Source: Labilibacter sediminis
Lineage (GTDB): Bacteria > Bacteroidota > Bacteroidia > Bacteroidales > Marinilabiliaceae
Assembly: GCF_005877885.1 (NCBI RefSeq)
Contig: NZ_VCHY01000015.1
Location: 62,001-126,000, forward strand
Direction: 5' to 3'
Length of the DNA stretch: 64,000 nt
In this document: positions 1-64,000 of the stretch, in pieces
How the letters are laid out: each line of letters starts with the position of its first letter
Position numbering within the stretch: position 1 is the first letter of the stretch
Notes under the pieces: model-generated
Database searches by the model: none
What the model was told of the DNA's origin: nothing
What the model saw: only the letters and a program-made list of their open reading frames with translations
Position numbers and translations under genes: made by a program

Positions 1-33
1 AGTTAAATATACTTGTTTCATATTGTATCAGTT

Positions 34-1065
34 TTAGAATTTTACTTGTAATTGAACCAATAAAGCATCATTGTCCATCTCACCGGCTTTTTCTGACTTA
101 TATTGATAGTTGAGTTGTAAACGAGTCTGGTCATTAAAGAAGTAGTTTAAGCCAAATGTGGTAATGTATTCTTCATCATTATCTGTGGCTTTGTCTTTGT
201 CAAACATTTCGAACTTTATTACAGGTTGCCATTGATAATTATACATATACATCCCTTGCATCCAATAGCCTCCTCGTTCATCTCCCATGACTACAGGATC
301 TGCGCCACATCCACCACCTGCAACATCACTAACTGCTCCTTTGTCGTTAATGTATTCACCTTGCACTAAAAAGTTTCCTTTGGATATTTCCACTTCAGCA
401 GCCCATGACTGCCTATCAGTATCATCATCATTAGTTCTAGGGTATCCATTTCTGAAACTACCGCCTATCTGTAACCATTCAAGAGGTTTTATTGTTAAGC
501 GTCCCATAAGATCTTTTTTACTATTGTTATCTTTAAGTCCCAGGCCGGATCCATTCATAATTGCTACATAATATTTAAATAATGTTTCATTGTTTCCGCC
601 AAAAAACATCAATCCTATATCGCGCTGTGGGCTCACTAATTGGTCAGATACTTTGGAACGTTCTATGGTATGCAATCCAGAACAGGCTGTGCTGACCTCA
701 AGACCGAATGGTTGTTTAAATGATCCTACCGATATTTTTGCCCAATCATATCGCCTGTAGGATATGAATGCGTCAAGTAAAAATGGATCTCCATTCTCGG
801 ATTCTTGAATGAAAGGACTAAGCTCCATCATCACATAGTAATGGAAATCGTAGGGTATACTTCCGGTAACTCCTAAACGTGCTCTTTTGAATTTTAAGGT
901 ATTTGTTGTAGGGTCAGTGAAATGGTATTCATATTGAGGTTGAATAAAACCAATTAATTTAGGTCCTTCATCAGAGCTTTCTTCACTAGATTCTTCGCAA
1001 CCCTGAGAAAAGGATGGACCAGATAATAGCGCCAAAGCAGCAAGTATAAATAGGTATATTTTCAT
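34..1065 (-). CDS. phosphate-selective porin O/P-like outer-membrane channel
   Basis: The 343-residue protein has a signal peptide (hydrophobic residues 4-20, probable cleavage after the SFSQ segment) followed by an acidic, cysteine-containing linker. A beta-barrel then begins with a G-F-I-Q-P-Q-Y motif and an FKRARLGVTG segment typical of the OprO/OprP porin family. It ends in phenylalanine (LQVKF), the usual outer-membrane barrel signal. These porins let small anions cross the outer membrane. It is the last gene of a leftward series with two rhodanese lipoproteins, a cytochrome b and an octaheme cytochrome. I infer that the substrate is an oxyanion used by that chain (sulfur or nitrogen oxyanions), not phosphate. 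The family call is fairly sure, the substrate is not. Confidence 0.8.
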   Translation of the reverse strand: MKIYLFILAALALLSGPSFSQGCEESSEESSDEGPKLIGFIQPQYEYHFTDPTTNTLKFKRARLGVTGSIPYDFHYYVMMELSPFIQESENGDPFLLDAFISYRRYDWAKISVGSFKQPFGLEVSTACSGLHTIERSKVSDQLVSPQRDIGLMFFGGNNETLFKYYVAIMNGSGLGLKDNNSKKDLMGRLTIKPLEWLQIGGSFRNGYPRTNDDDTDRQSWAAEVEISKGNFLVQGEYINDKGAVSDVAGGGCGADPVVMGDERGGYWMQGMYMYNYQWQPVIKFEMFDKDKATDNDEEYITTFGLNYFFNDQTRLQLNYQYKSEKAGEMDNDALLVQLQVKF

Positions 1066-1084
1066 AACTGAGTTTTAAGATTGA

Positions 1085-1114
1085 CAACCGAGTCATTGTA
1101 AAAAGACTCGGTTG
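1085..1114 (-). other. intercistronic hairpin
   Basis: A perfect 10-bp inverted repeat (CAACCGAGTC and GACTCGGTTG) with a 10-base loop lies between the double rhodanese gene and the porin gene. No strong T-tract follows it on the minus strand, so it may be a leaky terminator or an mRNA-stabilising stem that lowers porin expression relative to the upstream genes. Confidence 0.5.
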
Positions 1115-1133
1115 ATAATATTTCGTATATTCA

Positions 1134-2141
1134 TTATTGAACCGTAGGATAATTGTGAGGATTAGAATCTCCCCCCCACTGATTTGCAATATCATTCCAA
1201 CGAGTATGTGAATTATATACACCATTAACACCGTTTTTCATACTTACAGCATCATATCCTAATACTCTTAGATATGCCGTGATAATAGCTGAAGTTTGAC
1301 CGGTATAACAATAGGTAACAACCGTTTCTTCCGGGTTTAAATATTTTATTTCATCATTGCTAATTGTAAGTGGCTTAATTCGATAAGCGTTATTAAAATG
1401 ACCAAAACCGGTATAATCGTTTTCCGGAAAAAAATTATTAATATGGTAATCCTCAGGTTTTGTGAGTACATCAGTCCCTTTTACACCTTTAAATTTTCCA
1501 GCAACTACTGCTTCTACTCGTTCTTTCAAAATAGCTAATCCATCTGTAGAAGTTGAGCTGATAGAAGGATGATTAAACACCATGTTGTTAGGAGCTGCAT
1601 CTGTTATCCAATTAAGATTACTTTTTGCTTCATTTCCAATTCCATTGTTCCATCCACTAGGATGATTAGCAAAAGTTTCGTTCCAGCTACTCATTCCCCA
1701 TTTAAGTGCTTTGGCTGTTGAATGACCGTATAAACGTAATAATGAAGTTGCGTAGCATGCTGATTGACCAGAATAACATACCACTAAAATTGGTTTTGTA
1801 GCATTATCGGCTTCTGTTAATATATTAGTGAAAGGAACATTCTCTGCTCCTGTAATATGGCCTGAAGCGAAGTCGTCAGATGAACGTATATCCATAATAT
1901 AAAACTTCGCGGCCCAGTCAGCAATTTCAGCTTCAGAAGCCGGGGCCTTTGTTGCAAAGAAAGTACTTGGGGATGCAGTTTTATCTCCAATAATATTCCC
2001 TAGATCCAGGTTATTTTCTTTCATGTAGTCAGTCATCAGACCAAATGCATTTACTTTTACATCGTTATCTTCTTTACAACTGGTAAATAAGGCAGTAGAT
2101 AAGATTAAAGTTGCGAAAATGAGATTCATTAGATTTTTCAT
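1134..2141 (-). CDS. lipoprotein with two rhodanese domains
   Basis: The 335-residue lipoprotein has a signal peptide ending in the lipobox LFTSC (C22). Two rhodanese-like domains follow. The first has the active-site loop CYSGQSA at C122 and the second CYTGQTS at C278; both keep the cysteine that would carry a persulfide, so both could be active. Rhodaneses move sulfane sulfur between donors such as thiosulfate or polysulfide and thiol acceptors. Lipidation places the protein at the periplasmic side of a membrane. It lies between a single-domain rhodanese lipoprotein and a porin, downstream of an octaheme cytochrome, which points to periplasmic sulfur handling. The exact donor and acceptor are unknown. 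Confidence 0.85.
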   Translation of the reverse strand: MKNLMNLIFATLILSTALFTSCKEDNDVKVNAFGLMTDYMKENNLDLGNIIGDKTASPSTFFATKAPASEAEIADWAAKFYIMDIRSSDDFASGHITGAENVPFTNILTEADNATKPILVVCYSGQSACYATSLLRLYGHSTAKALKWGMSSWNETFANHPSGWNNGIGNEAKSNLNWITDAAPNNMVFNHPSISSTSTDGLAILKERVEAVVAGKFKGVKGTDVLTKPEDYHINNFFPENDYTGFGHFNNAYRIKPLTISNDEIKYLNPEETVVTYCYTGQTSAIITAYLRVLGYDAVSMKNGVNGVYNSHTRWNDIANQWGGDSNPHNYPTVQ

Positions 2142-2189
2142 ACTGTTTTGATTTAAAAGATTTATATGATATTAATTTTAAGGTGCGTA

Positions 2190-2696
2190 TTAACAGCCGC
2201 CTCCATCATCGTGTTTTTCAGCTCCACCCGTAAGCATTTCGAGGTTTTTGTCGCAAAAGGCAGGGTAAGACAGTTCCCAGTTTTTCCAACCACCTTCTAT
2301 CACCAATACTTTTTTATAGCCCATGTTCATAAGGGTTTGAGCAGCCAGAAGAGATCGTTTCCCTTTTTTACAATATAAAATGAGTGTTTCGTTGGGCATA
2401 GGTTTGTATAAACCTTCATTATCCCAAAATTCATCTCCTGAAATATTAAATTCAATACTGCCACGTGGTATATTGACAGAACCGGGTATAAAACCGTAGT
2501 AGTATTCATCTTTTTGGCGAACGTCAACAAGGGTAAAAACTTCTTCGCCTTCTAATATTTCCATTACTTTTTGTGGACTAACTAACGCGACTTGTTCTTT
2601 TGCCTGTTGTACCATTTGCTCTACAGTAAGGCTTCCATTGTTTGTGCAGGCTGTAAGCAATAATGTAGTAACGAACAATATGAATGGATTTTTCAT
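2190..2696 (-). CDS. single-domain rhodanese lipoprotein
   Basis: The 168-residue protein has a short lipoprotein signal (LLTAC, C17) and one rhodanese domain: VDVRQKDEYYYGFIPGSVNIP around residues 57-77 and the active loop CKKGKRS with C109. The two lysines and the arginine make the loop positively charged, which suits an anionic sulfur substrate. It ends in HDDGGGC, so a second cysteine sits at the C-terminus and could relay sulfur. It lies 48 bases downstream of the double rhodanese gene's start in the leftward cluster and 38 bases after the cytochrome b gene. Family assignment is secure; substrate is inferred only. Confidence 0.85.
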   Translation of the reverse strand: MKNPFILFVTTLLLTACTNNGSLTVEQMVQQAKEQVALVSPQKVMEILEGEEVFTLVDVRQKDEYYYGFIPGSVNIPRGSIEFNISGDEFWDNEGLYKPMPNETLILYCKKGKRSLLAAQTLMNMGYKKVLVIEGGWKNWELSYPAFCDKNLEMLTGGAEKHDDGGGC

Positions 2697-2734
2697 TTTT
2701 ATTTATTTAGATGGTTGTAAATTTTACTTAGCGT

Positions 2735-3346
2735 TTATTTGGTTTTGTTAACCGGAGACTCAAGCTTTTCGTAGCCTGTAATCATAGCTTTTAGATTAGA
2801 TGAGATGGTGTGTCCTGTGGTGATTAAATACAGGTGAACAATGATAAAAACCACCAATAGAAATGCCCCAATTGTATGAAGAATGGCTATGGATTCTAAC
2901 CCTTCAATGGTAATAGGTTTATTGGGATAGTGGATAAACAGGTATAAGAAACCAGTGGTTAGTTGAACTGGAAATACCAATATGAGCAATCCAAAATAAA
3001 CAATACGTTGTAGTGGATTTAACTTTTGTTCAGCTGTCTTAGGTACAGGATGTGGTTCGTTTTTAAATATACCCGACAGGTAATACATGATCTGTGATTT
3101 CACATTGTTTCGAACCGGAATAAATTGGCGACTTTGTCCGGTAACAATCATCCAAAATGCTGCAAAAATAGTTAGAATAAGAAATGACCATCCGGCGGTG
3201 GAGTGTAATCGAACAGACTCCTCAAAGCCAAAGAGAGTAAATGATCCATGGATTTCAAATCCTGTTAATCCTAATAAAATGATCAATAACATTTGTGTCC
3301 AGTGCCAAAATCTTTCAAAACGACTGTATATTTTAACGCTATTCAT
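2735..3346 (-). CDS. cytochrome b561/hydrogenase-b-type membrane subunit
   Basis: The 203-residue protein has four or five predicted membrane helices and the layout of the Ni/Fe-hydrogenase or formate dehydrogenase cytochrome b family. Candidate heme ligands are H14 in FERFWHWTQ, the histidine in VRLHSTAGWSF, and histidines in the last two helices (ILHTIGA and VHLYLITTGH). Such subunits carry electrons between the quinone pool and periplasmic redox proteins. It starts one base after the octaheme cytochrome stop codon, so the two are almost certainly co-translated and form a quinol-linked respiratory pair. It could also be described as a thiosulfate reductase cytochrome b-like subunit. Confidence 0.8.
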   Translation of the reverse strand: MNSVKIYSRFERFWHWTQMLLIILLGLTGFEIHGSFTLFGFEESVRLHSTAGWSFLILTIFAAFWMIVTGQSRQFIPVRNNVKSQIMYYLSGIFKNEPHPVPKTAEQKLNPLQRIVYFGLLILVFPVQLTTGFLYLFIHYPNKPITIEGLESIAILHTIGAFLLVVFIIVHLYLITTGHTISSNLKAMITGYEKLESPVNKTK

Positions 3347-3347
3347 A

Positions 3348-4958
3348 TTATTTGCTTTTAAGAGTTGAAGTTATACGTCCAATAAAATGCAGTGCAATCA
3401 TAATAAGGGTGATGAGTATTAGACTATTGCCTGCATAATCAACCTTTTTTGAATAATCTCTCCCCGGAAGGTAGAAATCGGTGAGATTGGCCAGTCTGCT
3501 TTTTTTAGAGTGACAGTCTGTACATTCCAGGGTTTGTTCTTTTGGGGAGACCATGTGGTTAATGGGCCAATATACTTCCGAAGGAATAAAATCATATTCG
3601 CCGCTAAATGGTCTGTCGTTGTATTCCATCCCTAGTTTCGATGCCTTGTCCCAGTCAAAGTCTTTCCAGAAAGCACCTTCGCCTTCAGTTTTAGCCCACA
3701 GTTTTAAACTAATTAGGGTGTTGTATTTTGTGTCGTAAATTTGCTTGCCGCGATGTACTTTTACAGGCCATATCTTAGCAGTTGAGTCTTTATATGAACC
3801 AAATAAGGTGTTGATTTTAACCGGGATGTCGGTGATAGTATCTGTGGTTAAAAAGTGGTCAGCAGTTCCATTGAACCAGTAATACTCAGGCTTAACATGA
3901 TCATCCCAAACAAAATTACCTTTAATAGACAGGTAATTGTGATTACCATCAGCATCATCTTCGGAATAACCTTTGCTGTCTTCGTCAAGCTGTCCGGCTG
4001 ATGACCAGTCCCAATATAACTTTGTGGCATTTGCTTTGGCATATTCAGGTATGTGACAGGTTTGACATGCTATCTTTTCAAAATGTTGGTCTAATAATTT
4101 ATCGTTATGAGGGGTGGCTGTATGGCATTGATCACAATCAATCCGGTTGTGGTTAGCAGAAGAAACAGAATAAAGTTTTCCTTTGATGTTGTGGCGTTCT
4201 GTTGTATGACAATCAATACATGCCATGTCAGGACCATCCATAGTCATGTGTACATCAACCTCTTTAGAGCAGGATAAAAGCGCTTCTTCCAGGTCGCCGT
4301 GTTTCACATTGTTGCCGCCTCCACCATAGAAGTGACATATACCGCAATTGTTTTTCTTTGGTAAACCAACATTTTGAGCCACATACGGATAGTCCGGAAC
4401 CTGATAGTGTGAATTAGCTGTTTCGTGGGTTGCAGGCATTCCGCCTTCTCCTTTTTGCTTAAAATAGGTATCTGTTTGATCATGGCATACCAGGCAATCG
4501 ATATTTTTATTATCTGAAAAATTAAAGGATTTATCTTTCCATCCTAAACCAATATGACATCTCATGCATGATCCATTGTTGCCATTAGCTCCTGTACAGA
4601 AGTTGTTTAACAGGTTTTTCTTACCAACAGAAACCATTCCTCTGCCTGGTATTTCTTCTTCACGTTCCCATTTCCAATGTGCTGTAGCCATTACTTCTTC
4701 ATCTCTTCCTGTATGGCACGAAAGGCAGGCAGAAGTCACTTCCTGAGGCATGTTAAAATCCTGCTGTAAAATTTTAAATTGAGAGTGATCTACAGAACTG
4801 ATATGATCCGCTTTATATTTGATATCAACCGTGATAGGGGTAGATCTGTAGCTTGCAACTTTAATAGTGATAAGGATGACCAGAACAGGTAGCAACGCAC
4901 TTACAAATAAGGTAGTCACCATTGATTTTAGTTTTCGCTTCATATGATAAAATTTCAT
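3348..4958 (-). CDS. membrane-anchored octaheme cytochrome c (tetrathionate reductase family)
   Basis: The 536-residue protein has exactly eight CxxCH heme motifs, starting at residues 78, 131, 155, 205, 247, 275, 298 and 479. The long gap before the eighth resembles the Shewanella octaheme tetrathionate reductase (OTR) family, whose members reduce tetrathionate, nitrite and hydroxylamine in vitro. Hydrophobic helices occur near the N-terminus (14-34) and at the C-terminus (about 511-530), so the protein is probably membrane anchored with the hemes in the periplasm. An internal start at M6 is possible. It is first in the operon with cytochrome b, two rhodaneses and a porin, and is divergent from a Crp/Fnr regulator. 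The sulfur neighbours favour tetrathionate or related sulfur compounds over nitrogen substrates, but that is inference. Confidence 0.88.
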   Translation of the reverse strand: MKFYHMKRKLKSMVTTLFVSALLPVLVILITIKVASYRSTPITVDIKYKADHISSVDHSQFKILQQDFNMPQEVTSACLSCHTGRDEEVMATAHWKWEREEEIPGRGMVSVGKKNLLNNFCTGANGNNGSCMRCHIGLGWKDKSFNFSDNKNIDCLVCHDQTDTYFKQKGEGGMPATHETANSHYQVPDYPYVAQNVGLPKKNNCGICHFYGGGGNNVKHGDLEEALLSCSKEVDVHMTMDGPDMACIDCHTTERHNIKGKLYSVSSANHNRIDCDQCHTATPHNDKLLDQHFEKIACQTCHIPEYAKANATKLYWDWSSAGQLDEDSKGYSEDDADGNHNYLSIKGNFVWDDHVKPEYYWFNGTADHFLTTDTITDIPVKINTLFGSYKDSTAKIWPVKVHRGKQIYDTKYNTLISLKLWAKTEGEGAFWKDFDWDKASKLGMEYNDRPFSGEYDFIPSEVYWPINHMVSPKEQTLECTDCHSKKSRLANLTDFYLPGRDYSKKVDYAGNSLILITLIMIALHFIGRITSTLKSK

Positions 4959-5061
4959 TTATTATGCCATATGAAACTCGCCAACCAACAATTTTATGTG
5001 CTTATAAAGGTCTGATTTTATGGCTCGTTTCATGTGTCTGAGGTTGATGTTAAAAGTATAT

Positions 5062-5079
5062 TAAAGAATAATTTCTTTA
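5062..5079. promoter_or_regulatory. inverted repeat in the OTR/Crp divergent region
   Basis: TAAAGAA-N4-TTCTTTA, 7-bp perfect arms, lies about 105 bases upstream of the octaheme cytochrome start. It may be an operator or the start of a leader stem. AT-rich repeats occur by chance, so confidence is low. Confidence 0.3.
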
Positions 5080-5141
5080 TTAAAATTGCACATGCAGTAG
5101 AACGCCATTTGATCTTCAATAGAATGGATTTAAATTGACGC

Positions 5142-5163
5142 AGATCATAAAAAGATATGATCT
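5142..5163. promoter_or_regulatory. 22-bp palindrome, probable Crp/Fnr-type operator
   Basis: AGATCATA-N6-TATGATCT is a perfect palindrome with 8-bp arms and a 6-base centre, the geometry of Crp/Fnr-family sites. It ends eight bases before the -7 element of the divergent crp-like gene and lies between that gene and the octaheme cytochrome operon. Autoregulation plus control of the operon is inferred. Confidence 0.6.
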
Positions 5164-5170
5164 ATTTGTA

Positions 5171-5178
5171 TATTTTTG
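5171..5178 (+). promoter_or_regulatory. Bacteroidota -7 element of the Crp/Fnr gene
   Basis: TATTTTTG matches TAnnTTTG. It overlaps the TTG codon at 5176, which makes that upstream start implausible and supports the ATG at 5203. Confidence 0.6.
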
Positions 5179-5202
5179 GATAACCACATAAAAATCACGT
5201 CT

Positions 5203-5898
5203 ATGGTTAAACCTGTTGTATTTAACGGATGCTCTGTTGGAGAAAATCCGTTATGTTGTTTTGATGACTTATCTCCGGAAGAGTTACAAATTATTGAAGA
5301 AAATAGTGTGGAGGTTGAGTATAAGAGGGGTGAGATATTGTGTAAGCAAGGGTCATTTGCATCTCATGTAATGGTTTTAAAAGAAGGGTTGGCAAAAATA
5401 TATCTCGAAAACAATAATGATTCATTAATATTAAAGATTCTGCCATCAGTTAATATATTGGGATTGCCTGCTTTGGTAGAAGGTAACAATACTTTTCCTT
5501 ACTCAGCTCAAACCTATATGCCTTCAGTGGTTCAGCTGATAGAAATAAATGCCTTTAAATCGCTAATTAATAATAATGCTCACTTTGGGTATAAAATTAT
5601 TAGTATGCTGGCAGAGAATACTGTTATTATTAACGGACGCTTTTTTTGCTTAACTAAAAAGCAGACTTACGGAAGATTGGCTGATGTGCTGATATGTTTA
5701 GCACAACGCATTTATAAGCAGGATAAATTTCCGTTACAGTTAACACGTAAAGATCTGGCAGAACTGGCCAGCATGTCAGTGGAAAGTACAACACGAATAC
5801 TCACTAAGTTTAAGGATGAAGGATTGATCAGGGTGAATAGCGAATTTATTGAGATCTTAGATATAGATAAACTTACTGAAATTAGTTTGATTGGGTAA
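5203..5898 (+). CDS. Crp/Fnr-family transcriptional regulator
   Basis: From the ATG at 5203 the protein has 231 residues. It has a cyclic-nucleotide-binding-type beta barrel (EYKRGEILCKQGSFASHVMVLKEGLAKIY region) and a C-terminal winged helix-turn-helix with RKDLAELASMSVESTTRILTKFKDEGLI. The N-terminus holds cysteines at positions 10, 18 and 19 and another in EILCKQG, so a redox- or metal-sensing role is possible, although the FNR cysteine spacing is not reproduced. The TTG codon nine residues upstream is rejected because the -7 promoter element overlaps it. Divergence from the octaheme cytochrome operon and the shared 22-bp palindrome suggest it controls that operon in response to an electron acceptor or reactive sulfur/nitrogen species. 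Confidence 0.88.
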   Translation: MVKPVVFNGCSVGENPLCCFDDLSPEELQIIEENSVEVEYKRGEILCKQGSFASHVMVLKEGLAKIYLENNNDSLILKILPSVNILGLPALVEGNNTFPYSAQTYMPSVVQLIEINAFKSLINNNAHFGYKIISMLAENTVIINGRFFCLTKKQTYGRLADVLICLAQRIYKQDKFPLQLTRKDLAELASMSVESTTRILTKFKDEGLIRVNSEFIEILDIDKLTEISLIG

Positions 5899-6354
5899 TG
5901 ATGATAAATGGAGGGGTGTCTAAAAAGTATTTTATTTAACAGTGGGACTTACTAATTGTAAGATAAGCAACTTATAAATCCCCATCCCACCGCCTCCGGC
6001 GGTGTACTTCCCCTTGCTCTCAGGAGTAAAGGGAAGAGCTTTAGGTATGGCGCTTACAATTTGTAAGTTAAGTCACAATATTTTTGACTTTTGAGACAGT
6101 TTTTTTCTGATACTTATCAGACTCCCATTTTTTATTTGTGGTATGCGAAGTTTCAATTTAAGAAAACCTGTGCTGATTTAGGGCTGTATTTTCTTAAGTG
6201 TTATTATTTTTGTAGATAATATACATTGTAGGTGCAGCATTAATAGTACCTCTCTGGTTTATTATTGTTTCATGCGTATAATTTTAAGCTTGCATGGAGC
6301 CCGCAAAAATTATTCATTTTCCTTTAGGAGATATTTTTATCATGTTTGTTTCAT
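5899..6354. other. intergenic region with a small inverted-repeat element
   Basis: No gene is supported in this 456-base stretch. Positions 5948-5962 and 6053-6067 are inverted copies (14 of 15 bases) of CTTACAATTWGTAAG, each itself nearly palindromic. They bracket a GC-richer core with an ACCGCCtccGGCGGT hairpin at 5989-6003. A TATTTTTG -7 element at 6205-6212 points toward the next gene. Confidence 0.5.
5942..6075. repeat. small MITE-like element with terminal inverted repeats
   Basis: About 134 bp bounded by GTGGGACTTACTAATTGTAAG on the left and CTTACAATTTGTAAGTTAAGTCAC on the right, read as inverted repeats. The internal base composition is unlike its surroundings. No second copy is seen in the window. 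Confidence 0.45.
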
Positions 6355-6954
6355 ATGCAAAACTTCGACTATACAAATCAAAACCATATAGTATTTCTGT
6401 TATTAGCGATAATCATTATTGCCCTGGTATTTTTTATACTCAGGTATAAGTTAAATGAGTATTTAAGGGAAAGAAAAATTAGAAAGCGTTTTGAACGAGG
6501 TAATAAATTAGAGCTTCAGGCAAAAAGTTTTTTAAAAAGTAAGGGCTATCGTATTGTTGATTACCAGAGCACCTATACGCATAAGTATATGGTGGATGGC
6601 GAAGTTTTTAGTGTTGATATACAGCCGGACTATATTGTTAAGAAGAATGGTAAAAAGTATGTTGTAGAGGTGAAGAGTGGCACAACGGCTACTAACGCCC
6701 GCAACAGAAGTACTCGTCGTCAACTATTGGAGTACGATTATGTAGTGGAAAATGATGGTGTTTTTTTGTTGGATATGGAAAGTCGTGAGTTAAAACTCGT
6801 TGAATTTAAATCTAAAGTCGAAAAACGTTCTGGCAGAGTACTTAAGTTAGTTATTGTGATTGCACTTGTTGGACTGGTTGTTCCTTTTTGGCAAGTGAAA
6901 ATAGCCTTGGGTGTGGTGTTGGCCTTAATTTATGTTTTAAACAGAAGAATTTAG
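6355..6954 (+). CDS. two-ended membrane protein with PD-(D/E)XK nuclease-like domain
   Basis: The protein has 199 residues from the ATG at 6355; an in-frame TTG at 6346 is less likely. A hydrophobic helix (11-29) precedes a basic linker, then a nuclease-like core: RGNKLELQAKSFLKSKGYRIVD, P91-D92 in DIQPDYIV, and E105-V-K107 in KYVVEVKSG, followed by a basic region and QLLEYDYVV. The C-terminus has two further hydrophobic helices. The motif order matches the PD-(D/E)XK superfamily (Mrr or Holliday-junction-resolvase-like members). The nuclease domain would face the cytoplasm between membrane anchors. Its function is unknown; DNA uptake, repair or defence are possibilities. It has no obvious operon partner. 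Confidence 0.7.
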   Translation: MQNFDYTNQNHIVFLLLAIIIIALVFFILRYKLNEYLRERKIRKRFERGNKLELQAKSFLKSKGYRIVDYQSTYTHKYMVDGEVFSVDIQPDYIVKKNGKKYVVEVKSGTTATNARNRSTRRQLLEYDYVVENDGVFLLDMESRELKLVEFKSKVEKRSGRVLKLVIVIALVGLVVPFWQVKIALGVVLALIYVLNRRI

Positions 6955-6989
6955 TTTAGTAAAGGGTGGGCATTCGTGTTCAGGTAAAA

Positions 6990-7026
6990 AAAACCGTATC
7001 TCTATATGAAGTTAGGATACGGCTTT
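6990..7026. terminator. bidirectional intrinsic terminator
   Basis: CCGTATC (6994-7000) pairs with GATACGG (7016-7022), flanked by A-rich and T-rich sides. It lies between the convergent nuclease-like gene and murB. Confidence 0.7.
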
Positions 7027-7055
7027 TACATTTATGTTAATTGTATTTTCTTGCT

Positions 7056-8069
7056 CTATATAACATTTACTTCCTTTTCGATAGTAATTCCGAATTTGCT
7101 CTTCACAGATTTTTCTATCTCTGAAGCTAAACGAAGAACTTCTTCGCCATTGGCTTTTCCTGTTTTGTTTACAAGAACCAAGGCTTGTTTTTCGTGAACT
7201 GCTGCATTACCAAGAGATCTTCCTTTCCAGCCACATTGTTCAATCATCCAGCCAGCCGGAATTTTACAAAGAGTATCTCCAATCTTATAATGAGGAACAT
7301 TGTTGTGTTGCTCTATGATTTTATGAGCAATGCTATTTTCCACCACCGGGTTTTTAAAGAAACTACCCACATTTCCTATTACTTCAGGATCCGGAAGTTT
7401 TGATTCTCTAATGTGGACAATGGCTTTTCGTGTATTGACAAGATTTTGCTCACCAAGCTCATTTATCTTTTCTAAAACATCACCATATCCAAGTTTAAGT
7501 TCAGCTTGTTTCTTTAATTCAAATACTACTGAAGTGATGATAACCTTACCTTTTAAATGATTTTTAAAAATGCTGTTTCTGTAAGCAAAATCACACTCTT
7601 CGTTTTTAAAGCTAAAGCTTTCCAGTGTATCAATATAAACACCATTTACCTGTTTGATGACATCTTTTACTTCAACGCCGTATGCTCCAATGTTTTGTAC
7701 CGGGCAGGCACCAACGTTACCAGGTATAAGAGACAGGTTTTCAATTCCGTAGAGGTTGTTTTTTACGCTCCACTCTACAAAATAATCCCAATCAACACCG
7801 GCTCCAACTTCAACCCATAAATTGTTTTCCTGTTCATCAACTACAGTAATGTTTTGAATGTTGGGTTTGAGAATAAGTCCTTTATAATCTGATTTAAAAA
7901 GTATGTTGCTTCCTCCTCCTAAAATTAAAAGAGGATTACTTTTACACACAGGGGCTTTTAGTATCTCAATAACTTCTTCTTTGCTTTCTGGGGCTACAAA
8001 AAAGTCAGCTTGAACATTAAAGTGAAATGTATGGTGTGGTTTAAGTGAATAGTTTTGTTGTATAACCAT
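7056..8069 (-). CDS. murB: UDP-N-acetylenolpyruvoylglucosamine reductase MurB
   Basis: The 337-residue protein reduces UDP-GlcNAc-enolpyruvate to UDP-MurNAc with NADPH and FAD, the second committed step of peptidoglycan synthesis in the cytoplasm. Visible family features are N-terminal SLKPHHTFHFNVQADFFV, the FAD-binding LLILGGGSNILF, IPGNVGACPVQNIGAYG, the Y-R-N-S-I-F segment, and GNVGSFFKNPVV with the serine that protonates the intermediate. The length and the C-terminal extension fit the E. coli-like type I form. It lies 7 bases downstream of the Wzc-like gene and is likely co-transcribed with it, which links wall precursor and polysaccharide functions. Confidence 0.96.
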   Translation of the reverse strand: MVIQQNYSLKPHHTFHFNVQADFFVAPESKEEVIEILKAPVCKSNPLLILGGGSNILFKSDYKGLILKPNIQNITVVDEQENNLWVEVGAGVDWDYFVEWSVKNNLYGIENLSLIPGNVGACPVQNIGAYGVEVKDVIKQVNGVYIDTLESFSFKNEECDFAYRNSIFKNHLKGKVIITSVVFELKKQAELKLGYGDVLEKINELGEQNLVNTRKAIVHIRESKLPDPEVIGNVGSFFKNPVVENSIAHKIIEQHNNVPHYKIGDTLCKIPAGWMIEQCGWKGRSLGNAAVHEKQALVLVNKTGKANGEEVLRLASEIEKSVKSKFGITIEKEVNVI

Positions 8070-8076
8070 TGGTTAA

Positions 8077-10470
8077 TTATGATTTCTTAGTGTTTGAATA
8101 ATAGCGTTGCGAGTAATAACCATACCCGCTTAAATTTGGAGAGATATCATTGAAAATAAAACCAATTGATTTGATATCTTCACTAATAAGGTTATGAATG
8201 GTGTCTCTAAAATGTTCCTTGTTGGTTTTATTAGATCTTACCACATATAAATGGCAGTTACTATGTTCCATTAATACCCGTGAGTCAGCAACAATGCCAA
8301 TCGGTGGCGAATCCACTATAATAATGTCATAGGCCTCCTGTAATTCCTGAAATAGTTTATGGGCATGATTATTCGACATTAATTCAGATGGATTTGGAGG
8401 AATGGCTCCTGAAGGAATAATAGTTAGGTTATCAATATGACCAGAATACTGAATCTCCTCAAAACTGGCCTGTCCAATTAAATAATTCGAAAGACCTTCG
8501 TGATTATGGTGATTAAAAATTTCTGTTAGTCTTGGTTTGCGTAGGTCAAAACCAACTAAAACAGTTTTTTTACCTGATATGGCAAATGCCGAAGCGATGT
8601 TTAGTGCACAAAATGTTTTGCCTTCTCCGGTGTGTGTAGATGTTATGGTGATAACATGTTTTTCACCTTCGGGACACATGTATTTTAATTTTGTGCGTAA
8701 AGCCCTGAACGATTCAGATAGGTTTGATAAAGGTTCTTCCTTGATAACATTATGGTGTGTTCCTTTGTAATTAGGAATGTAGCCGATAATTGGGATTCTG
8801 GATGTAACTGAAGTAATGTCTGACTTATCTCTTACTTTGTTGTTTAAATATTCTTTTAAAACAATAATGGCAATAGGAAAGGCCAGAGCAAGAAGTAAGG
8901 CTTGCTTGTTGTTTTTCTGTTTGTTTGGCGATACAATACTTACGATTGTGGCACTGTCAATAATTTCATTGTCCGGAGCATTAGATGCTTTGGTGATTTG
9001 TGTTTCCGATTGTTTTTGAAGCAGGAAGGTGTAGATGGCATCGTTTAATTTAAAATCTCTTTCAATATCCAGATATCTTCTCTCGGCTTCAGGAAGCAAG
9101 TTCATTTTAGAGCCCACCTCATCAAGTTGAGTGTTTAGTTTATCTTTTTCAATTTCAAAGTTCTTTAAAAGTTTTTCAATGGCGGTAAGCAGATTCATCT
9201 TACCTACTTCAATTTTTGTCGTCAACTCATCTAGATATGGGTTGTTAACAGATGTTTTTGACTTTGATAGGTAGTGCTCGTTGTTAAGTGTCAATAGTTC
9301 AGTTATTAAACCTAAAATAAAACTATTGGCATCATGAGAAAATGCAGGTAGCAAATAATCTTCACTAAGTGGGTCATTAATCAGGTGCTTACTTAATTTC
9401 TTGTAATAACTTTCTTTGAGTTTTAGGAGATTTAGTTCTTTCTCCAGTTCAAAATACTGATTGGTAAGCCTGCTGGTAATTTCTGAAGGCGCACTAAAGA
9501 TATGATTACGCTTAAAATTCATCAGTTTTAATTGTGCTTGTTGCAGGGTATCCGAAACTTGTTTAAGCTGAGAGTCGATAAAATTAATGGTTCTGTTGGC
9601 AATATCATTTTTTCGTTCCAGGCTTTGTTCGAGATATACTTCGGTTAAGGCATTTAAAAAGTTGATGACTTTAGTTGTGTTTGAACCTGTTGAAGAAATA
9701 TATATAATTGAGCTGCCTTCATTGTATGGTGTAACACTTACTTTTCCTCTGTATGTTGAAGTCAACCAGTCATTTGATCTGAAATAAAAATAAAAATCAA
9801 TAGCAGGGGAGATATATCCTTTGTTATTTTTGTTCAGGGTAAACTTGCAAAATGGCGTGCTTATTACCTGTCCCCATTCGATGGTTTGCTCAAATGAAAT
9901 TTCTCCTGAACCACCATGGTTTGTTTCTGTATTATATTTGTGCAGAGTAGCATTAAGGGTTTGAATAGATACACTTACTTTTCCATTTTCCAGTGGATTA
10001 ATGTGTATAGGAGTGTTGAGCAATTGAACATGTGATGAGTCCATTTGAATACTAAACGGGCTTTTATGATACATGTCCTGATCTTTAAAAAAACCATCAC
10101 TATATATGTCAATAGTAAAGTCTAATTTGTCAATGGCTCGTTTTACAATTTTTTTTGATCGTAATATAATGGTTTGATTTTCCAGGCTTTTCATTTCCGG
10201 CGATAAGCCAAAGCCTTCGATTAGCTCGGTTCGGGATATGCGGTTTGATTCTTCGCTTTTTAACAAAACAGTAACCGATCCTTTGTATATGTTTAGTGTA
10301 TAGCGATGGTACAAATACGCAGCTCCAAAAAATAACGGAAATGTAATCAGAAATAAATACCAGTTTGATTTTACCAATTGTATAATTTTTCTAATATCCG
10401 GCATTCCATCCGTTTTTCCACCGGGCTGGTTGGTGTATGATGAATTTGAGAATTGATTATTTGTATCCAC
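8077..10470 (-). CDS. Wzc-like tyrosine autokinase / polysaccharide co-polymerase
   Basis: The 797-residue protein controls chain length and export of a capsule or exopolysaccharide in homologues. An N-terminal Wzz domain begins with a membrane helix at 37-55. Periplasmic coiled-coil segments cover roughly 290-490, and a second helix lies at 523-540. The cytoplasmic BY-kinase domain has Walker A STHTGEGKT (611-619), Walker A' LVGFDLRKPRL (638-648), Walker B IIIVDSPP (716-723) and a C-terminal tyrosine cluster (Y783, Y785, Y786, Y790, Y791). All expected kinase motifs are intact. No Wza export lipoprotein, glycosyltransferase, flippase or Wzb phosphatase is next to it, so it is an orphan that must act on a polysaccharide locus elsewhere. 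Confidence 0.93.
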   Translation of the reverse strand: MDTNNQFSNSSYTNQPGGKTDGMPDIRKIIQLVKSNWYLFLITFPLFFGAAYLYHRYTLNIYKGSVTVLLKSEESNRISRTELIEGFGLSPEMKSLENQTIILRSKKIVKRAIDKLDFTIDIYSDGFFKDQDMYHKSPFSIQMDSSHVQLLNTPIHINPLENGKVSVSIQTLNATLHKYNTETNHGGSGEISFEQTIEWGQVISTPFCKFTLNKNNKGYISPAIDFYFYFRSNDWLTSTYRGKVSVTPYNEGSSIIYISSTGSNTTKVINFLNALTEVYLEQSLERKNDIANRTINFIDSQLKQVSDTLQQAQLKLMNFKRNHIFSAPSEITSRLTNQYFELEKELNLLKLKESYYKKLSKHLINDPLSEDYLLPAFSHDANSFILGLITELLTLNNEHYLSKSKTSVNNPYLDELTTKIEVGKMNLLTAIEKLLKNFEIEKDKLNTQLDEVGSKMNLLPEAERRYLDIERDFKLNDAIYTFLLQKQSETQITKASNAPDNEIIDSATIVSIVSPNKQKNNKQALLLALAFPIAIIVLKEYLNNKVRDKSDITSVTSRIPIIGYIPNYKGTHHNVIKEEPLSNLSESFRALRTKLKYMCPEGEKHVITITSTHTGEGKTFCALNIASAFAISGKKTVLVGFDLRKPRLTEIFNHHNHEGLSNYLIGQASFEEIQYSGHIDNLTIIPSGAIPPNPSELMSNNHAHKLFQELQEAYDIIIVDSPPIGIVADSRVLMEHSNCHLYVVRSNKTNKEHFRDTIHNLISEDIKSIGFIFNDISPNLSGYGYYSQRYYSNTKKS

Positions 10471-10509
10471 GAATTAGTTTTTTGATTAAGGCTATTTAAG
10501 CAGGTAGGT

Positions 10510-11034
10510 CTAGTTATAAAAGCTTTGTACGTCTTTCTTTAATTCATCCAGTGCTTTTTTTATATGGTAAGAGGCACTGTTGGGGTATTGCTCCAGTATG
10601 GTTTTCCCTAAAGCAATGGAAGGATCTGTGGCTTTTACCAGTCCTGCAGAAATATTCACTACTCTGATCATTTCTTCTTTTGCTGTTCTAACCAAATTCC
10701 AGGTTGCCGGAGGTAAATGAACCTGCATAGCCATGTTATGTTCGTATTCTGTTCTAATTGTGCTAAGTAGTTTAGCTTGAAAATCAGCACATGTTAAAGT
10801 GTTGGCTTGCTCTCTGATTACAATAGATTCTGCACTAATGCGCTCCAGAAACAAGGTTAAGCGTTCATATGCTCGCATACGAATCGGAAGAGAATCTTTG
10901 TGTTGGTTCGCTAAAAATTCCTGTTTACGTCGGTTTGTATCATTCTTTAAGAACCATCTTACCAATAACAGGGCAGTTAAAAAAACAATTAAACTGGGAA
11001 TTGTATACTTAATCAGTTCAAGAAAATCTTCCAT
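10510..11034 (-). CDS. conserved membrane-anchored protein of unknown function
   Basis: The 174-residue protein has one N-terminal membrane helix (13-28) followed by a basic, helical cytoplasmic domain with the segment PIRMRAYERLTLFLERIS. I recognise this as a conserved Bacteroidota family of unknown function (possibly DUF7935) but cannot confirm that here. It lies 39 bases upstream of the Wzc-like gene on the same strand and could be co-transcribed with it. No catalytic motif is visible. Confidence 0.65.
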   Translation of the reverse strand: MEDFLELIKYTIPSLIVFLTALLLVRWFLKNDTNRRKQEFLANQHKDSLPIRMRAYERLTLFLERISAESIVIREQANTLTCADFQAKLLSTIRTEYEHNMAMQVHLPPATWNLVRTAKEEMIRVVNISAGLVKATDPSIALGKTILEQYPNSASYHIKKALDELKKDVQSFYN

Positions 11035-11221
11035 AATCTCGAAAAATATTACTTTTGCACATTAATTAAATTATCCCGTGAAAATAGTAGTATTTGAGTT
11101 GATATGCAACCGTGTGCTATTATTGAAGGCATAAGGGCATGGTTATAGTGAAGTCTACAAAGTGATGTAAAAGGTATGACTTTGCAGAAATCATTTAAAG
11201 TTGAATTATAAAACGAATAGA

Positions 11222-12412
11222 ATGTATATTTCAGAAAGATTAGCAAACGTTAATGAATCAGCCACTTTGGCTATGTCTCAGAAAAGCCGCGAGCTTCAGG
11301 CAAAGGGACATGATGTTATAAATTTAAGTATTGGTCAGCCTGACTTTAATACGCCCGACCATATTAAAGAAGCGGCTAAAAAAGCCATTGATGAAAATTT
11401 CTCGAAATATACACCGGTTCCAGGTTTACCTGTTTTAAGAGAAGCAATCTGTACAAAGTTTAAACGTGATAACCAGTTGGATTTTAATCCTTCGCAAATT
11501 GTGGTTTCAAATGGAGCAAAGCAATCCATTGCCAATATTATTTTAAGTTTGGTAGGACCGGGTGATGAGGTGATTATTCCTGCGCCATACTGGGTGAGTT
11601 ATATTGAAATAGTTAATCTTGCACAAGCCGGTAATGTTGTTGTGGAGGCCGGTATTGATCAGGATTTTAAGATTACACCGGAACAGCTTGAGGCTGCTAT
11701 TACACCAAAAACCAAAGTGTTTTTATTTAGTTCTCCGTCAAATCCAACCGGAAGTTTATATACAAGGGATGAATTAAGAGCTTTAGCAGATGTATTTGTT
11801 AAAAATCCGCATGTTGTTATAGTCTCAGATGAAATTTATGAGCTAATTACCTTTGACGGGAAGCATGAAAGTATAGCACAGTTTGAGGAATTAAGAGACA
11901 GGGTAGTGATTGTGAACGGGGTATCTAAAGGTTATGCCATGACAGGTTGGCGTATAGGTTATATTGCTGCTCCGCAATGGATTGCTGATGCTTGTAATAA
12001 ATTACAAGGACAATATACATCTGGAGCTTGCTCAATTTCGCAAATGGCATCGGCCGAAGCTTTAACCGGAACACAGGAACCATCAGAAATGATGAAGGAG
12101 ACTTTTTTGAGGCGAAGAGATTTGGTGGTAAAAATGGCTCGAGAGATTGAAGGAATGAAGGTGAATGTACCACAAGGAGCTTTTTATCTTTTCCCTGAAG
12201 TAGATAGTTATTTTGGAAAGTCGTTTGACGGGTATGATATTAAAGATGCTAACGACTTGGCTATGTATCTCTTGGAAACAGCTTTTGTAGCAACTGTTTC
12301 TGGTGAAGCATTTGGAAGTCCTAAGTGTTTGCGTTTTTCATATGCTACTTCTGATGAGCAATTGGTAGAAGCTCTTAAAAGAATAAAAACAGCTTTAGAT
12401 AAGTTAAAATAG
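11222..12412 (+). CDS. aspC: class I PLP aminotransferase, aspartate aminotransferase type
   Basis: The 396-residue fold-type I aminotransferase transfers an amino group between an amino acid (probably aspartate) and 2-oxoglutarate using PLP. The PLP lysine is K236 in SKGYAMTGWRIGY. N174 lies in SSPSNPTG, D203 and Y206 in VSDEIYEL, and the substrate-carboxylate arginine in LRFSYA near the C-terminus. The N-terminal NLSIGQPDFNTP segment is typical of the thermophilic-type AspAT subgroup (Ib). The ATG at 11222 is preferred over an in-frame TTG at 11201. The gene is divergent from the gene at 10510 and convergent with the HAD gene. Substrate range within the family (aspartate or prephenate) cannot be settled by eye. 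Confidence 0.88.
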   Translation: MYISERLANVNESATLAMSQKSRELQAKGHDVINLSIGQPDFNTPDHIKEAAKKAIDENFSKYTPVPGLPVLREAICTKFKRDNQLDFNPSQIVVSNGAKQSIANIILSLVGPGDEVIIPAPYWVSYIEIVNLAQAGNVVVEAGIDQDFKITPEQLEAAITPKTKVFLFSSPSNPTGSLYTRDELRALADVFVKNPHVVIVSDEIYELITFDGKHESIAQFEELRDRVVIVNGVSKGYAMTGWRIGYIAAPQWIADACNKLQGQYTSGACSISQMASAEALTGTQEPSEMMKETFLRRRDLVVKMAREIEGMKVNVPQGAFYLFPEVDSYFGKSFDGYDIKDANDLAMYLLETAFVATVSGEAFGSPKCLRFSYATSDEQLVEALKRIKTALDKLK

Positions 12413-12417
12413 TAGAT

Positions 12418-12470
12418 TATTAGCACTTGGCTGTTAGCATGGATTTGTAGCTAACAGCCAGGGGCTAATA
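12418..12470. terminator. bidirectional hairpin terminator
   Basis: TATTAGC plus TGGCTGTTAGC pair with GCTAACAGCCA plus GCTAATA, an 18-bp interrupted stem between two convergent genes. T-rich sequence on the right favours termination of the plus-strand transcript. Confidence 0.7.
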
Positions 12471-12471
12471 G

Positions 12472-13284
12472 TTATTTTAGTATAAATCTTTCCACCACTT
12501 CAGCAACGCCGTCATTATTGTTAGAGGCCACAATTTCATCAGCTCTTTCTCTTAATTCGGGCGTCACATTGTCTACCCAAACGCCAAGGCCGGCATATTC
12601 AACCATGGTTAAATCGTTACCAGCGTTTCCAACAGCAATTATTTCTTCCTGCTTAATGTTTAGTTTGGCAGCAAGGCGCTGAATACTGGCGGCTTTATCA
12701 ATTCCTTTTGGCATTACCTCTAAGAAGAAAGGCTTTGAAATAGCTACACTTAAATTGTTTTTGGCACTTTTAAGTTTAGGCTCAAAATCTTTTAAACGCA
12801 CCGGATCATCTAGTAATATACATTTTACCGATGATTGATTCATTTCTGTTTTAAAGCATTCTACTTTGTTAATAGGTAATCCGGTTAGTTTATTCTCAAC
12901 TTCAATAAATTCAGATTCGGTATCACTGATGATTTTATTGTCTTTATAGGTAAGGATGTGCAGTTTATTGTCGATGCAAAAATCATGAAGATCATGAATC
13001 TCTTCTTTACTCAGCATCTGTTCAAAAATGGTGTTGTTGTTTTTTAAATCGGTAATAATAGCTCCATTATACGAAATAATGTAAGAGCTGTACTTGCTTA
13101 GATTTAATTCTTCAGCGTATTGCATCATGGCCTGGGTTGGTCTTCCGGATGCTAATACTACTAAAACGCCCTGTTCCTGAGCTTCCATTAAACGCTGTTT
13201 GTTGCGTGCTGATATTTTGTAATCATCAGTTAACAAAGTATCATCTAAATCAAGTACAAGCATTTTGTATTTCATGGCTGCCAT
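12472..13284 (-). CDS. HAD-superfamily Cof-type phosphatase
   Basis: The 270-residue protein has HAD motif I LDLDDT (nucleophile D12, general acid D14), motif II ASGRP (S46), a lysine in the MPKGIDKAASIQRLA segment, and motif IV GNAGNDLTMVEYAG. The insertion between motifs II and III is the C2B cap of the Cof/YidA (HAD-IIB) subfamily. These enzymes dephosphorylate sugar phosphates and related metabolites in the cytoplasm; the substrate is not predictable. The start may be at M1 or M4; the latter gives the more usual MKYKM start. There is no operon context. Confidence 0.88.
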   Translation of the reverse strand: MAAMKYKMLVLDLDDTLLTDDYKISARNKQRLMEAQEQGVLVVLASGRPTQAMMQYAEELNLSKYSSYIISYNGAIITDLKNNNTIFEQMLSKEEIHDLHDFCIDNKLHILTYKDNKIISDTESEFIEVENKLTGLPINKVECFKTEMNQSSVKCILLDDPVRLKDFEPKLKSAKNNLSVAISKPFFLEVMPKGIDKAASIQRLAAKLNIKQEEIIAVGNAGNDLTMVEYAGLGVWVDNVTPELRERADEIVASNNNDGVAEVVERFILK

Positions 13285-13423
13285 TATTTTAAAATTAAAC
13301 GGTTGTAATAATTTGCTTAAAATTGAGGCGGCAAAAGTATAAAATATTTACTCAATGCTTAGTTTATAGATAGTTATGAATTGTTAAAATATTTTGGAGT
13401 TTTAGCTATTATATAGTAGAGGC

Positions 13424-13451
13424 TTTGGTCAATTTCTTTTTTATAATTTTG
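13424..13451 (+). promoter_or_regulatory. Bacteroidota promoter of the SpoU methyltransferase gene
   Basis: TTTG at 13424-13427, a 16-base spacer and TAATTTTG at 13444-13451 give a -33/-7 arrangement 46 bases before the ATG. Confidence 0.55.
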
Positions 13452-13496
13452 CGCTGTCAAATTATTTAAGACTAGAAGTTTTAATAAAAAGGGAAG

Positions 13497-13967
13497 ATGA
13501 TTGATAATTTAGATCAAGGGTATTTTGGAATAGGTATTCAAAATGGTAAAACACCTGAGAATTTAGGTGTTCTTTGGCGTTCGGCGCAAAATATGGGTGC
13601 AAGTTTTATTTTCACCATCGGGAACCGTTATGCCAAGCAAGCGTGTGATACGCATAAAGCTGTGGGAGCAATGCCTTATTTTCATTATAATACTTTTGAT
13701 GATTTTTATAAACACTTACCCAAAGGCGCCATGGTGGTTGGTGTTGAGTTAGATGAAAAATCTGTTGAACTTGAAACTTTTGAGCATCCGCGTCGATGTG
13801 TGTACCTGTTAGGAGCTGAGGATCACGGATTGTCTAAGCAAGCCATAGATAAATCGCACCATTTGGTTAAATTTGATACCTCTCTTAGTATTAATGTTGC
13901 TGTAGCTGGTAGTATAGTAATGTACGATAGAAGAATGAAAGCCAGGTTAAAGTCAGCGACTAAGTAA
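13497..13967 (+). CDS. SpoU/TrmH-family RNA 2'-O-methyltransferase
   Basis: The 156-residue SPOUT protein methylates a ribose 2'-hydroxyl of tRNA or rRNA with S-adenosylmethionine in homologues. Motif 1 is NLGVLWRSAQNMGA, with the asparagine and arginine used by the family. Motif 2 is YLLGAEDHGLS, and motif 3 SLSINVAVAGSIVMYDR forms the trefoil knot. The length matches single-domain TrmL/TrmH-like enzymes without an RNA-binding extension. Target RNA is not inferable. It appears monocistronic, from its own promoter. Confidence 0.9.
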   Translation: MIDNLDQGYFGIGIQNGKTPENLGVLWRSAQNMGASFIFTIGNRYAKQACDTHKAVGAMPYFHYNTFDDFYKHLPKGAMVVGVELDEKSVELETFEHPRRCVYLLGAEDHGLSKQAIDKSHHLVKFDTSLSINVAVAGSIVMYDRRMKARLKSATK

Positions 13968-14298
13968 TGTTGCTTTTTGAAAAGAAGTAAACATCCAGAA
14001 AATTTATAGTCATCAATAATGTTTTGGTTTAAATTCTGCCTCAATGAGTAAGGCAGGATGGAACATTGATCTCAACCGCTATAATAACATTGCCCTATTA
14101 GGGAGAGCTGTATGAGTTTTTATCGATTGTGTTCATTGGAGACTCTACAGAAATTGTAAATAAATAGTTAACCAAATCATTTTATTGCAAAAGTTTTGCG
14201 TTTGACTTTACAGGTAAACTGCACTGTAATATATAACTTGAAGCATACAACAATGAGCATATTTTAGTAATTGTTATGATTTAGTGAATATGCAACTA

Positions 14299-14329
14299 TT
14301 TGAATATGATGATTAATTGTATATTTTTG
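14299..14329 (+). promoter_or_regulatory. promoter of the GntR-type regulator
   Basis: TTTG (14299-14302), a 19-base spacer and TATTTTTG (14322-14329) form a near-ideal Bacteroidota -33/-7 promoter. Transcription should start near 14336, inside the repeats below. Confidence 0.75.
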
Positions 14330-14332
14330 CAT

Positions 14333-14349
14333 ACTGGTATATACTGGTA
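14333..14349. promoter_or_regulatory. operator-like direct repeat ACTGGTA x2
   Basis: ACTGGTA occurs at 14333-14339 and 14343-14349, one helical turn apart, just after the -7 box. The reverse complement, TACCAGTATATACCAGT, matches 13 of 17 bases of 15482-15498 in front of galT. It is a likely autorepression site. Confidence 0.65.
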
Positions 14350-14364
14350 GGATAAAAATAGCAA

Positions 14365-15369
14365 ATGGTAAAGAAAATCATAAAGATAACATCAGAACAT
14401 TCTCAGGCAAAATATCGTCAGATAATACAATCCGTTATCAATTCAATTGCAGACGGGGTAGTTAAGAAGGGAGATAAAATTCCTTCTATTAACGAAATAG
14501 CAAGTGAATATAACTTATCCAGAGATACAGTTATGTTGGCATTCAATGAGTTAAAGGCCAGGGGTATACTGGGGGCAGTTCCCGGGAAAGGTTATTTTGT
14601 TGAGAGCGATAATATTGGAATAGAAAAAAAGGTATTGTTGTTATTCGACGAGCTAAACTCCTTTAAGGAAGAGCTGTATAATGCTTTTATTGAAAATTTA
14701 CCGGATGATACGCAGGTAGATATTTATTTTCATCACTTTGATATTAATGTATTTACATCATTAATTAAAGAAAGAGTTGGAAAGTATTCTGCATATGTAA
14801 TTATGCCTGCCAACCTTACAGATATACTACCTGTAATTAAGCTATTACCTCAGGACAAAGTTTATGTGATCGACCGTAAGTTAAGTGAACTGGAAGGGTA
14901 TCCGGTTATTTATCAGTCGTTTGACGAAGATATGTATAATGGATTGGCGGCTGGAGCTGATTTAATTGGTAAATACGAAAGACTTATTCTGGCTTATCCT
15001 GGAGGAAAAGAGCCTAAAGGGTTTTTGACTGGTTTTGAGCGTTTTTGCAACGACAATGAGATCAAGTATGTGGTATATGACCAAATTAAAACCAAGCCTA
15101 TTAAAAAAGGAGATGTATTTATATTACCAAATGATCGCATGTTGGTTAACCTGGTGAAGCGCTGTTGGGAAAAAGGATTGGAGATAGGTAAAGATGTAGG
15201 TGTTATTTCCATAAATGATTCTTCACTTAAGGAGGTTGTAGCCAATGGTATTACAACAATTTCTACAGATTTTAAGTTAATGGGTAAAACATTGGCCGAT
15301 TTTGTTGAGAATAAAAAGTTGGGAGAGGTGAAAAATATTTCACGCTTTATTAAAAGAAATTCTCTTTAA
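14365..15369 (+). CDS. GntR-type regulator with periplasmic-binding-protein-like sensor
   Basis: The 334-residue protein has an N-terminal GntR winged helix-turn-helix (residues about 10-85: GDKIPSINEIASEYNLSRDTVMLAFNELKARGILGAVPGKGYFV). It is followed by a LacI-type ligand-binding domain of about 240 residues, the layout of AraR-like and Bacteroides sugar-sensing regulators. The sensor domain would bind a sugar or sugar phosphate and release DNA. It is directly upstream of galT, both promoters carry the same operator-like sequence just after their -7 elements, and so galactose metabolism is the probable regulon. The ligand itself is inferred. Confidence 0.87.
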   Translation: MVKKIIKITSEHSQAKYRQIIQSVINSIADGVVKKGDKIPSINEIASEYNLSRDTVMLAFNELKARGILGAVPGKGYFVESDNIGIEKKVLLLFDELNSFKEELYNAFIENLPDDTQVDIYFHHFDINVFTSLIKERVGKYSAYVIMPANLTDILPVIKLLPQDKVYVIDRKLSELEGYPVIYQSFDEDMYNGLAAGADLIGKYERLILAYPGGKEPKGFLTGFERFCNDNEIKYVVYDQIKTKPIKKGDVFILPNDRMLVNLVKRCWEKGLEIGKDVGVISINDSSLKEVVANGITTISTDFKLMGKTLADFVENKKLGEVKNISRFIKRNSL

Positions 15370-15449
15370 AACATAGGTCCAAAGCAGGCAATCGTCTGTT
15401 GATGATACCATTTGGGAAATAAAAAAAAGTAAAATTCTTGAAGTTAATC

Positions 15450-15479
15450 TTTGGGAAACTAAAAAAAGTTGTAAATTTG
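15450..15479 (+). promoter_or_regulatory. galT promoter
   Basis: TTTG (15450-15453), an 18-base spacer and TAAATTTG (15472-15479). The predicted start leaves a leader of about 150 nt before galT, which includes a five-codon mini-ORF at 15533-15550 (MKWVL). Confidence 0.7.
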
Positions 15480-15481
15480 CC

Positions 15482-15498
15482 TACCAGTACCCACTAGT
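15482..15498. promoter_or_regulatory. operator-like repeat in front of galT
   Basis: TACCAGTACCCACTAGT has two half-sites 10 bp apart and lies 3 bp after the -7 box, the same placement as the inverted copy in the regulator's own promoter. Confidence 0.6.
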
Positions 15499-15639
15499 TT
15501 GGGTTTGGTTGTAAAATTTAAAAAATAAGGTTATGAAATGGGTATTGTAAAAAAGGAAGAATAACCAACCTAACTTTTTATACATACGAAGCATTTCTTA
15601 GTGAGACAAACATTAAAGTAATTACAAAAAGAAAATAAA

Positions 15640-16683
15640 ATGGCGCAATTTAACATGGAGGATCATCCTCATAAAAGATTAAATGTTTTAACAGGGGAGT
15701 GGGTTTTAGTTTCGCCACATAGAGCTAAGCGCCCATGGCAAGGTCAGGTTGAAAAAATTTCAGAAGAAAAAAGACCTGAGTACGATCCTAAGTGTTATTT
15801 ATGTCCTGGTAACGAGCGTATTGGTGGTCATCAAAACCCTAAATACAATGAGCCATATGTATTTGTAAATGATTTTTCTGCACTTCTTAACGATACTCCG
15901 GAGGGTGGGGTTGATGATGGTTTATTTCAGGCCAAAAGTGAAAGCGGAATTTGTAAAGTAATCTGTTTTTCTCCACGTCACGATTTAACAGTTCCTGAAA
16001 TGGAAGTGGCTGAAATTAAAAAGGTGGTTGATTTATGGACTTCAGAATATAAATCAATTGGAGAAAATGATTTTGTAAATTACGTACAAATATTTGAAAA
16101 TAAAGGAAGTGTGATGGGATGTAGTAATCCTCATCCACACGGACAGATATGGTCGAATAGTACTATTCCAAACGAGCCGGCTAAAAAGCAGGTAAAAATG
16201 AAAGAGTACTACGAAAAGAATGGCAAAAGTTTGTTAGGCGATTATTTGGCTGCCGAACTTGAGAAGAAAGAGCGTATTCTTTTCGAAAACGATCACTTTG
16301 TAGGTTTGGTTCCTTATTGGGCTGTATGGCCGTTTGAAGCAATGATTGTGAGCAAGCGTCATGTATCTAACTTATTGGAATTAACCGAGGATGAAAAAGA
16401 AGCATTTGCTGCGGCTTATAAAGAGCTAACCGTAATGTATGATAACCTTTTTGAGGTATCCTTCCCTTATTCGGCTGGTATCCATCAGGCACCTACCGAT
16501 GGCGAAGAGCATCCGGAATGGCATATGCACATGAGTTTTTATCCGCCATTGTTACGTTCAGCAACAGTGAAGAAGTTTATGGTTGGCTATGAAATGTTGG
16601 GAACACCTCAGCGTGACATTACTGCCGAAACTAGTGCACAAAGGCTTCGAGACCTTTCTAAGGTTCATTATAAGCACAGGTAG
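15640..16683 (+). CDS. galT: galactose-1-phosphate uridylyltransferase
   Basis: The 347-residue Leloir-pathway enzyme exchanges UMP between UDP-glucose and galactose-1-phosphate. It has the histidine-triad active site NPHPHGQIW with nucleophile H167, zinc-binding candidates C52 and C55 in CYLCPGN with H114 and H165, and the RAKRPWQGQ segment. Length is normal for the class I enzyme. Neither galK nor galM is next to it; the only linked gene is the GntR-type regulator upstream. Expression probably responds to that regulator through the site at 15482. Confidence 0.96.
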
Positions 16684-16700
16684 TTTTTTGGTTTTAGAGT

Positions 16701-16734
16701 AAGAGGTTACTGTGGTAGGTAACCTCTTTTTTTT
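16701..16734 (+). terminator. intrinsic terminator of galT
   Basis: AAGAGGTTAC (16701-16710) pairs with GTAACCTCTT (16719-16728), followed by a T-run. It begins 18 bases after the stop codon. Confidence 0.85.
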
Positions 16735-16759
16735 GTCCTTACCTAAACGCAATTCCAAC

Positions 16760-17440
16760 CTAAGAGAGCTCCAGAGTATTCATCATCTGGTTAAAAGTGC
16801 TGAAAAAAGGAGCCTGAAGTTTTAAGGGGGCATTAGTGATGGGGTGTTTAATATTCAGTTCTGTTGCATGCAAAAGCATGGTCATCATTTCCCATTTTTC
16901 TTTAAAAAGTTTGTTTTGTTTATTACAGCCATGTGGTCTGTCACCAATAATAGGATGCCTTAAGTGTTTTAGGTGCTTACGTATTTGATGCATCCTCCCT
17001 GTTTTCGGATAGGCATTTATTAATGAGTACCGCGAGGTCCTAAATTTTCCAAAAGCTACATCTATTTCCGATCGTTTAATGGTTTTAAAAGCCGTAAAAG
17101 CTTCCTGTTTCTTGCCTTTGTCGTTGATTAAAGGATAATCAAGTTCAATCTCATCGGGGAAATATCCACGTACTATAGCAGTGTATGTTTTTTGGGTTTC
17201 CGGCTTTTCCATGATAGCCTGAATCTTGCTTGCTACTTCTCCACTTAAGCCAAATAGGAGTAGGCCTGATGTTTTTCGGTCTAAGCGATGTACGGGGAAC
17301 ACCTTCTTTTTTATCTGATCCCGAAGAAGTTGCAAGGCAAACTCTTCCGCATCTGCAGCTAAGGAGCTTTTGTGTACCAATAATCCATGTGGTTTATTGA
17401 TAACCACCATATATTCATCTTGATAAATGATTTCTAACAT
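16760..17440 (-). CDS. truC: RluA-family pseudouridine synthase, TruC-like
   Basis: With the start at 17440 the protein has 226 residues and begins MLEIIYQDEYMVVINKPHGLLVH. The reading frame stays open upstream to 17713, but that would overlap the purL start and adds a low-complexity non-family segment. The catalytic motif is HRLDRKTSGLLLF with the essential aspartate; GRMHQIRKHLKHLRHPIIGD is the second conserved block. Length and the missing S4 domain fit TruC, which isomerises U65 in some tRNAs. The RluA family is certain, the exact target less so. Confidence 0.88.
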   Translation of the reverse strand: MLEIIYQDEYMVVINKPHGLLVHKSSLAADAEEFALQLLRDQIKKKVFPVHRLDRKTSGLLLFGLSGEVASKIQAIMEKPETQKTYTAIVRGYFPDEIELDYPLINDKGKKQEAFTAFKTIKRSEIDVAFGKFRTSRYSLINAYPKTGRMHQIRKHLKHLRHPIIGDRPHGCNKQNKLFKEKWEMMTMLLHATELNIKHPITNAPLKLQAPFFSTFNQMMNTLELS

Positions 17441-17666
17441 CTGTCTTTTGTAGCAATTTATTTTGCCGCAAAGGTAATTAAAGAGTGCATATATTGGTGT
17501 GTAAACATTATGCAGGAAAAAAATATAAACTAATATATGGTACCAAGTATATTGTTTTTTTTCGTTGGAGTCGGTAATTATGCTATAAAAATAGCCTACT
17601 AACCCATTCTTTAATATACAGTTCAAAAAATAACATAGCATATTACGTATATTGGTTGGTTTATTG

Positions 17667-17674
17667 TACTTTTG
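17667..17674 (+). promoter_or_regulatory. -7 element of purL
   Basis: TACTTTTG matches TAnnTTTG and lies 37 bases before the purL ATG at 17712. It rules out the in-frame codon at 17652 as the start. Confidence 0.6.
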
Positions 17675-17711
17675 CAGCGAATTAGTAAACTCTATTAAAA
17701 CAGGAAAATTC

Positions 17712-20700
17712 ATGGTCCTTTTCTTTAAAGGTAAATCGGAACAGATTTTAGCAGTGGGTTGTAATCAGGATTTTACAGCCGAAGATGTAAAAAAGCTGGA
17801 ATGGCTTTTTAGCGGTGCCACCAAAACTGACGAACAGCAATTAGGTGGCTTTTTTGTTGGACCTCGAAAAGAGATGATCACTCCTTGGAGTACCAACGCC
17901 GTTGAAATTACCCAAAACATGGGATTAACGGGAATTTCTCGTATTGAGGAATTTTTTGGCGTTGCTGATGAAAAGGCTGATTTTGATCCAATGTTGCAGG
18001 TTTTGTACAAAGGATTAGGGCAAGATATTTTTACCATCGACAAAGAGCCGGAACCAATCATTGAAATCAATGATGTGGCAGCTTATAACAAAGCTGAAGG
18101 ATTGGCTTTAAGCGATGATGAAGTAGAATATCTGGATGGTCTTGCAAAGAAATTAGGAAGAAAACTTACTGATAGTGAAGTGTTCGGATTTTCTCAGGTG
18201 AATTCAGAGCACTGTCGTCATAAAATATTCAACGGTACTTTTATTATTGATGGAGAAGAGAAAGAAAGCTCATTATTTCAGTTAATTAAACGTACATCAA
18301 AAGAAAATCATAATTATCTGGTATCGGCATATAAGGACAATGTTGCTTTTGTTGAAGGACCTAAGGCCATGCAGTTTGCTCCTGAAAGCCACGATAAACC
18401 GGATTATTTTACTACAAAAGAAATTGATACAGTTCTTTCGCTTAAGGCGGAAACACATAACTTCCCAACCACAGTTGAGCCATTTAATGGTGCTGCAACA
18501 GGTTCAGGAGGTGAAATTCGTGACCGTTTAGGTGGAGGTAAAGCGTCATTACCATTGGCAGGTACTGCTGTTTATATGACTTCTTACTCTCGTTCAGAGG
18601 AAGGAAGAGAATGGGAAGAAGCCACAGAAGCTCGTCCGTGGTTATATCAAACACCGGAGCAAATCTTAATTAAAGCATCAAACGGAGCCAGTGATTTTGG
18701 TAATAAGTTTGGTCAGCCAATGATTTGCGGTTCGGTATTAACTTTTGAGCACTTCGAAAACCATAAGAAATTCGCTTTCGACAAAGTAATTATGTTGGCC
18801 GGAGGTATTGGTTTTGCTAAAAAATCAGATGCGATAAAAGATACTCCGCACAAAGGCGATAAGGTTGTTCTTTTAGGTGGAGATAACTATCGAATTGGAA
18901 TGGGTGGAGGTGCCGTTTCATCAGTAGCTACCGGTGAGTTTGATAACTCCATTGAGTTAAATGCTGTTCAGCGTTCTAATCCGGAGATGCAGAAACGTGC
19001 CATGAATGCTATTCGTGCTATGGCCGAGGGAGAGGAAAACCCAATTGTTTTAATTCACGACCATGGTGCTGGTGGTCACTTGAATTGTCTATCAGAATTA
19101 GTAGAGGAAACAGGTGGTACCATTCATTTAGATAAACTTCCTGTGGGCGACCCAACTTTATCTGCTAAAGAAATTGCAGGTAATGAGTCGCAAGAGAGAA
19201 TGGGAATGGTTTTGAAGGAGAAAGATATTGATCGTTTGAAAAAAGTAGCTGATCGTGAGCGTTCACCAATGTATGTGGTTGGTGAAACAACAGGCGATAT
19301 GAGCTTTGTTTTTAAAGACGATAAAGGAAATGCACCAATCAACTGGCAGTTGTCAGATATGTTTGGTAATCCTCCTAAAACCATCATGAAAGATGTAACT
19401 GTAGAAGAAACTTTTTCTCCTGTGGTTTATGATGCTTCTAATATTGAGAAGTATCTTAAAAATGTATTGCAGCTGGAGGCTGTGGCTTGTAAAGATTGGT
19501 TAACCAACAAGGTAGACCGTTCGGTAACGGGTAAGGTAGCCAAGCAGCAGTGTGCCGGAGAGGTTCAAATTCCATTGAATAACCTTGGTGCAACAGCTAT
19601 TGATTATACTGGTACTGCCGGATTAGCTACTTCTGTTGGTCATGCTCCTGCAGCTGCCATGATTGATCCAGCAGCTGGTTCTGTTCTTTCTATTGCCGAG
19701 TCGTTGACCAACTTGGTTTGGGCACCATTTACACATGGTATTAAAGGTGTTTCTTTAAGTGCGAACTGGATGTGGCCTTGTAAAAACGAGGGTGAAGACG
19801 CCAGATTATACAAAGCAGTTGAGGCGGTAAGTGATTTTGCTACTGATTTGGGAATTAATATTCCAACAGGTAAGGATTCACTTTCGATGACACAAAAATA
19901 TAAGGATGGAGAGGTAGTTTACTCTCCGGGAACAGTGATTATTTCAGCGGCAGCTGAGGTAAGTGATGTGAAAAAGATTGTGGAGCCTGTGTTGGTTAAG
20001 GATACTGAAACTTCTTTGATTTATATGGACTTATCTTTTGATAGCCATAAATTAGGAGGTAGTTCATTTGCCCAGGTAGTAAATAAGTTAGGTGCAGAAG
20101 CGCCAACAGTGACTGATACAGAGTATTTTAAAACAGGAATTGAAACCTTACAAGCTTTAATTAATGAAGGATTAATTTTAGCAGGTCATGATATTTCTGC
20201 TGGCGGTATGGCTACCGCATTATTGGAGATGAACTTTGCCAATACCAGCTATGGTGTTAAAGCTGATCTTTCCGCTATTGCAGAGGATGACTTAGTAAAA
20301 ATTCTTTTTGCAGAAAACCCGGGTGTGTTAATTCAGGTGAAGGATGTAGCTAAGGTAACAGCTCTATTAGAAGAAAAAGAACTGGGTTATCAGGTGATTG
20401 GTTCTCCTGTGGAGGAAAGAACTTTAACCATTGTAAAAGGCGAGCAGGAATTAGTGTTTGATATTGATGAGATGAGAGATGTTTGGTATAAAACATCGTA
20501 CTTATTAGATAGAAAACAAAGTACTGAGAAATTAGCCAAAGATCGTTTCGATAACTATAAAAAACAGCCTCTTGAATTTAAGTTTAGTGCTGGTTTTAAT
20601 GGCAAGTTAGCTGATTTAGGTTTAGATGCAGTTCGTAATGGTAAGTCTGGTGTAAAAGCAGCTATCATTCGCGAAAAAGGAGTGAATGGCGATCGTGAGA

Positions 20701-21401
20701 TGGCTTATTCTATGTATTTGGCAGGCTTCGATGTGAAAGATGTTCACATGACTGACCTTATATCGGGAAGAGAAACGCTTGAAGATGTAAACTTTATTGT
20801 TTTTGTAGGTGGATTCTCAAATTCTGATGTATTAGGATCAGCCAAAGGATGGGCCGGAGCTTTCTTGTATAATGAAAAAGCCAAGGCTGCACTGGATGCT
20901 TTTTATGCACGTGAAGATACTTTAAGTTTAGGAGTTTGTAATGGGTGTCAGTTGATGGTAGAGCTTGGTTTGGTTTATCCTGATCATGCAGAAAAACCAA
21001 CAATGCTTCATAATAACTCACATAAGTTTGAATCGAACTTTGTAAACATGAGCATCGCTGAAAATAATTCAGTCATGCTAAATTCATTGGCTGGAAGTCA
21101 GTTGGGTGTTTGGATTGCTCACGGAGAAGGTAAATTTAACCTTCCTTACGCTGAAGATCAATACCATATTGCAGGTAAGTACGCATACGAAGCATACCCT
21201 GCTAATCCTAACGGAAGTGATTTTGCTACAGCAGCAATTACTTCTAAAGATGGTCGTCATTTGGCCATGATGCCTCACTTGGAAAGAGCTATTTTTCCAT
21301 GGCAGTGGGCGCATTATCCGGCCGATCGTAAAAATGATGAAGTAACTCCATGGATCGAAGCATTTGTTAATGCACGTAAATGGGTTGAGAGCAAAAAGTA
21401 A
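17712..21401 (+). CDS. purL: phosphoribosylformylglycinamidine synthase (single large polypeptide)
   Basis: The 1229-residue enzyme converts FGAR, glutamine and ATP to FGAM in the fourth step of purine synthesis. It is the fused large form, with the PurS-like N-terminal region, two AIRS-type synthetase halves (SEHCRHKIFNG, TGSGGEIRDR, SLSMTQKY) and a C-terminal class I glutaminase domain. The glutaminase nucleophile is C1076 in LGVCNGCQL, and H1189/E1191 in PHLERAIFPWQW complete the triad. The ATG at 17712 is chosen because the promoter's -7 box lies downstream of the earlier in-frame codon at 17652. It stands alone, with no other pur gene near. Confidence 0.97.
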   Translation: MVLFFKGKSEQILAVGCNQDFTAEDVKKLEWLFSGATKTDEQQLGGFFVGPRKEMITPWSTNAVEITQNMGLTGISRIEEFFGVADEKADFDPMLQVLYKGLGQDIFTIDKEPEPIIEINDVAAYNKAEGLALSDDEVEYLDGLAKKLGRKLTDSEVFGFSQVNSEHCRHKIFNGTFIIDGEEKESSLFQLIKRTSKENHNYLVSAYKDNVAFVEGPKAMQFAPESHDKPDYFTTKEIDTVLSLKAETHNFPTTVEPFNGAATGSGGEIRDRLGGGKASLPLAGTAVYMTSYSRSEEGREWEEATEARPWLYQTPEQILIKASNGASDFGNKFGQPMICGSVLTFEHFENHKKFAFDKVIMLAGGIGFAKKSDAIKDTPHKGDKVVLLGGDNYRIGMGGGAVSSVATGEFDNSIELNAVQRSNPEMQKRAMNAIRAMAEGEENPIVLIHDHGAGGHLNCLSELVEETGGTIHLDKLPVGDPTLSAKEIAGNESQERMGMVLKEKDIDRLKKVADRERSPMYVVGETTGDMSFVFKDDKGNAPINWQLSDMFGNPPKTIMKDVTVEETFSPVVYDASNIEKYLKNVLQLEAVACKDWLTNKVDRSVTGKVAKQQCAGEVQIPLNNLGATAIDYTGTAGLATSVGHAPAAAMIDPAAGSVLSIAESLTNLVWAPFTHGIKGVSLSANWMWPCKNEGEDARLYKAVEAVSDFATDLGINIPTGKDSLSMTQKYKDGEVVYSPGTVIISAAAEVSDVKKIVEPVLVKDTETSLIYMDLSFDSHKLGGSSFAQVVNKLGAEAPTVTDTEYFKTGIETLQALINEGLILAGHDISAGGMATALLEMNFANTSYGVKADLSAIAEDDLVKILFAENPGVLIQVKDVAKVTALLEEKELGYQVIGSPVEERTLTIVKGEQELVFDIDEMRDVWYKTSYLLDRKQSTEKLAKDRFDNYKKQPLEFKFSAGFNGKLADLGLDAVRNGKSGVKAAIIREKGVNGDREMAYSMYLAGFDVKDVHMTDLISGRETLEDVNFIVFVGGFSNSDVLGSAKGWAGAFLYNEKAKAALDAFYAREDTLSLGVCNGCQLMVELGLVYPDHAEKPTMLHNNSHKFESNFVNMSIAENNSVMLNSLAGSQLGVWIAHGEGKFNLPYAEDQYHIAGKYAYEAYPANPNGSDFATAAITSKDGRHLAMMPHLERAIFPWQWAHYPADRKNDEVTPWIEAFVNARKWVESKK

Positions 21402-21421
21402 GATCAAAGATGATATAAAAT

Positions 21422-21453
21422 AAAGCCGGGCTAAGAAAGTCCGGCTTTGTTGT
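21422..21453. terminator. bidirectional terminator after purL
   Basis: AAAGCCGG (21422-21429) and CCGGCTTT (21441-21448) form a stem flanked by A- and T-rich sequence between convergent genes. Confidence 0.8.
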
Positions 21454-21469
21454 TTTATGTTATTTGTAT

Positions 21470-21838
21470 CTATGATCCGGCAGGGCCAACATATTTTGCG
21501 CTACCAAAGGCCAAAATAGGGTAGAATACTATGCTTAAGAGTAATAAACCAACAGTAAAGCCTTCGTCTTTTCCAAAACTTTTTGATAATAAGTTAGTGG
21601 TCCAGATGGCAAATATTAGATTTACTCCGGGAATCATAAAAAGAAATATCCACCACCATGGTTTGCCTACTATTTGAAGCATTACAATTGCGCTGTAAAT
21701 AGGAACAATGCAAGCCCAACCGGGTTTGCCTGCTTTTTCATATATTTTCCATCCAACAATAATTGAAAATACAACAATAGCAAGCCAAAAAATAATACCA
21801 ATATTACCTAATAATCCTGTAGATTCTGACATTTCCAT
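21470..21838 (-). CDS. small membrane protein, DUF5684-like
   Basis: The 122-residue protein has three to four membrane helices and the segments WKIYEKAGKPGWACIVPIYSAIV and KSFGKDEGFTVGLLLLSIVFYPILAFG. These match a widespread Bacteroidota family that I know as DUF5684, often near signal peptidase genes. No catalytic residues stand out. It is convergent with purL and upstream of a secreted CBM9-like gene that lies 99 bases further left. Function unknown. Confidence 0.72.
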   Translation of the reverse strand: MEMSESTGLLGNIGIIFWLAIVVFSIIVGWKIYEKAGKPGWACIVPIYSAIVMLQIVGKPWWWIFLFMIPGVNLIFAIWTTNLLSKSFGKDEGFTVGLLLLSIVFYPILAFGSAKYVGPAGS

Positions 21839-21937
21839 AATAATTTAAATTTTAGTTAGTTTCCTACTCTTAAGGTTTTTCGGATTCACCCCGTTTTAGT
21901 GGTTTCTGGACTCCACGAAATCTCTTTTATTTTTAGT

Positions 21938-22588
21938 TTATAGTGATATCTTCTCAAAAACTTCTGGAAAATGAAAGTCAAGCTTCTTAGATGGGGGTAT
22001 GGTTTTGGTATACCAATCAATAGTATCCGGGTTTAAGTAATCAGCCCTAAATGCACCCATAAATATTTCTCCTTCAAGACCTAATGATTTGAGTTCGCTC
22101 ATGCTTATTTTTCCTTCTACAATAAAGTTATTGTTCTCATTATTAGTGGCTATTTTTAGGGTCTTGTAATCCCACTCATCATTAAATTGACGGTAGTGTT
22201 TAGCTTTGTAATCCAAAACATCTCCCAGCAGGCCTATCTCCAGGCAGTAATAATTATTGAGTGATTTATCTATAGAAAAAAATATTTCAACTCTATCTCC
22301 ATTTGCAACTGATAGCTCCTTGTCATAAGGAGGTATGATTAGTGTAGAATCCGTTGTTTTAAAATAAAAATAGAAAAATTCTGAGCTTATTTTGTATGCA
22401 AAAAAGGTATTGTCTTTGCTATTATCCGACCATAGATTATTAAATCCTTTGTAGCTTACAAAATCTGCGCAATCATCCAAAATTGCATCAATTGCAATAG
22501 GGTGTTGAATTTTTGTGCAATCCTTGTTTTGTGCTTTGGGTAAAACGTAGGGGGAAAGCAGAAGTGAGAGTAACAAGAGTATTTTCAT
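21938..22588 (-). CDS. secreted carbohydrate-binding (CBM9-like) domain protein
   Basis: The 216-residue protein has a signal peptide (residues 1-19, KILLLLSLLLSPYVLP). Almost all the rest is one CBM9/DOMON-like beta-sandwich: IDAILDDCADFVSYKGFNNLWSD opens the domain, and NGDRVEIFFSID, WDYKTLKI and VEGKISMSEL follow in the order usual for Bacteroidota CBM9-like proteins. Such proteins bind sugars or heme-like ligands, but standalone members are uncharacterised. There is no catalytic domain and no SusC/D pair nearby. It lies 30 bases downstream of the DnaJ-domain gene and is probably co-transcribed. Confidence 0.75.
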   Translation of the reverse strand: MKILLLLSLLLSPYVLPKAQNKDCTKIQHPIAIDAILDDCADFVSYKGFNNLWSDNSKDNTFFAYKISSEFFYFYFKTTDSTLIIPPYDKELSVANGDRVEIFFSIDKSLNNYYCLEIGLLGDVLDYKAKHYRQFNDEWDYKTLKIATNNENNNFIVEGKISMSELKSLGLEGEIFMGAFRADYLNPDTIDWYTKTIPPSKKLDFHFPEVFEKISL

Positions 22589-22618
22589 TTTTATATATAT
22601 GTTTGTAGAAGTAAGTTG

Positions 22619-23650
22619 TTATAGGGTTAAAAAATCAGTGCTAAGCTTGCTGCTAAAAACAACTCTGTAGCCAAGTAAGCCATCTTTGAAAGTGTATTTA
22701 ATGCAGTTGTTTCCTTCTAGTGTTTCTTTTGATCCAAACAATCTCATTCCTCTATATTCTTGATATGCGTTACCTTCCAGCTTTATGGACACGAATATTG
22801 GTGCAGAATTATAATTGTAGCTAAACCAGTAAGTTTCCTGTTTAGGATTACTGCTAAAAACAAAGTTGATTAAAAATAAGAAACCGACGATGCCCGGGGC
22901 AATATTCAATCGAATCATATACTTGTTAAAAGCACCTTTAAATGTTTTAGATGTTACGTAGCCAATGGTTAAGGCAATTACGTAAATGGTAAAAATCCAA
23001 TGCAGCTCTATGAGTGTTTGTAAAGCAATCCTAAAAAATATAATCACATTAATTAAAAACAGAATGGTAATGCTCATCATCTTTGACCGAATAGTTGCTT
23101 TTTTTCGGTTAAAAAGGTTTTGTAGGTTTATTTTACTAAAAGTTCGAACTAAAAAACGAAACCAAACAGGAGAGGTAGGTAAAAGTATTAGGGCGCATAA
23201 TATTAAAGAAACAGGGCCGTGTTCCCGGTAACTTAAAATAGGTAAGCCGATCACCAGAAGTAACACCAATAAGGTGGCAAAAAAATCAGCAATTACATTT
23301 AAAGCTTCTGTGGTTTTATATATATCTGATTTTATATAAGCCTCGTATTTCATGCGGGCGTATTCCTGAGCTCTTGCTCTGGCTTTCTCTCGCTCTTGTT
23401 GTTCCCAATTTCTATGATATTCAGCTCTTTTTTTAGCCTGCTCTTGTGCTCGTTTAATTCTGTTGGTGCTATTTCCTGTGGTTTGCAACAGATACTCGTA
23501 TGCTTCATTAATCAGAATGAACTCCTCTTTGGCATTGTCCGATTTGTTTACATCCGGATGTAAAAGTTTGGCTTTTTTACGGTAAGCCTTCTTTATTTGA
23601 TCCAGTGTAGCGTGAGATGTAACACCAAGAATTTTATGGTAATTGGTCAT
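22619..23650 (-). CDS. DnaJ-domain membrane protein
   Basis: The 343-residue protein starts with a complete J domain (residues 1-62) including the H31-P32-D33 motif that stimulates Hsp70 ATPase activity. A charged helix rich in Arg/Glu/Ala (70-110) follows, then about six membrane helices (from 118 on) and a short extracytoplasmic tail. The J domain would stay cytoplasmic. It is not canonical DnaJ, since G/F and zinc-finger regions are absent. It probably recruits DnaK to the membrane for an unknown client. Confidence 0.85.
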   Translation of the reverse strand: MTNYHKILGVTSHATLDQIKKAYRKKAKLLHPDVNKSDNAKEEFILINEAYEYLLQTTGNSTNRIKRAQEQAKKRAEYHRNWEQQEREKARARAQEYARMKYEAYIKSDIYKTTEALNVIADFFATLLVLLLVIGLPILSYREHGPVSLILCALILLPTSPVWFRFLVRTFSKINLQNLFNRKKATIRSKMMSITILFLINVIIFFRIALQTLIELHWIFTIYVIALTIGYVTSKTFKGAFNKYMIRLNIAPGIVGFLFLINFVFSSNPKQETYWFSYNYNSAPIFVSIKLEGNAYQEYRGMRLFGSKETLEGNNCIKYTFKDGLLGYRVVFSSKLSTDFLTL

Positions 23651-23983
23651 AATGCATCATTTTGACAATGAATTAAAACAAGCGATTAAATGCTAAACTA
23701 CATAAATGTTTTTTAATGATTGTTATAACAACCGATGAAGTTTTTTAACTATCTTTGCAGCAGCTAACAGACAGTTCATTTACACCATCCTGTCTATAAA
23801 CAAAACTAGGGTATGTATTAGAATTCATTTCTTTGCACGTTTCAGTGCGCATGCTTTTCTATTTTTGTTTGTGGATGATTGTTTGGATTTCTTTTGCTAT
23901 AGTTTGCTATTGGTTTTTAGTGGTTGGTTATTAGTGAAATATCCAATTTGTAAGAATCTATTTGCTCAATAAGATAACTGAAT
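23651..23983. other. intergenic region with promoter-like element
   Basis: No gene is supported in this 333-base stretch. TATCTTTG at 23750-23757 matches the -7 consensus in the rightward direction and may be the original queC promoter. TTGGTTTTTAG at 23910-23920 is one arm of an inverted repeat around the broken four-helix-bundle gene. Confidence 0.45.
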
Positions 23984-24317
23984 ATGATGAGTGATTTTAG
24001 AACCTTAAATATACGGAGGGAAGTGCTTGAGATTGTTAAAAATACATACAATTTGGCTTCCTTGCTTCCAAAGGAAGAGACCTATGGATTAAAGAGTCAG
24101 ATTTGTAGATCAGCTGTTTCTATACCTAGTAATATAGCTGAGGGCTGTACTAGGAGTAGTAAAAAAAGAATTTATGCGTTTCCTGGAAATAGCACTAGGT
24201 TCGTTATTTGAATTGGAAACCCAATTGATTATTATAAAAGAGCTATCGATAGTTGATATGGATGTTTGTATGTTGTTGGACGAGTTACATAAGGAACAAA
24301 AAATGATTAATGTTTAG
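23984..24317 (+). pseudogene. frameshifted four-helix-bundle (23S rRNA IVP-like) protein
   Basis: The first 60 codons encode FRTLNIRREVLEIVKNTYNL and SQICRSAVSIPSNIAEGCTRSS, the conserved N-terminal half of the four-helix-bundle family found in 23S rRNA intervening sequences. After SSKK the frame is lost in an A7 run at 24161-24167. With one A fewer, translation continues as EFMRFLEIALGSLFELETQL and runs to the stop at 24315-24317, giving a full-length family member of about 110 residues. It is either a pseudogene or a phase-variable or slippage-expressed gene. It is not inside an rRNA gene here. Inverted copies of CTAAAAACCAA flank it, which suggests it moved in as a unit. Confidence 0.8.
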
Positions 24318-24361
24318 TCAGTTAACTAAAAACCAACAACTAATTACAAAAAACGAATAGA

Positions 24362-25030
24362 ATGAAGAAAACCGTCGTATTATTATCAGGAGGATTAGAT
24401 TCTGCCGTAGCATTATATCTGGCAAAAAGTCAGGGTTTTGATGAGGTGCATGCCCTTTCTTTTGATTATGGGCAACGTCATGAAACAGAGCTGAACTGTG
24501 CTAAAGCAACGGCTGAAAAAGCAGGTGTTACTGCTCATAAAATAGTAACCCTAAATTTGGGTGATTTTGGAGGATCTTCATTAACCGATAAAAATATGGA
24601 AGTTGAGGATGGCGATGTGTCGCGTACTGATATTCCTGTAACCTATGTTCCCGCGCGAAATATGGTATTTCTTTCCATAGCAGCTTCTTATGCAGAGAGT
24701 ATACAGGCACAGGATGTATTTATTGGGGTAAGTGAGGTTGATTATTCAGGTTATGTAGATTGTCGTCAGGAATTTATTGATGCTATGGAGCTGGCCATCA
24801 ATAAAGGTACAGTGATGGGAGCGGAAGCAGGTAAACCTTTAAAAATTCACGCTCCATTTGTGAATAAAACCAAGGCTGAAGAAATTAAATTAGGTATGGA
24901 GCTTGGTGTTGATTTTGGATTAACATGGTCGTGTTATCGTGGTGGTGAAAAACCTTGTGGAACATGCGACAGTTGTTTGTTAAGGGCTAAGGCTTTTGCC
25001 GAAGCCGGGTATACAGATGCAGCATTGTAA
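24362..25030 (+). CDS. queC: 7-cyano-7-deazaguanine synthase
   Basis: The 222-residue enzyme converts 7-carboxy-7-deazaguanine to preQ0 with ATP and ammonia. It has the PP-loop [10 protein letters not shown] at residues 9-18, the [10 protein letters not shown] segment, and a C-terminal zinc site made by C191, C199, C202 and C205 in the [15 protein letters not shown] segment. Length is normal. It heads a queC-queE-queF series; QueD and FolE, needed upstream in the pathway, are not in the window. The ATG follows AAACGAATAGA, also seen before the aspC gene. Confidence 0.97.
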
Positions 25031-25049
25031 AGATTGAAAGATTAGAGGA

Positions 25050-25907
25050 ATGGAAAAACTAGTTTTAGTGGGAGAAGGGGTGTTTCCCATTACTAAAAAT
25101 GTGAATGGCGACAATATTGTTGAGGAGCCTCAGACAGGATTGCATATAGCCGGCACTATACAAGGTGAAGGAAAATTAGTCGGTACACCGTCGTTATTTA
25201 TCAGGTTGGCGAGTTGCAACCTTCGTTGTATCTGGCAAATGGAAGATGGGAGTTATTGTCGTTGCGATACCTCATATGCATCTTTTCATCCGGATGTTAA
25301 GAAGACATGGGATACGGATGATATTGTAGCTCTGGTAAAACACAATATTGGTGAAATGGAGCATGTGGTGATTACCGGTGGAGAACCTTTATTGCAAAAA
25401 AAAGGTGTGGCTGATCTGTGCAAAAAATTAAAAGATCAATTGAATGTGCATATCACCCTTGAAACCAATGGTACTCTTTTCGATGAAGATTTGGCTGCCT
25501 TTGTTGATCTTTACAGTATTTCACCCAAACTAAGTAATTCTGTTCCATCAGCCGATAAGCTTAACTTTTATAAAGAGGAAGAAAGCGGTGCGTCTAAATA
25601 TCATCATGAAGTACGTAAAAATATACAAGTCTTGCAGAGCTATGTTGATTTTTCTCAGAAGCACAATAAAGATATTCAGCTAAAGTTTGTGGTAGGAAAA
25701 CATACGGATAGTACCGAAATTAAGGAAGACTATATCCAGAAAATAAATAACCTGAAAAAGAAAGATATTTTGCTGATGCCTTTGGGAGCCACTCATGAGC
25801 AAATCGAAAAATCGAATCCCCTGGTGCTTCAAATGTGTTTGCAGCATGGCTGGAAATACACTCCGCGAATTCACATCGATATTTTTGGGTCTAAACAGGG
25901 AGTGTAA
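25050..25907 (+). CDS. queE: 7-carboxy-7-deazaguanine synthase QueE-like radical SAM enzyme
   Basis: The 285-residue protein should convert carboxytetrahydropterin to 7-carboxy-7-deazaguanine using SAM and a 4Fe-4S cluster. It has GTIQGEG, the TPSLFIRLASCNLRC segment, VITGGEPLLQ and a C-terminal HIDIFG motif, all QueE-like. The cluster cysteines are unusual: C56, C60, C70 and C72 (CNLRC, then CRCDT), not the textbook CX3CX2C nor the CX14CX2C known from one characterised QueE. It starts 19 bases after queC and precedes queF, so the pathway role is secure by context. Which three cysteines bind the cluster is not settled. Confidence 0.9.
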   Translation: MEKLVLVGEGVFPITKNVNGDNIVEEPQTGLHIAGTIQGEGKLVGTPSLFIRLASCNLRCIWQMEDGSYCRCDTSYASFHPDVKKTWDTDDIVALVKHNIGEMEHVVITGGEPLLQKKGVADLCKKLKDQLNVHITLETNGTLFDEDLAAFVDLYSISPKLSNSVPSADKLNFYKEEESGASKYHHEVRKNIQVLQSYVDFSQKHNKDIQLKFVVGKHTDSTEIKEDYIQKINNLKKKDILLMPLGATHEQIEKSNPLVLQMCLQHGWKYTPRIHIDIFGSKQGV

Positions 25908-26022
25908 CAGTCATCAGTTATCAGTGAACAGTCATCAGTTATCAGTTATCAGTCATCAGTGAACAGTTATCGATGAATATCGTTTAGCAGTACAGATAAC
26001 CTCAATCAACATATATCTAATA
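25908..26022. repeat. short tandem repeats between queE and queF
   Basis: Repeated words of the kind GTTATCAGT and CAGTCATCAGTGAACAG fill about 25915-25970, a degenerate 9- to 10-base tandem array. It may be slippage-prone; no protein or RNA is suggested. Confidence 0.6.
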
Positions 26023-26904
26023 ATGGCAGAAGGAATAGAAGGAAAGGTTTTAGGAAAGCAAATTAGTCACCCAAGAGAATATGCTCCGGAAATTTTGGTG
26101 GCTGTTCCTCGTGTTTTAAATCGTGAACAATACGATATAAATAATAACTCGCTTCCCTTCATTGGTGTGGATGCCTGGCATGCTTATGAATTAGGTTTTC
26201 TAACAGAAAAAGGATTGCCGGTTGCCGGAGTTTTAAAGATTGTTTACTCGTGCAATAGTGAGTTTTTGGTAGAAAGTAAATCGCTGAAGCTATACCTAAA
26301 CTCATTTAATATGGGAAAATACGGAGGAAATAAGACTGAAGGTGTTGCTATGGTTATTGCTACCATTAAAAAAGATTTACAAGATTTGCTGAAAACAAGT
26401 GTCGATATTTCTTTTCACGATAAGTATGCAAAGGATAATTTTGATTTTTCAGAATACGAACTGCTCGAGGATATGAGCGGAGTTCAGGAAATTGAGTTTA
26501 AAAGTTTTACCGAAGAAGAATCTCTGCTATCTGCCGATGCTGATACTGCAAATCAGGAAATTAAAGTAGCAACCAATTTACTCAGAAGTAACTGCAAAAT
26601 TACCCATCAGCCTGATTGGGGCAGCGCCTATATCCATATAAAATGTAAAGAGGGTATTGATATATCTTCGTTGCTTAAGTATTTGGTTTCCATTAGAGAC
26701 GAGAATCATTTTCATGAAGAGATTTGTGAAATGTTATACAAGCGATTATACGATAAATTTTCACCTGAAATTTTAATGGTTTCATGTTTGTATACCCGAA
26801 GAGGAGGTATTGATATTTGTCCTGTGCGTGCCAATAAAAAAGAGTATCTGCCCAAAGCAATAATTCAATCAGAAATACTAACTTCACAGGCTTTTAGACA
26901 GTAA
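26023..26904 (+). CDS. queF: NADPH-dependent 7-cyano-7-deazaguanine reductase (long form)
   Basis: The 293-residue enzyme reduces the nitrile of preQ0 to preQ1. It is the bimodular, E. coli-like form: the NADPH-binding ESKSLKLYLNSFN motif (84-96) is in the N-terminal half, and catalytic C191 with D198 is in the C-terminal half (NCKITHQPDWGSAYI). Third gene of the queuosine cluster, 115 bases after queE across a short tandem-repeat patch. The product goes to Tgt for insertion into tRNA. Confidence 0.96.
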   Translation: MAEGIEGKVLGKQISHPREYAPEILVAVPRVLNREQYDINNNSLPFIGVDAWHAYELGFLTEKGLPVAGVLKIVYSCNSEFLVESKSLKLYLNSFNMGKYGGNKTEGVAMVIATIKKDLQDLLKTSVDISFHDKYAKDNFDFSEYELLEDMSGVQEIEFKSFTEEESLLSADADTANQEIKVATNLLRSNCKITHQPDWGSAYIHIKCKEGIDISSLLKYLVSIRDENHFHEEICEMLYKRLYDKFSPEILMVSCLYTRRGGIDICPVRANKKEYLPKAIIQSEILTSQAFRQ

Positions 26905-26977
26905 AGCAAGTTGTTGGTAATTCGTTATTAGTATATTTTGTTTATTACCAACAACTAAAATCCAAAAACTAATTACT

Positions 26978-27898
26978 ATGAACATTGCAATTATTGGAGC
27001 AGGTGGTGTTGGTGGATATTTTGGAGGGAGATTGGCTCAGGCAGGAAATAACGTGACTTTTGTGGCACGTGGTGAGCATGCAAAAAGTATAAAGGAGAAA
27101 GGACTACAAATTATAAGTCCATTGGGAAATTATGTGGTTGAAAATTCCACAGTAGTAGATTCTCCGCTTAAAATTAAAGATCCGGATATAATATTGTTAG
27201 GGGTAAAAGCCTGGCAGGTAAAAGAAATTGCGCAACAGCTTAAACAAGTTGTTTTAAATAATACAGTAATTATCCCGTTACAAAATGGAGTGATGGCAGC
27301 CAAAGAGTTATTGGATGTTTTACCTGCGCATAATGTAATGGGTGGCTTATGTAGTATTTTTAGCAAGATTAAAGAGCCTGGTGTGATAGAGCACATGAGT
27401 GCAAAGCCAACCCTTGTTTTTGGTGAGTTAAATAACACCGTATCGGAAAGAGCTGAAAAAATAAAGCAGGTTCTTGATGAAGCCGAAATTCATAATAAGT
27501 TATCCGAATATGTTCAGGGAGATACCTGGAAAAAGTTTATGCTTATCTGTTTAGGTGCGCTGGGAGCGCTTACGCGAGCTAACTATGGAGTTTTGTGCAA
27601 TACTCCGGCCTTAAGAGACATGCTTTTGAATATGTTGGAAGAGATGTATGAGGTATCTCAAAAGGAGGGAATTCAATTGAAGCCTTCCATCAAAGAAAGA
27701 ACCATGCAAATTATGGATAATTTTTCCTCAGAAGCTACTTCGTCTATGGCTCGCGATATTTGGGCAGTGAAACCATCTGAGTTAGATTATCAGATAGGAA
27801 CAGTGGTTCATTTGGCACAAAAGCATCAAATTAATGTCCCCACATGTTTTTTCATTTACCACACATTATTACCTCAGGAAAAGCAAGCCCGAAGTTAA
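26978..27898 (+). CDS. panE: 2-dehydropantoate 2-reductase
   Basis: The 306-residue NADPH enzyme reduces ketopantoate to pantoate in coenzyme A synthesis. GAGGVGGYFGGRLAQAG (7-23) is the nucleotide-binding loop, PLQNGV is the conserved central motif, and the catalytic lysine lies in WKKFMLICLGALGALTRANYG; the C-terminal segment carries SSMARDIWAVKPSELDY. It follows queF on the same strand after 73 bases. Some ketopantoate-reductase family members act on other ketoacids, so the name rests on family similarity. Confidence 0.92.
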   Translation: MNIAIIGAGGVGGYFGGRLAQAGNNVTFVARGEHAKSIKEKGLQIISPLGNYVVENSTVVDSPLKIKDPDIILLGVKAWQVKEIAQQLKQVVLNNTVIIPLQNGVMAAKELLDVLPAHNVMGGLCSIFSKIKEPGVIEHMSAKPTLVFGELNNTVSERAEKIKQVLDEAEIHNKLSEYVQGDTWKKFMLICLGALGALTRANYGVLCNTPALRDMLLNMLEEMYEVSQKEGIQLKPSIKERTMQIMDNFSSEATSSMARDIWAVKPSELDYQIGTVVHLAQKHQINVPTCFFIYHTLLPQEKQARS

Positions 27899-28218
27899 TT
27901 GTCATTTAAAGAGATAGGCTAATTTTTAGGTGGCAAGTACTATCTAAAAACTAAAAAATGCCTATCTTCTGGGACAATATGTCTTAAATGGTCAAATAGT
28001 TTTAAAATCACCGTTGCATTTTTATCGATAATTAATGGTGTTTTATTGTTTTTCGGTGAGGAAAATAGAATGACCTTTACGGACATAAATTTCGAAATAA
28101 AGACATAAATAAATGTTTACCTAAACATAGATATTTGTTGGAGTGTTACCCATATGTATTTTTTTAATGCTGAATTTCAACGAAACAAACAAATAATTTA
28201 AATCAATTACTTATTCTA
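27899..28218. other. intergenic region before the RND operon
   Basis: No gene is supported. A near-perfect 17-bp inverted repeat (AGATAGGC at 27912-27919 and GCCTATCT at 27960-27967 with TTTTTAG/CTAAAAA inside) forms a strong hairpin after panE, but without a T-tract. I found no regulator binding site or clear -7 box for the pump operon. Confidence 0.5.
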
Positions 28219-29388
28219 ATGAGAAGATTACAACTAATTACAATCGGCTTACTTGGTTCATTGGCCATACTATTAACACTTAATAGTTGCTCAGGGAACA
28301 AGCAAAGGCAGGCAATGCCTCTGGAAATTCCAGTAGTGGAAGTAAAAACAGAAAATTTCCCCCTAATTCAGGATTTTGTTGGACAAACCTATGGTTATTT
28401 CGACATTAGTATCAGAGCCAGGGTGGAAGGTTACCTGGAAGGAGTACATTTTCAGGAAGGAGGAAGAGTAAAAAAAGGACAGTTGTTATATACCATTGAT
28501 TCGGCTCCTTTTGATGCAAAAGTTGCAGAGGCTTTGAGCCGGGTGGCAGAAGCCAAAACACGACTTGTACAGGCTCAGGGTGATTATGCTCGTATTAAAC
28601 CTTTGGCTGAGAGTAAGGCGGTTAGTATGAGTGATCTGGATGCAGCAACGGCTTCTTTAGGTGCTGCAGAGGCCGGAGTTGAAGCAGCCGAAGCTCAGCT
28701 GAAGTTTGCTAATATCGAAAAAGGTTATTGCAAAATTTACTCTCCAATCAGTGGATTAATTGGTCGTACTGAAGCAAAAACAAGTGAGTTTGTAGGGAGA
28801 GATCCTAATCCGGTGGTATTAAATGCAGTTTCTCGCATCGATACAATTTTGGTTCAGTTTACTGTTTCTGAAATGAAGTATCTTGAGTTTGTTAAGTATG
28901 CCAAAACAACAGGCCGCATTTATAAAGGAGAAGGTGGTAGGAGAAGTGATATTAAATTACTTTTTGCCGATGATTCAGAACATCCGTATCAGGGAAAAAT
29001 TGATTTTATTGATAGAAATGTGGATCCAACAACAGGTACTATAATGTTACAAGCATCTTTCCCTAATCCGGATTATACAGTTCGTCCCGGATTATTTGCA
29101 AAAATCAGGGCTATTGTTGATGAGGCATCAGATAGGATGGTAATACCTCAACGTTGTTTACAAGAGTTACAGGGGCAATATAATGTGCTGGTAGTTAATG
29201 ATGAAAATGTTGTTGAATACAGAAGTGTTGAAGTGGCCCAGACTCATGGTGATTTACAAGTTATTGTTTCCGGACTTAAAGAAGGAGAAAAAGTATTGCT
29301 TGAAGGTTTTGCACAAGCAAGAACAGGCATGACTATCGTGCCGAAATTAACAGAATTTCAATCGGTAACTAAACAAACAACGAAATAA
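28219..29388 (+). CDS. RND efflux periplasmic adaptor lipoprotein
   Basis: The 389-residue protein belongs to the AcrA/MexA membrane-fusion family. A lipoprotein signal ends in LNSCSG; the halves of the lipoyl domain (IRARVEGYLEGVHFQEGGRVKKGQLLYTID and KIYSPISGLIGRTEAK) bracket a coiled-coil hairpin (about 105-165), followed by beta-barrel and membrane-proximal domains. It bridges the inner-membrane pump and the outer-membrane factor. First gene of a three-gene operon, one base before the pump gene. No TetR or other local regulator is present. Confidence 0.94.
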   Translation: MRRLQLITIGLLGSLAILLTLNSCSGNKQRQAMPLEIPVVEVKTENFPLIQDFVGQTYGYFDISIRARVEGYLEGVHFQEGGRVKKGQLLYTIDSAPFDAKVAEALSRVAEAKTRLVQAQGDYARIKPLAESKAVSMSDLDAATASLGAAEAGVEAAEAQLKFANIEKGYCKIYSPISGLIGRTEAKTSEFVGRDPNPVVLNAVSRIDTILVQFTVSEMKYLEFVKYAKTTGRIYKGEGGRRSDIKLLFADDSEHPYQGKIDFIDRNVDPTTGTIMLQASFPNPDYTVRPGLFAKIRAIVDEASDRMVIPQRCLQELQGQYNVLVVNDENVVEYRSVEVAQTHGDLQVIVSGLKEGEKVLLEGFAQARTGMTIVPKLTEFQSVTKQTTK

Positions 29389-29389
29389 G

Positions 29390-32300
29390 ATGGGATCATT
29401 TTTTGTTAGAAGACCTATTGTTGCAATGGTAATTGCCATTGTAATTGTTATAGTAGGAAGTATCTCAATTATTGGTCTGCCAATGGAGCAGTATCCGGAT
29501 ATTACACCGCCAATGGTGGAGGTAAGAGCTCAATATACCGGAGCCAATGCTTTAAACGTGGAGCAATCGGTTGCTACCCCTTTAGAGCAGCAAATAAACG
29601 GGGTAGATAATATGCTTTATATGAAGTCCATCAATGCCAATGATGGTTCAATGAATATTCAAATTTCATTTGAAGTAGGAACTGATCCTGATATGAATAC
29701 TGTTTTTGCACAAAACAGGGTTTCTGCAGCTACTGCAAAACTACCTGAAGAAGTAAAACGTTTAGGGGTTACCACGCAAAAAAGTATGAGTAGTATTGTA
29801 CTGGCCTTAGGTTTATACTCGGAGGGACGTTATGATCAAAATTTCCTGGGAAATTATGCGCTAATTAATATTCAGGATATTTTGGCTCGTGTTAAAGGAG
29901 TTGGAAGGGTAAATGTACTGGGAGCCAGTGATTACTCTATGCGTATCTGGGTGCGTCCCGACAGGCTTTCGCAAACGGGTATTACGGTTCCGGAAATTAC
30001 TGCCGCTATTCGTGAACAAAACGTCATTGTACCAGGAGGTAAGTTTGGAGCGGAGCCGGCACCTAAAGGAACAGAATTTACTTATACTGTTACATTACCG
30101 GATCGTCTTCAGTCAGAAGAAGAGTTTGGAGAAATTGTGATAAGAACCGATGATAAAGGCCGTCAGGTAAAACTTAAGGATGTGGCGCGCGTTGAGTTGG
30201 GTGTAGAGAGTTACAATGTAGTTTCTAAATTTAAAAATAATCCGTGTGCATTAATCACCATCTACCAGGCTCCGGGGTCCAATGCCGTTGAATTACAGAA
30301 AGAAATTTTAGCCATTATGGATGATTTATCTGTTTCTTTCCCTGAGGGAATGAAATATGATGTTGCATTGGATGCAACCTTACCTATTACGGCAGGTATT
30401 AAAGAAATTGCCATTACTTTAGTTATAGCCTTGATACTGGTAATATTAGTGGTGTTTATTTTTATTCAGGACTGGAGAGCAACGCTTATTCCTACCATTG
30501 CTATTCCGGTATCTTTGGTGGGGGCTTTTATAGTATTTCCCATGTTAGGATTTACGATCAATGTGCTTTCGTTACTGGGACTGGTACTTGCCATTGGTAT
30601 TGTGGTGGATGATGCCATAGTTGTAGTTGAAGCTGTTCAGGTAAATATTGCCAATGGGATGGATCGTAAAACAGCTACCATGGAAGCCATGAAAGAAGTA
30701 ACTGCTCCGGTAATTGCTACCACCTTGGTATTGGTTGCCGTTTTTATTCCGGTGGCAGCCATGGGAGGTATCACAGGTCGTCTGTATCAGCAATTTGCCA
30801 TTACAGTAGCTGTGTCTGTATGTTTCTCATCATTAAATGCCTTAACCTTAAGTCCGGCATTGGCCAGTATGTTGCTAAGGGCACCGGAAGAGCAGAAAGG
30901 TTTATTGGGTAAATTCTTTAAAGGGTTTAACAAGGTTTTTGACCGTTCGTCTGTAGGATATATGAAGAGTGCTAACATCTTTGCAAAAAAGATTAAGCGT
31001 AGTCTTATTTACCTGGCATTATCAGTTGTAGCGATTGTGATTATCGGAAAATTCGTTCCGGGAGGTTTCGTGCCTGAAGAAGATCAGGGGTATTTGTTTG
31101 TAAATGTTCAGTTACCAAACTCATCATCGCTTCAGCGTACCACTGCTGTTATGCAAAAAGCCGATTATATCTTAAAGAATTTCCCTGATGTGGAGACTGT
31201 AACGGCTGTTTCCGGATTTAATATTTTATCGGGAAGTATGAGTACCAATGCAGGTATCATGTTCCTGACTTTGAAAAATTGGGGAGAAAGAAATATTACA
31301 GCTACTCAGCTGGCCCGAAAAATAAACGGAGCCTTTTTTATGGGAATTAAAGAAGGGCAGGTATTTGCATTCGGACCACCTGCTATTCCCGGATTGGGTA
31401 GTGGATCAGGTTTTTCTCTGATGCTTCAGGATAAGAGTGGTAATACACCGCAATATCTGGCAGAGCAAACCAATAAGTTCATTGAGGCCGCCAGAAAACG
31501 ACCAGAAATAGGTAATGTATTTACCACGTTTAGAGCCAATGTGCCACAGCGAAGATTAGACATTAATAGAGATAAAGCTTTAAAGTCGGGTGTTGCTTTA
31601 AATGACTTGTATACGACCATTAGTGCCTTTTTAGGAGGAGCCTATGTTAACGATTTTAATAGGTTTGGTCGCTTATATAAAGCTTATATTCAGGCAGAAC
31701 CGGAGTATCGTCAGGATGACTCACAGCTCAATATGTTTTACGTTAAAAACAAAAACGGAGAAAGCTTGCCATTGTCTTCACTGGTAAATGTGAGCGCTAA
31801 TTCCGGACCGGAATACACCAACCGTTATAATTTATATCGTTCAGTAGAGTTATCAGGAGCTGCCGCTGAAGGGTATACTTCGGCAGAGGCATTGGATGCC
31901 CTGGAAGAAGTTGCCAATGAAGTGTTACCAGATGCCATGGGATTTGAATGGAGTAACATGAGTTACCAGGAACGAATTGCAGGAGGATCAGGTAATATTG
32001 TATTTGTTTTTGCATTGGTCTTTGTCTTTCTCATTTTGGCCGCTCAGTACGAAAGCTGGTCATTGCCGTTTAGTATTTTGCTAGGAACTCCGTTTGCCAT
32101 TTTGGGGGCTATGTTATTTGTTCTGATATCTCGCTTTTTTAGTGGTAGTTTTGAGAACAATGTATTTATGCAGATTTCTCTCGTAATGTTGATTGCAATG
32201 GCGGCTAAGAATGCTATTCTTATTGTGGAGTTTGCCAAAATTAAATTCGATGAAGGGATGAGTTTGTTTGATGCTGCCATGGAATCGGCTAAATTGAGGT

Positions 32301-32557
32301 TTCGTCCAATCCTGATGACTGCATTCTCGTTTATACTAGGCGTGTTTCCGTTGGTTATAGCAACAGGAGCAGGAGCCGAAGCACGTAAGGTAATGGGTAT
32401 GGCTTTATTGGGAGGAATGACGGTAGCCACAGTGTTAGGTGTTTTCTTTTATCCTATGTTTTTTGTGTTTATAGGTAAGATATCTAAATACGAGCAAAAG
32501 AGAGATTTAGCAAAAGCCAACTTGTCTGAAATTAAAGAAAATGGAAATGAGGAATAG
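29390..32557 (+). CDS. RND multidrug efflux pump, AcrB/HAE1 family
   Basis: The 1055-residue inner-membrane transporter exports hydrophobic compounds using the proton gradient. The duplicated 6-TM layout with large periplasmic loops is clear. The proton-relay aspartates are D407 and D408 in GIVVDDAIVVVEAV; the N-terminal FFVRRPIVAMVIAIVI and GLPMEQYPDITPP segments are typical of HAE1 pumps. Its last 17 bases overlap the outer-membrane factor gene, indicating translational coupling. Substrates cannot be told from sequence. Confidence 0.96.
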   Translation: MGSFFVRRPIVAMVIAIVIVIVGSISIIGLPMEQYPDITPPMVEVRAQYTGANALNVEQSVATPLEQQINGVDNMLYMKSINANDGSMNIQISFEVGTDPDMNTVFAQNRVSAATAKLPEEVKRLGVTTQKSMSSIVLALGLYSEGRYDQNFLGNYALINIQDILARVKGVGRVNVLGASDYSMRIWVRPDRLSQTGITVPEITAAIREQNVIVPGGKFGAEPAPKGTEFTYTVTLPDRLQSEEEFGEIVIRTDDKGRQVKLKDVARVELGVESYNVVSKFKNNPCALITIYQAPGSNAVELQKEILAIMDDLSVSFPEGMKYDVALDATLPITAGIKEIAITLVIALILVILVVFIFIQDWRATLIPTIAIPVSLVGAFIVFPMLGFTINVLSLLGLVLAIGIVVDDAIVVVEAVQVNIANGMDRKTATMEAMKEVTAPVIATTLVLVAVFIPVAAMGGITGRLYQQFAITVAVSVCFSSLNALTLSPALASMLLRAPEEQKGLLGKFFKGFNKVFDRSSVGYMKSANIFAKKIKRSLIYLALSVVAIVIIGKFVPGGFVPEEDQGYLFVNVQLPNSSSLQRTTAVMQKADYILKNFPDVETVTAVSGFNILSGSMSTNAGIMFLTLKNWGERNITATQLARKINGAFFMGIKEGQVFAFGPPAIPGLGSGSGFSLMLQDKSGNTPQYLAEQTNKFIEAARKRPEIGNVFTTFRANVPQRRLDINRDKALKSGVALNDLYTTISAFLGGAYVNDFNRFGRLYKAYIQAEPEYRQDDSQLNMFYVKNKNGESLPLSSLVNVSANSGPEYTNRYNLYRSVELSGAAAEGYTSAEALDALEEVANEVLPDAMGFEWSNMSYQERIAGGSGNIVFVFALVFVFLILAAQYESWSLPFSILLGTPFAILGAMLFVLISRFFSGSFENNVFMQISLVMLIAMAAKNAILIVEFAKIKFDEGMSLFDAAMESAKLRFRPILMTAFSFILGVFPLVIATGAGAEARKVMGMALLGGMTVATVLGVFFYPMFFVFIGKISKYEQKRDLAKANLSEIKENGNEE

Positions 32558-33956
32558 AGTAAATATTATATTTCTGGTCTGGTTTGCTTTAGCAATGATT
32601 AGCGTAACCGGATGTATGGTAGGGCCTAAATTTACGGCTCCTGCCTTAGATACACCTGACCAGTTTAGATACGATCAAATTAAAGGAGACAGTACAATCA
32701 GCACACAGTGGTTTGATTTGCTAAATGACCCAACCTTATCTGAATTGGTGAAAACAGCACTTAAAAACAATAAAAACTTGTTGATGGCTGCTTCCAGAAT
32801 TGAGCAATCAAGAGCTTATTTAGGTTTTACCAAAGCCGATATGCTTCCTTCAATTGGTTATACAGGGCAGGCTGATTTTTCCAATTTCAATCAGAATACC
32901 GGGAAAATGGAAAGTTTTGAAATGTATACTGCCGGAGCATCTTTAAGTTGGGAGATTGATTTCTGGGGAAAATTCAGAAGAGCAAATGAAGCAGCCCGTG
33001 CAGAGTTAATCGCTTCTGAGTTTGCTCAGGAGTGGATTAAACTTAACTTAATGGCGGATGTGGCCATTAATTATTTTTCTTTGGTTGATTTTGACAGAAG
33101 ACTGGCTATTTCAGAAAGAACGTTGGAATCAAGAAACGAATCAATGGATATTGTTTATCAGCGTTTTGAAAAAGGAATAGCACCGGAGCTGGACTATAAT
33201 CAGGCCCAGATACAACAGGCTATTGCGGCGCAAGCTGTTCCTTTCTTTAAGCGTCAGGTCGCTATAACCGAAAATAGTTTGGCCATACTACTAGGGCAAA
33301 ATCCCGGACCAATTGTGCGTAGTGATATGGGAGTAGGGCATATTGTTGAAATTGACGTGCCGGTGGGGCTGCCTTCTGATATTTTATTAAGGCGACCAGA
33401 TGTACAGGAAGCCATCCAGCAGTTGAAAGCACAAAATGCCAGAATAGGTGTAGCCCAAGCCATGCGTTTCCCTTCAATCAGTTTAACTGGTATGTTTGGA
33501 GCAGTAAGTAATGATTTGAGTACTATGGGTGCTGAAGGAGGTATTTATCAGCTTACAGGTGGTTTACTGGGGCCTGTCTTTCATTTTGGAAAAAATAAGC
33601 GCAGAGTAGAGATGGAAAGAGAAAAAACGAATCAGGTTCGTTTAAATTATGAACAGACGGTGCTTGTTACCTTCCAGGAAGTTGAGAATGCTTTAATAAG
33701 CGTAGATACTTACAATAAGGAATATGAAGCTATTTTCAATCAGCGTAAAGCTGCTGAAAATGCAGCAAAGTTATCTGCTCAGCGTTATGATGGTGGAGTG
33801 ACCAGTTATTTGGAAGTGTTAGATTCTGAACGAACACTTTTCCAATCGGAGTTAACGGCCTCAGAAGTCAATAAACAAAAGTTAGAGGCATACATTAGGT
33901 TGTATAAAGCCTTGGGAGGAGGATGGAGAATACCTACTGACTTAATTGAAGAATAA
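32541..33956 (+). CDS. RND outer-membrane factor lipoprotein, OprM/NodT type
   Basis: The 471-residue TolC-family protein has a lipobox (SVTGC) followed by MVGPKF, two outer-membrane-efflux repeats, and SYLEVLDSERTLFQSEL near the C-terminus. It forms the trimeric duct through the periplasm and outer membrane for the upstream pump. It begins inside the pump gene; M1 or M3 could be the start. A strong terminator follows. Confidence 0.94.
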   Translation: MEMRNRVNIIFLVWFALAMISVTGCMVGPKFTAPALDTPDQFRYDQIKGDSTISTQWFDLLNDPTLSELVKTALKNNKNLLMAASRIEQSRAYLGFTKADMLPSIGYTGQADFSNFNQNTGKMESFEMYTAGASLSWEIDFWGKFRRANEAARAELIASEFAQEWIKLNLMADVAINYFSLVDFDRRLAISERTLESRNESMDIVYQRFEKGIAPELDYNQAQIQQAIAAQAVPFFKRQVAITENSLAILLGQNPGPIVRSDMGVGHIVEIDVPVGLPSDILLRRPDVQEAIQQLKAQNARIGVAQAMRFPSISLTGMFGAVSNDLSTMGAEGGIYQLTGGLLGPVFHFGKNKRRVEMEREKTNQVRLNYEQTVLVTFQEVENALISVDTYNKEYEAIFNQRKAAENAAKLSAQRYDGGVTSYLEVLDSERTLFQSELTASEVNKQKLEAYIRLYKALGGGWRIPTDLIEE

Positions 33957-33977
33957 TATTAAAAGAAATATGTATTG

Positions 33978-34016
33978 CGCAGGTGGCCTTCTTTTATAGG
34001 TTGCCTGCGTTTTTTT
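33978..34016 (+). terminator. intrinsic terminator of the RND operon
   Basis: CGCAGG (33978-33983) pairs with CCTGCG (34004-34009) with further partial pairing inside (GGCC/GGTT region), then T7. Confidence 0.8.
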
Positions 34017-34061
34017 GTATATAGCTTTTTGTGATACTAATTTGTACATTTATACAGACAT

Positions 34062-34559
34062 ATGATAGTCGGTATGAAAAGAGAGGTTCTTCTTTTTATG
34101 GGTGTAATTGTTCTGACAGTTTCTTTTGGGCAGGAAAAGGAATATTTACCCCTGAGAGTAGGTTTTAACGCTGAATATACGTATTCGGGTAAAACAAACA
34201 GTGCTATTACTGGTCCGGCTTTTTTCTTTGAACCTGATAACGAAAATAAGTTATATCATTTCATTGCCACCGGAGCAGGAGTGTACTGGGGGAAGCACGG
34301 TAAAACTTCGGCAATGACTTCAACCTGTTATAATTTAGGAAGGTTACCCGGACTTATGTTTGGTATTTCCTCTCAACAGTATTATAACATTGAAACGAAA
34401 TACAACACTTTTAAAACAGATGTTAGATTAAGTGGAGAAATCTATTTGGCACTATTCGGATTTATTGGTTATCGGTATCAACATCCTTTAATAAAAAACA
34501 ACGAAGCACAATATCTTTCGCGCCATGCTTTCTTCTTTAAGATACCCCTTCCTCTATAA
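34062..34559 (+). CDS. small outer-membrane beta-barrel protein of unknown function
   Basis: The 165-residue protein has a signal peptide (cleavage near SFGQE) and alternating aromatic strands such as YTYSGKTNSAITGPAFFFEP and VRLSGEIYLALFGFIGYRYQHP, consistent with a small beta-barrel. M5 (34074) may be the real start. No family name is recognised. It lies between the RND terminator and a methyltransferase gene and seems to be monocistronic. Confidence 0.6.
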   Translation: MIVGMKREVLLFMGVIVLTVSFGQEKEYLPLRVGFNAEYTYSGKTNSAITGPAFFFEPDNENKLYHFIATGAGVYWGKHGKTSAMTSTCYNLGRLPGLMFGISSQQYYNIETKYNTFKTDVRLSGEIYLALFGFIGYRYQHPLIKNNEAQYLSRHAFFFKIPLPL

Positions 34560-34654
34560 AGAAAAAGAACAGAAAGTGTTGCCAATATTTCATTGAGAAT
34601 ATTAAATTAGTCATGGTTTTCATGATATATTGAAAGAAAATAAAGAGTATTTTA

Positions 34655-35404
34655 ATGAACGAATTAGATTTTTTAGTCGACTTAAACCTTAATGCTGATC
34701 GCCAGGGGCCTGGTGGAGTTAAAGAAACCTTACGGGCGCTTTCCTTAATAGACCTTGATGTTACTCAAAATATAAAAATTGCTGATATTGGTTGCGGATC
34801 AGGTGCCCAAGCTGTAGATCTGGCATTAAATACCAATGCGCAAATAACAGCTGTAGATATCTTTCCGCAGTTTCTAGATAAGTTAGAGCAAAAGGCAAAT
34901 GATCTGCAATTAAGCGAAAGAATCACTGTTCAATGTGAATCGATGGATAAGCTTTCGTTTGATAAAAATAGTTTAGATGTTATTTGGTCTGAGGGCGCTG
35001 TTTACATCATGGGATTTAGAAATGGAGTTCAGTATTGGCATAATTATTTAAAACCGGGAGGTTATATAGCGGTTTCTGAAATCACCTGGACTTCGAAAGA
35101 GCGTCCGGCTGAAATAGAAAATTATTGGCAAAATGCGTATCCGGAGATAGCTACTGCATCAGAAAAGATTAAGGTATTGGAAGAAATCGGTTACAAGCCT
35201 GTTGGTTTCTTTACTTTACCGGAGCATTGCTGGATGGATAATTATTATTTACCCTTGCAAAAAGAAATGGCGGCTTTCCTCGAAAAGTATCAGGGAAATG
35301 ATATTGCAAAGAAAGTAGTGGAAGATAACATTGATGAGATAGAGCTGTATAAAAAATACAAGGAGTACTATACCTACGGCTTTTATGTGGCAAAGAAAAT
35401 TTAA
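34655..35404 (+). CDS. class I SAM-dependent methyltransferase
   Basis: The 249-residue protein has Rossmann-fold motif I IADIGCGSGAQAVDLA, motif II ITAVDIFPQFLDKL, and the acidic LDVIWSEGAVYIMGF segment. It resembles small-molecule methyltransferases of the ubiE/arsM type but lacks the cysteines of ArsM. Its stop codon overlaps the start of the next gene (TAATG), so the two are translationally coupled. Substrate unknown. Confidence 0.82.
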   Translation: MNELDFLVDLNLNADRQGPGGVKETLRALSLIDLDVTQNIKIADIGCGSGAQAVDLALNTNAQITAVDIFPQFLDKLEQKANDLQLSERITVQCESMDKLSFDKNSLDVIWSEGAVYIMGFRNGVQYWHNYLKPGGYIAVSEITWTSKERPAEIENYWQNAYPEIATASEKIKVLEEIGYKPVGFFTLPEHCWMDNYYLPLQKEMAAFLEKYQGNDIAKKVVEDNIDEIELYKKYKEYYTYGFYVAKKI

Positions 35405-36138
35405 TGTTCGCTAAAAAACAGTATTATACTGGCATTGATGGTTGCAGGGGAGGGTGGTTATTAACCACACTTAATGAGCAGCAAGAGTTAAAAATCTATT
35501 TGTTTTCGTCTTTATCAGAAGCCAAAGAGCTTATTGATTCATCAAAGCATATTTCAATTGATATGCCTATGGGATTGGTTAGCAGTCAGGATGAAGAGCG
35601 AATATGTGATGCTTTAATCAGAAAGGAGTTGGGCAAAGGATTTGGTTCATCTGTATTTGGGGTTCCTTGCCGGCAGGCAGTTTATGCAAGCAGTTATCAG
35701 GAAGCCAATAAAATCAATAGAGAAGTTTTAAACAAAGGTCTTTCCATACAAACCTGGAATATCTGTAGCAAGATAGAAGAGCTTGATGTGTTTTTACAAC
35801 AAAATCCCGAATATAAGATTCTGTTTACAGAAGGGCATCCTGAACTCTGTTTTAAGCGTTTAAAAGGAGAAGGGTTGATGTTTAAAAAGAAACATAATGA
35901 GGGTGTTCAGGAGCGATTACAGCTTCTGCGAAAATGTAAGCAGGATATTCAGCGTGAGTTTGAAATTTTTAATGCCCGTTTTCTGAAGAAGTGGGTGAGT
36001 ACCGACGATGTTTTGGATAGTATGGGTTTAGCTTTTAATGCCAGGGAAATAGCAGAAAATAATTATACGATCTTTCCGCGTCAAATTGTCCTGGATAAAA
36101 ACAAAATACCGATGAATGTGTTTGTTGCGGAGTGGTAA
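35404..36138 (+). CDS. DUF429-family predicted RNase H-like protein
   Basis: The 244-residue protein carries the DUF429 signature: YYTGIDGCRGGWL at the N-terminus (first acidic residue of an RNase H-like fold), HISIDMPMGL with the second, and EGHPELCFKRL. It is coupled to a methyltransferase gene by a one-base overlap. Biochemical role is not established for the family. Confidence 0.82.
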   Translation: MFAKKQYYTGIDGCRGGWLLTTLNEQQELKIYLFSSLSEAKELIDSSKHISIDMPMGLVSSQDEERICDALIRKELGKGFGSSVFGVPCRQAVYASSYQEANKINREVLNKGLSIQTWNICSKIEELDVFLQQNPEYKILFTEGHPELCFKRLKGEGLMFKKKHNEGVQERLQLLRKCKQDIQREFEIFNARFLKKWVSTDDVLDSMGLAFNAREIAENNYTIFPRQIVLDKNKIPMNVFVAEW

Positions 36139-36191
36139 CACATTTGGGAGTAAATATTTGTACAAGGATTATCGCATTATTAAAATACGTG

Positions 36192-36199
36192 TATATTTG
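36192..36199 (+). promoter_or_regulatory. -7 element before the outer-membrane protein gene
   Basis: TATATTTG matches TAnnTTTG and lies 68 bases before the start codon. Confidence 0.5.
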
Positions 36200-36266
36200 T
36201 TTTCAATTGTCATTTATACCAAATACAAATGCACAAAAAACATAACTAAATAATTTAAAACCTATT

Positions 36267-36878
36267 ATGATGAAAAAGTTTTTATTGCTATTTATGATTG
36301 CCGGATTAGTAGTTTCGGTATCTGCACAAGATCGTATTGCTGTTGGTTTAAAAACAGGATTTAACAGCACCAAAATAAATCTTTCAAGCATTCCTACAGG
36401 ATCTGAATTGAAAAATGAAGCCAAGGGTGGATTTTTAATTGGAGCCTACGGGAAGCTAAGACTTTCTGAAAAATTTTATATTCAACCAGAGGTGTATTAT
36501 GCAAAGAAGAATACAGAGTATGCTTTTGTTGATGTAGATGATGTACACGTAAAAGATGACGGAACCATTCATACCTGGGACATTCCTTTATTGGCTCGTT
36601 TAGATATTCTTGATCTTAAGGTTGCCAGAGTGTATGGTATTGCAGGTCCTGTTGCTTCATTTATCTCAAAAGTTGATTTTGATGAACTTCAGTCGGGAGA
36701 TTTTTCTTCAACCAACTGGAGTTTACAAGCAGGTGGAGGAGCCGAGTTTTGGAGATTGACGGCTGATGTTAGATATGAGTGGGGTTTAAAAGATATTTCA
36801 GATATTCCAACTTTAGATATTGGACAAAAAACCGGTGTTTTAACCTTTACAGTAGGATTTAAATTACTGGGATTATAA
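36267..36878 (+). CDS. outer-membrane beta-barrel protein, PorT/OmpX-like fold
   Basis: The 203-residue protein has a clean signal peptide (KKFLLLFMIAGLVVSVSAQD). An eight-stranded barrel follows: VGLKTGFNSTKINL, GFLIGAYGKLRLSEKFYIQPEVYYAKKN, and TFTVGFKLLGL at the end. This matches the Bacteroidota outer membrane beta-barrel domain (PorT-like) family. An upstream -7 box and downstream terminator make it monocistronic. No specific function can be assigned. Confidence 0.8.
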   Translation: MMKKFLLLFMIAGLVVSVSAQDRIAVGLKTGFNSTKINLSSIPTGSELKNEAKGGFLIGAYGKLRLSEKFYIQPEVYYAKKNTEYAFVDVDDVHVKDDGTIHTWDIPLLARLDILDLKVARVYGIAGPVASFISKVDFDELQSGDFSSTNWSLQAGGGAEFWRLTADVRYEWGLKDISDIPTLDIGQKTGVLTFTVGFKLLGL

Positions 36879-36915
36879 AAAAAAATAAAGAACCTGTATA
36901 GGATAAAAAACGAAT

Positions 36916-36952
36916 AAAAGGGTTGATTTCTTAATTGAAGTCAACCCTTTTG
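36916..36952 (+). terminator. intrinsic terminator
   Basis: AAAAGGGTTGA (36916-36926) and TCAACCCTTTT (36941-36951) form an 11-bp perfect stem ending in T-rich sequence. Confidence 0.85.
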
Positions 36953-36962
36953 TTATTTTAAT

Positions 36963-37131
36963 CCGGATTATCGTATTAGAACTTCGTCATGAACATTGAA
37001 AGCATAATAAAACAAGGCTTTACTGAAACGAGGCATAGCATCGTTCTGGTGAGTTGAAGTGAAGCAACAAAGTGTCTTGTTTTGAAAAGGTTTCAATGTG
37101 CAATAGATTTTCTAATGGGATATTTCGGGTT
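36963..37131 (+). repeat. MITE-like palindromic element, copy 1
   Basis: First of six copies of a ~170-bp element with terminal inverted repeats CCCGnnTTATGnATTAGAA and core ACGAGGCATAGC. Its right end (37106-37131) mirrors the left end. Filling most of 36879-37222, it leaves only the helicase promoter after it. Confidence 0.85.
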
Positions 37132-37157
37132 TAGCAAACATACCAGTGAAATTAGCT

Positions 37158-37165
37158 TATCTTTG
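37158..37165 (+). promoter_or_regulatory. -7 element of the DEAD-box helicase gene
   Basis: TATCTTTG matches TAnnTTTG, 58 bases before the ATG and 27 bases after the repeat element. Confidence 0.55.
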
Positions 37166-37222
37166 CAGCTTCAATCGGAAATGACGTTTAATTTTTAGGG
37201 CGTTATTTTCTAAAAAACATTT

Positions 37223-38569
37223 ATGTCATTTAAATCATTAGGGTTATCGCACCCATTACTAAAAGCGGTGGCAAAAAAAGGTTATACTGAACCTTCTAAA
37301 ATACAGTTAAAAGCCATTCCAACTATTCTGGAAGGAAGAGATGTATTGGCATCAGCACAAACCGGAACAGGCAAAACTGCCGGGTTTACCCTGCCGTTGC
37401 TGCAACATTTATCGCAAGGTCAGCAATTACGGCGTAGACCAATACGCGCCTTGGTATTAACACCAACCAGGGAATTAGCGGCACAGGTACAGGAAAATAT
37501 AAATACCTATAGTGAGTTTTTAAGTCTTAGGTCAACAGTAATATTTGGTGGGGTTAATGCAAAACCTCAAATATCGCAACTCAGAAGAGGCGTGGATATA
37601 TTGGTAGCTACACCCGGGCGATTACTTGATTTACATAGTCAAAAAGCTTTGTCTTTAGCAAAAATAGAAGTGTTTGTTTTAGATGAGGCTGATCGTATGC
37701 TCGATATGGGCTTTGCCAGAGATATTAATAAGATTTTGGATTTGATTCCAAAGAAAAGGCAGAACCTATTGTTTTCAGCTACCTTTTCAAAGGAAATTAA
37801 AAAGCTGGCCAATAAGTTTTTAAAGCACCCAGTTACTATTGAGGCAACACCCGAAAATACAACCGCTGAAAAAGTCATTCAAAAAGCTTACCATGTGGCT
37901 AAGATTGATAAAACGGCTTTGTTGGTTCAGTTGATAAAGGAAGGGGATTGGAATCAGGTATTGATTTTTACACGAACAAAGAGTGGAGCCAGCAGGTTGA
38001 GTAAAAAATTAACTAAACGCGGTATTTTATCTGCTGAAATTCATGGCGATAAGAGTCAGAATGCCAGAGTTAAAGCCTTAGATTCCTTTAAAAAAGGATC
38101 CATTAGGGCCTTAGTAGCTACTGATGTGGCTGCTCGTGGTTTAGATATTCCTTTGTTACCCCATGTTATTAATTTTGAATTACCTAACGTACCTGAGGAT
38201 TATGTGCATAGAATCGGTAGAACTGGCAGGGCAGGAGCAGGAGGAGAAGCTGTGTCATTGGTTAGTCATGATGAGAAGGATTATTTAAAAGGTATTGAGA
38301 GATTATTAAAACAAAGTATTCCTCTTGAACTTATAGAAGGATTTGATCCGGGTGAACCAGTAGAGGTTGAAAAGAAACCAGTCAGGAAGCCATTTAAGAA
38401 AAAGCCAAGACCAAAAAGTAATTATACAAAGGGCAGCACCTCAAAAAGTAACACTTCCAAAGGAAATTCATCTAAAGACAATGCCGGAAAAGGTGAAAAT
38501 AAAGGAAACAAAGTAAATAGAGGAAAGTTTGGAGCAAAACGTCGTGATTCAGACAATAAGAAAGATTAA
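37223..38569 (+). CDS. DEAD-box RNA helicase, RhlE-like
   Basis: The 448-residue protein has all core motifs: Q motif (GYTEPSKIQ), Walker [39 protein letters not shown] and [10 protein letters not shown]. After residue 375 the tail is lysine-, serine- and asparagine-rich with low complexity, as in RhlE proteins that bind rRNA or mRNA. It unwinds RNA during ribosome assembly or decay. Monocistronic, from a -7 box placed between a repeat element and the ATG. Confidence 0.94.
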
Positions 38570-38599
38570 TGCAATTAAGGTTATTAATTTAAATACACA

Positions 38600-38895
38600 T
38601 CTGTCCTAAACGTTCAAATCGTTTTTGTTTAAATATTTAAATAATAGCTTTTTGTAATAATTTATTTAGGCTGGGGGTTATTTTGCAGTATGCAAGTAAA
38701 TGGCCTCTTTAAAAATTACTTTTGTTTTGAATAAAGATTTAGTGAGACCGGGAAGCTGAGAGCTTTGCTCGAAGATCGCCCGGCCGCACTTTATCTTTAT
38801 GCAAATAAGAACGTTATTTTTAAAGCAGCCTTGATGTTTTTTCCTTAGTTTTTGTCATCAAGAACAAAAAGTAAGTCTGGTTTGGGCGACGCACC
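38600..38895 (+). repeat. family-D repeat, copy 1
   Basis: Shares GACCGGGAAGCTGAGAGC, GGCCTCTTTAAAAATTACTT and AACGTTATTTTTAAAGCAGC words with an inverted copy at 56376-56645. It contains an internal GATCGCCCGGCC GC-rich patch. No ORF with family features. Confidence 0.8.
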
Positions 38896-38977
38896 AATTA
38901 TTTTGGACAGCTCTGATTTAAATATTTAAACATAGCATCGACCGGTTTATTATAGGGAAATCGCCTTTAAGCCAGTG

Positions 38978-39112
38978 ATGGGTTATTTGAAAATATTCAA
39001 CCACAGATTGACACGAATTTGCACAGGTTTTTATTTTCCGAAGGAAAATAATTCGTGTTAATCCGTGAGATTTGTGGTTTTAATAATTTTTTTGGTTTAA
39101 AAGCGAAATCCC
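38978..39112 (+). repeat. family-B palindromic repeat, copy 1
   Basis: CCACAGATTGACACGAATT on the left is mirrored by AATTCGTGTTAATCCGTG and ATTTGTGG on the right, with an inner ATTTTCC/GGAAAAT stem. Two more copies lie at 53584 and 55061. Confidence 0.85.
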
Positions 39113-39186
39113 TGCGGTTTATTATTTATATGATAAGCCGTTTTTTTTATACATGAAGATCAGTGTACAGGTAATTACTATTTCCC

Positions 39187-39363
39187 TTAAACCCGGATTA
39201 TGCATTAGATTTTCGTTATGAACATTGAAAATGCAATAAAACAAACACTTACTGAAACGAGGCATAGCACCGCTATGGTGAGTTGAAGCAAGTGAGTAAA
39301 ACGATTTGTTTTAAAGTAGTTTCAATGTGCAATAGATTAGCTAATGCATATTCCGGGTTAAAC
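39187..39363 (+). repeat. MITE-like palindromic element, copy 2
   Basis: Bounded by TTAAACCCGG and CCGGGTTAAA; ~22-bp terminal inverted repeats end in TATGCATTAG. TTAA at both ends may be a target-site duplication. Confidence 0.88.
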
Positions 39364-39422
39364 AGAAGCTTACATGTTTGTGGTTGATAAACATTAATTC
39401 ATCAAAAAAGGGCTTAAAACAA

Positions 39423-39454
39423 TTGACAGGGCCTGACTTTCAGGGGTAATTTTG
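39423..39454 (+). promoter_or_regulatory. promoter of the T9SS giant-protein pair
   Basis: TTG (39423-39425), a 21-base spacer and TAATTTTG (39447-39454), 42 bases before the ATG. Confidence 0.6.
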
Positions 39455-39496
39455 CATTAAAATTCTAATATCATTTTATGCAAAACATTTACCCCC

Positions 39497-42400
39497 ATGA
39501 AACGTGTTCTTTTTTTATTGTTACTGTGTGGGTTAATTGGCATACCAACGTATGCACAAACACCCATTTCGGGTACTATTGCATCTGATAGTTCCTGGAC
39601 GAAAGCAAACTCTCCCTATATTATTACGGGAACTCTACAAATTAGCGCAGGCGTAACCCTAACCATTGACAGTTCCGAGGTGCTGTTTGAAACCAATTCA
39701 GGTATTTTAGTTCATGGTAACCTCAATGCCAATATTGTAAATTTCACTTCAGCCCAAGCCTCAAAACAAAATGGAGATTGGAATTCCATTGAATTCAGAA
39801 GTACTGCCGAAGGTGATTTTTTTGGCTGTAGTTTGGCTTTTGGAGGTCGGTCTGCAGCTAGTATTCATAATGGAACTTTAGATGTGAACGGAGGTACTGT
39901 TGCCATCGATTCTACTACTATCTACAATTCCAGAAACGCAGGTATTGTTGTGCGCTCCGGGGCAAATGTTGAAATGGGTTATCATTCTTCATTGTTATCC
40001 AATACTTACCCAATAGTTTATAGGAGCAACGCTAATGTTACTTTCGATCATAAGGATATCGAAATTATCAACAATTCCTTTAACGGAGCATTTCTTCATT
40101 TTAATTATTTAAATGCAGATATGCATCTCGATACCTTATCTGTTCCATATGTGGTAAATACCACTTTGTATGTACAAAGTGGTCATAATCTGAGTATTAG
40201 TTCCGATAATGTTATCAAGTTTAATAATTCGTCGTTAATTGTGCGAGGAGGAATAAATGCTGAAGCGGGTACCGATCCGGGTTCCACCATTCATTTTACA
40301 TCCTATAAGAATGATAATTTGGGGGGTGATACCAATAACAACGGAACAGCCAATATACCAGGTTCGCGTGATTGGGGTTATGTGAAGTTCGAAAGTGGCT
40401 CGGATGATCCAAACTGTTTACTGCGAAGGTGTGAGTTATCGTATGGAGGAGGAGGAAATCATGGCGTAGTGTGGATTCAGAATGCTGCACCAACCATTGA
40501 TGAATGCGACTTCAGAAACAATTATATTGGCTGTAAGATGGAAGGAAACTCAACGCCCAACTTTACCAACAATCTTATTGGTTCGAGTGATTTGGTTCCT
40601 TTAGCTCTGACATTTGATGCAAATCCGAATTTTGTAAACAATGCCTTTTCATTTTCTGACAATCAATATGATGCCATTGGTATATTAGGAAGTACTTTAG
40701 TTTCGAGTGCTACACTGCCACAACGAGATGTAACAGGTATACCTAATGTGACCTACTTAATGCTTGGAAGGGTAATTATACCGGAAGGAATGACCCTGAC
40801 CATTGACCCGGGTATTGTTATTAAAGGGATAAATTATAATGATAGAATCATTGTTAAAGGAGTGCTTAAATTAGATGGCAAAACTGAAGAAGGACGTATT
40901 ACCATCACTTCGGTGGAGGATGATAATTTTGGTAATCCGGCAGACACCAATAAGGATGGTACACAGACCGATCCTGCCATTGGTGATTGGGGAGGTATCA
41001 TGTTTGAAGGCACGAGTAGTGATGCCGAATGTATTGTAAACTACACCAGGTTGCAATATGCACGCATGCCATCATCCTATTACAATACGCGTTATATTCA
41101 CGGAGCAACCATATCCATGGAAAATGCCAGTCCGCAAATAAGTAATAATATCATTAAAGATTGCGATTACGGCGTATATGCCTTTCAGTCTTCGAATCCA
41201 GACGTGTTAAATAATGAGTTCACCAATATCAACTATACACCGGTAGCGTTATCAGTGAATGCGAATCCGGTATTTTCAGGCAATACCTTTGTTAATGAAG
41301 GTTGGACTGCTTTGGGTATCATTGGTGAAAAACTGGGTTTTGATGGAAATATATTTAAACGAAATATCGCAGGCCATACAAATATCACTTATGTATTGCT
41401 CGAAAATTTAACCATTAATTCAGGTACTAAGCTGGATATTGCACCGGGTGTGGTAATTAAAGTGAATAATAACCAGGCCATATTTGTAAACGGAGGTTTT
41501 AAAGCCGAAGGTTTGGCCAACGATTCCATTGTTTTTACTTCTATCAATGATGATAATTACGGTGTACCTAAGGATACAAAAAATGATGGTGATGCGGCAT
41601 CACCTTCAGCAGGAAACTGGCGGACCATTCAGTTTACCAGTACCGCCGATGACACTTATAACTTAATTAAATATTGCCGTTTATTGTATGGTGGTAACAG
41701 CAGTTATGGAATGGTTACTTTTACAGATGCCGGAGGAACCATTTTATATACAGACATTAGTGATTCACATTATTATGGATTAAAATTTGAAGGGGCAGCC
41801 AGTCCGGATTGCGGTGGTGAGCCGGATGGAAACGGGATAGTTACCTTATCCAATTGCCGACTCGACCCCATTGCCATGTCCTTATCTGCAAATCCAACCA
41901 TGAGTATACATTCTCCTTTATTCCTGTCAAGAGGTAATGGTAGTAATGGTATTTTAATACTCGAAGGAACCCTTAATACAAGTACTACGCTTGAACAGAT
42001 GGATGTAGGAGGTATTTATAATATTGCCTTTATTATTGATCAGTTAACCATTGGCTCAGGAGCTGTGCTAACCTTTGAGCCGGGAGTGGTGATTAAATTC
42101 AGAAACTACTATAGTTATATCAATGTGCATGGAGCTTTAGTAGCGGATGGTTTTAAAGAAAATCCAATTGTGTTTACATCCATTAAAGATGATTCAAAAG
42201 GAGGGGATACCAACGATGATGGTAATGCCTCTGTGCCAACGCGTAATAACTGGCGTTTTATAAAATTCAACTCTTCATCACTCGAAAGTCAAAACCTCTT
42301 ACAAAACTGCATATTAAATTATGGCGGATGGTCTTCGAGCTGGTCGAACGGTAAAAACAGGAGTAATATTATTGTCACAGATTCTTATGCCGAAATAGAT

Positions 42401-44779
42401 TCATGTAGCATCGAACATTGTGCATATACAGGGCTGGGGGTTTTCGGTAATGCTAATCCTGTTGTGACCAATAATGTATTTGCCAATATTGGTGAAGTAC
42501 CTGTGATATTAAGTATGTTTGCCGAGCCGGTATTTGCTGATAATGAGATTTCTAATATTGGTATTAGAGCCATCGGTGTTGCCCGGGAAACTTATGCTTT
42601 GGATGATATTATTCCACAGCGAAATTTTGCAGGGTTTACCAATATGACCTACTATATCTATCAGGAATGTACCGTTAACTCGGGTACAACCCTTAGCATT
42701 CCGGCAGGTACTGTCTTTAAGTCATATAACAGCGATAAGTTTGTGGTAAACGGAGCCTTAAGGTCGTTAGGTACAGAAGCTTCGCCAGTTGTGTTTACGC
42801 ATTTGCGAGATGATATGTATGGTAACCCGATGGATACCAATGACGATGGAGCGGAGTCATCTCCTGCCATTATTAATCAGCCTGCCATTACATACAATGA
42901 TATTTCTTTGGATGAATTTGGTTTGGTTGATTACACTATCTTTAAGTACCACAGAAGCGGGGTTAACCTGGAACAGGCGTCGCCTGTCATTCAAAATTCA
43001 TTATTTAATTTTTGTAACTGGGGTGTAGAACTCAGAGGAGTCTCTAAACCGGATATTGTAAATAATGTATTTAACGACTTAACTCATGCGCCACTTTATT
43101 CATCATTGGTTTCTTATCCGGAGGTGGCTTCGGGTAATGAAATTTTAGGAACAACCTATAAAGCCATTGGTGTACTCTCTGGAGAAGAGTTGGTACAGGA
43201 TGTAACGCTTGAGCGGAAAACATTTGCCGATGTTGAAAATATACCATATTACTTCCATGGCAATTACTCCATTGGTACCAGTGTGGTATTAACCATTAAT
43301 CCGGGAGTGGTTTGTAAGTTTAACAGAGGTGCAAGGTTAACCGTAAAACGTGGTTTATGGGCAGTAGGAAAAGAAGGTGCTGACTCAACGGTTGTATTTA
43401 CTGATATTAGAGACGACTACTATCAGGGCGATACCAACTCCGACGGAGATGCTACTCATCCTGCGGCTTATTATCCATGGTATGGAATTGTTTTTGCCGA
43501 TGAGTCGTTTGATGCTTTGTGCAGAATAGAGCATAGTGTGATACGTTATGCCGGATACTCAGGAAGTCATGCGGCTATTCTTACACAAACAGCCAGTCCT
43601 ACCATTTTAAATTCAAGTATTACAAAATCCAGAAGAGCCTTAAGGGCAGAAGGCGCTTCGAACCCGACCATTAATTATTGTGATATATCCGGAAATGCGG
43701 TTTATGGTGTTGAAAATGTGAATAAGGCCTTTACCATTGATGCCACCAATAATTTCTGGGGTAGCAATACGGGGCCAACACACCCGTCAAATCCTGACGG
43801 TACTGGTGATGCCATTACCGACATGGTGGCATGGGATCCTTATTTATCAAACGGATTTACCTTGCCTGAAATGGGTGATGTTAGTTTAAATGGTATTGTG
43901 CAGGCATTTGATGCTTCACTGGTATTAAAATATGCGGTAGATCCGGTAACCTATCCACTTAGTGCTACACAATTGGGTGTGAGTGATGTGGATGATAATG
44001 ACGCCATCAATGCCAACGATGCCTCATTGATATTGCAATTTGCAGCAGGTATGATTCAAACATTCCCGGCTGAGCTGAAAAGCGGTGAGATATCAGCCGA
44101 ACCAGAGATGTTAGAATTTACGGTTGATCAGATAGAAGTGAATCCGGGCAGTGCATTTAACTTACCGGTGTATGTGAACAATGCCACCGAATTAAAAGCT
44201 GTTGATGCGCTTATTTATTTCGATCCTTCTGTGATGGAGGTATTAGATGTTAACCTGAGCATGGGATCATCGGCCTTAATTGCTTCGAAAATTGACAATA
44301 CTTTGGGTGAAATTAAGGTTGCTATAGCAGCAGCAGGTCCTGTAACCAACGATGGTATCTTACTCATGTTAAATGCCAAAGCAGTGGATGAGGAAGGTGC
44401 GCATACAGCTGTGGTGATAGATGAATTACTGGCCAACGGTAACGATGGAACCCATGATATAGTGAATGGTACGGTTGATGTGCAAATAATAACCGGGGTT
44501 GGAGAAAATGAAATCGCCAAGGTGGTTGTTCATCCAATTTATCCGAATCCGGCAACTGATCATTTTAAAGTAAGCTATTCAGTTAAATCAGCAAATACTC
44601 TGGTTAATATTGGTGTTTACCAAATGAATGGAGCATTGCTTTTGGAGGTAGTAAACGACTATCAGTCACCAGGTCATTATCAAAAAATAGTGAATGAACT
44701 CAACGGTTTGCAAGGAACTTATGTGGTTAAAATTGTTATTGGTAATGTGGTGAAGAATCAGTTAGTGGTGATACAATAA
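39497..44779 (+). CDS. giant T9SS-secreted beta-helix repeat protein with dockerin and cohesin-like domains
   Basis: The 1760-residue protein has a signal peptide (KRVLFLLLLCGLIGIPTYAQ). Seven repeats of about 205 residues start near 47, 224, 428, 638, 850, 1056 and 1257. Each has a short hydrophobic ladder (for example LTIDPGIVIKGINYND), an I/V-x-F-T-S turn, and in repeats 2-7 an acidic DTNxDG loop like a calcium site, as in right-handed beta-helix proteins. A dockerin-like segment lies at 1461-1525 with two calcium-loop patterns (DVSLNGIVQAFD and DVDDNDAINAND). A cohesin-like domain covers about 1535-1668, and a T9SS type A sorting domain (IYPNPATDHF...) ends the protein. It is probably a cell-surface or secreted adhesin or scaffold; no catalytic domain is visible. 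It is followed 10 bases later by a second cohesin-bearing protein. Confidence 0.88.
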   Translation: MKRVLFLLLLCGLIGIPTYAQTPISGTIASDSSWTKANSPYIITGTLQISAGVTLTIDSSEVLFETNSGILVHGNLNANIVNFTSAQASKQNGDWNSIEFRSTAEGDFFGCSLAFGGRSAASIHNGTLDVNGGTVAIDSTTIYNSRNAGIVVRSGANVEMGYHSSLLSNTYPIVYRSNANVTFDHKDIEIINNSFNGAFLHFNYLNADMHLDTLSVPYVVNTTLYVQSGHNLSISSDNVIKFNNSSLIVRGGINAEAGTDPGSTIHFTSYKNDNLGGDTNNNGTANIPGSRDWGYVKFESGSDDPNCLLRRCELSYGGGGNHGVVWIQNAAPTIDECDFRNNYIGCKMEGNSTPNFTNNLIGSSDLVPLALTFDANPNFVNNAFSFSDNQYDAIGILGSTLVSSATLPQRDVTGIPNVTYLMLGRVIIPEGMTLTIDPGIVIKGINYNDRIIVKGVLKLDGKTEEGRITITSVEDDNFGNPADTNKDGTQTDPAIGDWGGIMFEGTSSDAECIVNYTRLQYARMPSSYYNTRYIHGATISMENASPQISNNIIKDCDYGVYAFQSSNPDVLNNEFTNINYTPVALSVNANPVFSGNTFVNEGWTALGIIGEKLGFDGNIFKRNIAGHTNITYVLLENLTINSGTKLDIAPGVVIKVNNNQAIFVNGGFKAEGLANDSIVFTSINDDNYGVPKDTKNDGDAASPSAGNWRTIQFTSTADDTYNLIKYCRLLYGGNSSYGMVTFTDAGGTILYTDISDSHYYGLKFEGAASPDCGGEPDGNGIVTLSNCRLDPIAMSLSANPTMSIHSPLFLSRGNGSNGILILEGTLNTSTTLEQMDVGGIYNIAFIIDQLTIGSGAVLTFEPGVVIKFRNYYSYINVHGALVADGFKENPIVFTSIKDDSKGGDTNDDGNASVPTRNNWRFIKFNSSSLESQNLLQNCILNYGGWSSSWSNGKNRSNIIVTDSYAEIDSCSIEHCAYTGLGVFGNANPVVTNNVFANIGEVPVILSMFAEPVFADNEISNIGIRAIGVARETYALDDIIPQRNFAGFTNMTYYIYQECTVNSGTTLSIPAGTVFKSYNSDKFVVNGALRSLGTEASPVVFTHLRDDMYGNPMDTNDDGAESSPAIINQPAITYNDISLDEFGLVDYTIFKYHRSGVNLEQASPVIQNSLFNFCNWGVELRGVSKPDIVNNVFNDLTHAPLYSSLVSYPEVASGNEILGTTYKAIGVLSGEELVQDVTLERKTFADVENIPYYFHGNYSIGTSVVLTINPGVVCKFNRGARLTVKRGLWAVGKEGADSTVVFTDIRDDYYQGDTNSDGDATHPAAYYPWYGIVFADESFDALCRIEHSVIRYAGYSGSHAAILTQTASPTILNSSITKSRRALRAEGASNPTINYCDISGNAVYGVENVNKAFTIDATNNFWGSNTGPTHPSNPDGTGDAITDMVAWDPYLSNGFTLPEMGDVSLNGIVQAFDASLVLKYAVDPVTYPLSATQLGVSDVDDNDAINANDASLILQFAAGMIQTFPAELKSGEISAEPEMLEFTVDQIEVNPGSAFNLPVYVNNATELKAVDALIYFDPSVMEVLDVNLSMGSSALIASKIDNTLGEIKVAIAAAGPVTNDGILLMLNAKAVDEEGAHTAVVIDELLANGNDGTHDIVNGTVDVQIITGVGENEIAKVVVHPIYPNPATDHFKVSYSVKSANTLVNIGVYQMNGALLLEVVNDYQSPGHYQKIVNELNGLQGTYVVKIVIGNVVKNQLVVIQ

Positions 44780-44789
44780 ATCATAAGTT

Positions 44790-46763
44790 ATGAAACGGTT
44801 TGTTTATTATATCATCCTGTTGTTTTCAATGCTGGCTTTTTCCTTTAAGGTAAGTGCCAGCGTTGGACTGCGTATTGCCAATAATAGTGGATATGTTGGT
44901 GATACGCTGCTGATAGCAATTAATACCCTGTCGTCTGTAACCGACAGTGGTATCTATGCCTATCAGCTGGAGTTGAACTATTCACCCAATTACTTTAAAC
45001 CGATTGGTGTGAGTACCAGTGGAACCCTTTCCGAATCGTGGGGCGATCCTCAGATGAATATATATGATACCGGGAAATTGCGCCTTAGTGCTGCAGGTGT
45101 AGCGGCGCTTGAAGGACAAGGAACACTGGTGTATATAAAGTTTAAATTGATGCGTGTTGGTAATGTATATATCACTTTTTCCAATACGAGTTACAATATG
45201 CTTAATGAGGGCGATCCTCAGTTAACGCTCGAAAATGGACGAATTAATATTGTTGCACTTCCTTTTATTACTGTTACACCCAATCAGGGGGTAATACCCA
45301 TAGGAGGAACAATGCAGTTTTATAGCGCCCAGGGCGTAGCGCCTTATACCTATTCTGTTACCGATAATAGTGTGGCTTCTATTTCAAGCACAGGCTTACT
45401 TACCGGTTTAAAACGGGGTAAAGTGTATGTAGTGTCTACCGATCAAAACAATGTGTCTGACTCAACAAATAGTCAGATTGAGGTGGTGCCTTTTAGCATG
45501 GTGATACGGGACACCAGCCATTATCAGAATCAAAAGGTTAGTATTCCTGTAAATATATCGTCTTTAGATGTAGAAGAGGTGGTGTCGGGGAATGTCACCA
45601 TTAACTACAATAAGGATGTGTTGCAAGCGGAAGACATCATAACAGAAGGTACATTGTTACATTCGGCCGGAGTGGAGTTTTATGTTTCAGGTTCAGGTAA
45701 AGTAACAGTTTCTTTTGCCCAGGATAGTCCTGTTACCGGGCAGGGGGTATTGTTTTATGTTCGTTTTCAGATAGCTAACCGCAGCAGTGGTGCTACTCAC
45801 TTAAATTTTAGCGATGTTATTTTTAATGAGGAATTGTTTTCAGTATTTGATCATGGATATTTTAGAATACTGGCCTTACCTCCTTTAAATGTAACACCTA
45901 AAACAGGTACATTAATGACAGGAGAACAGCTTGATTTTTCTGTTTCAGGAGGTACTGCACCGTATGTTTGGAGTGTATCATCGAATAATTATGCCAGTAT
46001 AAACTCTGATGGCTTGTTAACCGCCTTGTCAGGAGGTGATGTAGTGGTTTCTGCACAGGATGTATATGGTGCTTTTGGATCTTCTAATGTGGTATCTATT
46101 TACGATGCAGTATTGACAGTTGCACACGTTGAAGCTCCTATTGATGCAGAAGAGGTGGTAGTGCCTATTCATATTTCGGCGCTTGAGCCCGGAAAAGAAA
46201 TCATTAGTTTTTCCGGAGAAGTACAGATGGTGCCTAACAAAACAAACAACTTTGAGTTGGATAAAGTCGGAAGTATTTCCGAAACCTGGGCCTCTGCGTC
46301 TAATACTGCCGACGATAAGTTTAAGTTTGCCATGGCCGGAATATCCGGATCGTTGGGCGATGCCCTGTTGGCTTCGTTAAACACAACTTTTGCCGAAGGA
46401 GCAGTGGTGGGTAATACCATTCAGGTGAATATTAATGATGTGGTAGCCAACGAAGGTAGTCCGCGCCTATTGGTTAATCACGGTAGTATTAAGGTTACTC
46501 AGTCTACAGGTATTGAGGATACAGAGTTGGCTGTATTATCTGTATTTCCTAACCCAACAGACGGTGTTGTTTGGTTTACTTCGGAGACTTTAATATCAAG
46601 GGTGGTTGTGTATAGCATCACAGGGGTAAATGTACACACATTCTTATATCAAAGTCCTGTCCGAAGTGGTGAGCTTGATTGTTCTTCTTTAAGTGGTATG
46701 TACTTATTACAGTTTTATACCGATGATGGTCATCTCATTTATAAGAAGATTAAGGTTAATTAA
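44790..46763 (+). CDS. T9SS-secreted protein with three cohesin-like and two Ig-like domains
   Basis: The 657-residue protein has a signal peptide (residues 1-23). Three cohesin-like beta-sandwiches lie at about 25-152, 233-358 and 438-570, with segments such as YAYQLELNYSPNYFKPIGV, GNVTINYNKDVLQAEDI and IISFSGEVQMVPN, each with a GxGTLVYIKFKL-type strand. Two bacterial Ig-like domains (about 160-232 and 360-437, with SISSTGLLTGLKRGKVYV and SINSDGLLTALSGGDVVV) separate them. The T9SS C-terminal sorting domain (VFPNPTDGVVWF, ending KKIKVN) occupies 575-657. It is co-transcribed with the dockerin-bearing giant protein, so it is a plausible scaffold or receptor for it. The cohesin calls rest on pattern only. 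Confidence 0.82.
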   Translation: MKRFVYYIILLFSMLAFSFKVSASVGLRIANNSGYVGDTLLIAINTLSSVTDSGIYAYQLELNYSPNYFKPIGVSTSGTLSESWGDPQMNIYDTGKLRLSAAGVAALEGQGTLVYIKFKLMRVGNVYITFSNTSYNMLNEGDPQLTLENGRINIVALPFITVTPNQGVIPIGGTMQFYSAQGVAPYTYSVTDNSVASISSTGLLTGLKRGKVYVVSTDQNNVSDSTNSQIEVVPFSMVIRDTSHYQNQKVSIPVNISSLDVEEVVSGNVTINYNKDVLQAEDIITEGTLLHSAGVEFYVSGSGKVTVSFAQDSPVTGQGVLFYVRFQIANRSSGATHLNFSDVIFNEELFSVFDHGYFRILALPPLNVTPKTGTLMTGEQLDFSVSGGTAPYVWSVSSNNYASINSDGLLTALSGGDVVVSAQDVYGAFGSSNVVSIYDAVLTVAHVEAPIDAEEVVVPIHISALEPGKEIISFSGEVQMVPNKTNNFELDKVGSISETWASASNTADDKFKFAMAGISGSLGDALLASLNTTFAEGAVVGNTIQVNINDVVANEGSPRLLVNHGSIKVTQSTGIEDTELAVLSVFPNPTDGVVWFTSETLISRVVVYSITGVNVHTFLYQSPVRSGELDCSSLSGMYLLQFYTDDGHLIYKKIKVN

Positions 46764-46776
46764 TTGATGTTTATTT

Positions 46777-46815
46777 AAAAAAATCCCCTTGCCGTATGGG
46801 TAAGGGGATTTTTTT
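46777..46815 (+). terminator. strong terminator of the T9SS pair
   Basis: AAAAAAATCCCCTT (46777-46790) pairs perfectly with AAGGGGATTTTTTT (46802-46815). Confidence 0.9.
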
Positions 46816-46890
46816 ATGTAGAATAGTGGAGCAACCAATTTGGGGTTCCGAAAACCATCCTGATTTATTCTGCAGTAAAGTTTAAATTTT

Positions 46891-47160
46891 TTAACCCGCT
46901 TTATGTATTAGAACTTCGTCATGAACATTGAAAGCACGACCTGCCAGCCGGCAGGCTGGTAAAACAAGGCTTTACTGAGACGAGGCATAGCACCGCTATG
47001 GTGAGTTGAAGCAAGTGAGTAAAACGATTTGTTTTAAAGTAGTTTCAATGTGCAATAGATTAGCTAATGCATATTCCGGGTTGAAGTGAAGCAATAAAGT
47101 GTCTTGACTTGAAGTGATATCAATGTTTAATAGATTTTCTAATGCATAAAGCGGGTTTAA
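46891..47160 (+). repeat. composite MITE-like element, copy 3
   Basis: About 270 bp, from TTAACCCGC to GCGGGTTTAA. It fuses a full element with an extra right part (47079-47160), and carries a 23-bp nested palindrome insertion at 46938-46960. Confidence 0.85.
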
Positions 47161-47707
47161 TATCCCCGGAGGGGATACATATTAAAGTCAAAAGTTGGAA
47201 AAAGGATTTTTTAGGAAAGCCAACTTGTTTTCACCATGACCTTGTCTGGTGAGCATAAAAACAAGGTTGTTTGTCGTAAAATTGCGATTTGTTTGAGCTT
47301 CTGACGAAGGAAAGAGCGAGTTTTAGCGATTTAAACGAAGCAACCGTTAGTACAGGAACGTGATACCATCTCTCACCAGCAAAGGAAAAACTCTGTAAGC
47401 AGCAAGTCTATTCTTCTCCTTTTTCAAGGAGGAGTACCACGAAGAATGAGTGGGGAGGAGGTTTAGACCATTCAAATAATCCTGTATTAAGAAGTAAGAA
47501 ATTAGCATTAAAAACCACCTCCCGGTTCGTACCTCACCGAACTCCTCCTTAGTAAGGAGGAGAGTTAATTACAGAGGTGGAATATTCATTTTAAATTCTT
47601 GATCTGAATTATTAATAGGAATAAATATCTTATAAAAATGCAACTCCGCTGGAGTTGAGAGATGAATCCTTGAATTCAGCTATAAATATGTGATACCTCC
47701 GGTATCA
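47161..47707. repeat. short CTCCGGAGG-type palindromes
   Basis: ATCCCCGGAGGGGAT (around 47163-47177), CAACTCCGCTGGAGTTG (47641-47657) and TGATACCTCCGGTATCA (47691-47707) are separate short palindromes of one style. Relatives occur at 49417-49433, 56710-56728, 56742-56756 and 63340-63357. Confidence 0.7.
47388..47573 (+). repeat. CTCCTCC palindromic repeat, copy 1
   Basis: Starts AAAACTCTGTAAGCAGCAAG and ends AAGGAGGAGAG. Two CTCCTCC...GGAGGAG stems and a central GGAGG..TTT/AAACCACCTCC stem make the whole unit a folded palindrome. About 90% like copy 2. Confidence 0.85.
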
Positions 47708-47749
47708 TAACTGCGATTTGTAATTGGATTTGATGATGATAGGTTGTGT

Positions 47750-47932
47750 AAAACTCTGTAAGCAGTAAGTCCATTCTCCTCCTTTTTAAGGAGGAGTACC
47801 AAGAAGTATGAGTGGGGAGGTGGTTTCGACCATTCAAATAATCCTGTATTAAGAAGTAAGAAATTAGCATTAAAAACCACCTCCCGGTTCGTACCTCACC
47901 GTACTCCTCCTTAATAAGGAGGAGAGCTAACT
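47750..47932 (+). repeat. CTCCTCC palindromic repeat, copy 2
   Basis: Direct repeat of the unit at 47388-47573, about 362 bases apart. A partial third unit occurs at 49268-49345. Confidence 0.85.
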
Positions 47933-48213
47933 TAAGAGGTTTTGAATTGTAAAATCTTAATCAAACTTTATTATTGGAAATATTGGTTTGTTTATGGATT
48001 ATTGGTTCATGATTAAGAAATTGATTTTTTACTGCTTAAATATTACGTGATTAACGGAATAAGGAAGTCGTAAAGCGTACATATCGGAATTCGGTATTGC
48101 AAATAAATGTTCCTAAAGGTTGACACAGGATTGGTTATGGTTTATATTGAGTATCAATGTAGTAAAGCGTGTTGCTACGGATGATTGTTATTAATTCTGA
48201 TAAAATTATGGTT

Positions 48214-49164
48214 ATGAAAAAATCTTTACTCTCATTTCTTTTCCTAGTTTTTTGTTTAGTTGCATATTCTCAGGTTACCAGTTCAGATGTTATATTGCAT
48301 TATGCATTTGAAAATAATTTAAATGATGAAACTTCAAATAACCATGATGGGACTGCAGTTAAAACAATTAATTATGATGCATCAGGTAAAATTGGCAGTT
48401 GCTTAAGTTTAAGTAAAACAGATGTGGGAGGGGGCGAATCTCCTTCAGGGCTACTAGACACATCAACAGATCCATTTACCGTTACAACATGGGTTAAAAT
48501 TGATGACTTATCCTCACCATGTACTTTTTTTGTGATTTACCAAAACGGAGGAACAGCCACAAGAGCTGATGGATGGGCAATCGTTCATAATAATACATCT
48601 CGAATACGATATAACTTTGGTACTGTAGTTAAGGATGATTTATCTACAGTTATTTCTACAGGTTTAGCAGGCTGGAATCATATTGCAACGGTGGTTGATC
48701 CTGTTGGGGGAACAATCACAACCTATGTTGATGGTGCTTTTGATTATACTGTTTCAGCCTCAATTGGTCAATTTTTAGGAAAAGTTAGTGTTGGTTATAA
48801 TGCTGAAAACGAAGTGCGTACACACGATGGTTTGTTGGATGAGTTTGCCTTATTTAACAGGGCGCTTACAGCTGAAGAGGTAGCTGATGTATACGCAAAT
48901 GGAGTACCATCAATACCTAATTCAATTGGTTCAGAAATATCTGATAATAGAATTTCAATCACAAAAATATCAGATAATATAAATATTATAACTCCGGAAA
49001 ATCTGATAAATTCAGTTGTAAGTATTGAAGTATATGATGTTTCGGGTAGTTTAGTATATAGTAACAATATACCCGCTACACCAACTATTGTACTAAAGGG
49101 CATAAAAGCAAAAGGTGTGTTAATAGTTAAGGTAAATGATTACGTGGGTAAAGTGATTTTGTAA
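48214..49164 (+). CDS. secreted LamG/concanavalin-like protein with T9SS-type tail
   Basis: The protein has 316 residues from the ATG at 48214; an in-frame GTG at 48169 adds an unlikely leader. A signal peptide (KKSLLSFLFLVFCLVAYSQ) precedes a single LamG-type jelly-roll: LDTSTDPFTVTTWVKID, GLAGWNHIATVVDP, and the closing LLDEFALFNRALTAEEVADVY. The final ~75 residues (VVSIEVYDVSGSLVYSN...GVLIVKVNDYVGKVIL) look like a T9SS sorting domain without the usual PNP motif. It probably binds a glycan at the cell surface. It sits alone in repeat-rich DNA. Confidence 0.8.
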   Translation: MKKSLLSFLFLVFCLVAYSQVTSSDVILHYAFENNLNDETSNNHDGTAVKTINYDASGKIGSCLSLSKTDVGGGESPSGLLDTSTDPFTVTTWVKIDDLSSPCTFFVIYQNGGTATRADGWAIVHNNTSRIRYNFGTVVKDDLSTVISTGLAGWNHIATVVDPVGGTITTYVDGAFDYTVSASIGQFLGKVSVGYNAENEVRTHDGLLDEFALFNRALTAEEVADVYANGVPSIPNSIGSEISDNRISITKISDNINIITPENLINSVVSIEVYDVSGSLVYSNNIPATPTIVLKGIKAKGVLIVKVNDYVGKVIL

Positions 49165-49486
49165 TTTATTATTAATGTGAAACAAGGGTTAAAAGCTTAA
49201 ATCGAATTGTTGCCTCCCCCGCTGCCGGAACGTTTGTAATGTGTGGTTTTAAATAATTATAGAAACGCGATACAATCTTTCACCAGCAGAGGAAAATTCT
49301 GAAAGCAGGAATTCAATTCTCCTCCTTTGCAAGGAGGAGAGCTAATTAAAAAAGGACGAATATTTTAAATTTTTGATCTGAATCATTAATAGAAAATAAA
49401 TATACCCCAAAACATACAACTCCGGAGGAGTTGCATATTTTCGTTTTAATCCCACCGCTGTTGCACGACTGTCTTATATAGAATAA

Positions 49487-49523
49487 CAACCTTTTCCAAA
49501 GTTTTAAACTTTGGAAAAGGTTG
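49487..49523. terminator. 37-base near-perfect palindrome
   Basis: Two 18-bp arms (49487-49504 and 49506-49523) are perfect inverted copies around a single T. It contains CAACCTTTTCCAAAG and CTTTGGAAAAGGTTG. It may terminate rightward transcripts or act as a protein-binding palindrome. Confidence 0.55.
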
Positions 49524-49530
49524 AGGCATT

Positions 49531-49559
49531 AAAAAAGCCACCTCGTTTTGAGGTGGCTT
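49531..49559 (-). terminator. intrinsic terminator of the HU-like gene
   Basis: AAGCCACCTC (49535-49544) pairs with GAGGTGGCTT (49550-49559); read leftward the stem is followed by T6. Confidence 0.8.
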
Positions 49560-49585
49560 GTATTTAAACAAAAAAAAGATATTTG

Positions 49586-49963
49586 CTATTTAACTTTTTC
49601 GTATATCACTTCTTTCATTACTTTCTTAACTTTTGTACTTGGCTGGTAGCTGATTTTATTGCTTTTAATTAAATCCTTGCTAAAGTCTTCTTCGGTTTCG
49701 GCCCCTCCACTGCTAATGTTAACCATAAACCGTCCCAGATCACCAAGTTCAACAGTTGCCCCTTTTTTCAAAAACTCAGGGAGTATTTTAGTAAAAGCCA
49801 CCAGTGCAGTTTGTGTATCCAGTTCGTTAACAGGAGAAACTTCAGCAATACGCATGGCTAACTCTTCTATTGTTACATTTTTAGGTCTTACTATGGTTGC
49901 ATAGTGTTTTTTTGGTAGTTCTGGTTTCCCTGGCATGTGTTTAGTTACAATTTTGTAATCCAT
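49586..49963 (-). CDS. HU-like DNA-binding protein
   Basis: The 125-residue protein belongs to the Bacteroidota HU/IHF-like family. It has EELAMRIAEVSPVNELDTQTALVAF, the GDLGRFMVNISSGGAE arm region, and a lysine-rich C-terminus. It would bend or coat DNA. It lacks the classic proline-tipped arm of HU. Expressed leftward from a promoter I could not locate, and terminated by the hairpin at 49531. Its location among repeats may be chance. Confidence 0.85.
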   Translation of the reverse strand: MDYKIVTKHMPGKPELPKKHYATIVRPKNVTIEELAMRIAEVSPVNELDTQTALVAFTKILPEFLKKGATVELGDLGRFMVNISSGGAETEEDFSKDLIKSNKISYQPSTKVKKVMKEVIYEKVK

Positions 49964-50572
49964 TTTACAATGTGTTTTTAGGTTTGACTAATATTAATTA
50001 AATGTGTATCGAAAATAGAATAATAAATTATTTAAACCAAATAAGTATATATTATTTATAATAAGAATAAATTAAGAAAAATTATTTTGATCATTTAAAA
50101 CATTGGAAGTGTGCATTTTATTTGCGCCTTATTGCGAAAAATAAAAACGGACAGCAGGAAAATGAAAAATGGACAGCAGGATTTTTAATTTTCGTCAGCA
50201 GGATTTTTAAAAATGGACAGCAGGAAAATCATTTTTCCTGCTGTCCATTTTTTGAGAAGCTAAAGTGTTTGTAATACAGTGGTTTGTAGAAAGAATAAAA
50301 TAAACCGTCCTTTTTTTAAAAAAGATAGTTGTGCAAATTTCATTTAAAAGTAAATTGTTAACAAAATATTTCTGTATTGGAGGAATATTATACTATTTAT
50401 TTATAATTTTACTTACAGACATGAAGAAGTTGTAGCATTTCTATAGTTTGAATATTTTTTTGCTTGTGGTATGCATTGTTAGTATGTAATAATGATAAAA
50501 GCAATAGATATTATAGAATTGTTATGTGCAAGCAAAAAAAGTAATATCTGAATCTAATAAATTAGATATCAA
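49964..50572. other. AT-rich intergenic region with a 22-bp tandem array
   Basis: No gene is supported in 609 bases. The stretch is very AT-rich and holds the 22-bp repeat array listed next. Confidence 0.7.
50149..50252. repeat. 22-bp tandem repeats capped by a 20-bp perfect stem
   Basis: GGACAGCAGGA begins units at 50149 and 50171, GTCAGCAGGA (50194) marks the third and GGACAGCAGG the fourth at 50215, a strict 22-bp period. The fourth unit forms a perfect hairpin with an inverted copy: AAAAATGGACAGCAGGAAAA (50209-50228) and its complement (50233-50252), loop TCAT. Confidence 0.9.
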
Positions 50573-51781
50573 ATGAAGAAATATCCTAATAACTTTAGAG
50601 GACTTTTACTACCCAATGAGGTTGTCCCAAGTTTTAGTGAAATAAAACGAAATCTACTATTTTTTGATAAACTTGATCTTGTATCGCCGTATACTAACGC
50701 AGTATTGCTTGACAAAGAGGTGTCTGAAAATCTTATTGACCTAAGAAATAACAGAAATGCTACAATAAGTTGGGCTGCAAGAGGTATTTTCCCTAGAAGC
50801 GAAAGCTTTGTGGAAGATTTTAATAGCTTAAACGAATCTATTTCAGCTTTACGTCATAAAGACCTTATTAGAATTGTTGGTAATCAACAATTCTCACAAT
50901 CCCAAGCTTTATTTAGCTTAACAACTTATGCATCTGCTATTTCACAAGAAAGTATAATTAAGGCATCCTTGCATGATTATAAAAATAATAAGTCAGTTCC
51001 ATATAATTTGTCAAATCAAATTATGACTCCACTAGTAGATATGTCACTTAGCGGATTTGAAAAATCTGATATATTGAAAAATATAAAAGTAGAATCTCCA
51101 TTTGAATTAGATCATGTTGATAGTCAATGGTCATTCTGGGGAAATCTACGGATTGGTAGGATGATTAGGTCACTCATGTTATGCGAAATGTATAGCTCAT
51201 TCCCAATATCTACAGATATTACAAATGCAAAAATAATTGATTCCTTTAATAAGGAAATAGGTTTATATAAACCCGTCCATGATGAATTATTAGATTATAG
51301 TTTATCATTAGAGTTATTTGACATTGAAAAAATGAATGAGTTTTTGGATACGTTAGATTGGAGTGAGTATCTAAAAATTCGCAAGAAGTTTAGACCTCAT
51401 ATTTGTGGCATCAGAAATGACATTGTTTCTCAAAATAGTTTGTTTTCACAGGTGAATGATTCAAATATTGAAAATCACATTAATAAAATTAGATTAATGA
51501 AGTCATCATATGAAGCTAATCTTGAATCTTGGAAAGAATCACTTCATAAGCTAAGGTTAGGAGCCTTAATAAAGTCGGGTGAAGCTCTTGGTGTTGGAAT
51601 CGCTGGTAATACAATAAGTTCAATTGCCTCTTTAGATGTATCTTTAACAACGGTACTTACATCTGTTCTTAGTCTTGGTTTGATATCATTGGGGAGACTT
51701 AAAGCTGAAATTCAATCTGTATCAATTGCCAGATCAAAAATTAAGAAAAGTAAGCTTCATATTTTTAGAGATTATATATAG
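50573..51781 (+). CDS. orphan protein of unknown function
   Basis: The 402-residue protein has no motif that I can name. It is mostly helical and polar; RGLLLPNEVVPSF opens it, and a hydrophobic segment near 345-375 (ALGVGIAGNTISS and TVLTSVLSLGLISL) precedes a basic tail. It has no signal peptide. It is more AT-rich than neighbours, lies in an array of unrelated orphan genes and repeats, and is followed by an imperfect hairpin (51814-51872). Such a setting is typical of recently acquired accessory genes, possibly defence-related, but nothing in the sequence shows that. Confidence 0.6.
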   Translation: MKKYPNNFRGLLLPNEVVPSFSEIKRNLLFFDKLDLVSPYTNAVLLDKEVSENLIDLRNNRNATISWAARGIFPRSESFVEDFNSLNESISALRHKDLIRIVGNQQFSQSQALFSLTTYASAISQESIIKASLHDYKNNKSVPYNLSNQIMTPLVDMSLSGFEKSDILKNIKVESPFELDHVDSQWSFWGNLRIGRMIRSLMLCEMYSSFPISTDITNAKIIDSFNKEIGLYKPVHDELLDYSLSLELFDIEKMNEFLDTLDWSEYLKIRKKFRPHICGIRNDIVSQNSLFSQVNDSNIENHINKIRLMKSSYEANLESWKESLHKLRLGALIKSGEALGVGIAGNTISSIASLDVSLTTVLTSVLSLGLISLGRLKAEIQSVSIARSKIKKSKLHIFRDYI

Positions 51782-52236
51782 AATTAAATATTAATTAATG
51801 CCAGCACATAACAATGGCTAATAAAGCATAGGCTTGCCGCAGGCGCAACACAAGCCTACGCTTCATAGCCGGTACGTCTGCAAGCTAACAGAAAGAAATT
51901 CAGTAACTATGGAAACAAATGAAAAATTAAGGGAACAGATATTTGAGATAATAAAAAATCAACTCAAGGATAATGATCCTCCTGAGACTAAAGCAACATA
52001 CGACAGGTAAATGAATAATGGATTCGATGACTTCCAAACCAGACAAATGATTGGACAATGTTTAGTAGTGGAATTGTTTGATATTTTGAAGTATAGAAAA
52101 CCTTATAATAACGAACGATACATTAAGAATTTATTAGCATTACCTAAAGAACCATTTGAATAGGTTGTTTAAAATTTGAATTTAAAACAAATGTCAATAG
52201 ACCATTAAGTCAAATGGTACAATAAACTTTGATATA
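51782..52236. other. intergenic stretch with hairpin and a broken small gene
   Basis: GGCTAATAAAGCATAGGCTTG pairs imperfectly with CAAGCCTACGCTTCATAGCC across 51814-51872 around a CGCAGGCGC loop. The interrupted gene at 51909-52163 is listed separately. Confidence 0.6.
51909..52163 (+). pseudogene. small conserved protein gene interrupted by an in-frame stop
   Basis: Translation from 51909 gives METNEKLREQIFEIIKNQL and continues to KATYDR before a TAA at 52008-52010. It then reopens in the same frame at once (MNNGFDDFQTRQMIGQCLVV...LPKEPFE) and ends at 52161-52163. The two parts fit one acidic protein of about 84 residues of a conserved Bacteroidota small-protein type (DUF1841-like in appearance). 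TAA is one base from TTA (Leu), which would restore it. The second part could also be translated from the ATG at 52011, making two small proteins. Confidence 0.7.
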
Positions 52237-52506
52237 ATGCCAAAATCGACAATAATTTATCAATCAAATGAAGAGATAATAGGAAAACATATACGTTCAA
52301 AAGAATGGGTAATGTATTCCGGTAAATTGACAATATTTGATAGGAAAACAAATCCCATTGTTCTAAAGTTGAAAAGTGAAATTGATGACACTTTCATCGG
52401 TGAATTTATGGAAGAGAAAAAGGAATTCAAAGGTAATTCTTTATCCAATGTTTATGGAAAAGTAGCAAAATGGTATTTAAAAAATGGGGTAATATTTCAA
52501 AACTAA
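52237..52506 (+). CDS. small hypothetical protein
   Basis: The 89-residue protein has no signal peptide and no family motif that I recognise. It is charged and lysine-rich (EWVMYSGKLTIFDRKTNPIVLKLKSEI). It is followed 26 bases later by a partial copy of the terminator-bearing family-A repeat, like its neighbours. It could be a real orphan gene or a fragment. Confidence 0.45.
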   Translation: MPKSTIIYQSNEEIIGKHIRSKEWVMYSGKLTIFDRKTNPIVLKLKSEIDDTFIGEFMEEKKEFKGNSLSNVYGKVAKWYLKNGVIFQN

Positions 52507-52527
52507 AAGTACGACGGCACAACAATG

Positions 52528-52600
52528 GTCCCTGCTCAACGAAGCGTCCTCGTTTCGATGTTTTTTTGGACTTTGGCCTCCCGGTGGTTAGCAATTAATA
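52528..52600 (+). repeat. family-A terminator repeat, copy 1 (partial)
   Basis: CTGCTCAACGAAGCG...TTTCGATGTTTTTTTGG: a short stem plus T7, then GGCCTCC. The longer tail found in other copies is missing. Confidence 0.75.
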
Positions 52601-52690
52601 TAGGTTATTTGGAGTAAGGTTTAGGTGTCAGTTAAGGCACATATGCAACGTAAGCAGAAAAGCATAAATAAAGCACTTAATAATTATTAA

Positions 52691-53422
52691 ATGAAAAACA
52701 CAATAGTTTGCATTCTACTATTATTTACAATTGTAGGCCATAGTCAAAAGCGATGCAAAACAGTAAAAAGATCTTTGAATTCGATTCATAAGGAAATTTA
52801 TCAAGTAGAAAAAAGGAGTAAACAAAAGAATGGGTTTTATTATATCCTAGATAAAATTACCAAAGACACATTGGTGATTGGGAACTATAATCAAGATTGC
52901 AGAGTTGGCGATTGGAAATACTTCAAGGACAAAGAAACACTTTATCTTGAGTATGATTTTGACAATAATGAGTTAAAATTTTATGACAATAATTCAGAGA
53001 TTGATTCTACTTATATTAATAAAAATAACAAATACATATTTGATAAGGTTGATAATCCACAATTGTATATTGGTTTTGTAAATGAAGCGCTAAGTGAATT
53101 AGCAACAGTCCTTAGAGTTCCTGTGGATATGATTGAATCGGGAAAAACAGGAATATGTATTTACTCTTTTGTTATTGATACCAACGGTATACTAAATGAT
53201 ATTAAAGTTGAACAGTCAATTAACAAGGAACTAGATTTCTTTGTTTTTGAGGCAATAAAAGGATTAAAGAATAAATGGATTCCAGCAAAAAAGGGTGGAC
53301 AAGCTTTTTCTTCCAAAACAACCTTAACTGTTCAAATTGCTAACAATTCAGATATTCTGATTAATGATCTGAATACACCATATTCATGGCATTTAGTGTT
53401 GATGTATTATGGTCAGAATTAA
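52691..53422 (+). CDS. secreted protein with TonB C-terminal-like domain
   Basis: The 243-residue protein has a signal peptide (KNTIVCILLLFTIVGHSQ). The C-terminal ~90 residues (GICIYSFVIDTNGILNDIKVEQSIN, then FVFEAIKGLKNKWIPAKKGGQAFSSKTTLTVQIA) match the TonB C-terminal fold found in many Bacteroidota secreted proteins. The middle part (GNYNQDCRVGDWKYFKDKETLYLEYDF) resembles toxin-regulator MORN-like repeats. It lacks a TonB transmembrane anchor and proline-rich region, so it is not a classical TonB. Orphan gene in the repeat array. Confidence 0.7.
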   Translation: MKNTIVCILLLFTIVGHSQKRCKTVKRSLNSIHKEIYQVEKRSKQKNGFYYILDKITKDTLVIGNYNQDCRVGDWKYFKDKETLYLEYDFDNNELKFYDNNSEIDSTYINKNNKYIFDKVDNPQLYIGFVNEALSELATVLRVPVDMIESGKTGICIYSFVIDTNGILNDIKVEQSINKELDFFVFEAIKGLKNKWIPAKKGGQAFSSKTTLTVQIANNSDILINDLNTPYSWHLVLMYYGQN

Positions 53423-53456
53423 GTATGTGGTAAATGAAAAGGAAGAAATAACGGTC

Positions 53457-53575
53457 CTGCTCATCGAAGCGTTTTTACTTCGATGTTTTTTTGGCCTTTG
53501 GCCTCTATATTTATACAAGCTATTTGTTATCACTAGGACGGAGTACCGGAGCCAAAAAAAATAGCGAAGACGCTA
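53457..53575 (+). repeat. family-A terminator repeat, copy 2
   Basis: CATCGAAG (53462-53469) pairs with CTTCGATG (53478-53485), then T7. It continues GGCCTCTATATTTATACAAGC, TATTTGTTATCAC and GGAGTACCGGAG. It probably terminates the TonB-like gene. Confidence 0.85.
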
Positions 53576-53583
53576 TGTTTGAC

Positions 53584-53700
53584 TGGGTTATTTGAAAATA
53601 TTCAACCACAGATTGACACGAATTTGCACAGATTTTTATTTTGGGAAGGAAAATAATTCGTGTTAATCCGTGAGATTTGTGGTTTAAAAGCGAAATCCCC
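53584..53700 (+). repeat. family-B palindromic repeat, copy 2
   Basis: CCACAGATTGACACGAATT...GAGATTTGTGG with flanks GGGTTATTTGAAAATATTCAA and AAAAGCGAAATCCC as in copies 1 and 3. Confidence 0.85.
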
Positions 53701-53822
53701 CTGCTCATCGAAGCGTCCTCGCTTCGATGTTTTTTTAGGCCTCTGGCCTCTATATTATGTACAAGCTATTTGTTATAACAAGGCCGGAGTACCGGAGTTA
53801 AAAATATATCGAAGACGCTATG
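53699..53822 (+). repeat. family-A terminator repeat, copy 3
   Basis: Stem CATCGAAGCG/CGCTTCGATG plus T7, tail GGCCTCTATATTATGTACAAGC. With copy 2 and the family-B unit it forms an A-B-A composite. Confidence 0.85.
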
Positions 53823-53888
53823 TTTGACAGGGAGGGTAGAAGAATATTATACTATTGATAAACAAATTGACTTACAGGCATACAGTAG

Positions 53889-54063
53889 TTAAACCCGAAA
53901 TATGCATTAGAAAATCTATTACACATTGAAATCACTTCAAAACAAGACACTTTGTTTCTTCACTTCAACTCACCAGAACGATGCTATGCCTCGTTTCAGT
54001 AAAGCCTTGTTTTATTGTGCATTCAATGTTCATGACGAAGTTCTAATACATAATTCGGGTTAA
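53889..54063 (-). repeat. MITE-like palindromic element, copy 4
   Basis: TTAAACCCG to CGGGTTAA, opposite orientation to copies 1-3. TTAA at both ends. Confidence 0.88.
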
Positions 54064-54425
54064 AGAACCCCTATAGTTTTAAATGTTTTTTTAGTAACTC
54101 TGTATCTGAAATCAATAGCGTCCTAAACGTTTTAATGAAATATGCTGGCCGGCTTGTTTAGTCTCGACCTCAGCCAGAGAGCCAAAAAACAGGATTGAGA
54201 TGACGGTTAAAAATTGTTTTCTGTTTGAGCACTTTGAGGAACGAGAAAGTGTGAGTTTAAAACAATTTCAGTCATGAAACCTAGTTTTTTGAGCGAAATG
54301 GGTGTAGTCGACGGTCTTTTTGCTTACTTTTTTGACTGTAGCAAAAAGTAAGAGCCTTCACGGCTCGAGTGAAAAAATAATTTGGACACTATTAATCTGA
54401 AATAATTAATATAACAGAAAGGAAA

Positions 54426-54911
54426 ATGATTAGAGATATAAATACAAATGATGCAAGAGAGGTTGAAGATATTTACAATTACTATATCAGAAATACATTT
54501 GTTACTTTCGAAGAAGATCCGGTGACTGAAGATGATATGAGGGAAAGGATACAGTCACAAAAAATAAACTTACCGTGGATAGTCTATGAAGAAAACAACG
54601 AAGTTTTAGGATATGCTTATGCATCAGAATGGAAGTCAAGATGTGCATATAAATATTCTGTTGAAAGTACGGTTTATCTAAAACATGGTAAGCAAGGTAA
54701 AGGACTCGGAACAAAACTATATCAAGAATTATTACATCGTATAGAAAAAAGTAGAATTCATGCTGTAATTGGAGGAATTGCTTTGCCAAATAAAGCAAGT
54801 ATTGCTCTGCACGAAAAGCTGGGATTTGAAAAGGTTGCACAATTTAAAGAGGTGGGTTACAAGTTCGAAAAGTGGATTGATGTTGGATACTGGGAATATT
54901 TAATAACCTGA
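54426..54911 (+). CDS. GNAT N-acetyltransferase, phosphinothricin-acetyltransferase type
   Basis: The 161-residue protein has the GNAT core with the acetyl-CoA-binding loop KHGKQGKGLGTKLYQELL and the Pat-like features IYNYYIRNTFVTFEEDP, GYAYASEWKSRCAYKYSVESTVYL and the C-terminal LHEKLGFEKVAQFKEVGYKF. Family members acetylate amino acids such as methionine sulfoximine or phosphinothricin analogues. It is flanked on both sides by A-B-A composite repeats, which marks it as a possible mobile cassette. Substrate not determined. Confidence 0.88.
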   Translation: MIRDINTNDAREVEDIYNYYIRNTFVTFEEDPVTEDDMRERIQSQKINLPWIVYEENNEVLGYAYASEWKSRCAYKYSVESTVYLKHGKQGKGLGTKLYQELLHRIEKSRIHAVIGGIALPNKASIALHEKLGFEKVAQFKEVGYKFEKWIDVGYWEYLIT

Positions 54912-54931
54912 GCTCGATTAAAATTAAAGAG

Positions 54932-55054
54932 CCCCTGCTCAACAAAGCGTTTTAACTTTGATGTTTTTTGGGCGTTTGGCTTCTATATTTATACAAGCTA
55001 TTTGTTATCACAAGGCCTGAGTACCGGAGTTTAAAATATAGCGAAGACGCTATG
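54932..55054 (+). repeat. family-A terminator repeat, copy 4
   Basis: CAACAAAGCGTTTTAACTTTGATG stem (with mismatches) plus T6, then the usual tail to CCTGAGTACCGGAG. It begins 21 bases after the GNAT stop. Confidence 0.8.
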
Positions 55055-55060
55055 ATTGGC

Positions 55061-55193
55061 AGGGTTGTTTGAAAATATTCAACCACAGATTGACACGAAT
55101 TTGCACAGATTTTTATTTTCTGAAGGAAAGTAATTCGTGTTAATCCGTGAGATTTGTGGTTTTACTAATTATTGTGGTTTAAAAGCGAAATCC
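55061..55193 (+). repeat. family-B palindromic repeat, copy 3
   Basis: Same flanks and stems as copies 1 and 2, including the inner ATTTTC/GAAAG stem. Confidence 0.85.
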
Positions 55194-55195
55194 CA

Positions 55196-55275
55196 GTGCT
55201 CAACAAAGCGTTTTAACTTTGATGTTTTTTGGGCCTCTGGCCTCTATATCATGCACAAGCTATTTGTTATAATAA
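55196..55275 (+). repeat. family-A terminator repeat, copy 5
   Basis: GCTCAACAAAGCG...CTTTGATGTTTTTTGGGCC, tail shortened after GTTATAATAAAC. Confidence 0.8.
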
Positions 55276-55311
55276 ACTAGGTGATTGTATTCCAATTGAG
55301 TGGAATTCATC

Positions 55312-55350
55312 ATTTCTCCGTGTCTTTGCGTCCCTGTGTTCATCACTGTG
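55312..55350 (+). repeat. CTCCGTGTCTTTG-type repeat
   Basis: TTCTCCGTGTCTTTGCGTCC and GTGTTCAT recur at 56774-56815 and 63380-63422. It is a short, widespread non-coding repeat of environmental bacteria. Confidence 0.65.
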
Positions 55351-55436
55351 TATTAAAGCTATTTTAATAGCATAAGTGTAAACTATCTCTATATCTTTGC
55401 AGTCAATATTCACCTTAGGGTTTTATAGTATCATCA

Positions 55437-56312
55437 ATGTTTAAGTATCACGAACCGGTTTTTCGTCCGCCTGCCGAGGCAGCCTCAGCCATCATACAAG
55501 CCACCCTGGGGTGCTCATGGAATAAATGTGCTTTCTGTGAAATGTACAGTTCAAAGCAATTTAAAACCAGAAGTTTTGAAGAGTTAAAACAGGAGATAAA
55601 GTTTTTGGCTAAAGTATTGCCTTCTACCAAAAAAGTGTTTTTGGCCGATGGAAATGCCTTTGTGCTTTCCGCTGCTAAGTTAATGCCTGTTTTGAGTGAG
55701 ATAAATAAAAACTTCGGCAGGATTCAACGAATATCATCCTATGCCTTACCTAAGGATATCCTGGCAAAAAGTTATGACGAGTTGGTTGATTTAAGAGCAA
55801 ACGGACTAAAACTATTGTATATAGGGATAGAAAGCGGCGATGACGAGGTTCTTAAACTTCAGAATAAGGGAGAAACGTTTACCTCAACCCGGGAAGGTAT
55901 TTTAAAAGCGCATGAAGCAGGTATTGACACTTCGGTAATGATACTAACCGGCTTAGGAGGGGAGAAGTATACAGAGCAGCATGCCGTTAATTCTGCCAAA
56001 CTCATTAATACAATTAATCCGAAATTACTGTCGAGTCTTAACTTAAGTTTTCCTTATGGTGTGGAGCATTACAAGAGTAAGTTTCAGGGTGAATTTATAC
56101 CACTGACCATTGCCGGAGTTTTAAGAGAGATGCAGATGTTTATGGCTAATCTTGATTTAGAAGGAACAATATATCGAAGCGACCATGTATCCAATCAGTT
56201 GGTGTTAAAGGGTGTTTTGAACAGAGATAAAGAAGTATTGCTAAATCAAATTGAGGACGCTCTGGCGAACACACCCGAAGGTTTATATCCCGATGCACCA
56301 ATGATGCTTTAG
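55437..56312 (+). CDS. radical SAM protein
   Basis: The 291-residue protein has the cluster motif C26-SWNK-C31-AF-C34 (CX4CX2C, one residue longer than the classic CX3CX2C but normal for this NifB/Elp3-like subfamily), followed by EMYSSKQFKTRSFEEL. It has the radical SAM barrel features GIESGDDEVLKLQNKGET, VMILTGLGGEKY and LLSSLNLSFPYG. It has no accessory B12 or SPASM domain. The start is the ATG at 55437, 38 bases after a TATCTTTG -7 box. Product unknown. Confidence 0.88.
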   Translation: MFKYHEPVFRPPAEAASAIIQATLGCSWNKCAFCEMYSSKQFKTRSFEELKQEIKFLAKVLPSTKKVFLADGNAFVLSAAKLMPVLSEINKNFGRIQRISSYALPKDILAKSYDELVDLRANGLKLLYIGIESGDDEVLKLQNKGETFTSTREGILKAHEAGIDTSVMILTGLGGEKYTEQHAVNSAKLINTINPKLLSSLNLSFPYGVEHYKSKFQGEFIPLTIAGVLREMQMFMANLDLEGTIYRSDHVSNQLVLKGVLNRDKEVLLNQIEDALANTPEGLYPDAPMML

Positions 56313-56948
56313 TGTTCTTTTTTTCATTAGTGACCGGGTAATATCTTTAACTAAAGAAATTATACTATTGGCGTTTCACCCAAACCCGACTTCATTTTTT
56401 GGCTTAATCCAAAAAACAGAAGCAAAAAAGATCAAGGCTGCTTTAAAAATAACGTTCTTATTTACACAAAGATCAAGTGCGGCCGGGTGATCTTCGAGCA
56501 AAGCTCTCAGCTTCCCGGTCTTACTAAATCTTTATGTAAAACAAAAGTAATTTTTAAAGAGGCCATTGACTTGCGTACTGTAAAATAATTCCAAGCCCAA
56601 ACAAACTATTACAAAAAGCAATTATTTAAGTATTTACCTAATTTACAGAAAACAATGTTATAAACATGTAACTTCTCCGCTTGCCAGCCGCAGGGAGGAA
56701 GTAAATAGAATATCTCCGGAGGCGATAGTTATAAAGCTAAACAACTCCGGAGGAGTTCCATATTGATGATATAAAAACTTCTCCGTGTCTTTGTGTCTCT
56801 GTGTTCATTTTTCGTAAGAAACATCACTGTTAGCCCGATATCCTTTTTTGAGTTTATCTATTTCTTCCATAACTTTATATGTATGACATGATTTGGTAAA
56901 AAAGTTTTTGCTCTGATAGTATTTGTACTTACCTCAAAAAAACGCTGT
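56313..56948. other. repeat region before the isoprenoid-type operon
   Basis: Family-D copy 2 (56376-56645), two CTCCGGAGG-type palindromes (56710-56756), a CTCCGTGTCTTTGTGTC repeat (56774-56815). No gene is supported; the operon's promoter must lie in 56820-56948, but I see no clear TAnnTTTG. Confidence 0.7.
56376..56645 (-). repeat. family-D repeat, copy 2 (inverted)
   Basis: Reverse complement of the unit at 38600-38895, with AAGGCTGCTTTAAAAATAACG and GCTCTCAGCTTCCCGGTC. The two copies face each other around ~17.5 kb. Confidence 0.85.
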
Positions 56949-57800
56949 ATGGAAAATCTTGCGCAAATGAAAAAGCATGCCAAAGAAATGCGTTCAAAAG
57001 TATTTGAATATCTCCTAAAAACGCGAGGATGGAAATACAGATCTTTCTTAAGGTATCTGCGTTTTTTTAAATATATATCATTTAGTCCCAAGCGAGGCGA
57101 TTTTCTGGAATCCTACTATACCTTAATGCGTTACATTGATGATGTTGTGGATGGGGATGCTCCATTGCCAAATGGATATAGTACTCCGACAGAGTATATC
57201 CAGGCTAAATTGGAGTTCTCTAAGTCGCTGGTGGATGCTGGTGACGAAGCAGACTATTTACTACTGTATTGTTATCAGCTGGCAGAGAAGTTTGGAGAAG
57301 ATTTTACGGACGAAACCAATGATATATTATCCAGTCTCTTGTTTGATGCCAAACGGCGTGGGAAGGATATCTTTTTTCCGGAGAAAGAATTGATGCATCA
57401 CTTTCACCTCCTGGATGTAAGAGGTACCATACGTGCAACTTTAAAATTATTTAAAGAGTCGCCTGATAAATATGAATTATTGTCTCCCCTGGGTATTGCA
57501 ACGCGTATTCATTATGATTTACAGGATTATGAATCGGATCTTAAAGCCGGTTATATAAATATTTCACAAGAGGATTGTACTCAGTTTGGCATTGATTCCG
57601 GAAATATCAGGAACACTTCTCATCCTTCCGTTCAAAAATGGTTTCAACACCAGGCTAATAAAGGAATGAAGTTACTGGATGAGCATCACCGGAATTTATC
57701 TTTGGCAGATTTTTCTTTATTGACAAGAACTACATTACCCCTGGTGTATGAATTACCCGCTAAAAAGTTTTTTAATAAAGTGTTGTCTTCGGTCAATTAA
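56949..57800 (+). CDS. squalene/phytoene synthase-like head-to-head prenyltransferase
   Basis: The 283-residue protein has both aspartate-rich motifs of the squalene/phytoene synthase family. The first is RYIDDVVDGD with D64/D65/D68. The second is RIHYDLQDYESDLKAGYINIS with D190, D193 and D197. SYYTLMRYIDDVVDGDAP is a typical family block. Such enzymes join two prenyl diphosphates head to head. The protein lacks a C-terminal membrane anchor, like bacterial homologues. First gene of a six-gene operon; the next gene begins 25 bases after its stop. Which prenyl diphosphates it joins is not clear. Confidence 0.82.
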   Translation: MENLAQMKKHAKEMRSKVFEYLLKTRGWKYRSFLRYLRFFKYISFSPKRGDFLESYYTLMRYIDDVVDGDAPLPNGYSTPTEYIQAKLEFSKSLVDAGDEADYLLLYCYQLAEKFGEDFTDETNDILSSLLFDAKRRGKDIFFPEKELMHHFHLLDVRGTIRATLKLFKESPDKYELLSPLGIATRIHYDLQDYESDLKAGYINISQEDCTQFGIDSGNIRNTSHPSVQKWFQHQANKGMKLLDEHHRNLSLADFSLLTRTTLPLVYELPAKKFFNKVLSSVN

Positions 57801-57825
57801 TAAAGTGTTATTGGAGAAATAAAAA

Positions 57826-58674
57826 ATGAGCCTTATGACGAATAAATACCCACCCAATGATTCGAGCAGGTGCGAATCTGGTTTTTATCTCACCAAATGG
57901 TTTTTGGATTGTATTGATGAAGATGGGGGGACTATGATCGCTTATTCGGCAAAAATGAGTTGGAACGGTTTTTCTGTTCCATACACCAGTGTATTTTTAT
58001 TTCAATCCGGTAAAGTAATAATCAATAAATCCAGGCTGGATCAGCCTGTCAGTCCTTTAAAAAAAGGTGAAATAATAGAATGGCACGACAAAAGATATGG
58101 AGTAAAAGGCACTTGGAAGCAAACCTCACCAACTTTAAAAGAAAAGCTTTATGAATCTCAAAACGGGTATTTAGAGTGGTGTTGTTATCAGCCCGAAGCA
58201 AATACGGAAGTACATATAAAAGGAAAAGGAATAATTAAAGGAAAGGGATATGCTGAACAGTTAACATTAACCATTGAACCATGGAAAATACATATGGAGC
58301 AATTACGATGGGGAAGATTTCATTCGGGAGAGGATAGCCTGGTTTGGGTTGAATTTAAGGGGGAGAAGTTAAAACGATGGGTCTGGTATAATGGCAAAAA
58401 GGTTGAAGCCACTCATCTTGATGATGATCATTTATTTATTCTCAAGTTAGGTATTCAGCTAAAATTGGAAAATAAACAGGTGCTGGAACAAGGGAAAAAA
58501 ATTTATAATATCGCCAAATCACTCTTGTCTTATTTACCGGGATTTAATAAAGTAATACCAGGCTTTTTTTTAAATGCCAAAGAAATAAAATGGATGAGCA
58601 GAGGCACACTTGAACAGGATGGAGCAAGTATACGGCAAGGTTGGGCTATTCATGAACTGGTTGATTTTGTATAA
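57826..58674 (+). CDS. CrtC/AttH-like lipocalin-fold protein
   Basis: The 282-residue protein resembles carotenoid 1,2-hydratase (CrtC) and AttH-like proteins: a tandem lipocalin-type beta fold with GKGIIKGKGYAEQLTLTIEPW followed by LRWGRFHSGEDSLVWVEFKG. It has no signal peptide, although close relatives are often periplasmic. Given the neighbouring prenyltransferase, it could bind or hydrate an isoprenoid. It sits in the second position, 10 bases before the ABC ATPase gene. Similarity to CrtC is remote, so the enzymatic role is inferred. Confidence 0.62.
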   Translation: MSLMTNKYPPNDSSRCESGFYLTKWFLDCIDEDGGTMIAYSAKMSWNGFSVPYTSVFLFQSGKVIINKSRLDQPVSPLKKGEIIEWHDKRYGVKGTWKQTSPTLKEKLYESQNGYLEWCCYQPEANTEVHIKGKGIIKGKGYAEQLTLTIEPWKIHMEQLRWGRFHSGEDSLVWVEFKGEKLKRWVWYNGKKVEATHLDDDHLFILKLGIQLKLENKQVLEQGKKIYNIAKSLLSYLPGFNKVIPGFFLNAKEIKWMSRGTLEQDGASIRQGWAIHELVDFV

Positions 58675-58683
58675 ACTAAACAG

Positions 58684-59289
58684 ATGATTCTGCAAGTAGA
58701 AAATATCCAAAAAGCATTTGGTTCAAAACATGTTTTGAACGGAATTTCTATTGCCATTCATCAGGGTATGCTGATAGGTATAGTGGGTGAAAACGGGGCC
58801 GGTAAATCTACACTGGTAAAAATATTAGTTGGGCTATGGAAAGCTGATAGTGGTAGGTTATCAATCAATTGCAAAACAGGTTATTGCCCACAATTACCCC
58901 TGGTTTTTCAACACTTATCGGTAATGGAGAATTTTAGATATTTTGCTTCAGCCTATAAACTATGTACTCATAAAGGGGATAAGCAACCCTATTATGAACA
59001 GTTAATGAAGCTTTTTCGATTTGATGAATATAAGAATCAATTGGTGATGAATTTAAGCGGAGGTACTATTCAAAAGTTAAACCTTGCCATCGCCCTGATG
59101 CATCAACCCGATTTATTAATTCTTGATGAGCCTTATAATGGTTTTGATTGGGATACCTATCTGTGCTTTTGGGAATACATCAAGCACTTTAGAGAAGAGG
59201 GAGGAAGTATTCTGTTGGTGACTCACCTGTTAACAGATACCTCAGTGTTTGACCAGGTTTATAATATTAAAAAGGGTGTTTTGGAATGA
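58684..59289 (+). CDS. ABC transporter ATP-binding subunit
   Basis: The 201-residue ATPase has Walker A GENGAGKS (35-42), signature LSGGT (123-127), Walker B LLILDEP (143-149) and the H-loop in LLVTHLL. It is a short ABC-2-type ATPase. It overlaps the permease gene by four bases (ATGA), so the two are translated together. It would drive export of a compound made by the neighbouring enzymes. Confidence 0.93.
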   Translation: MILQVENIQKAFGSKHVLNGISIAIHQGMLIGIVGENGAGKSTLVKILVGLWKADSGRLSINCKTGYCPQLPLVFQHLSVMENFRYFASAYKLCTHKGDKQPYYEQLMKLFRFDEYKNQLVMNLSGGTIQKLNLAIALMHQPDLLILDEPYNGFDWDTYLCFWEYIKHFREEGGSILLVTHLLTDTSVFDQVYNIKKGVLE

Positions 59290-60047
59290 AAGAAAGTCGC
59301 TTATATATTAGTTTTGTTCTGATTATGAAGCTGTTGCTCAGAAGACGGATGGTGCCTGTTTTAATGGTTGTGATCCCTGCAGCTTTCTTTTTGGTTGTTT
59401 ATTTAACCACCTCAACCAGGGTGATTCCTTTCAGGGTTGCATCTATGGCTGAAGATATTTTTATAGAAGTGGGCGAGAGAAGCTGTTCCCTTGCATTTTT
59501 TGCAGTGGCCTCTGTTGGTTTTCTTTCATCTTACGTGGGGCTTATCCTCATTCAAAGTAATGTGGCCGTTAATCATCGATTAATCATTTGTGGGTATCAT
59601 CCTTTAGAGATATTGTTAAGCCATTTTATTGTATTGTTCATGATCATTCTTTTTGTGGCTGCATATACAAGTTTGTCACTTTTAATCTTTTTTTCTCCGT
59701 CACAATTCATCTTATTTTTTCTGAGTTTGATACTTGCAGGATGGGTATATGGAAGTTATGGTTTGGCCATAGGAAGCTTGATAAAAGGGGAGCTCGAAGG
59801 TATTTTAATGATAGTGTTACTTGCGAATATTGATGCCGGATGGCTTCAAAACCCACTATTTTATGCCGAAGCTGAAAACCAGGTAATCATCAGGTATTTG
59901 CCGGCTTATTTCCCCTCTCAGGCAGCTATTATTTCAGCTTTCTCAACTTATGATGTAATCAATGTAGTTTTAGGTTCTTTGATCTACGGATCACTCTTTT
60001 TTATATTGGCCAATGCCATGTTTTATTCTAAAATGAAGAAAGTGTAA
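59286..60047 (+). CDS. ABC-2-type transporter permease
   Basis: The 253-residue protein has six predicted membrane helices and the length of ABC-2 permeases. Helices are separated by short loops; the segments FLSSYVGLILIQSNVAVNHRLI and HPLEILLSHFIVLFMIILF show the usual pattern. Direct overlap with the ATPase gene identifies it as its partner. Substrate unknown, but the operon context suggests a lipid or isoprenoid. Confidence 0.85.
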   Translation: MKESRLYISFVLIMKLLLRRRMVPVLMVVIPAAFFLVVYLTTSTRVIPFRVASMAEDIFIEVGERSCSLAFFAVASVGFLSSYVGLILIQSNVAVNHRLIICGYHPLEILLSHFIVLFMIILFVAAYTSLSLLIFFSPSQFILFFLSLILAGWVYGSYGLAIGSLIKGELEGILMIVLLANIDAGWLQNPLFYAEAENQVIIRYLPAYFPSQAAIISAFSTYDVINVVLGSLIYGSLFFILANAMFYSKMKKV

Positions 60048-60059
60048 AACGTTAAAGCA

Positions 60060-61979
60060 ATGAAATCAGGCAAATACAGAATAAATAAAGTACTATATGG
60101 TGTCTTTTTTATCATTATCCTCCCTGCACTACTATGGTTATGGAGCGTTTATACCAATCCATTGATACAAATGCCTGCCATTCAATCTTCTTTTTGGGGA
60201 CCTGCACTATTTATTGCGGGATTGTTACTTATGTTGTGGGGTATGTATGCCATTGTCAGGTATGGCAATGGATTGCCCATGAATGCCTATCCGCCTGCTA
60301 AGTTGGTTAAACAGGGACCATACCGCTTAATGTATCACCCCATTTATTACGGATTTGGGATTTTACTGATAGGGGCGTCTATATATTTTGGTTCGGTCAG
60401 TGGTATTTGGTTAGTTACGCCTGTAACCATTCTTGGTATGATGGCCTTAGTATGGGGATACGAAAGGATTCAATTACAAAAAAGATTTCCTGAATACGAA
60501 TCACCGGTATTTTTTTCATTACCGGCTAATGTCAACAAAAAAGCTTTTTGGAATCATCGTGTTATTGCTTTTGTGTTACCCGCTTTTTTCTGGATAACAG
60601 GAAATGCATTGAGCCTGTTATTGTACGATGATCATATCTCCATATCTAAACAGGTTGGGATTGTCGAGTACCTTCCGTTCTCAGGCGAAATTAGCTGGCT
60701 GTTGCTTCTTTTATTTTTGGCAATACCTTTTTTACGGCTTTCCCAATCAGATTTACGAGACTGGACTATTTCGTCTTTAGTGGCAATTTTTCTGATATTC
60801 ATGACAGCAGTGCTCTTACCTAAAGTAGGGATTAGATATTTTTTAAATGATGATGCTGTGATGGGAAAGGAAGGGGTTTTTATGATACAACTTCCTTATT
60901 TTAAGTTATTGACTTTTCATGGTTGTTTGATTTTGTTACTAGGAAGAATCTTTGCCAGATCTTTATTTCGTTTAAGTTTATTTATATGGAGTATCACACT
61001 TATACTCTTTGTGAATATGCTTAGCTTGAGCCAGTGGCCGTTATTAAATATGGTCAGTTCTTTAATCATGTATCTGATAATTATTAGAAGAAACGTCATA
61101 TGGGAAAAATTGAGGCTTGTTGCAGAACGTATCGCTAACTCCTGGAAGGAGTGGGTGATTGGCCCTGTTCGGATCATAAACCATGGATTTTATGTTGGCG
61201 TTGCTGCTTTTTTAGGTGTTGTTTTGTCAGGGTGGTTAGTTGGTAGCCAATATGTTTGGGCTATTGTTGTTTTCGGATTGGTTGTGATTGTTTTTTCGGC
61301 CTTGTGGGCACAATTTATTGAGGGATCTGAGAAACTGAAACGTCCATATGGGTATTACGGAGCATTGGTAGGAATTATTTTTTCCTCAATAGTAGTAGGT
61401 TTAATGGGCTATGATGTGTGGGTTATTATAGGCGTTATTTCTGTTTTTATGCCATGGATGCAAGCTATAGGTCGTTTACGTTGCCTTATAAATGGTTGCT
61501 GTCATGGTAGTGTAACAAATAAAGAGGCTTTGGGAATTCGATATTTTCATCCGCGATCCAGGGTTTGCGGGCTATCGGACATGAAAGGGGAATTGCTTCA
61601 CCCAACTCCGTTATATGCAATTGTTTGGCTCTTTATGGTTGGTTTGGTTTTATTGGTCTTGTGGTTCAGACAGGTTTCGTATCCTATGATTTTTGGACTG
61701 TATTTAATTTTATCAGGGATAGGGCGTTTTGTTGAGGAGGCTTATAGAGGTGAAGTACAGACACCAATTGTATTTGGCCTTCGCTTGTATCAATGGACGG
61801 CTGTTGTATCTGTAATGGTGGGTGCATTTATGACTACGCTTAAAGTTAACCGCCTCGAACTGGAACCTATCTATGAATTAGATATTTTATATGCAGGCCT
61901 TGTGTTAGGATTTTTTACTTTTTTGGCAATGGGTGTGGATTTTCCTAAATCCAATCTGCGTTTTTCGCGATTAGTATAA
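60060..61979 (+). CDS. multi-domain membrane protein: ICMT-like and Lgt-like domains fused
   Basis: The 639-residue protein has about 17 membrane helices. Residues 1-165 resemble isoprenylcysteine-type methyltransferases: KLVKQGPYRLMYHPIYYGFGILLIG (79-104) and YERIQLQKRFPEY. The middle (170-370) is an uncharacterised membrane segment. Residues from about 460 resemble prolipoprotein diacylglyceryl transferase (Lgt): AIGRLRCLINGCCHGSV (465-481), HPTPLYAIV (about 514) and GRFVEEAYRGEVQTP. The glycerol-transfer arginines are only partly conserved. I know no protein with this combination. It starts 12 bases after the permease gene and may methylate and acylate or glycerolate a lipid made by the cluster. 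Confidence 0.68.
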   Translation: MKSGKYRINKVLYGVFFIIILPALLWLWSVYTNPLIQMPAIQSSFWGPALFIAGLLLMLWGMYAIVRYGNGLPMNAYPPAKLVKQGPYRLMYHPIYYGFGILLIGASIYFGSVSGIWLVTPVTILGMMALVWGYERIQLQKRFPEYESPVFFSLPANVNKKAFWNHRVIAFVLPAFFWITGNALSLLLYDDHISISKQVGIVEYLPFSGEISWLLLLLFLAIPFLRLSQSDLRDWTISSLVAIFLIFMTAVLLPKVGIRYFLNDDAVMGKEGVFMIQLPYFKLLTFHGCLILLLGRIFARSLFRLSLFIWSITLILFVNMLSLSQWPLLNMVSSLIMYLIIIRRNVIWEKLRLVAERIANSWKEWVIGPVRIINHGFYVGVAAFLGVVLSGWLVGSQYVWAIVVFGLVVIVFSALWAQFIEGSEKLKRPYGYYGALVGIIFSSIVVGLMGYDVWVIIGVISVFMPWMQAIGRLRCLINGCCHGSVTNKEALGIRYFHPRSRVCGLSDMKGELLHPTPLYAIVWLFMVGLVLLVLWFRQVSYPMIFGLYLILSGIGRFVEEAYRGEVQTPIVFGLRLYQWTAVVSVMVGAFMTTLKVNRLELEPIYELDILYAGLVLGFFTFLAMGVDFPKSNLRFSRLV

Positions 61980-61997
61980 CCTCTTAATGTATAGCGT

Positions 61998-63134
61998 ATG
62001 CTTGTTTCTGATATAATAAGGCAATGTGGAACTCCTGTTTATGTGTATGAAGAGAATAGAATTTCGCAAAACTATCAGGAAATAGTTAATGCGTTTCCTT
62101 ATCAGAATAAACAAGTGCATTATGCCGTGATGTGTAATAACAATATGGAGGTTTTAAAAATTCTTAGAAACCTGGGTAGCTCGGTTCAGATTAATTCGTT
62201 GCTTGAATTAGAATTGGTTAAAAAAGCAGGGTTTAAGAAGGAGCAAATTTCTTTCACTTCCACAGGAATGAATACAGAAAGTTTGCAGACCATAGTGAAA
62301 GAGGAGATCCAGGTTAACCTTGATTCTGTTGAAGAAGTTGAGAAGTATTGCAGGTTAAGTGGAGGCAGAAGTTTTGGGATCAGAATAAATATAAAAGAAG
62401 ACATTGAACTGGAAGAAGGCCATACAAATTCCTATAAAAGTTCGGATGTTGGAATTTGCGAGGATGATTTTACAGAGGTGAAAAAGGTAGCTAAGAAATG
62501 GGGGAGCAGGATTAATGGGATTCATGGTTATTTGGCATCTAATTTATTAGAAACAGCGCCATTTATAAGGTTCTCAAACTATATGGCAGTGTGTGCAAAA
62601 CATTTCGATGACCTGGAATATGTGAATTTCGGGAGCGGATTTGGTGTCTTTTGTGAATCTCTTGATAGAAAGTTTGATTTTGACCTAATAGGAAATCATT
62701 ACTCAAATATTATGCAGGAACTGAGTAGTTATTTTGATAAAAATATACAATTGAAAATAGAGCCGGGCCGTTCTGTTGTCGCTTCTGCAGGTATACTTTT
62801 AACCAGAGTAACCAATGTAAAACAACTCAAAAATAAAAAACAGCTTTCGATAGATGTTGGGTTTGGGGACTTTGCCCGCCCAAAACTATATGATGCCTGT
62901 CATTCTATTGAAGTGGTAGGGAAAAATGGAGCCAATGAGGTTTATGATGTCAGGGGCAATACGGTATTGCAATCTGATTTTCTGGGAAGAAACAGGGCAC
63001 TTCCCATAGTGGAAGAAAATGATATCCTTGTTATACGAAATACAGGTGGTTATGGTAGTGTGATGGCTTCAGGTTTTCCGGGAAAAAGAAAACCTATGGA
63101 GATTTTGGTTCAATCATTTCCGGAATTACGATAA
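61998..63134 (+). CDS. alanine-racemase-fold decarboxylase homologue without catalytic residues
   Basis: The 378-residue protein has the fold-type III PLP decarboxylase layout (LysA/ornithine decarboxylase family): the TIM barrel with EPGRSVVASAG, the LPIVEENDILVIRNTGGYGSVMAS C-terminal segment, and FGSGFGV. The Schiff-base lysine, normally in YAxKAN, is replaced by methionine (Y42-A-V-M45-C-N), and the C-terminal cysteine of the CESxD motif is replaced (VLQSD). The phosphate loop and GYG tyrosine remain. It is either a non-PLP or PLP-binding pseudoenzyme, or an enzyme with a different chemistry. Last gene of the six-gene operon; its stop codon lies in the first bases of a MITE-like element. 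Confidence 0.82.
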   Translation: MLVSDIIRQCGTPVYVYEENRISQNYQEIVNAFPYQNKQVHYAVMCNNNMEVLKILRNLGSSVQINSLLELELVKKAGFKKEQISFTSTGMNTESLQTIVKEEIQVNLDSVEEVEKYCRLSGGRSFGIRINIKEDIELEEGHTNSYKSSDVGICEDDFTEVKKVAKKWGSRINGIHGYLASNLLETAPFIRFSNYMAVCAKHFDDLEYVNFGSGFGVFCESLDRKFDFDLIGNHYSNIMQELSSYFDKNIQLKIEPGRSVVASAGILLTRVTNVKQLKNKKQLSIDVGFGDFARPKLYDACHSIEVVGKNGANEVYDVRGNTVLQSDFLGRNRALPIVEENDILVIRNTGGYGSVMASGFPGKRKPMEILVQSFPELR

Positions 63135-63305
63135 ACCCACAATATGCATTAGAAAATCTATTACACATTGAAATTCCTTCAAAACAAGTCACTTCGTTAC
63201 TTCACCTCAACTCACCAGAACGATGCTATGCCTCGTTTCGGTAAAGTCTTGTTTTATTGCACTTTCAATCCTCATGACGAAGTTCTAATACATAATGCGG
63301 GATAA
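63132..63305 (-). repeat. MITE-like palindromic element, copy 5
   Basis: TAAACCC at the left forms the stop codon of the preceding gene (TAA at 63132-63134). Ends GCGGGATAA at the right. Same orientation as copies 4 and 6. Confidence 0.88.
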
Positions 63306-63451
63306 ATATTTTTGGATGCTGATATTGCCATAATTCTACAGCTCCCGAAGGAGTTTTATGTTCGTGATGTGGATCGTAAAAACTTCTCAGTGCCTTTGTG
63401 TCTCTGTGTTCATCTTTTATAAAGGACAGCACAAGGTCTTAGAATATAAAA

Positions 63452-63480
63452 AAGGCCGGTATCAATAAAGATCCGGCCTT
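63452..63480 (-). terminator. hairpin reading as a leftward terminator
   Basis: AAGGCCGG (63452-63459) pairs with CCGGCCTT (63473-63480); on the minus strand T6 follows. No gene to its right in this window reads leftward into it. Confidence 0.5.
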
Positions 63481-63499
63481 AAATTTCAAAAGGGAATTA

Positions 63500-63670
63500 T
63501 TAAACCCGCGTTATGCATTAGAAAATCTACTACGCATTGAAACTGCTTCAAAACAAGACACTTCGTTGCATTACGTCAGCTCACCAGAACGATGCTATGC
63601 CTCGCTTCCGAAATACCTTGTTTTATTGCTCTTTCAATGCTCGTCACAAAGTTCTAATACATAATCCGGG
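63500..63670 (-). repeat. MITE-like palindromic element, copy 6
   Basis: TTAAACCCGCG to ATCCGGG; the right-hand TTAA is lost. Confidence 0.85.
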
Positions 63671-64000
63671 CAATGTCGTTTAGTTAAGAAATTCATTTCA
63701 TGAATTTCTTAAGAATGCGACTTTGTCCCATACCCTACTTCCTTTTTGTCATTGCCACAAAAAGGAAGCAAAAAAGTCTAGTCGAGGAGAATGCCAACCC
63801 GCTCTTCCCGATTGTTTATAATTCTATAGAAGTAAGTGTTCTTTCAAACACAAGGACAAGCCCCTTCTATGAATTTTATAACAATCGGAAATGCACTGCC
63901 ACCATAGGCCTTCAACTCCTCGACAGGCCTACGCGCCCCTTTACTATCGTGAGTTAAAATGTTATAAACAGCTATGATATCCTTAACTAAACGACATTGA

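Follow-up and report, generated by a model that had tools for sequence, protein, structure and literature searches.

A conserved six-gene unit in Labilibacter sediminis, probably building and exporting a lipid around a proposed two-gene core

Results

The window analysed here is the whole 64,000-nucleotide stretch of Labilibacter sediminis contig NZ_VCHY01000015.1. Between positions 56949 and 63134 it carries six open reading frames (G1 to G6), all on the + strand and separated by gaps of 25, 9, -4, 12 and 18 bases.

56949..57800, +: G1, SQS/PSY-superfamily protein of 283 aa in its own clade (Pfam SQS_PSY; 20 relatives aligned)
57138..57152, +: first Asp motif of G1, D64-D-x-x-D68 (D64 and D65 in 20/20 relatives, D68 in 19/20 with one gap)
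57504..57539, +: second motif of G1, R186..Y189-D190..D193...D197 (R186 20/20, Y189 19/20, D190 20/20, D193 19/20, D197 20/20)
57826..58674, +: G2, predicted double lipocalin of CrtC/AttH type, 282 aa (model pLDDT 93.2; Foldseek matches)
58177..58257, +: W118, Y142 and E144 of G2, aligned by profile with Trp241, Tyr266 and Asp268 of CrtC (Asp to Glu)
58684..59289, +: G3, ABC transporter ATPase, 201 aa (PF00005, 93.3 bits)
59286..60047, +: G4, ABC-2-like permease, 253 aa, overlapping G3 by 4 bases (ABC2_membrane_3, 27.7 bits)
60060..61979, +: G5, three-domain membrane protein, 639 aa (profile matches; 58 aligned relatives)
60060..60509, +: G5 domain 1 (about residues 1-150), PEMT/ICMT methyltransferase-like, motif HPIY...E135 (PEMT in 58/58)
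60537..61103, +: G5 domain 2 (about 160-348), PAP2-derived, catalytic motifs lost here (PAP2_3 in 25/58; motif table)
61137..61976, +: G5 domain 3 (about 360-639), Lgt-like (LGT in 58/58; fold match 5azb)
61470..61508, +: GRLRCLINGCCHG of G5, occupying the position of the Lgt signature GRLGNFINGELWG (aligned to E. coli Lgt)
61998..63134, +: G6, diaminopimelate-decarboxylase-fold protein, 378 aa (TIGR01048, 248.2 bits against a cut-off of 297.9)
62130..62132, +: Met45 of G6 at the place of the PLP-binding Lys (M in 6/6; aligned with LysA 2p3e)
62967..62969, +: Leu324 of G6 at the place of the catalytic Cys (L in 6/6; aligned with LysA 2p3e)

The sequence-only reading had described these genes as one rightward unit, and this description held: all frames lie where it had placed them, the spacing is tight, with the reported 4-base overlap between ABC ATPase and permease, and the search it had suggested for the same gene order in other Bacteroidota found the identical G1-G6 order in two Carboxylicivirga genomes (L007 and L008). 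As this order is repeated, and as a G3-G4 pair directly precedes G5 at 26 of the 54 loci with at least 2.6 kb of sequence upstream of G5, the arrangement is not due to chance. G1 to G6 are a real, conserved single unit, which probably builds and exports some lipid. Neither a description of the G2+G5 pair nor a compound assigned to the unit was found in the literature searched.

The base composition of the operon is no different from that of the window (37.4% against 36.8% G+C), and the genome itself is listed as 100% complete. Eighteen promoter-like sites were found against 25.0 expected and 9 terminator-like sites against 5.5 expected (sd 2.3). Concerning spread through mobile elements, a viral_contigs pattern scan returned 13 candidate stretches with no relative among them, and plasmids gave no match at E 1e-5. 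A radical SAM gene upstream (55437-56312) was rejected as a seventh member: it lies 636 bases off and, by eye, is not a neighbour of the six genes in L007 or L008. A radical SAM protein also occurs near six relatives, but the two have different best NCBIfam matches.

The sequence-only reading had paired a prenyl-coupling enzyme with the other genes of the cluster. Such a protein, G1, is present with its Asp motifs, but the part that recurs across phyla, mostly without G1, the ABC genes or G6, is the pair G2+G5. From Bacteroidota to Acidobacteria and Alphaproteobacteria, G2 lies upstream of G5 at 50 of the 54 loci, G5 standing without it at the other 4, and G5 identities fall to 30% among relatives. 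Distribution is patchy, at 3 of 71 genomes in the family. Full-length G5 occurs in 8 of 395 evenly drawn Bacteroidota genomes (the window's included). All 8 carry G2, which directly adjoins G5 in 7; in the window, G3 and G4 lie between them. We propose that G2 and G5 form the heart of the system and its older two-gene core, and their retention over such great distances points to a function that is probably useful.

G1 scores 25.9 bits against Pfam SQS_PSY, just under the cut-off of 26, and the Asp motifs read from the sequence are confirmed by its relatives, each Asp being kept in 19 or 20 of 20. In squalene and phytoene synthases the surroundings of the second motif read QxxNxxRDxxxD. In G1 and its relatives the Gln place is taken by Arg (20/20) and the Asn place by Tyr or Phe (20/20), while the Arg is kept in 1 of 20. 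This aberrant motif would suggest that the reaction may differ from that of the family, and G1 is put forward as a putative, divergent head-to-head prenyl synthase. Its profile matches 2 of the 395 Bacteroidota genomes, both times inside G2-G5 loci, and 14 of its 15 strong matches in 50 carrier genomes (50 of the 68 loci found) are copies beside G5, copies that had themselves been in the profile. Strong matches thus nearly always adjoin G2-G5, and one relict adjoins a scrap of G2. G1 belongs to the G2-G5 operon at 18 of the 54 loci.

For G2 no Pfam family was found (57 relatives scanned; best E 0.0059), and its N-terminus is not hydrophobic by simple hydropathy. The CrtC/AttH-like fold proposed earlier agrees with the structure prediction, which in Foldseek matches AttH 2ich, CghA, kievitone hydratase and 25-phosphosteroid lyase, as well as CrtC-like/Diels-Alderase structures; AttH/CghA-type structures fill ranks 1-27 with TM (query) values of 0.42-0.59, and no CrtC structure is among the matches listed. 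According to the available part of the CrtC source, alanine mutants of His239, Trp241, Tyr266 and Asp268 are inactive (PMC4717167). A profile alignment with two annotated CrtC included indicates that G2 retains three of these four positions, the Asp as Glu (W118 57/57, Y142 57/57, E144 56/57). The His is absent, its place being Leu116 in G2 and Leu, Val, Ile, Ala or Met in 57/57.

In the transporter pair, the ABC2_membrane_3 score of G4 lies below the cut-off of 31.6, and simple hydropathy gives this protein 7 hydrophobic segments.

G5 had been read as an ICMT/Lgt fusion. Both domains are there, but a third, PAP2-derived domain between them had been overlooked. Enzymes of the ICMT/PEMT type carry the motif HPxY...E, and in domain 1 of G5 P94, Y96 and E135 are kept in 58/58 and H93 in 56/58. 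The window's G5 scores 37.9 bits for PEMT (cut-off 25) and 19.8 for ICMT, under its 24; ICMT is matched by 25 of the 58 G5. Profile and motif together make this domain a predicted methyltransferase. Over the stretch of domain 2 the G5 profile matches stand-alone PAP2 proteins, and the window's own G5 is not among the 25 relatives that match PAP2_3. PAP2 phosphatases are marked by the motifs PSxH and H...D; both occur in 24 of the 58 G5 and a PSxH-type motif alone in one more (L049), and they are absent from the window's G5.

Domain 3 scores 69.6 bits against PF01790 (cut-off 24.9), and the sole match of its predicted fold with E <0.001 is E. coli Lgt (5azb). R472, C475, C480, C481, H482 and G483 are kept in 58/58. 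Arg143 and Arg239 of Lgt (PMC4728403) correspond to R472 and R556, both in 58/58. The Lgt mutants H103A/N/Q/R/Y and E151A/Q are reported as inactive (PMC4728403), and in G5 the place of His103 is Tyr or Phe and that of Glu151 is Cys, each in 58/58. Judged from its sequence against these reported residues, the domain is without those required for prolipoprotein transfer; the models that match it are named for the lipoprotein enzyme, a role that its residues do not support. G5 as the cell's own Lgt was ruled out, as the genome encodes a separate, genuine Lgt that has both His103 and Glu151.

That G6 has a LysA fold without its lysine stands, and the catalytic Cys is likewise replaced. The lost PAP2 site of G5 and the lysine-less decarboxylase are clear cases of seemingly repurposed enzyme domains within a pathway.

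On a G5 tree from a quick search, with SH-aLRT as its only support measure, the PAP2 state changes about two times: among the 58 aligned G5, one Bacteroidota-centred clade has lost the site, and there is one further loss outside it. The ABC exporter, G1 and G6 are confined, among these loci, to that PAP2-less clade. None of the 25 G5 with a PSxH-type motif is near G4 or G1 (one of them, L061, has no upstream sequence), and every one of the 26 with G4 and of the 18 with G1 falls among the 33 without it. As there are only about two changes and all exporter and G1 loci sit inside one such clade, the association is effectively one event. The idea that losing PAP2 led to gaining the exporter was not upheld: the pair test had no power, and the 25 versus 33 split stands as a pattern only. 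A divergent cluster (L186) combines an exporter with a G5 entirely without a PAP2 domain, and its LysA-fold protein keeps the lysine. Variable neighbours include a P450 in one divergent cluster, a sulfotransferase-family gene after G5 in 5 loci (Pfam was run on two, one of which is fused to APS kinase) and a radical SAM/SPASM protein near 6 loci (Pfam run on one).

Discussion

The reading favoured here, with a probability of roughly 0.4, is that the six genes are a single operon for biosynthesis and export that grew out of the older G2+G5 core, that this core modifies a membrane lipid, and that the product contains an isoprenoid and is exported in this organism. The Lgt-like domain of G5 would take a diacylglyceryl or similar group from phosphatidylglycerol and attach it to an acceptor other than a protein, as suggested by the retained arginines of the diacylglycerol site, and the methyltransferase domain would methylate the product of this transfer. 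G2, from its likeness to prenyl-acting enzymes of the same fold, may use acid catalysis for a hydration, cyclisation or elimination at a double bond of prenyl type in the acceptor. Where the PAP2 domain is intact, presumably the ancestral state, it would begin by taking the phosphate off a (prenyl) lipid phosphate. In the Bacteroidota-centred branch this activity would have been lost, with G1 supplying the isoprenoid and G3-G4 exporting the product. G6 would no longer use PLP through a Schiff base and may serve as a binding or regulatory subunit or perform non-PLP chemistry. The sulfotransferase gene after G5 in some loci fits a tailored small molecule. What the analysis shows directly is which genes make up the set, how they co-occur, their domains and conserved residues, and the folds predicted for G2 and the Lgt-like domain; we infer every substrate, the order of the reactions, the ancestral PAP2 state and the export of the product.

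A wider version is doubtful as a whole: that G2+G5 would be an undescribed pathway of many phyla, joining methylation, dephosphorylation and diacylglyceryl transfer to a non-protein isoprenoid acceptor in a new lipid class, and that the Bacteroidota-centred branch would export its product after switching off the phosphatase and acquiring an ABC exporter, a pseudoenzyme derived from a PLP enzyme and a divergent head-to-head prenyl synthase. If true, it would mean an unknown class of bacterial lipids and a compact two-gene system for finding it.

The earlier proposal that the cluster builds, modifies and exports an isoprenoid or lipid keeps the isoprenoid as a plausible part, but co-occurrence lends it no support. 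SQS_PSY is matched in 42 of the 50 carrier genomes and 376 of the 395 Bacteroidota, hence without enrichment in carriers, in an unmatched comparison where many carriers belong to other phyla. Counting also the genomes whose G1 is matched by the G1 profile but missed by SQS_PSY (G071, G073 and G090) gives 45 of 50. In the other 5, Chitinophaga hostae (G113) among them, neither profile found a match, so the core needs no squalene- or phytoene-type product.

Perhaps, then, the product of the core is an isoprenoid-free, phospholipid-derived aminolipid: an amine or amino acid would receive diacylglycerol from phosphatidylglycerol by Lgt-like transfer and then undergo PEMT-like N-methylation, with G6-type proteins tied to the amine head group and G1 a late, lineage-specific addition. 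Besides those 5 genomes, the greater generality of PEMT over ICMT matches in G5 speaks for it, as do the kept donor-site arginines, the lysine of the LysA-fold protein in L186 and the 40 of 58 aligned G5 loci without G1 nearby (a few through short upstream sequence). CrtC, 25-phosphosteroid lyase and kievitone hydratase, which share the fold of G2 and have CrtC-type residues, act on prenyl-type carbons, however. With G1 also sitting in the same operon at a third of the loci examined (18/54), the aminolipid is somewhat unlikely.

Alternatively, the operon could be a membrane-lipid remodelling or protective system from which no natural product is exported, G3-G4 flipping a lipid from one face of the inner membrane to the other. 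Lipids are among the substrates that small ABC-2 type transporters can carry, and the core occurs in very different phyla, but the patchy spread in the family and phylum samples and the variable tailoring genes resemble specialised metabolism, making this quite improbable.

A bacterial counterpart of CaaX processing appears a long shot. Here the Lgt-like domain would S-lipidate the Cys of a small peptide (or cysteine), the ICMT-like domain would methyl-esterify it and G3-G4 would export it. Lgt-type enzymes make S-lipid-cysteine, ICMT-type enzymes methylate it, and G5 fuses both types; the invariant Cys and His in the Lgt-like motif and the radical SAM/SPASM neighbours, of a type common in peptide maturation, would also fit. 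Against it, the operon holds no precursor-peptide gene among ORFs of at least 80 aa, and the equivalents of Lgt H103 and E151 are missing from G5.

The SQS/PSY family and the CrtC-like fold would suggest a carotenoid or hopanoid cluster, whether standard or degenerate. This can practically be dismissed, as the earlier reading had done for standard carotenoid clusters: G1 is the only SQS/PSY match of the genome, the scores for HpnC and HpnD fall well short of their cut-offs, and no CrtI-type desaturase was found in the genome, its three amino-oxidase matches being one strong one, protoporphyrinogen oxidase, and two short, weak ones.

Comparison with known systems

G1 resembles squalene and phytoene synthases (CrtB, CrtM, HpnC/D) in its superfamily match and both Asp motifs, and differs from them in the replaced Gln, Asn and Arg of the second motif and in a genome where no desaturase was found. 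With CrtC, AttH, kievitone hydratase and 25-phosphosteroid lyase, G2 shares the predicted double-lipocalin fold and, as far as the available CrtC source goes, Trp241, Tyr266 and an acid at Asp268; unlike them it lacks His239, has about 10% identity to solved structures and no Pfam family, and adjoins a membrane enzyme rather than carotenoid genes. The second domain of G5 is homologous to PAP2 lipid phosphatases (PF14378/PF01569) in 25/58 G5, whereas the motifs are missing from the window's G5 and its clade and the domain sits between two others. The third shares with Lgt its predicted fold and Arg143, Arg239, Glu243, Arg246 and Gly154, but has His103 changed to Tyr/Phe, Asn146 to Cys, Glu151 to Cys and Glu202 to Ala/Ser, and it is fused to two further domains in a genome with a separate true Lgt. 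G6, finally, is homologous to LysA over its whole length and retains the glycine loop and EPGR, but in 6/6 it is without both the PLP Lys and the catalytic Cys.

Operon layout and recurrence

The six-gene unit is real and conserved. All six reading frames lie on the forward strand at the positions given by the sequence-only reading, with spacings of 25, 9, -4, 12 and 18 bases from G1 to G6, in a 6.36-Mb genome listed as 100% complete and 2.47% contaminated.

Genes of the operon in the window
56949-57800, +, G1, SQS/PSY-like protein, 283 aa
57826-58674, +, G2, lipocalin-fold protein, 282 aa
58684-59289, +, G3, ABC ATPase, 201 aa
59286-60047, +, G4, ABC-2-like permease, 253 aa
60060-61979, +, G5, three-domain membrane protein, 639 aa
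61998-63134, +, G6, LysA-fold protein, 378 aa

By eye, a stretch of about 120 bases is present twice in similar form 3' of the operon (63150-63670). Two adjoining large proteins with cohesin domains and a weak type IX secretion tail match are encoded at 39497-46763.

Searches of 71 family genomes found G1 in four and G5 in three, the window's counted in each case, the other two G5 carriers being Carboxylicivirga sp. M1479 and C. marina, of a different genus. The same gene order in other Bacteroidota, proposed as a check in the sequence-only reading, was recovered in full in loci L007 and L008 (G1-G2-G3-G4-G5-G6, 41-70% identity per protein). A further locus, L006, looks like a cut-down copy, as an intact G1 is directly followed by a 24-residue G2 match as the sole remnant. 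Neither G1 nor G5 was found by these searches in any of eight other genomes of the window's own genus, and the distribution of the operon is therefore patchy. Upstream of the C. marina operon, divergent genes resembling an ATP-grasp ligase and a glutamine amidotransferase were seen by eye (L008:3195-6014).

Distribution of the G2-G5 core

A scan of genome_contigs based on a G5 alignment gave 68 loci in Bacteroidota, Ignavibacteria, Acidobacteria, Gemmatimonadetes, Neomarinimicrobiota, KSB1, Planctomycetes/Phycisphaerales, Puniceicoccales and Alphaproteobacteria; as it relies on two short peptide patterns, carriers (genomes with G5) are undercounted. The six families were scored in these loci by profile HMMs, and counts were limited to the 54 loci in which 2.6 kb or more of sequence precedes G5, a few near-duplicates (e.g. 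L031/L032) among them. G2 was present in 50 of the 54 (missing from L026, L037, L042 and L048), the G3-G4 pair in 26, G1 in 18 and G6 in five, and no further constant neighbour was seen at loci with the core only. In a less biased sample of 395 evenly drawn Bacteroidota genomes, full-length G5 occurs in eight, the window's counted, and all eight have G2, which adjoins G5 in seven and is separated from it by G3-G4 in the window. G1 occurs in two of the 395, both times within a G2-G5 locus. The two samples overlap, with at least three of the eight G5 genomes also among the 68 scan loci (equal SQS coordinates). Two more of the 395 genomes gave weak G2 matches, one a Diels-Alderase-type relative (G295) and the other in the genome with the divergent cluster L186 (G492).

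Domains and relatives of G5

PEMT (methyltransferase) and LGT Pfam matches are found in all 58 G5 relatives and PAP2_3 in 25, and about residues 158-348 of the G5 profile match PAP2 proteins that stand alone. By these matches, G5 consists of methyltransferase, PAP2 and Lgt-like parts; the ICMT/Lgt fusion proposed earlier was right in both its parts, and the PAP2 domain between them had been missed. Of the 58, 25 retain the PAP2 motif PSxH (or PAFH), 24 of them together with H...D, and the other 33, the window's included, have lost it. Neither G4 nor G1 lies near any of the 25 keepers, L061 having no upstream sequence to judge, and all 26 G4-bearing and all 18 G1-bearing loci fall among the 33. 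In a G5 tree built by quick search without the middle domain and with SH-aLRT instead of bootstrap, 32 of the 33 group together as a single clade (SH-aLRT 99) and the PAP2 state changes twice in total, so that the association of PAP2 loss with the exporter and G1 is close to a single event. Residue 478 tracks the same split, being Asn in the 32-member clade and Gln in the other 26.

The G5 model (pLDDT 88.8) has E. coli Lgt (5azb) as its sole fold match with E < 0.001. In alignment, G5 retains Arg143, Arg239, Glu243, Arg246 and Gly154 of that enzyme, but His103 is replaced by Tyr/Phe, Asn146 and Glu151 each by Cys and Glu202 by Ala/Ser. According to the Lgt structure paper, every His103 and Glu151 mutant assayed was inactive, including His103Tyr (PMC4728403). 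Because both residues are replaced in G5 and a separate true Lgt with His103 and Glu151 is encoded in the window's genome, a role as prolipoprotein Lgt was rejected, and we conclude that G5 is Lgt-like without being that enzyme. A third Lgt-family protein of this genome (L183:4055-5818, 588 aa) carries a GCCFG motif and is followed at its C-terminus by a long extension. Further Lgt paralogues in several Bacteroidota (L142, L143, L145, L147), with GCCYG replacing the NGE signature, are possibly a distinct enzyme family.

G2, G6 and the isoprenoid question

The Pfam scan gave no fitting family for G2. Its predicted structure matches AttH, the Diels-Alderases Fsa2, CghA and Phm7, kievitone hydratase and 25-phosphosteroid lyase (query TM 0.42-0.59, identity 6-12%), in line with the CrtC/AttH-like fold suggested before. 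In a single comparison, a four-sequence CrtC-side profile (two annotated CrtC, an Agrobacterium lipocalin-like protein and the L173 protein) matched the G2 profile with probability 87 and E 3.8e-6. Alanine mutants of CrtC His239, Trp241, Tyr266 and Asp268 are reported to be inactive (PMC4717167). With the published numbering placed by a by-eye count from the H-x-W and Y-x-D spacing in retrieved sequences, these align with G2 Leu116, Trp118, Tyr142 and Glu144. Trp118 and Tyr142 are invariant in 57 relatives and Glu144 is Glu in 56 and Asp in one. As the CrtC-type Trp, Tyr and acid positions are kept, G2 probably works by acid catalysis, with a lipid-like compound as its substrate. The catalytic His of CrtC is, however, absent, its place being aliphatic or Met in 57/57, and hydration is thus not the necessary reaction.

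The closest relatives of G6 among solved structures are diaminopimelate decarboxylases, of which it retains the glycine loop and EPGR. The missing PLP lysine reported earlier is Met in 6/6 sequences, and the catalytic cysteine is Leu in 6/6. G6 lies either 3' of G5 or before G2 (L014, L024, L025).

The SQS/PSY Asp motifs first noticed in G1 are indeed there and conserved among aligned relatives. The second motif, which carries Gln, Asn and Arg in the SQS/PSY family, has instead Arg, Tyr/Phe and mostly Glu/Gln. G1 is the sole SQS/PSY match in the window's genome. Its profile matched strongly in 15 of 50 carrier genomes, 14 of these being copies beside G5 that had gone into the profile and the fifteenth lying on a different contig (G091); one further match was marginal (9e-4). 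As 14 of 15 adjoin G5, G1 is rare outside G2-G5 loci. SQS_PSY matches are not enriched in carriers (42/50 vs 376/395 evenly drawn Bacteroidota), which runs against an isoprenoid product. Five of the 50 carriers have neither an SQS_PSY nor a G1-profile match: Chitinophaga hostae (G113) and four possibly incomplete metagenome-assembled genomes (G080, G092, G097, G107). The isoprenoid part of the sequence-only reading thus has its basis in G1, the G2 fold and general reasoning; overall, the original observation stands and its interpretation does so in part. Three carriers that lack G1 (L019, L022, L046) have, elsewhere in their genomes, a divergent SQS-like gene next to one for a CrtI-family desaturase (L108, L109, L110; family checked for L108 alone).

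Variation around the core

A sulfotransferase gene of one family lies directly 3' of G5 in L019, L027, L029, L038 and L039, as checked by Pfam in L027 and L038; the L039 gene, judged by its sequence, appears to be fused to APS kinase. Six loci (L019, L026, L027, L035, L038 and L043) have a radical SAM/SPASM protein of a single family near G5, on the opposite strand in five of the six; the one tested was assigned by Pfam, its best NCBIfam matches being far under cut-offs.

Variant features at related loci
L027:11890-13506, sulfotransferase-family gene fused to APS (adenylylsulfate) kinase (Pfam)
L038:11876-12997, sulfotransferase-family gene (Pfam)
L027:5745-6800, radical SAM/SPASM protein
L186:4417-10857, divergent cluster: G2-like, cytochrome P450, ICMT-Lgt G5, ABC pair, LysA-fold

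In L186, from one genome of the phylum sample, G5 has two domains and lacks PAP2, the LysA-fold protein retains its PLP lysine, and identity to the proteins of the window is 39% for the G3-like and 35% for the G4-like one. No second copy with all parts was found in 92 genomes of that genome's family (one contig end inspected).

No description of the gene set or the G5 fusion was found in the literature searched, which leaves out most subscription journals, so that an earlier one could be missed. The enzyme families are known, and we know of no pathway that their combination and residue changes match. Given the sulfotransferase, radical SAM and P450/two-domain-G5 variants, parts are exchanged around a G2-G5 core, as in specialised-lipid or natural-product pathways.
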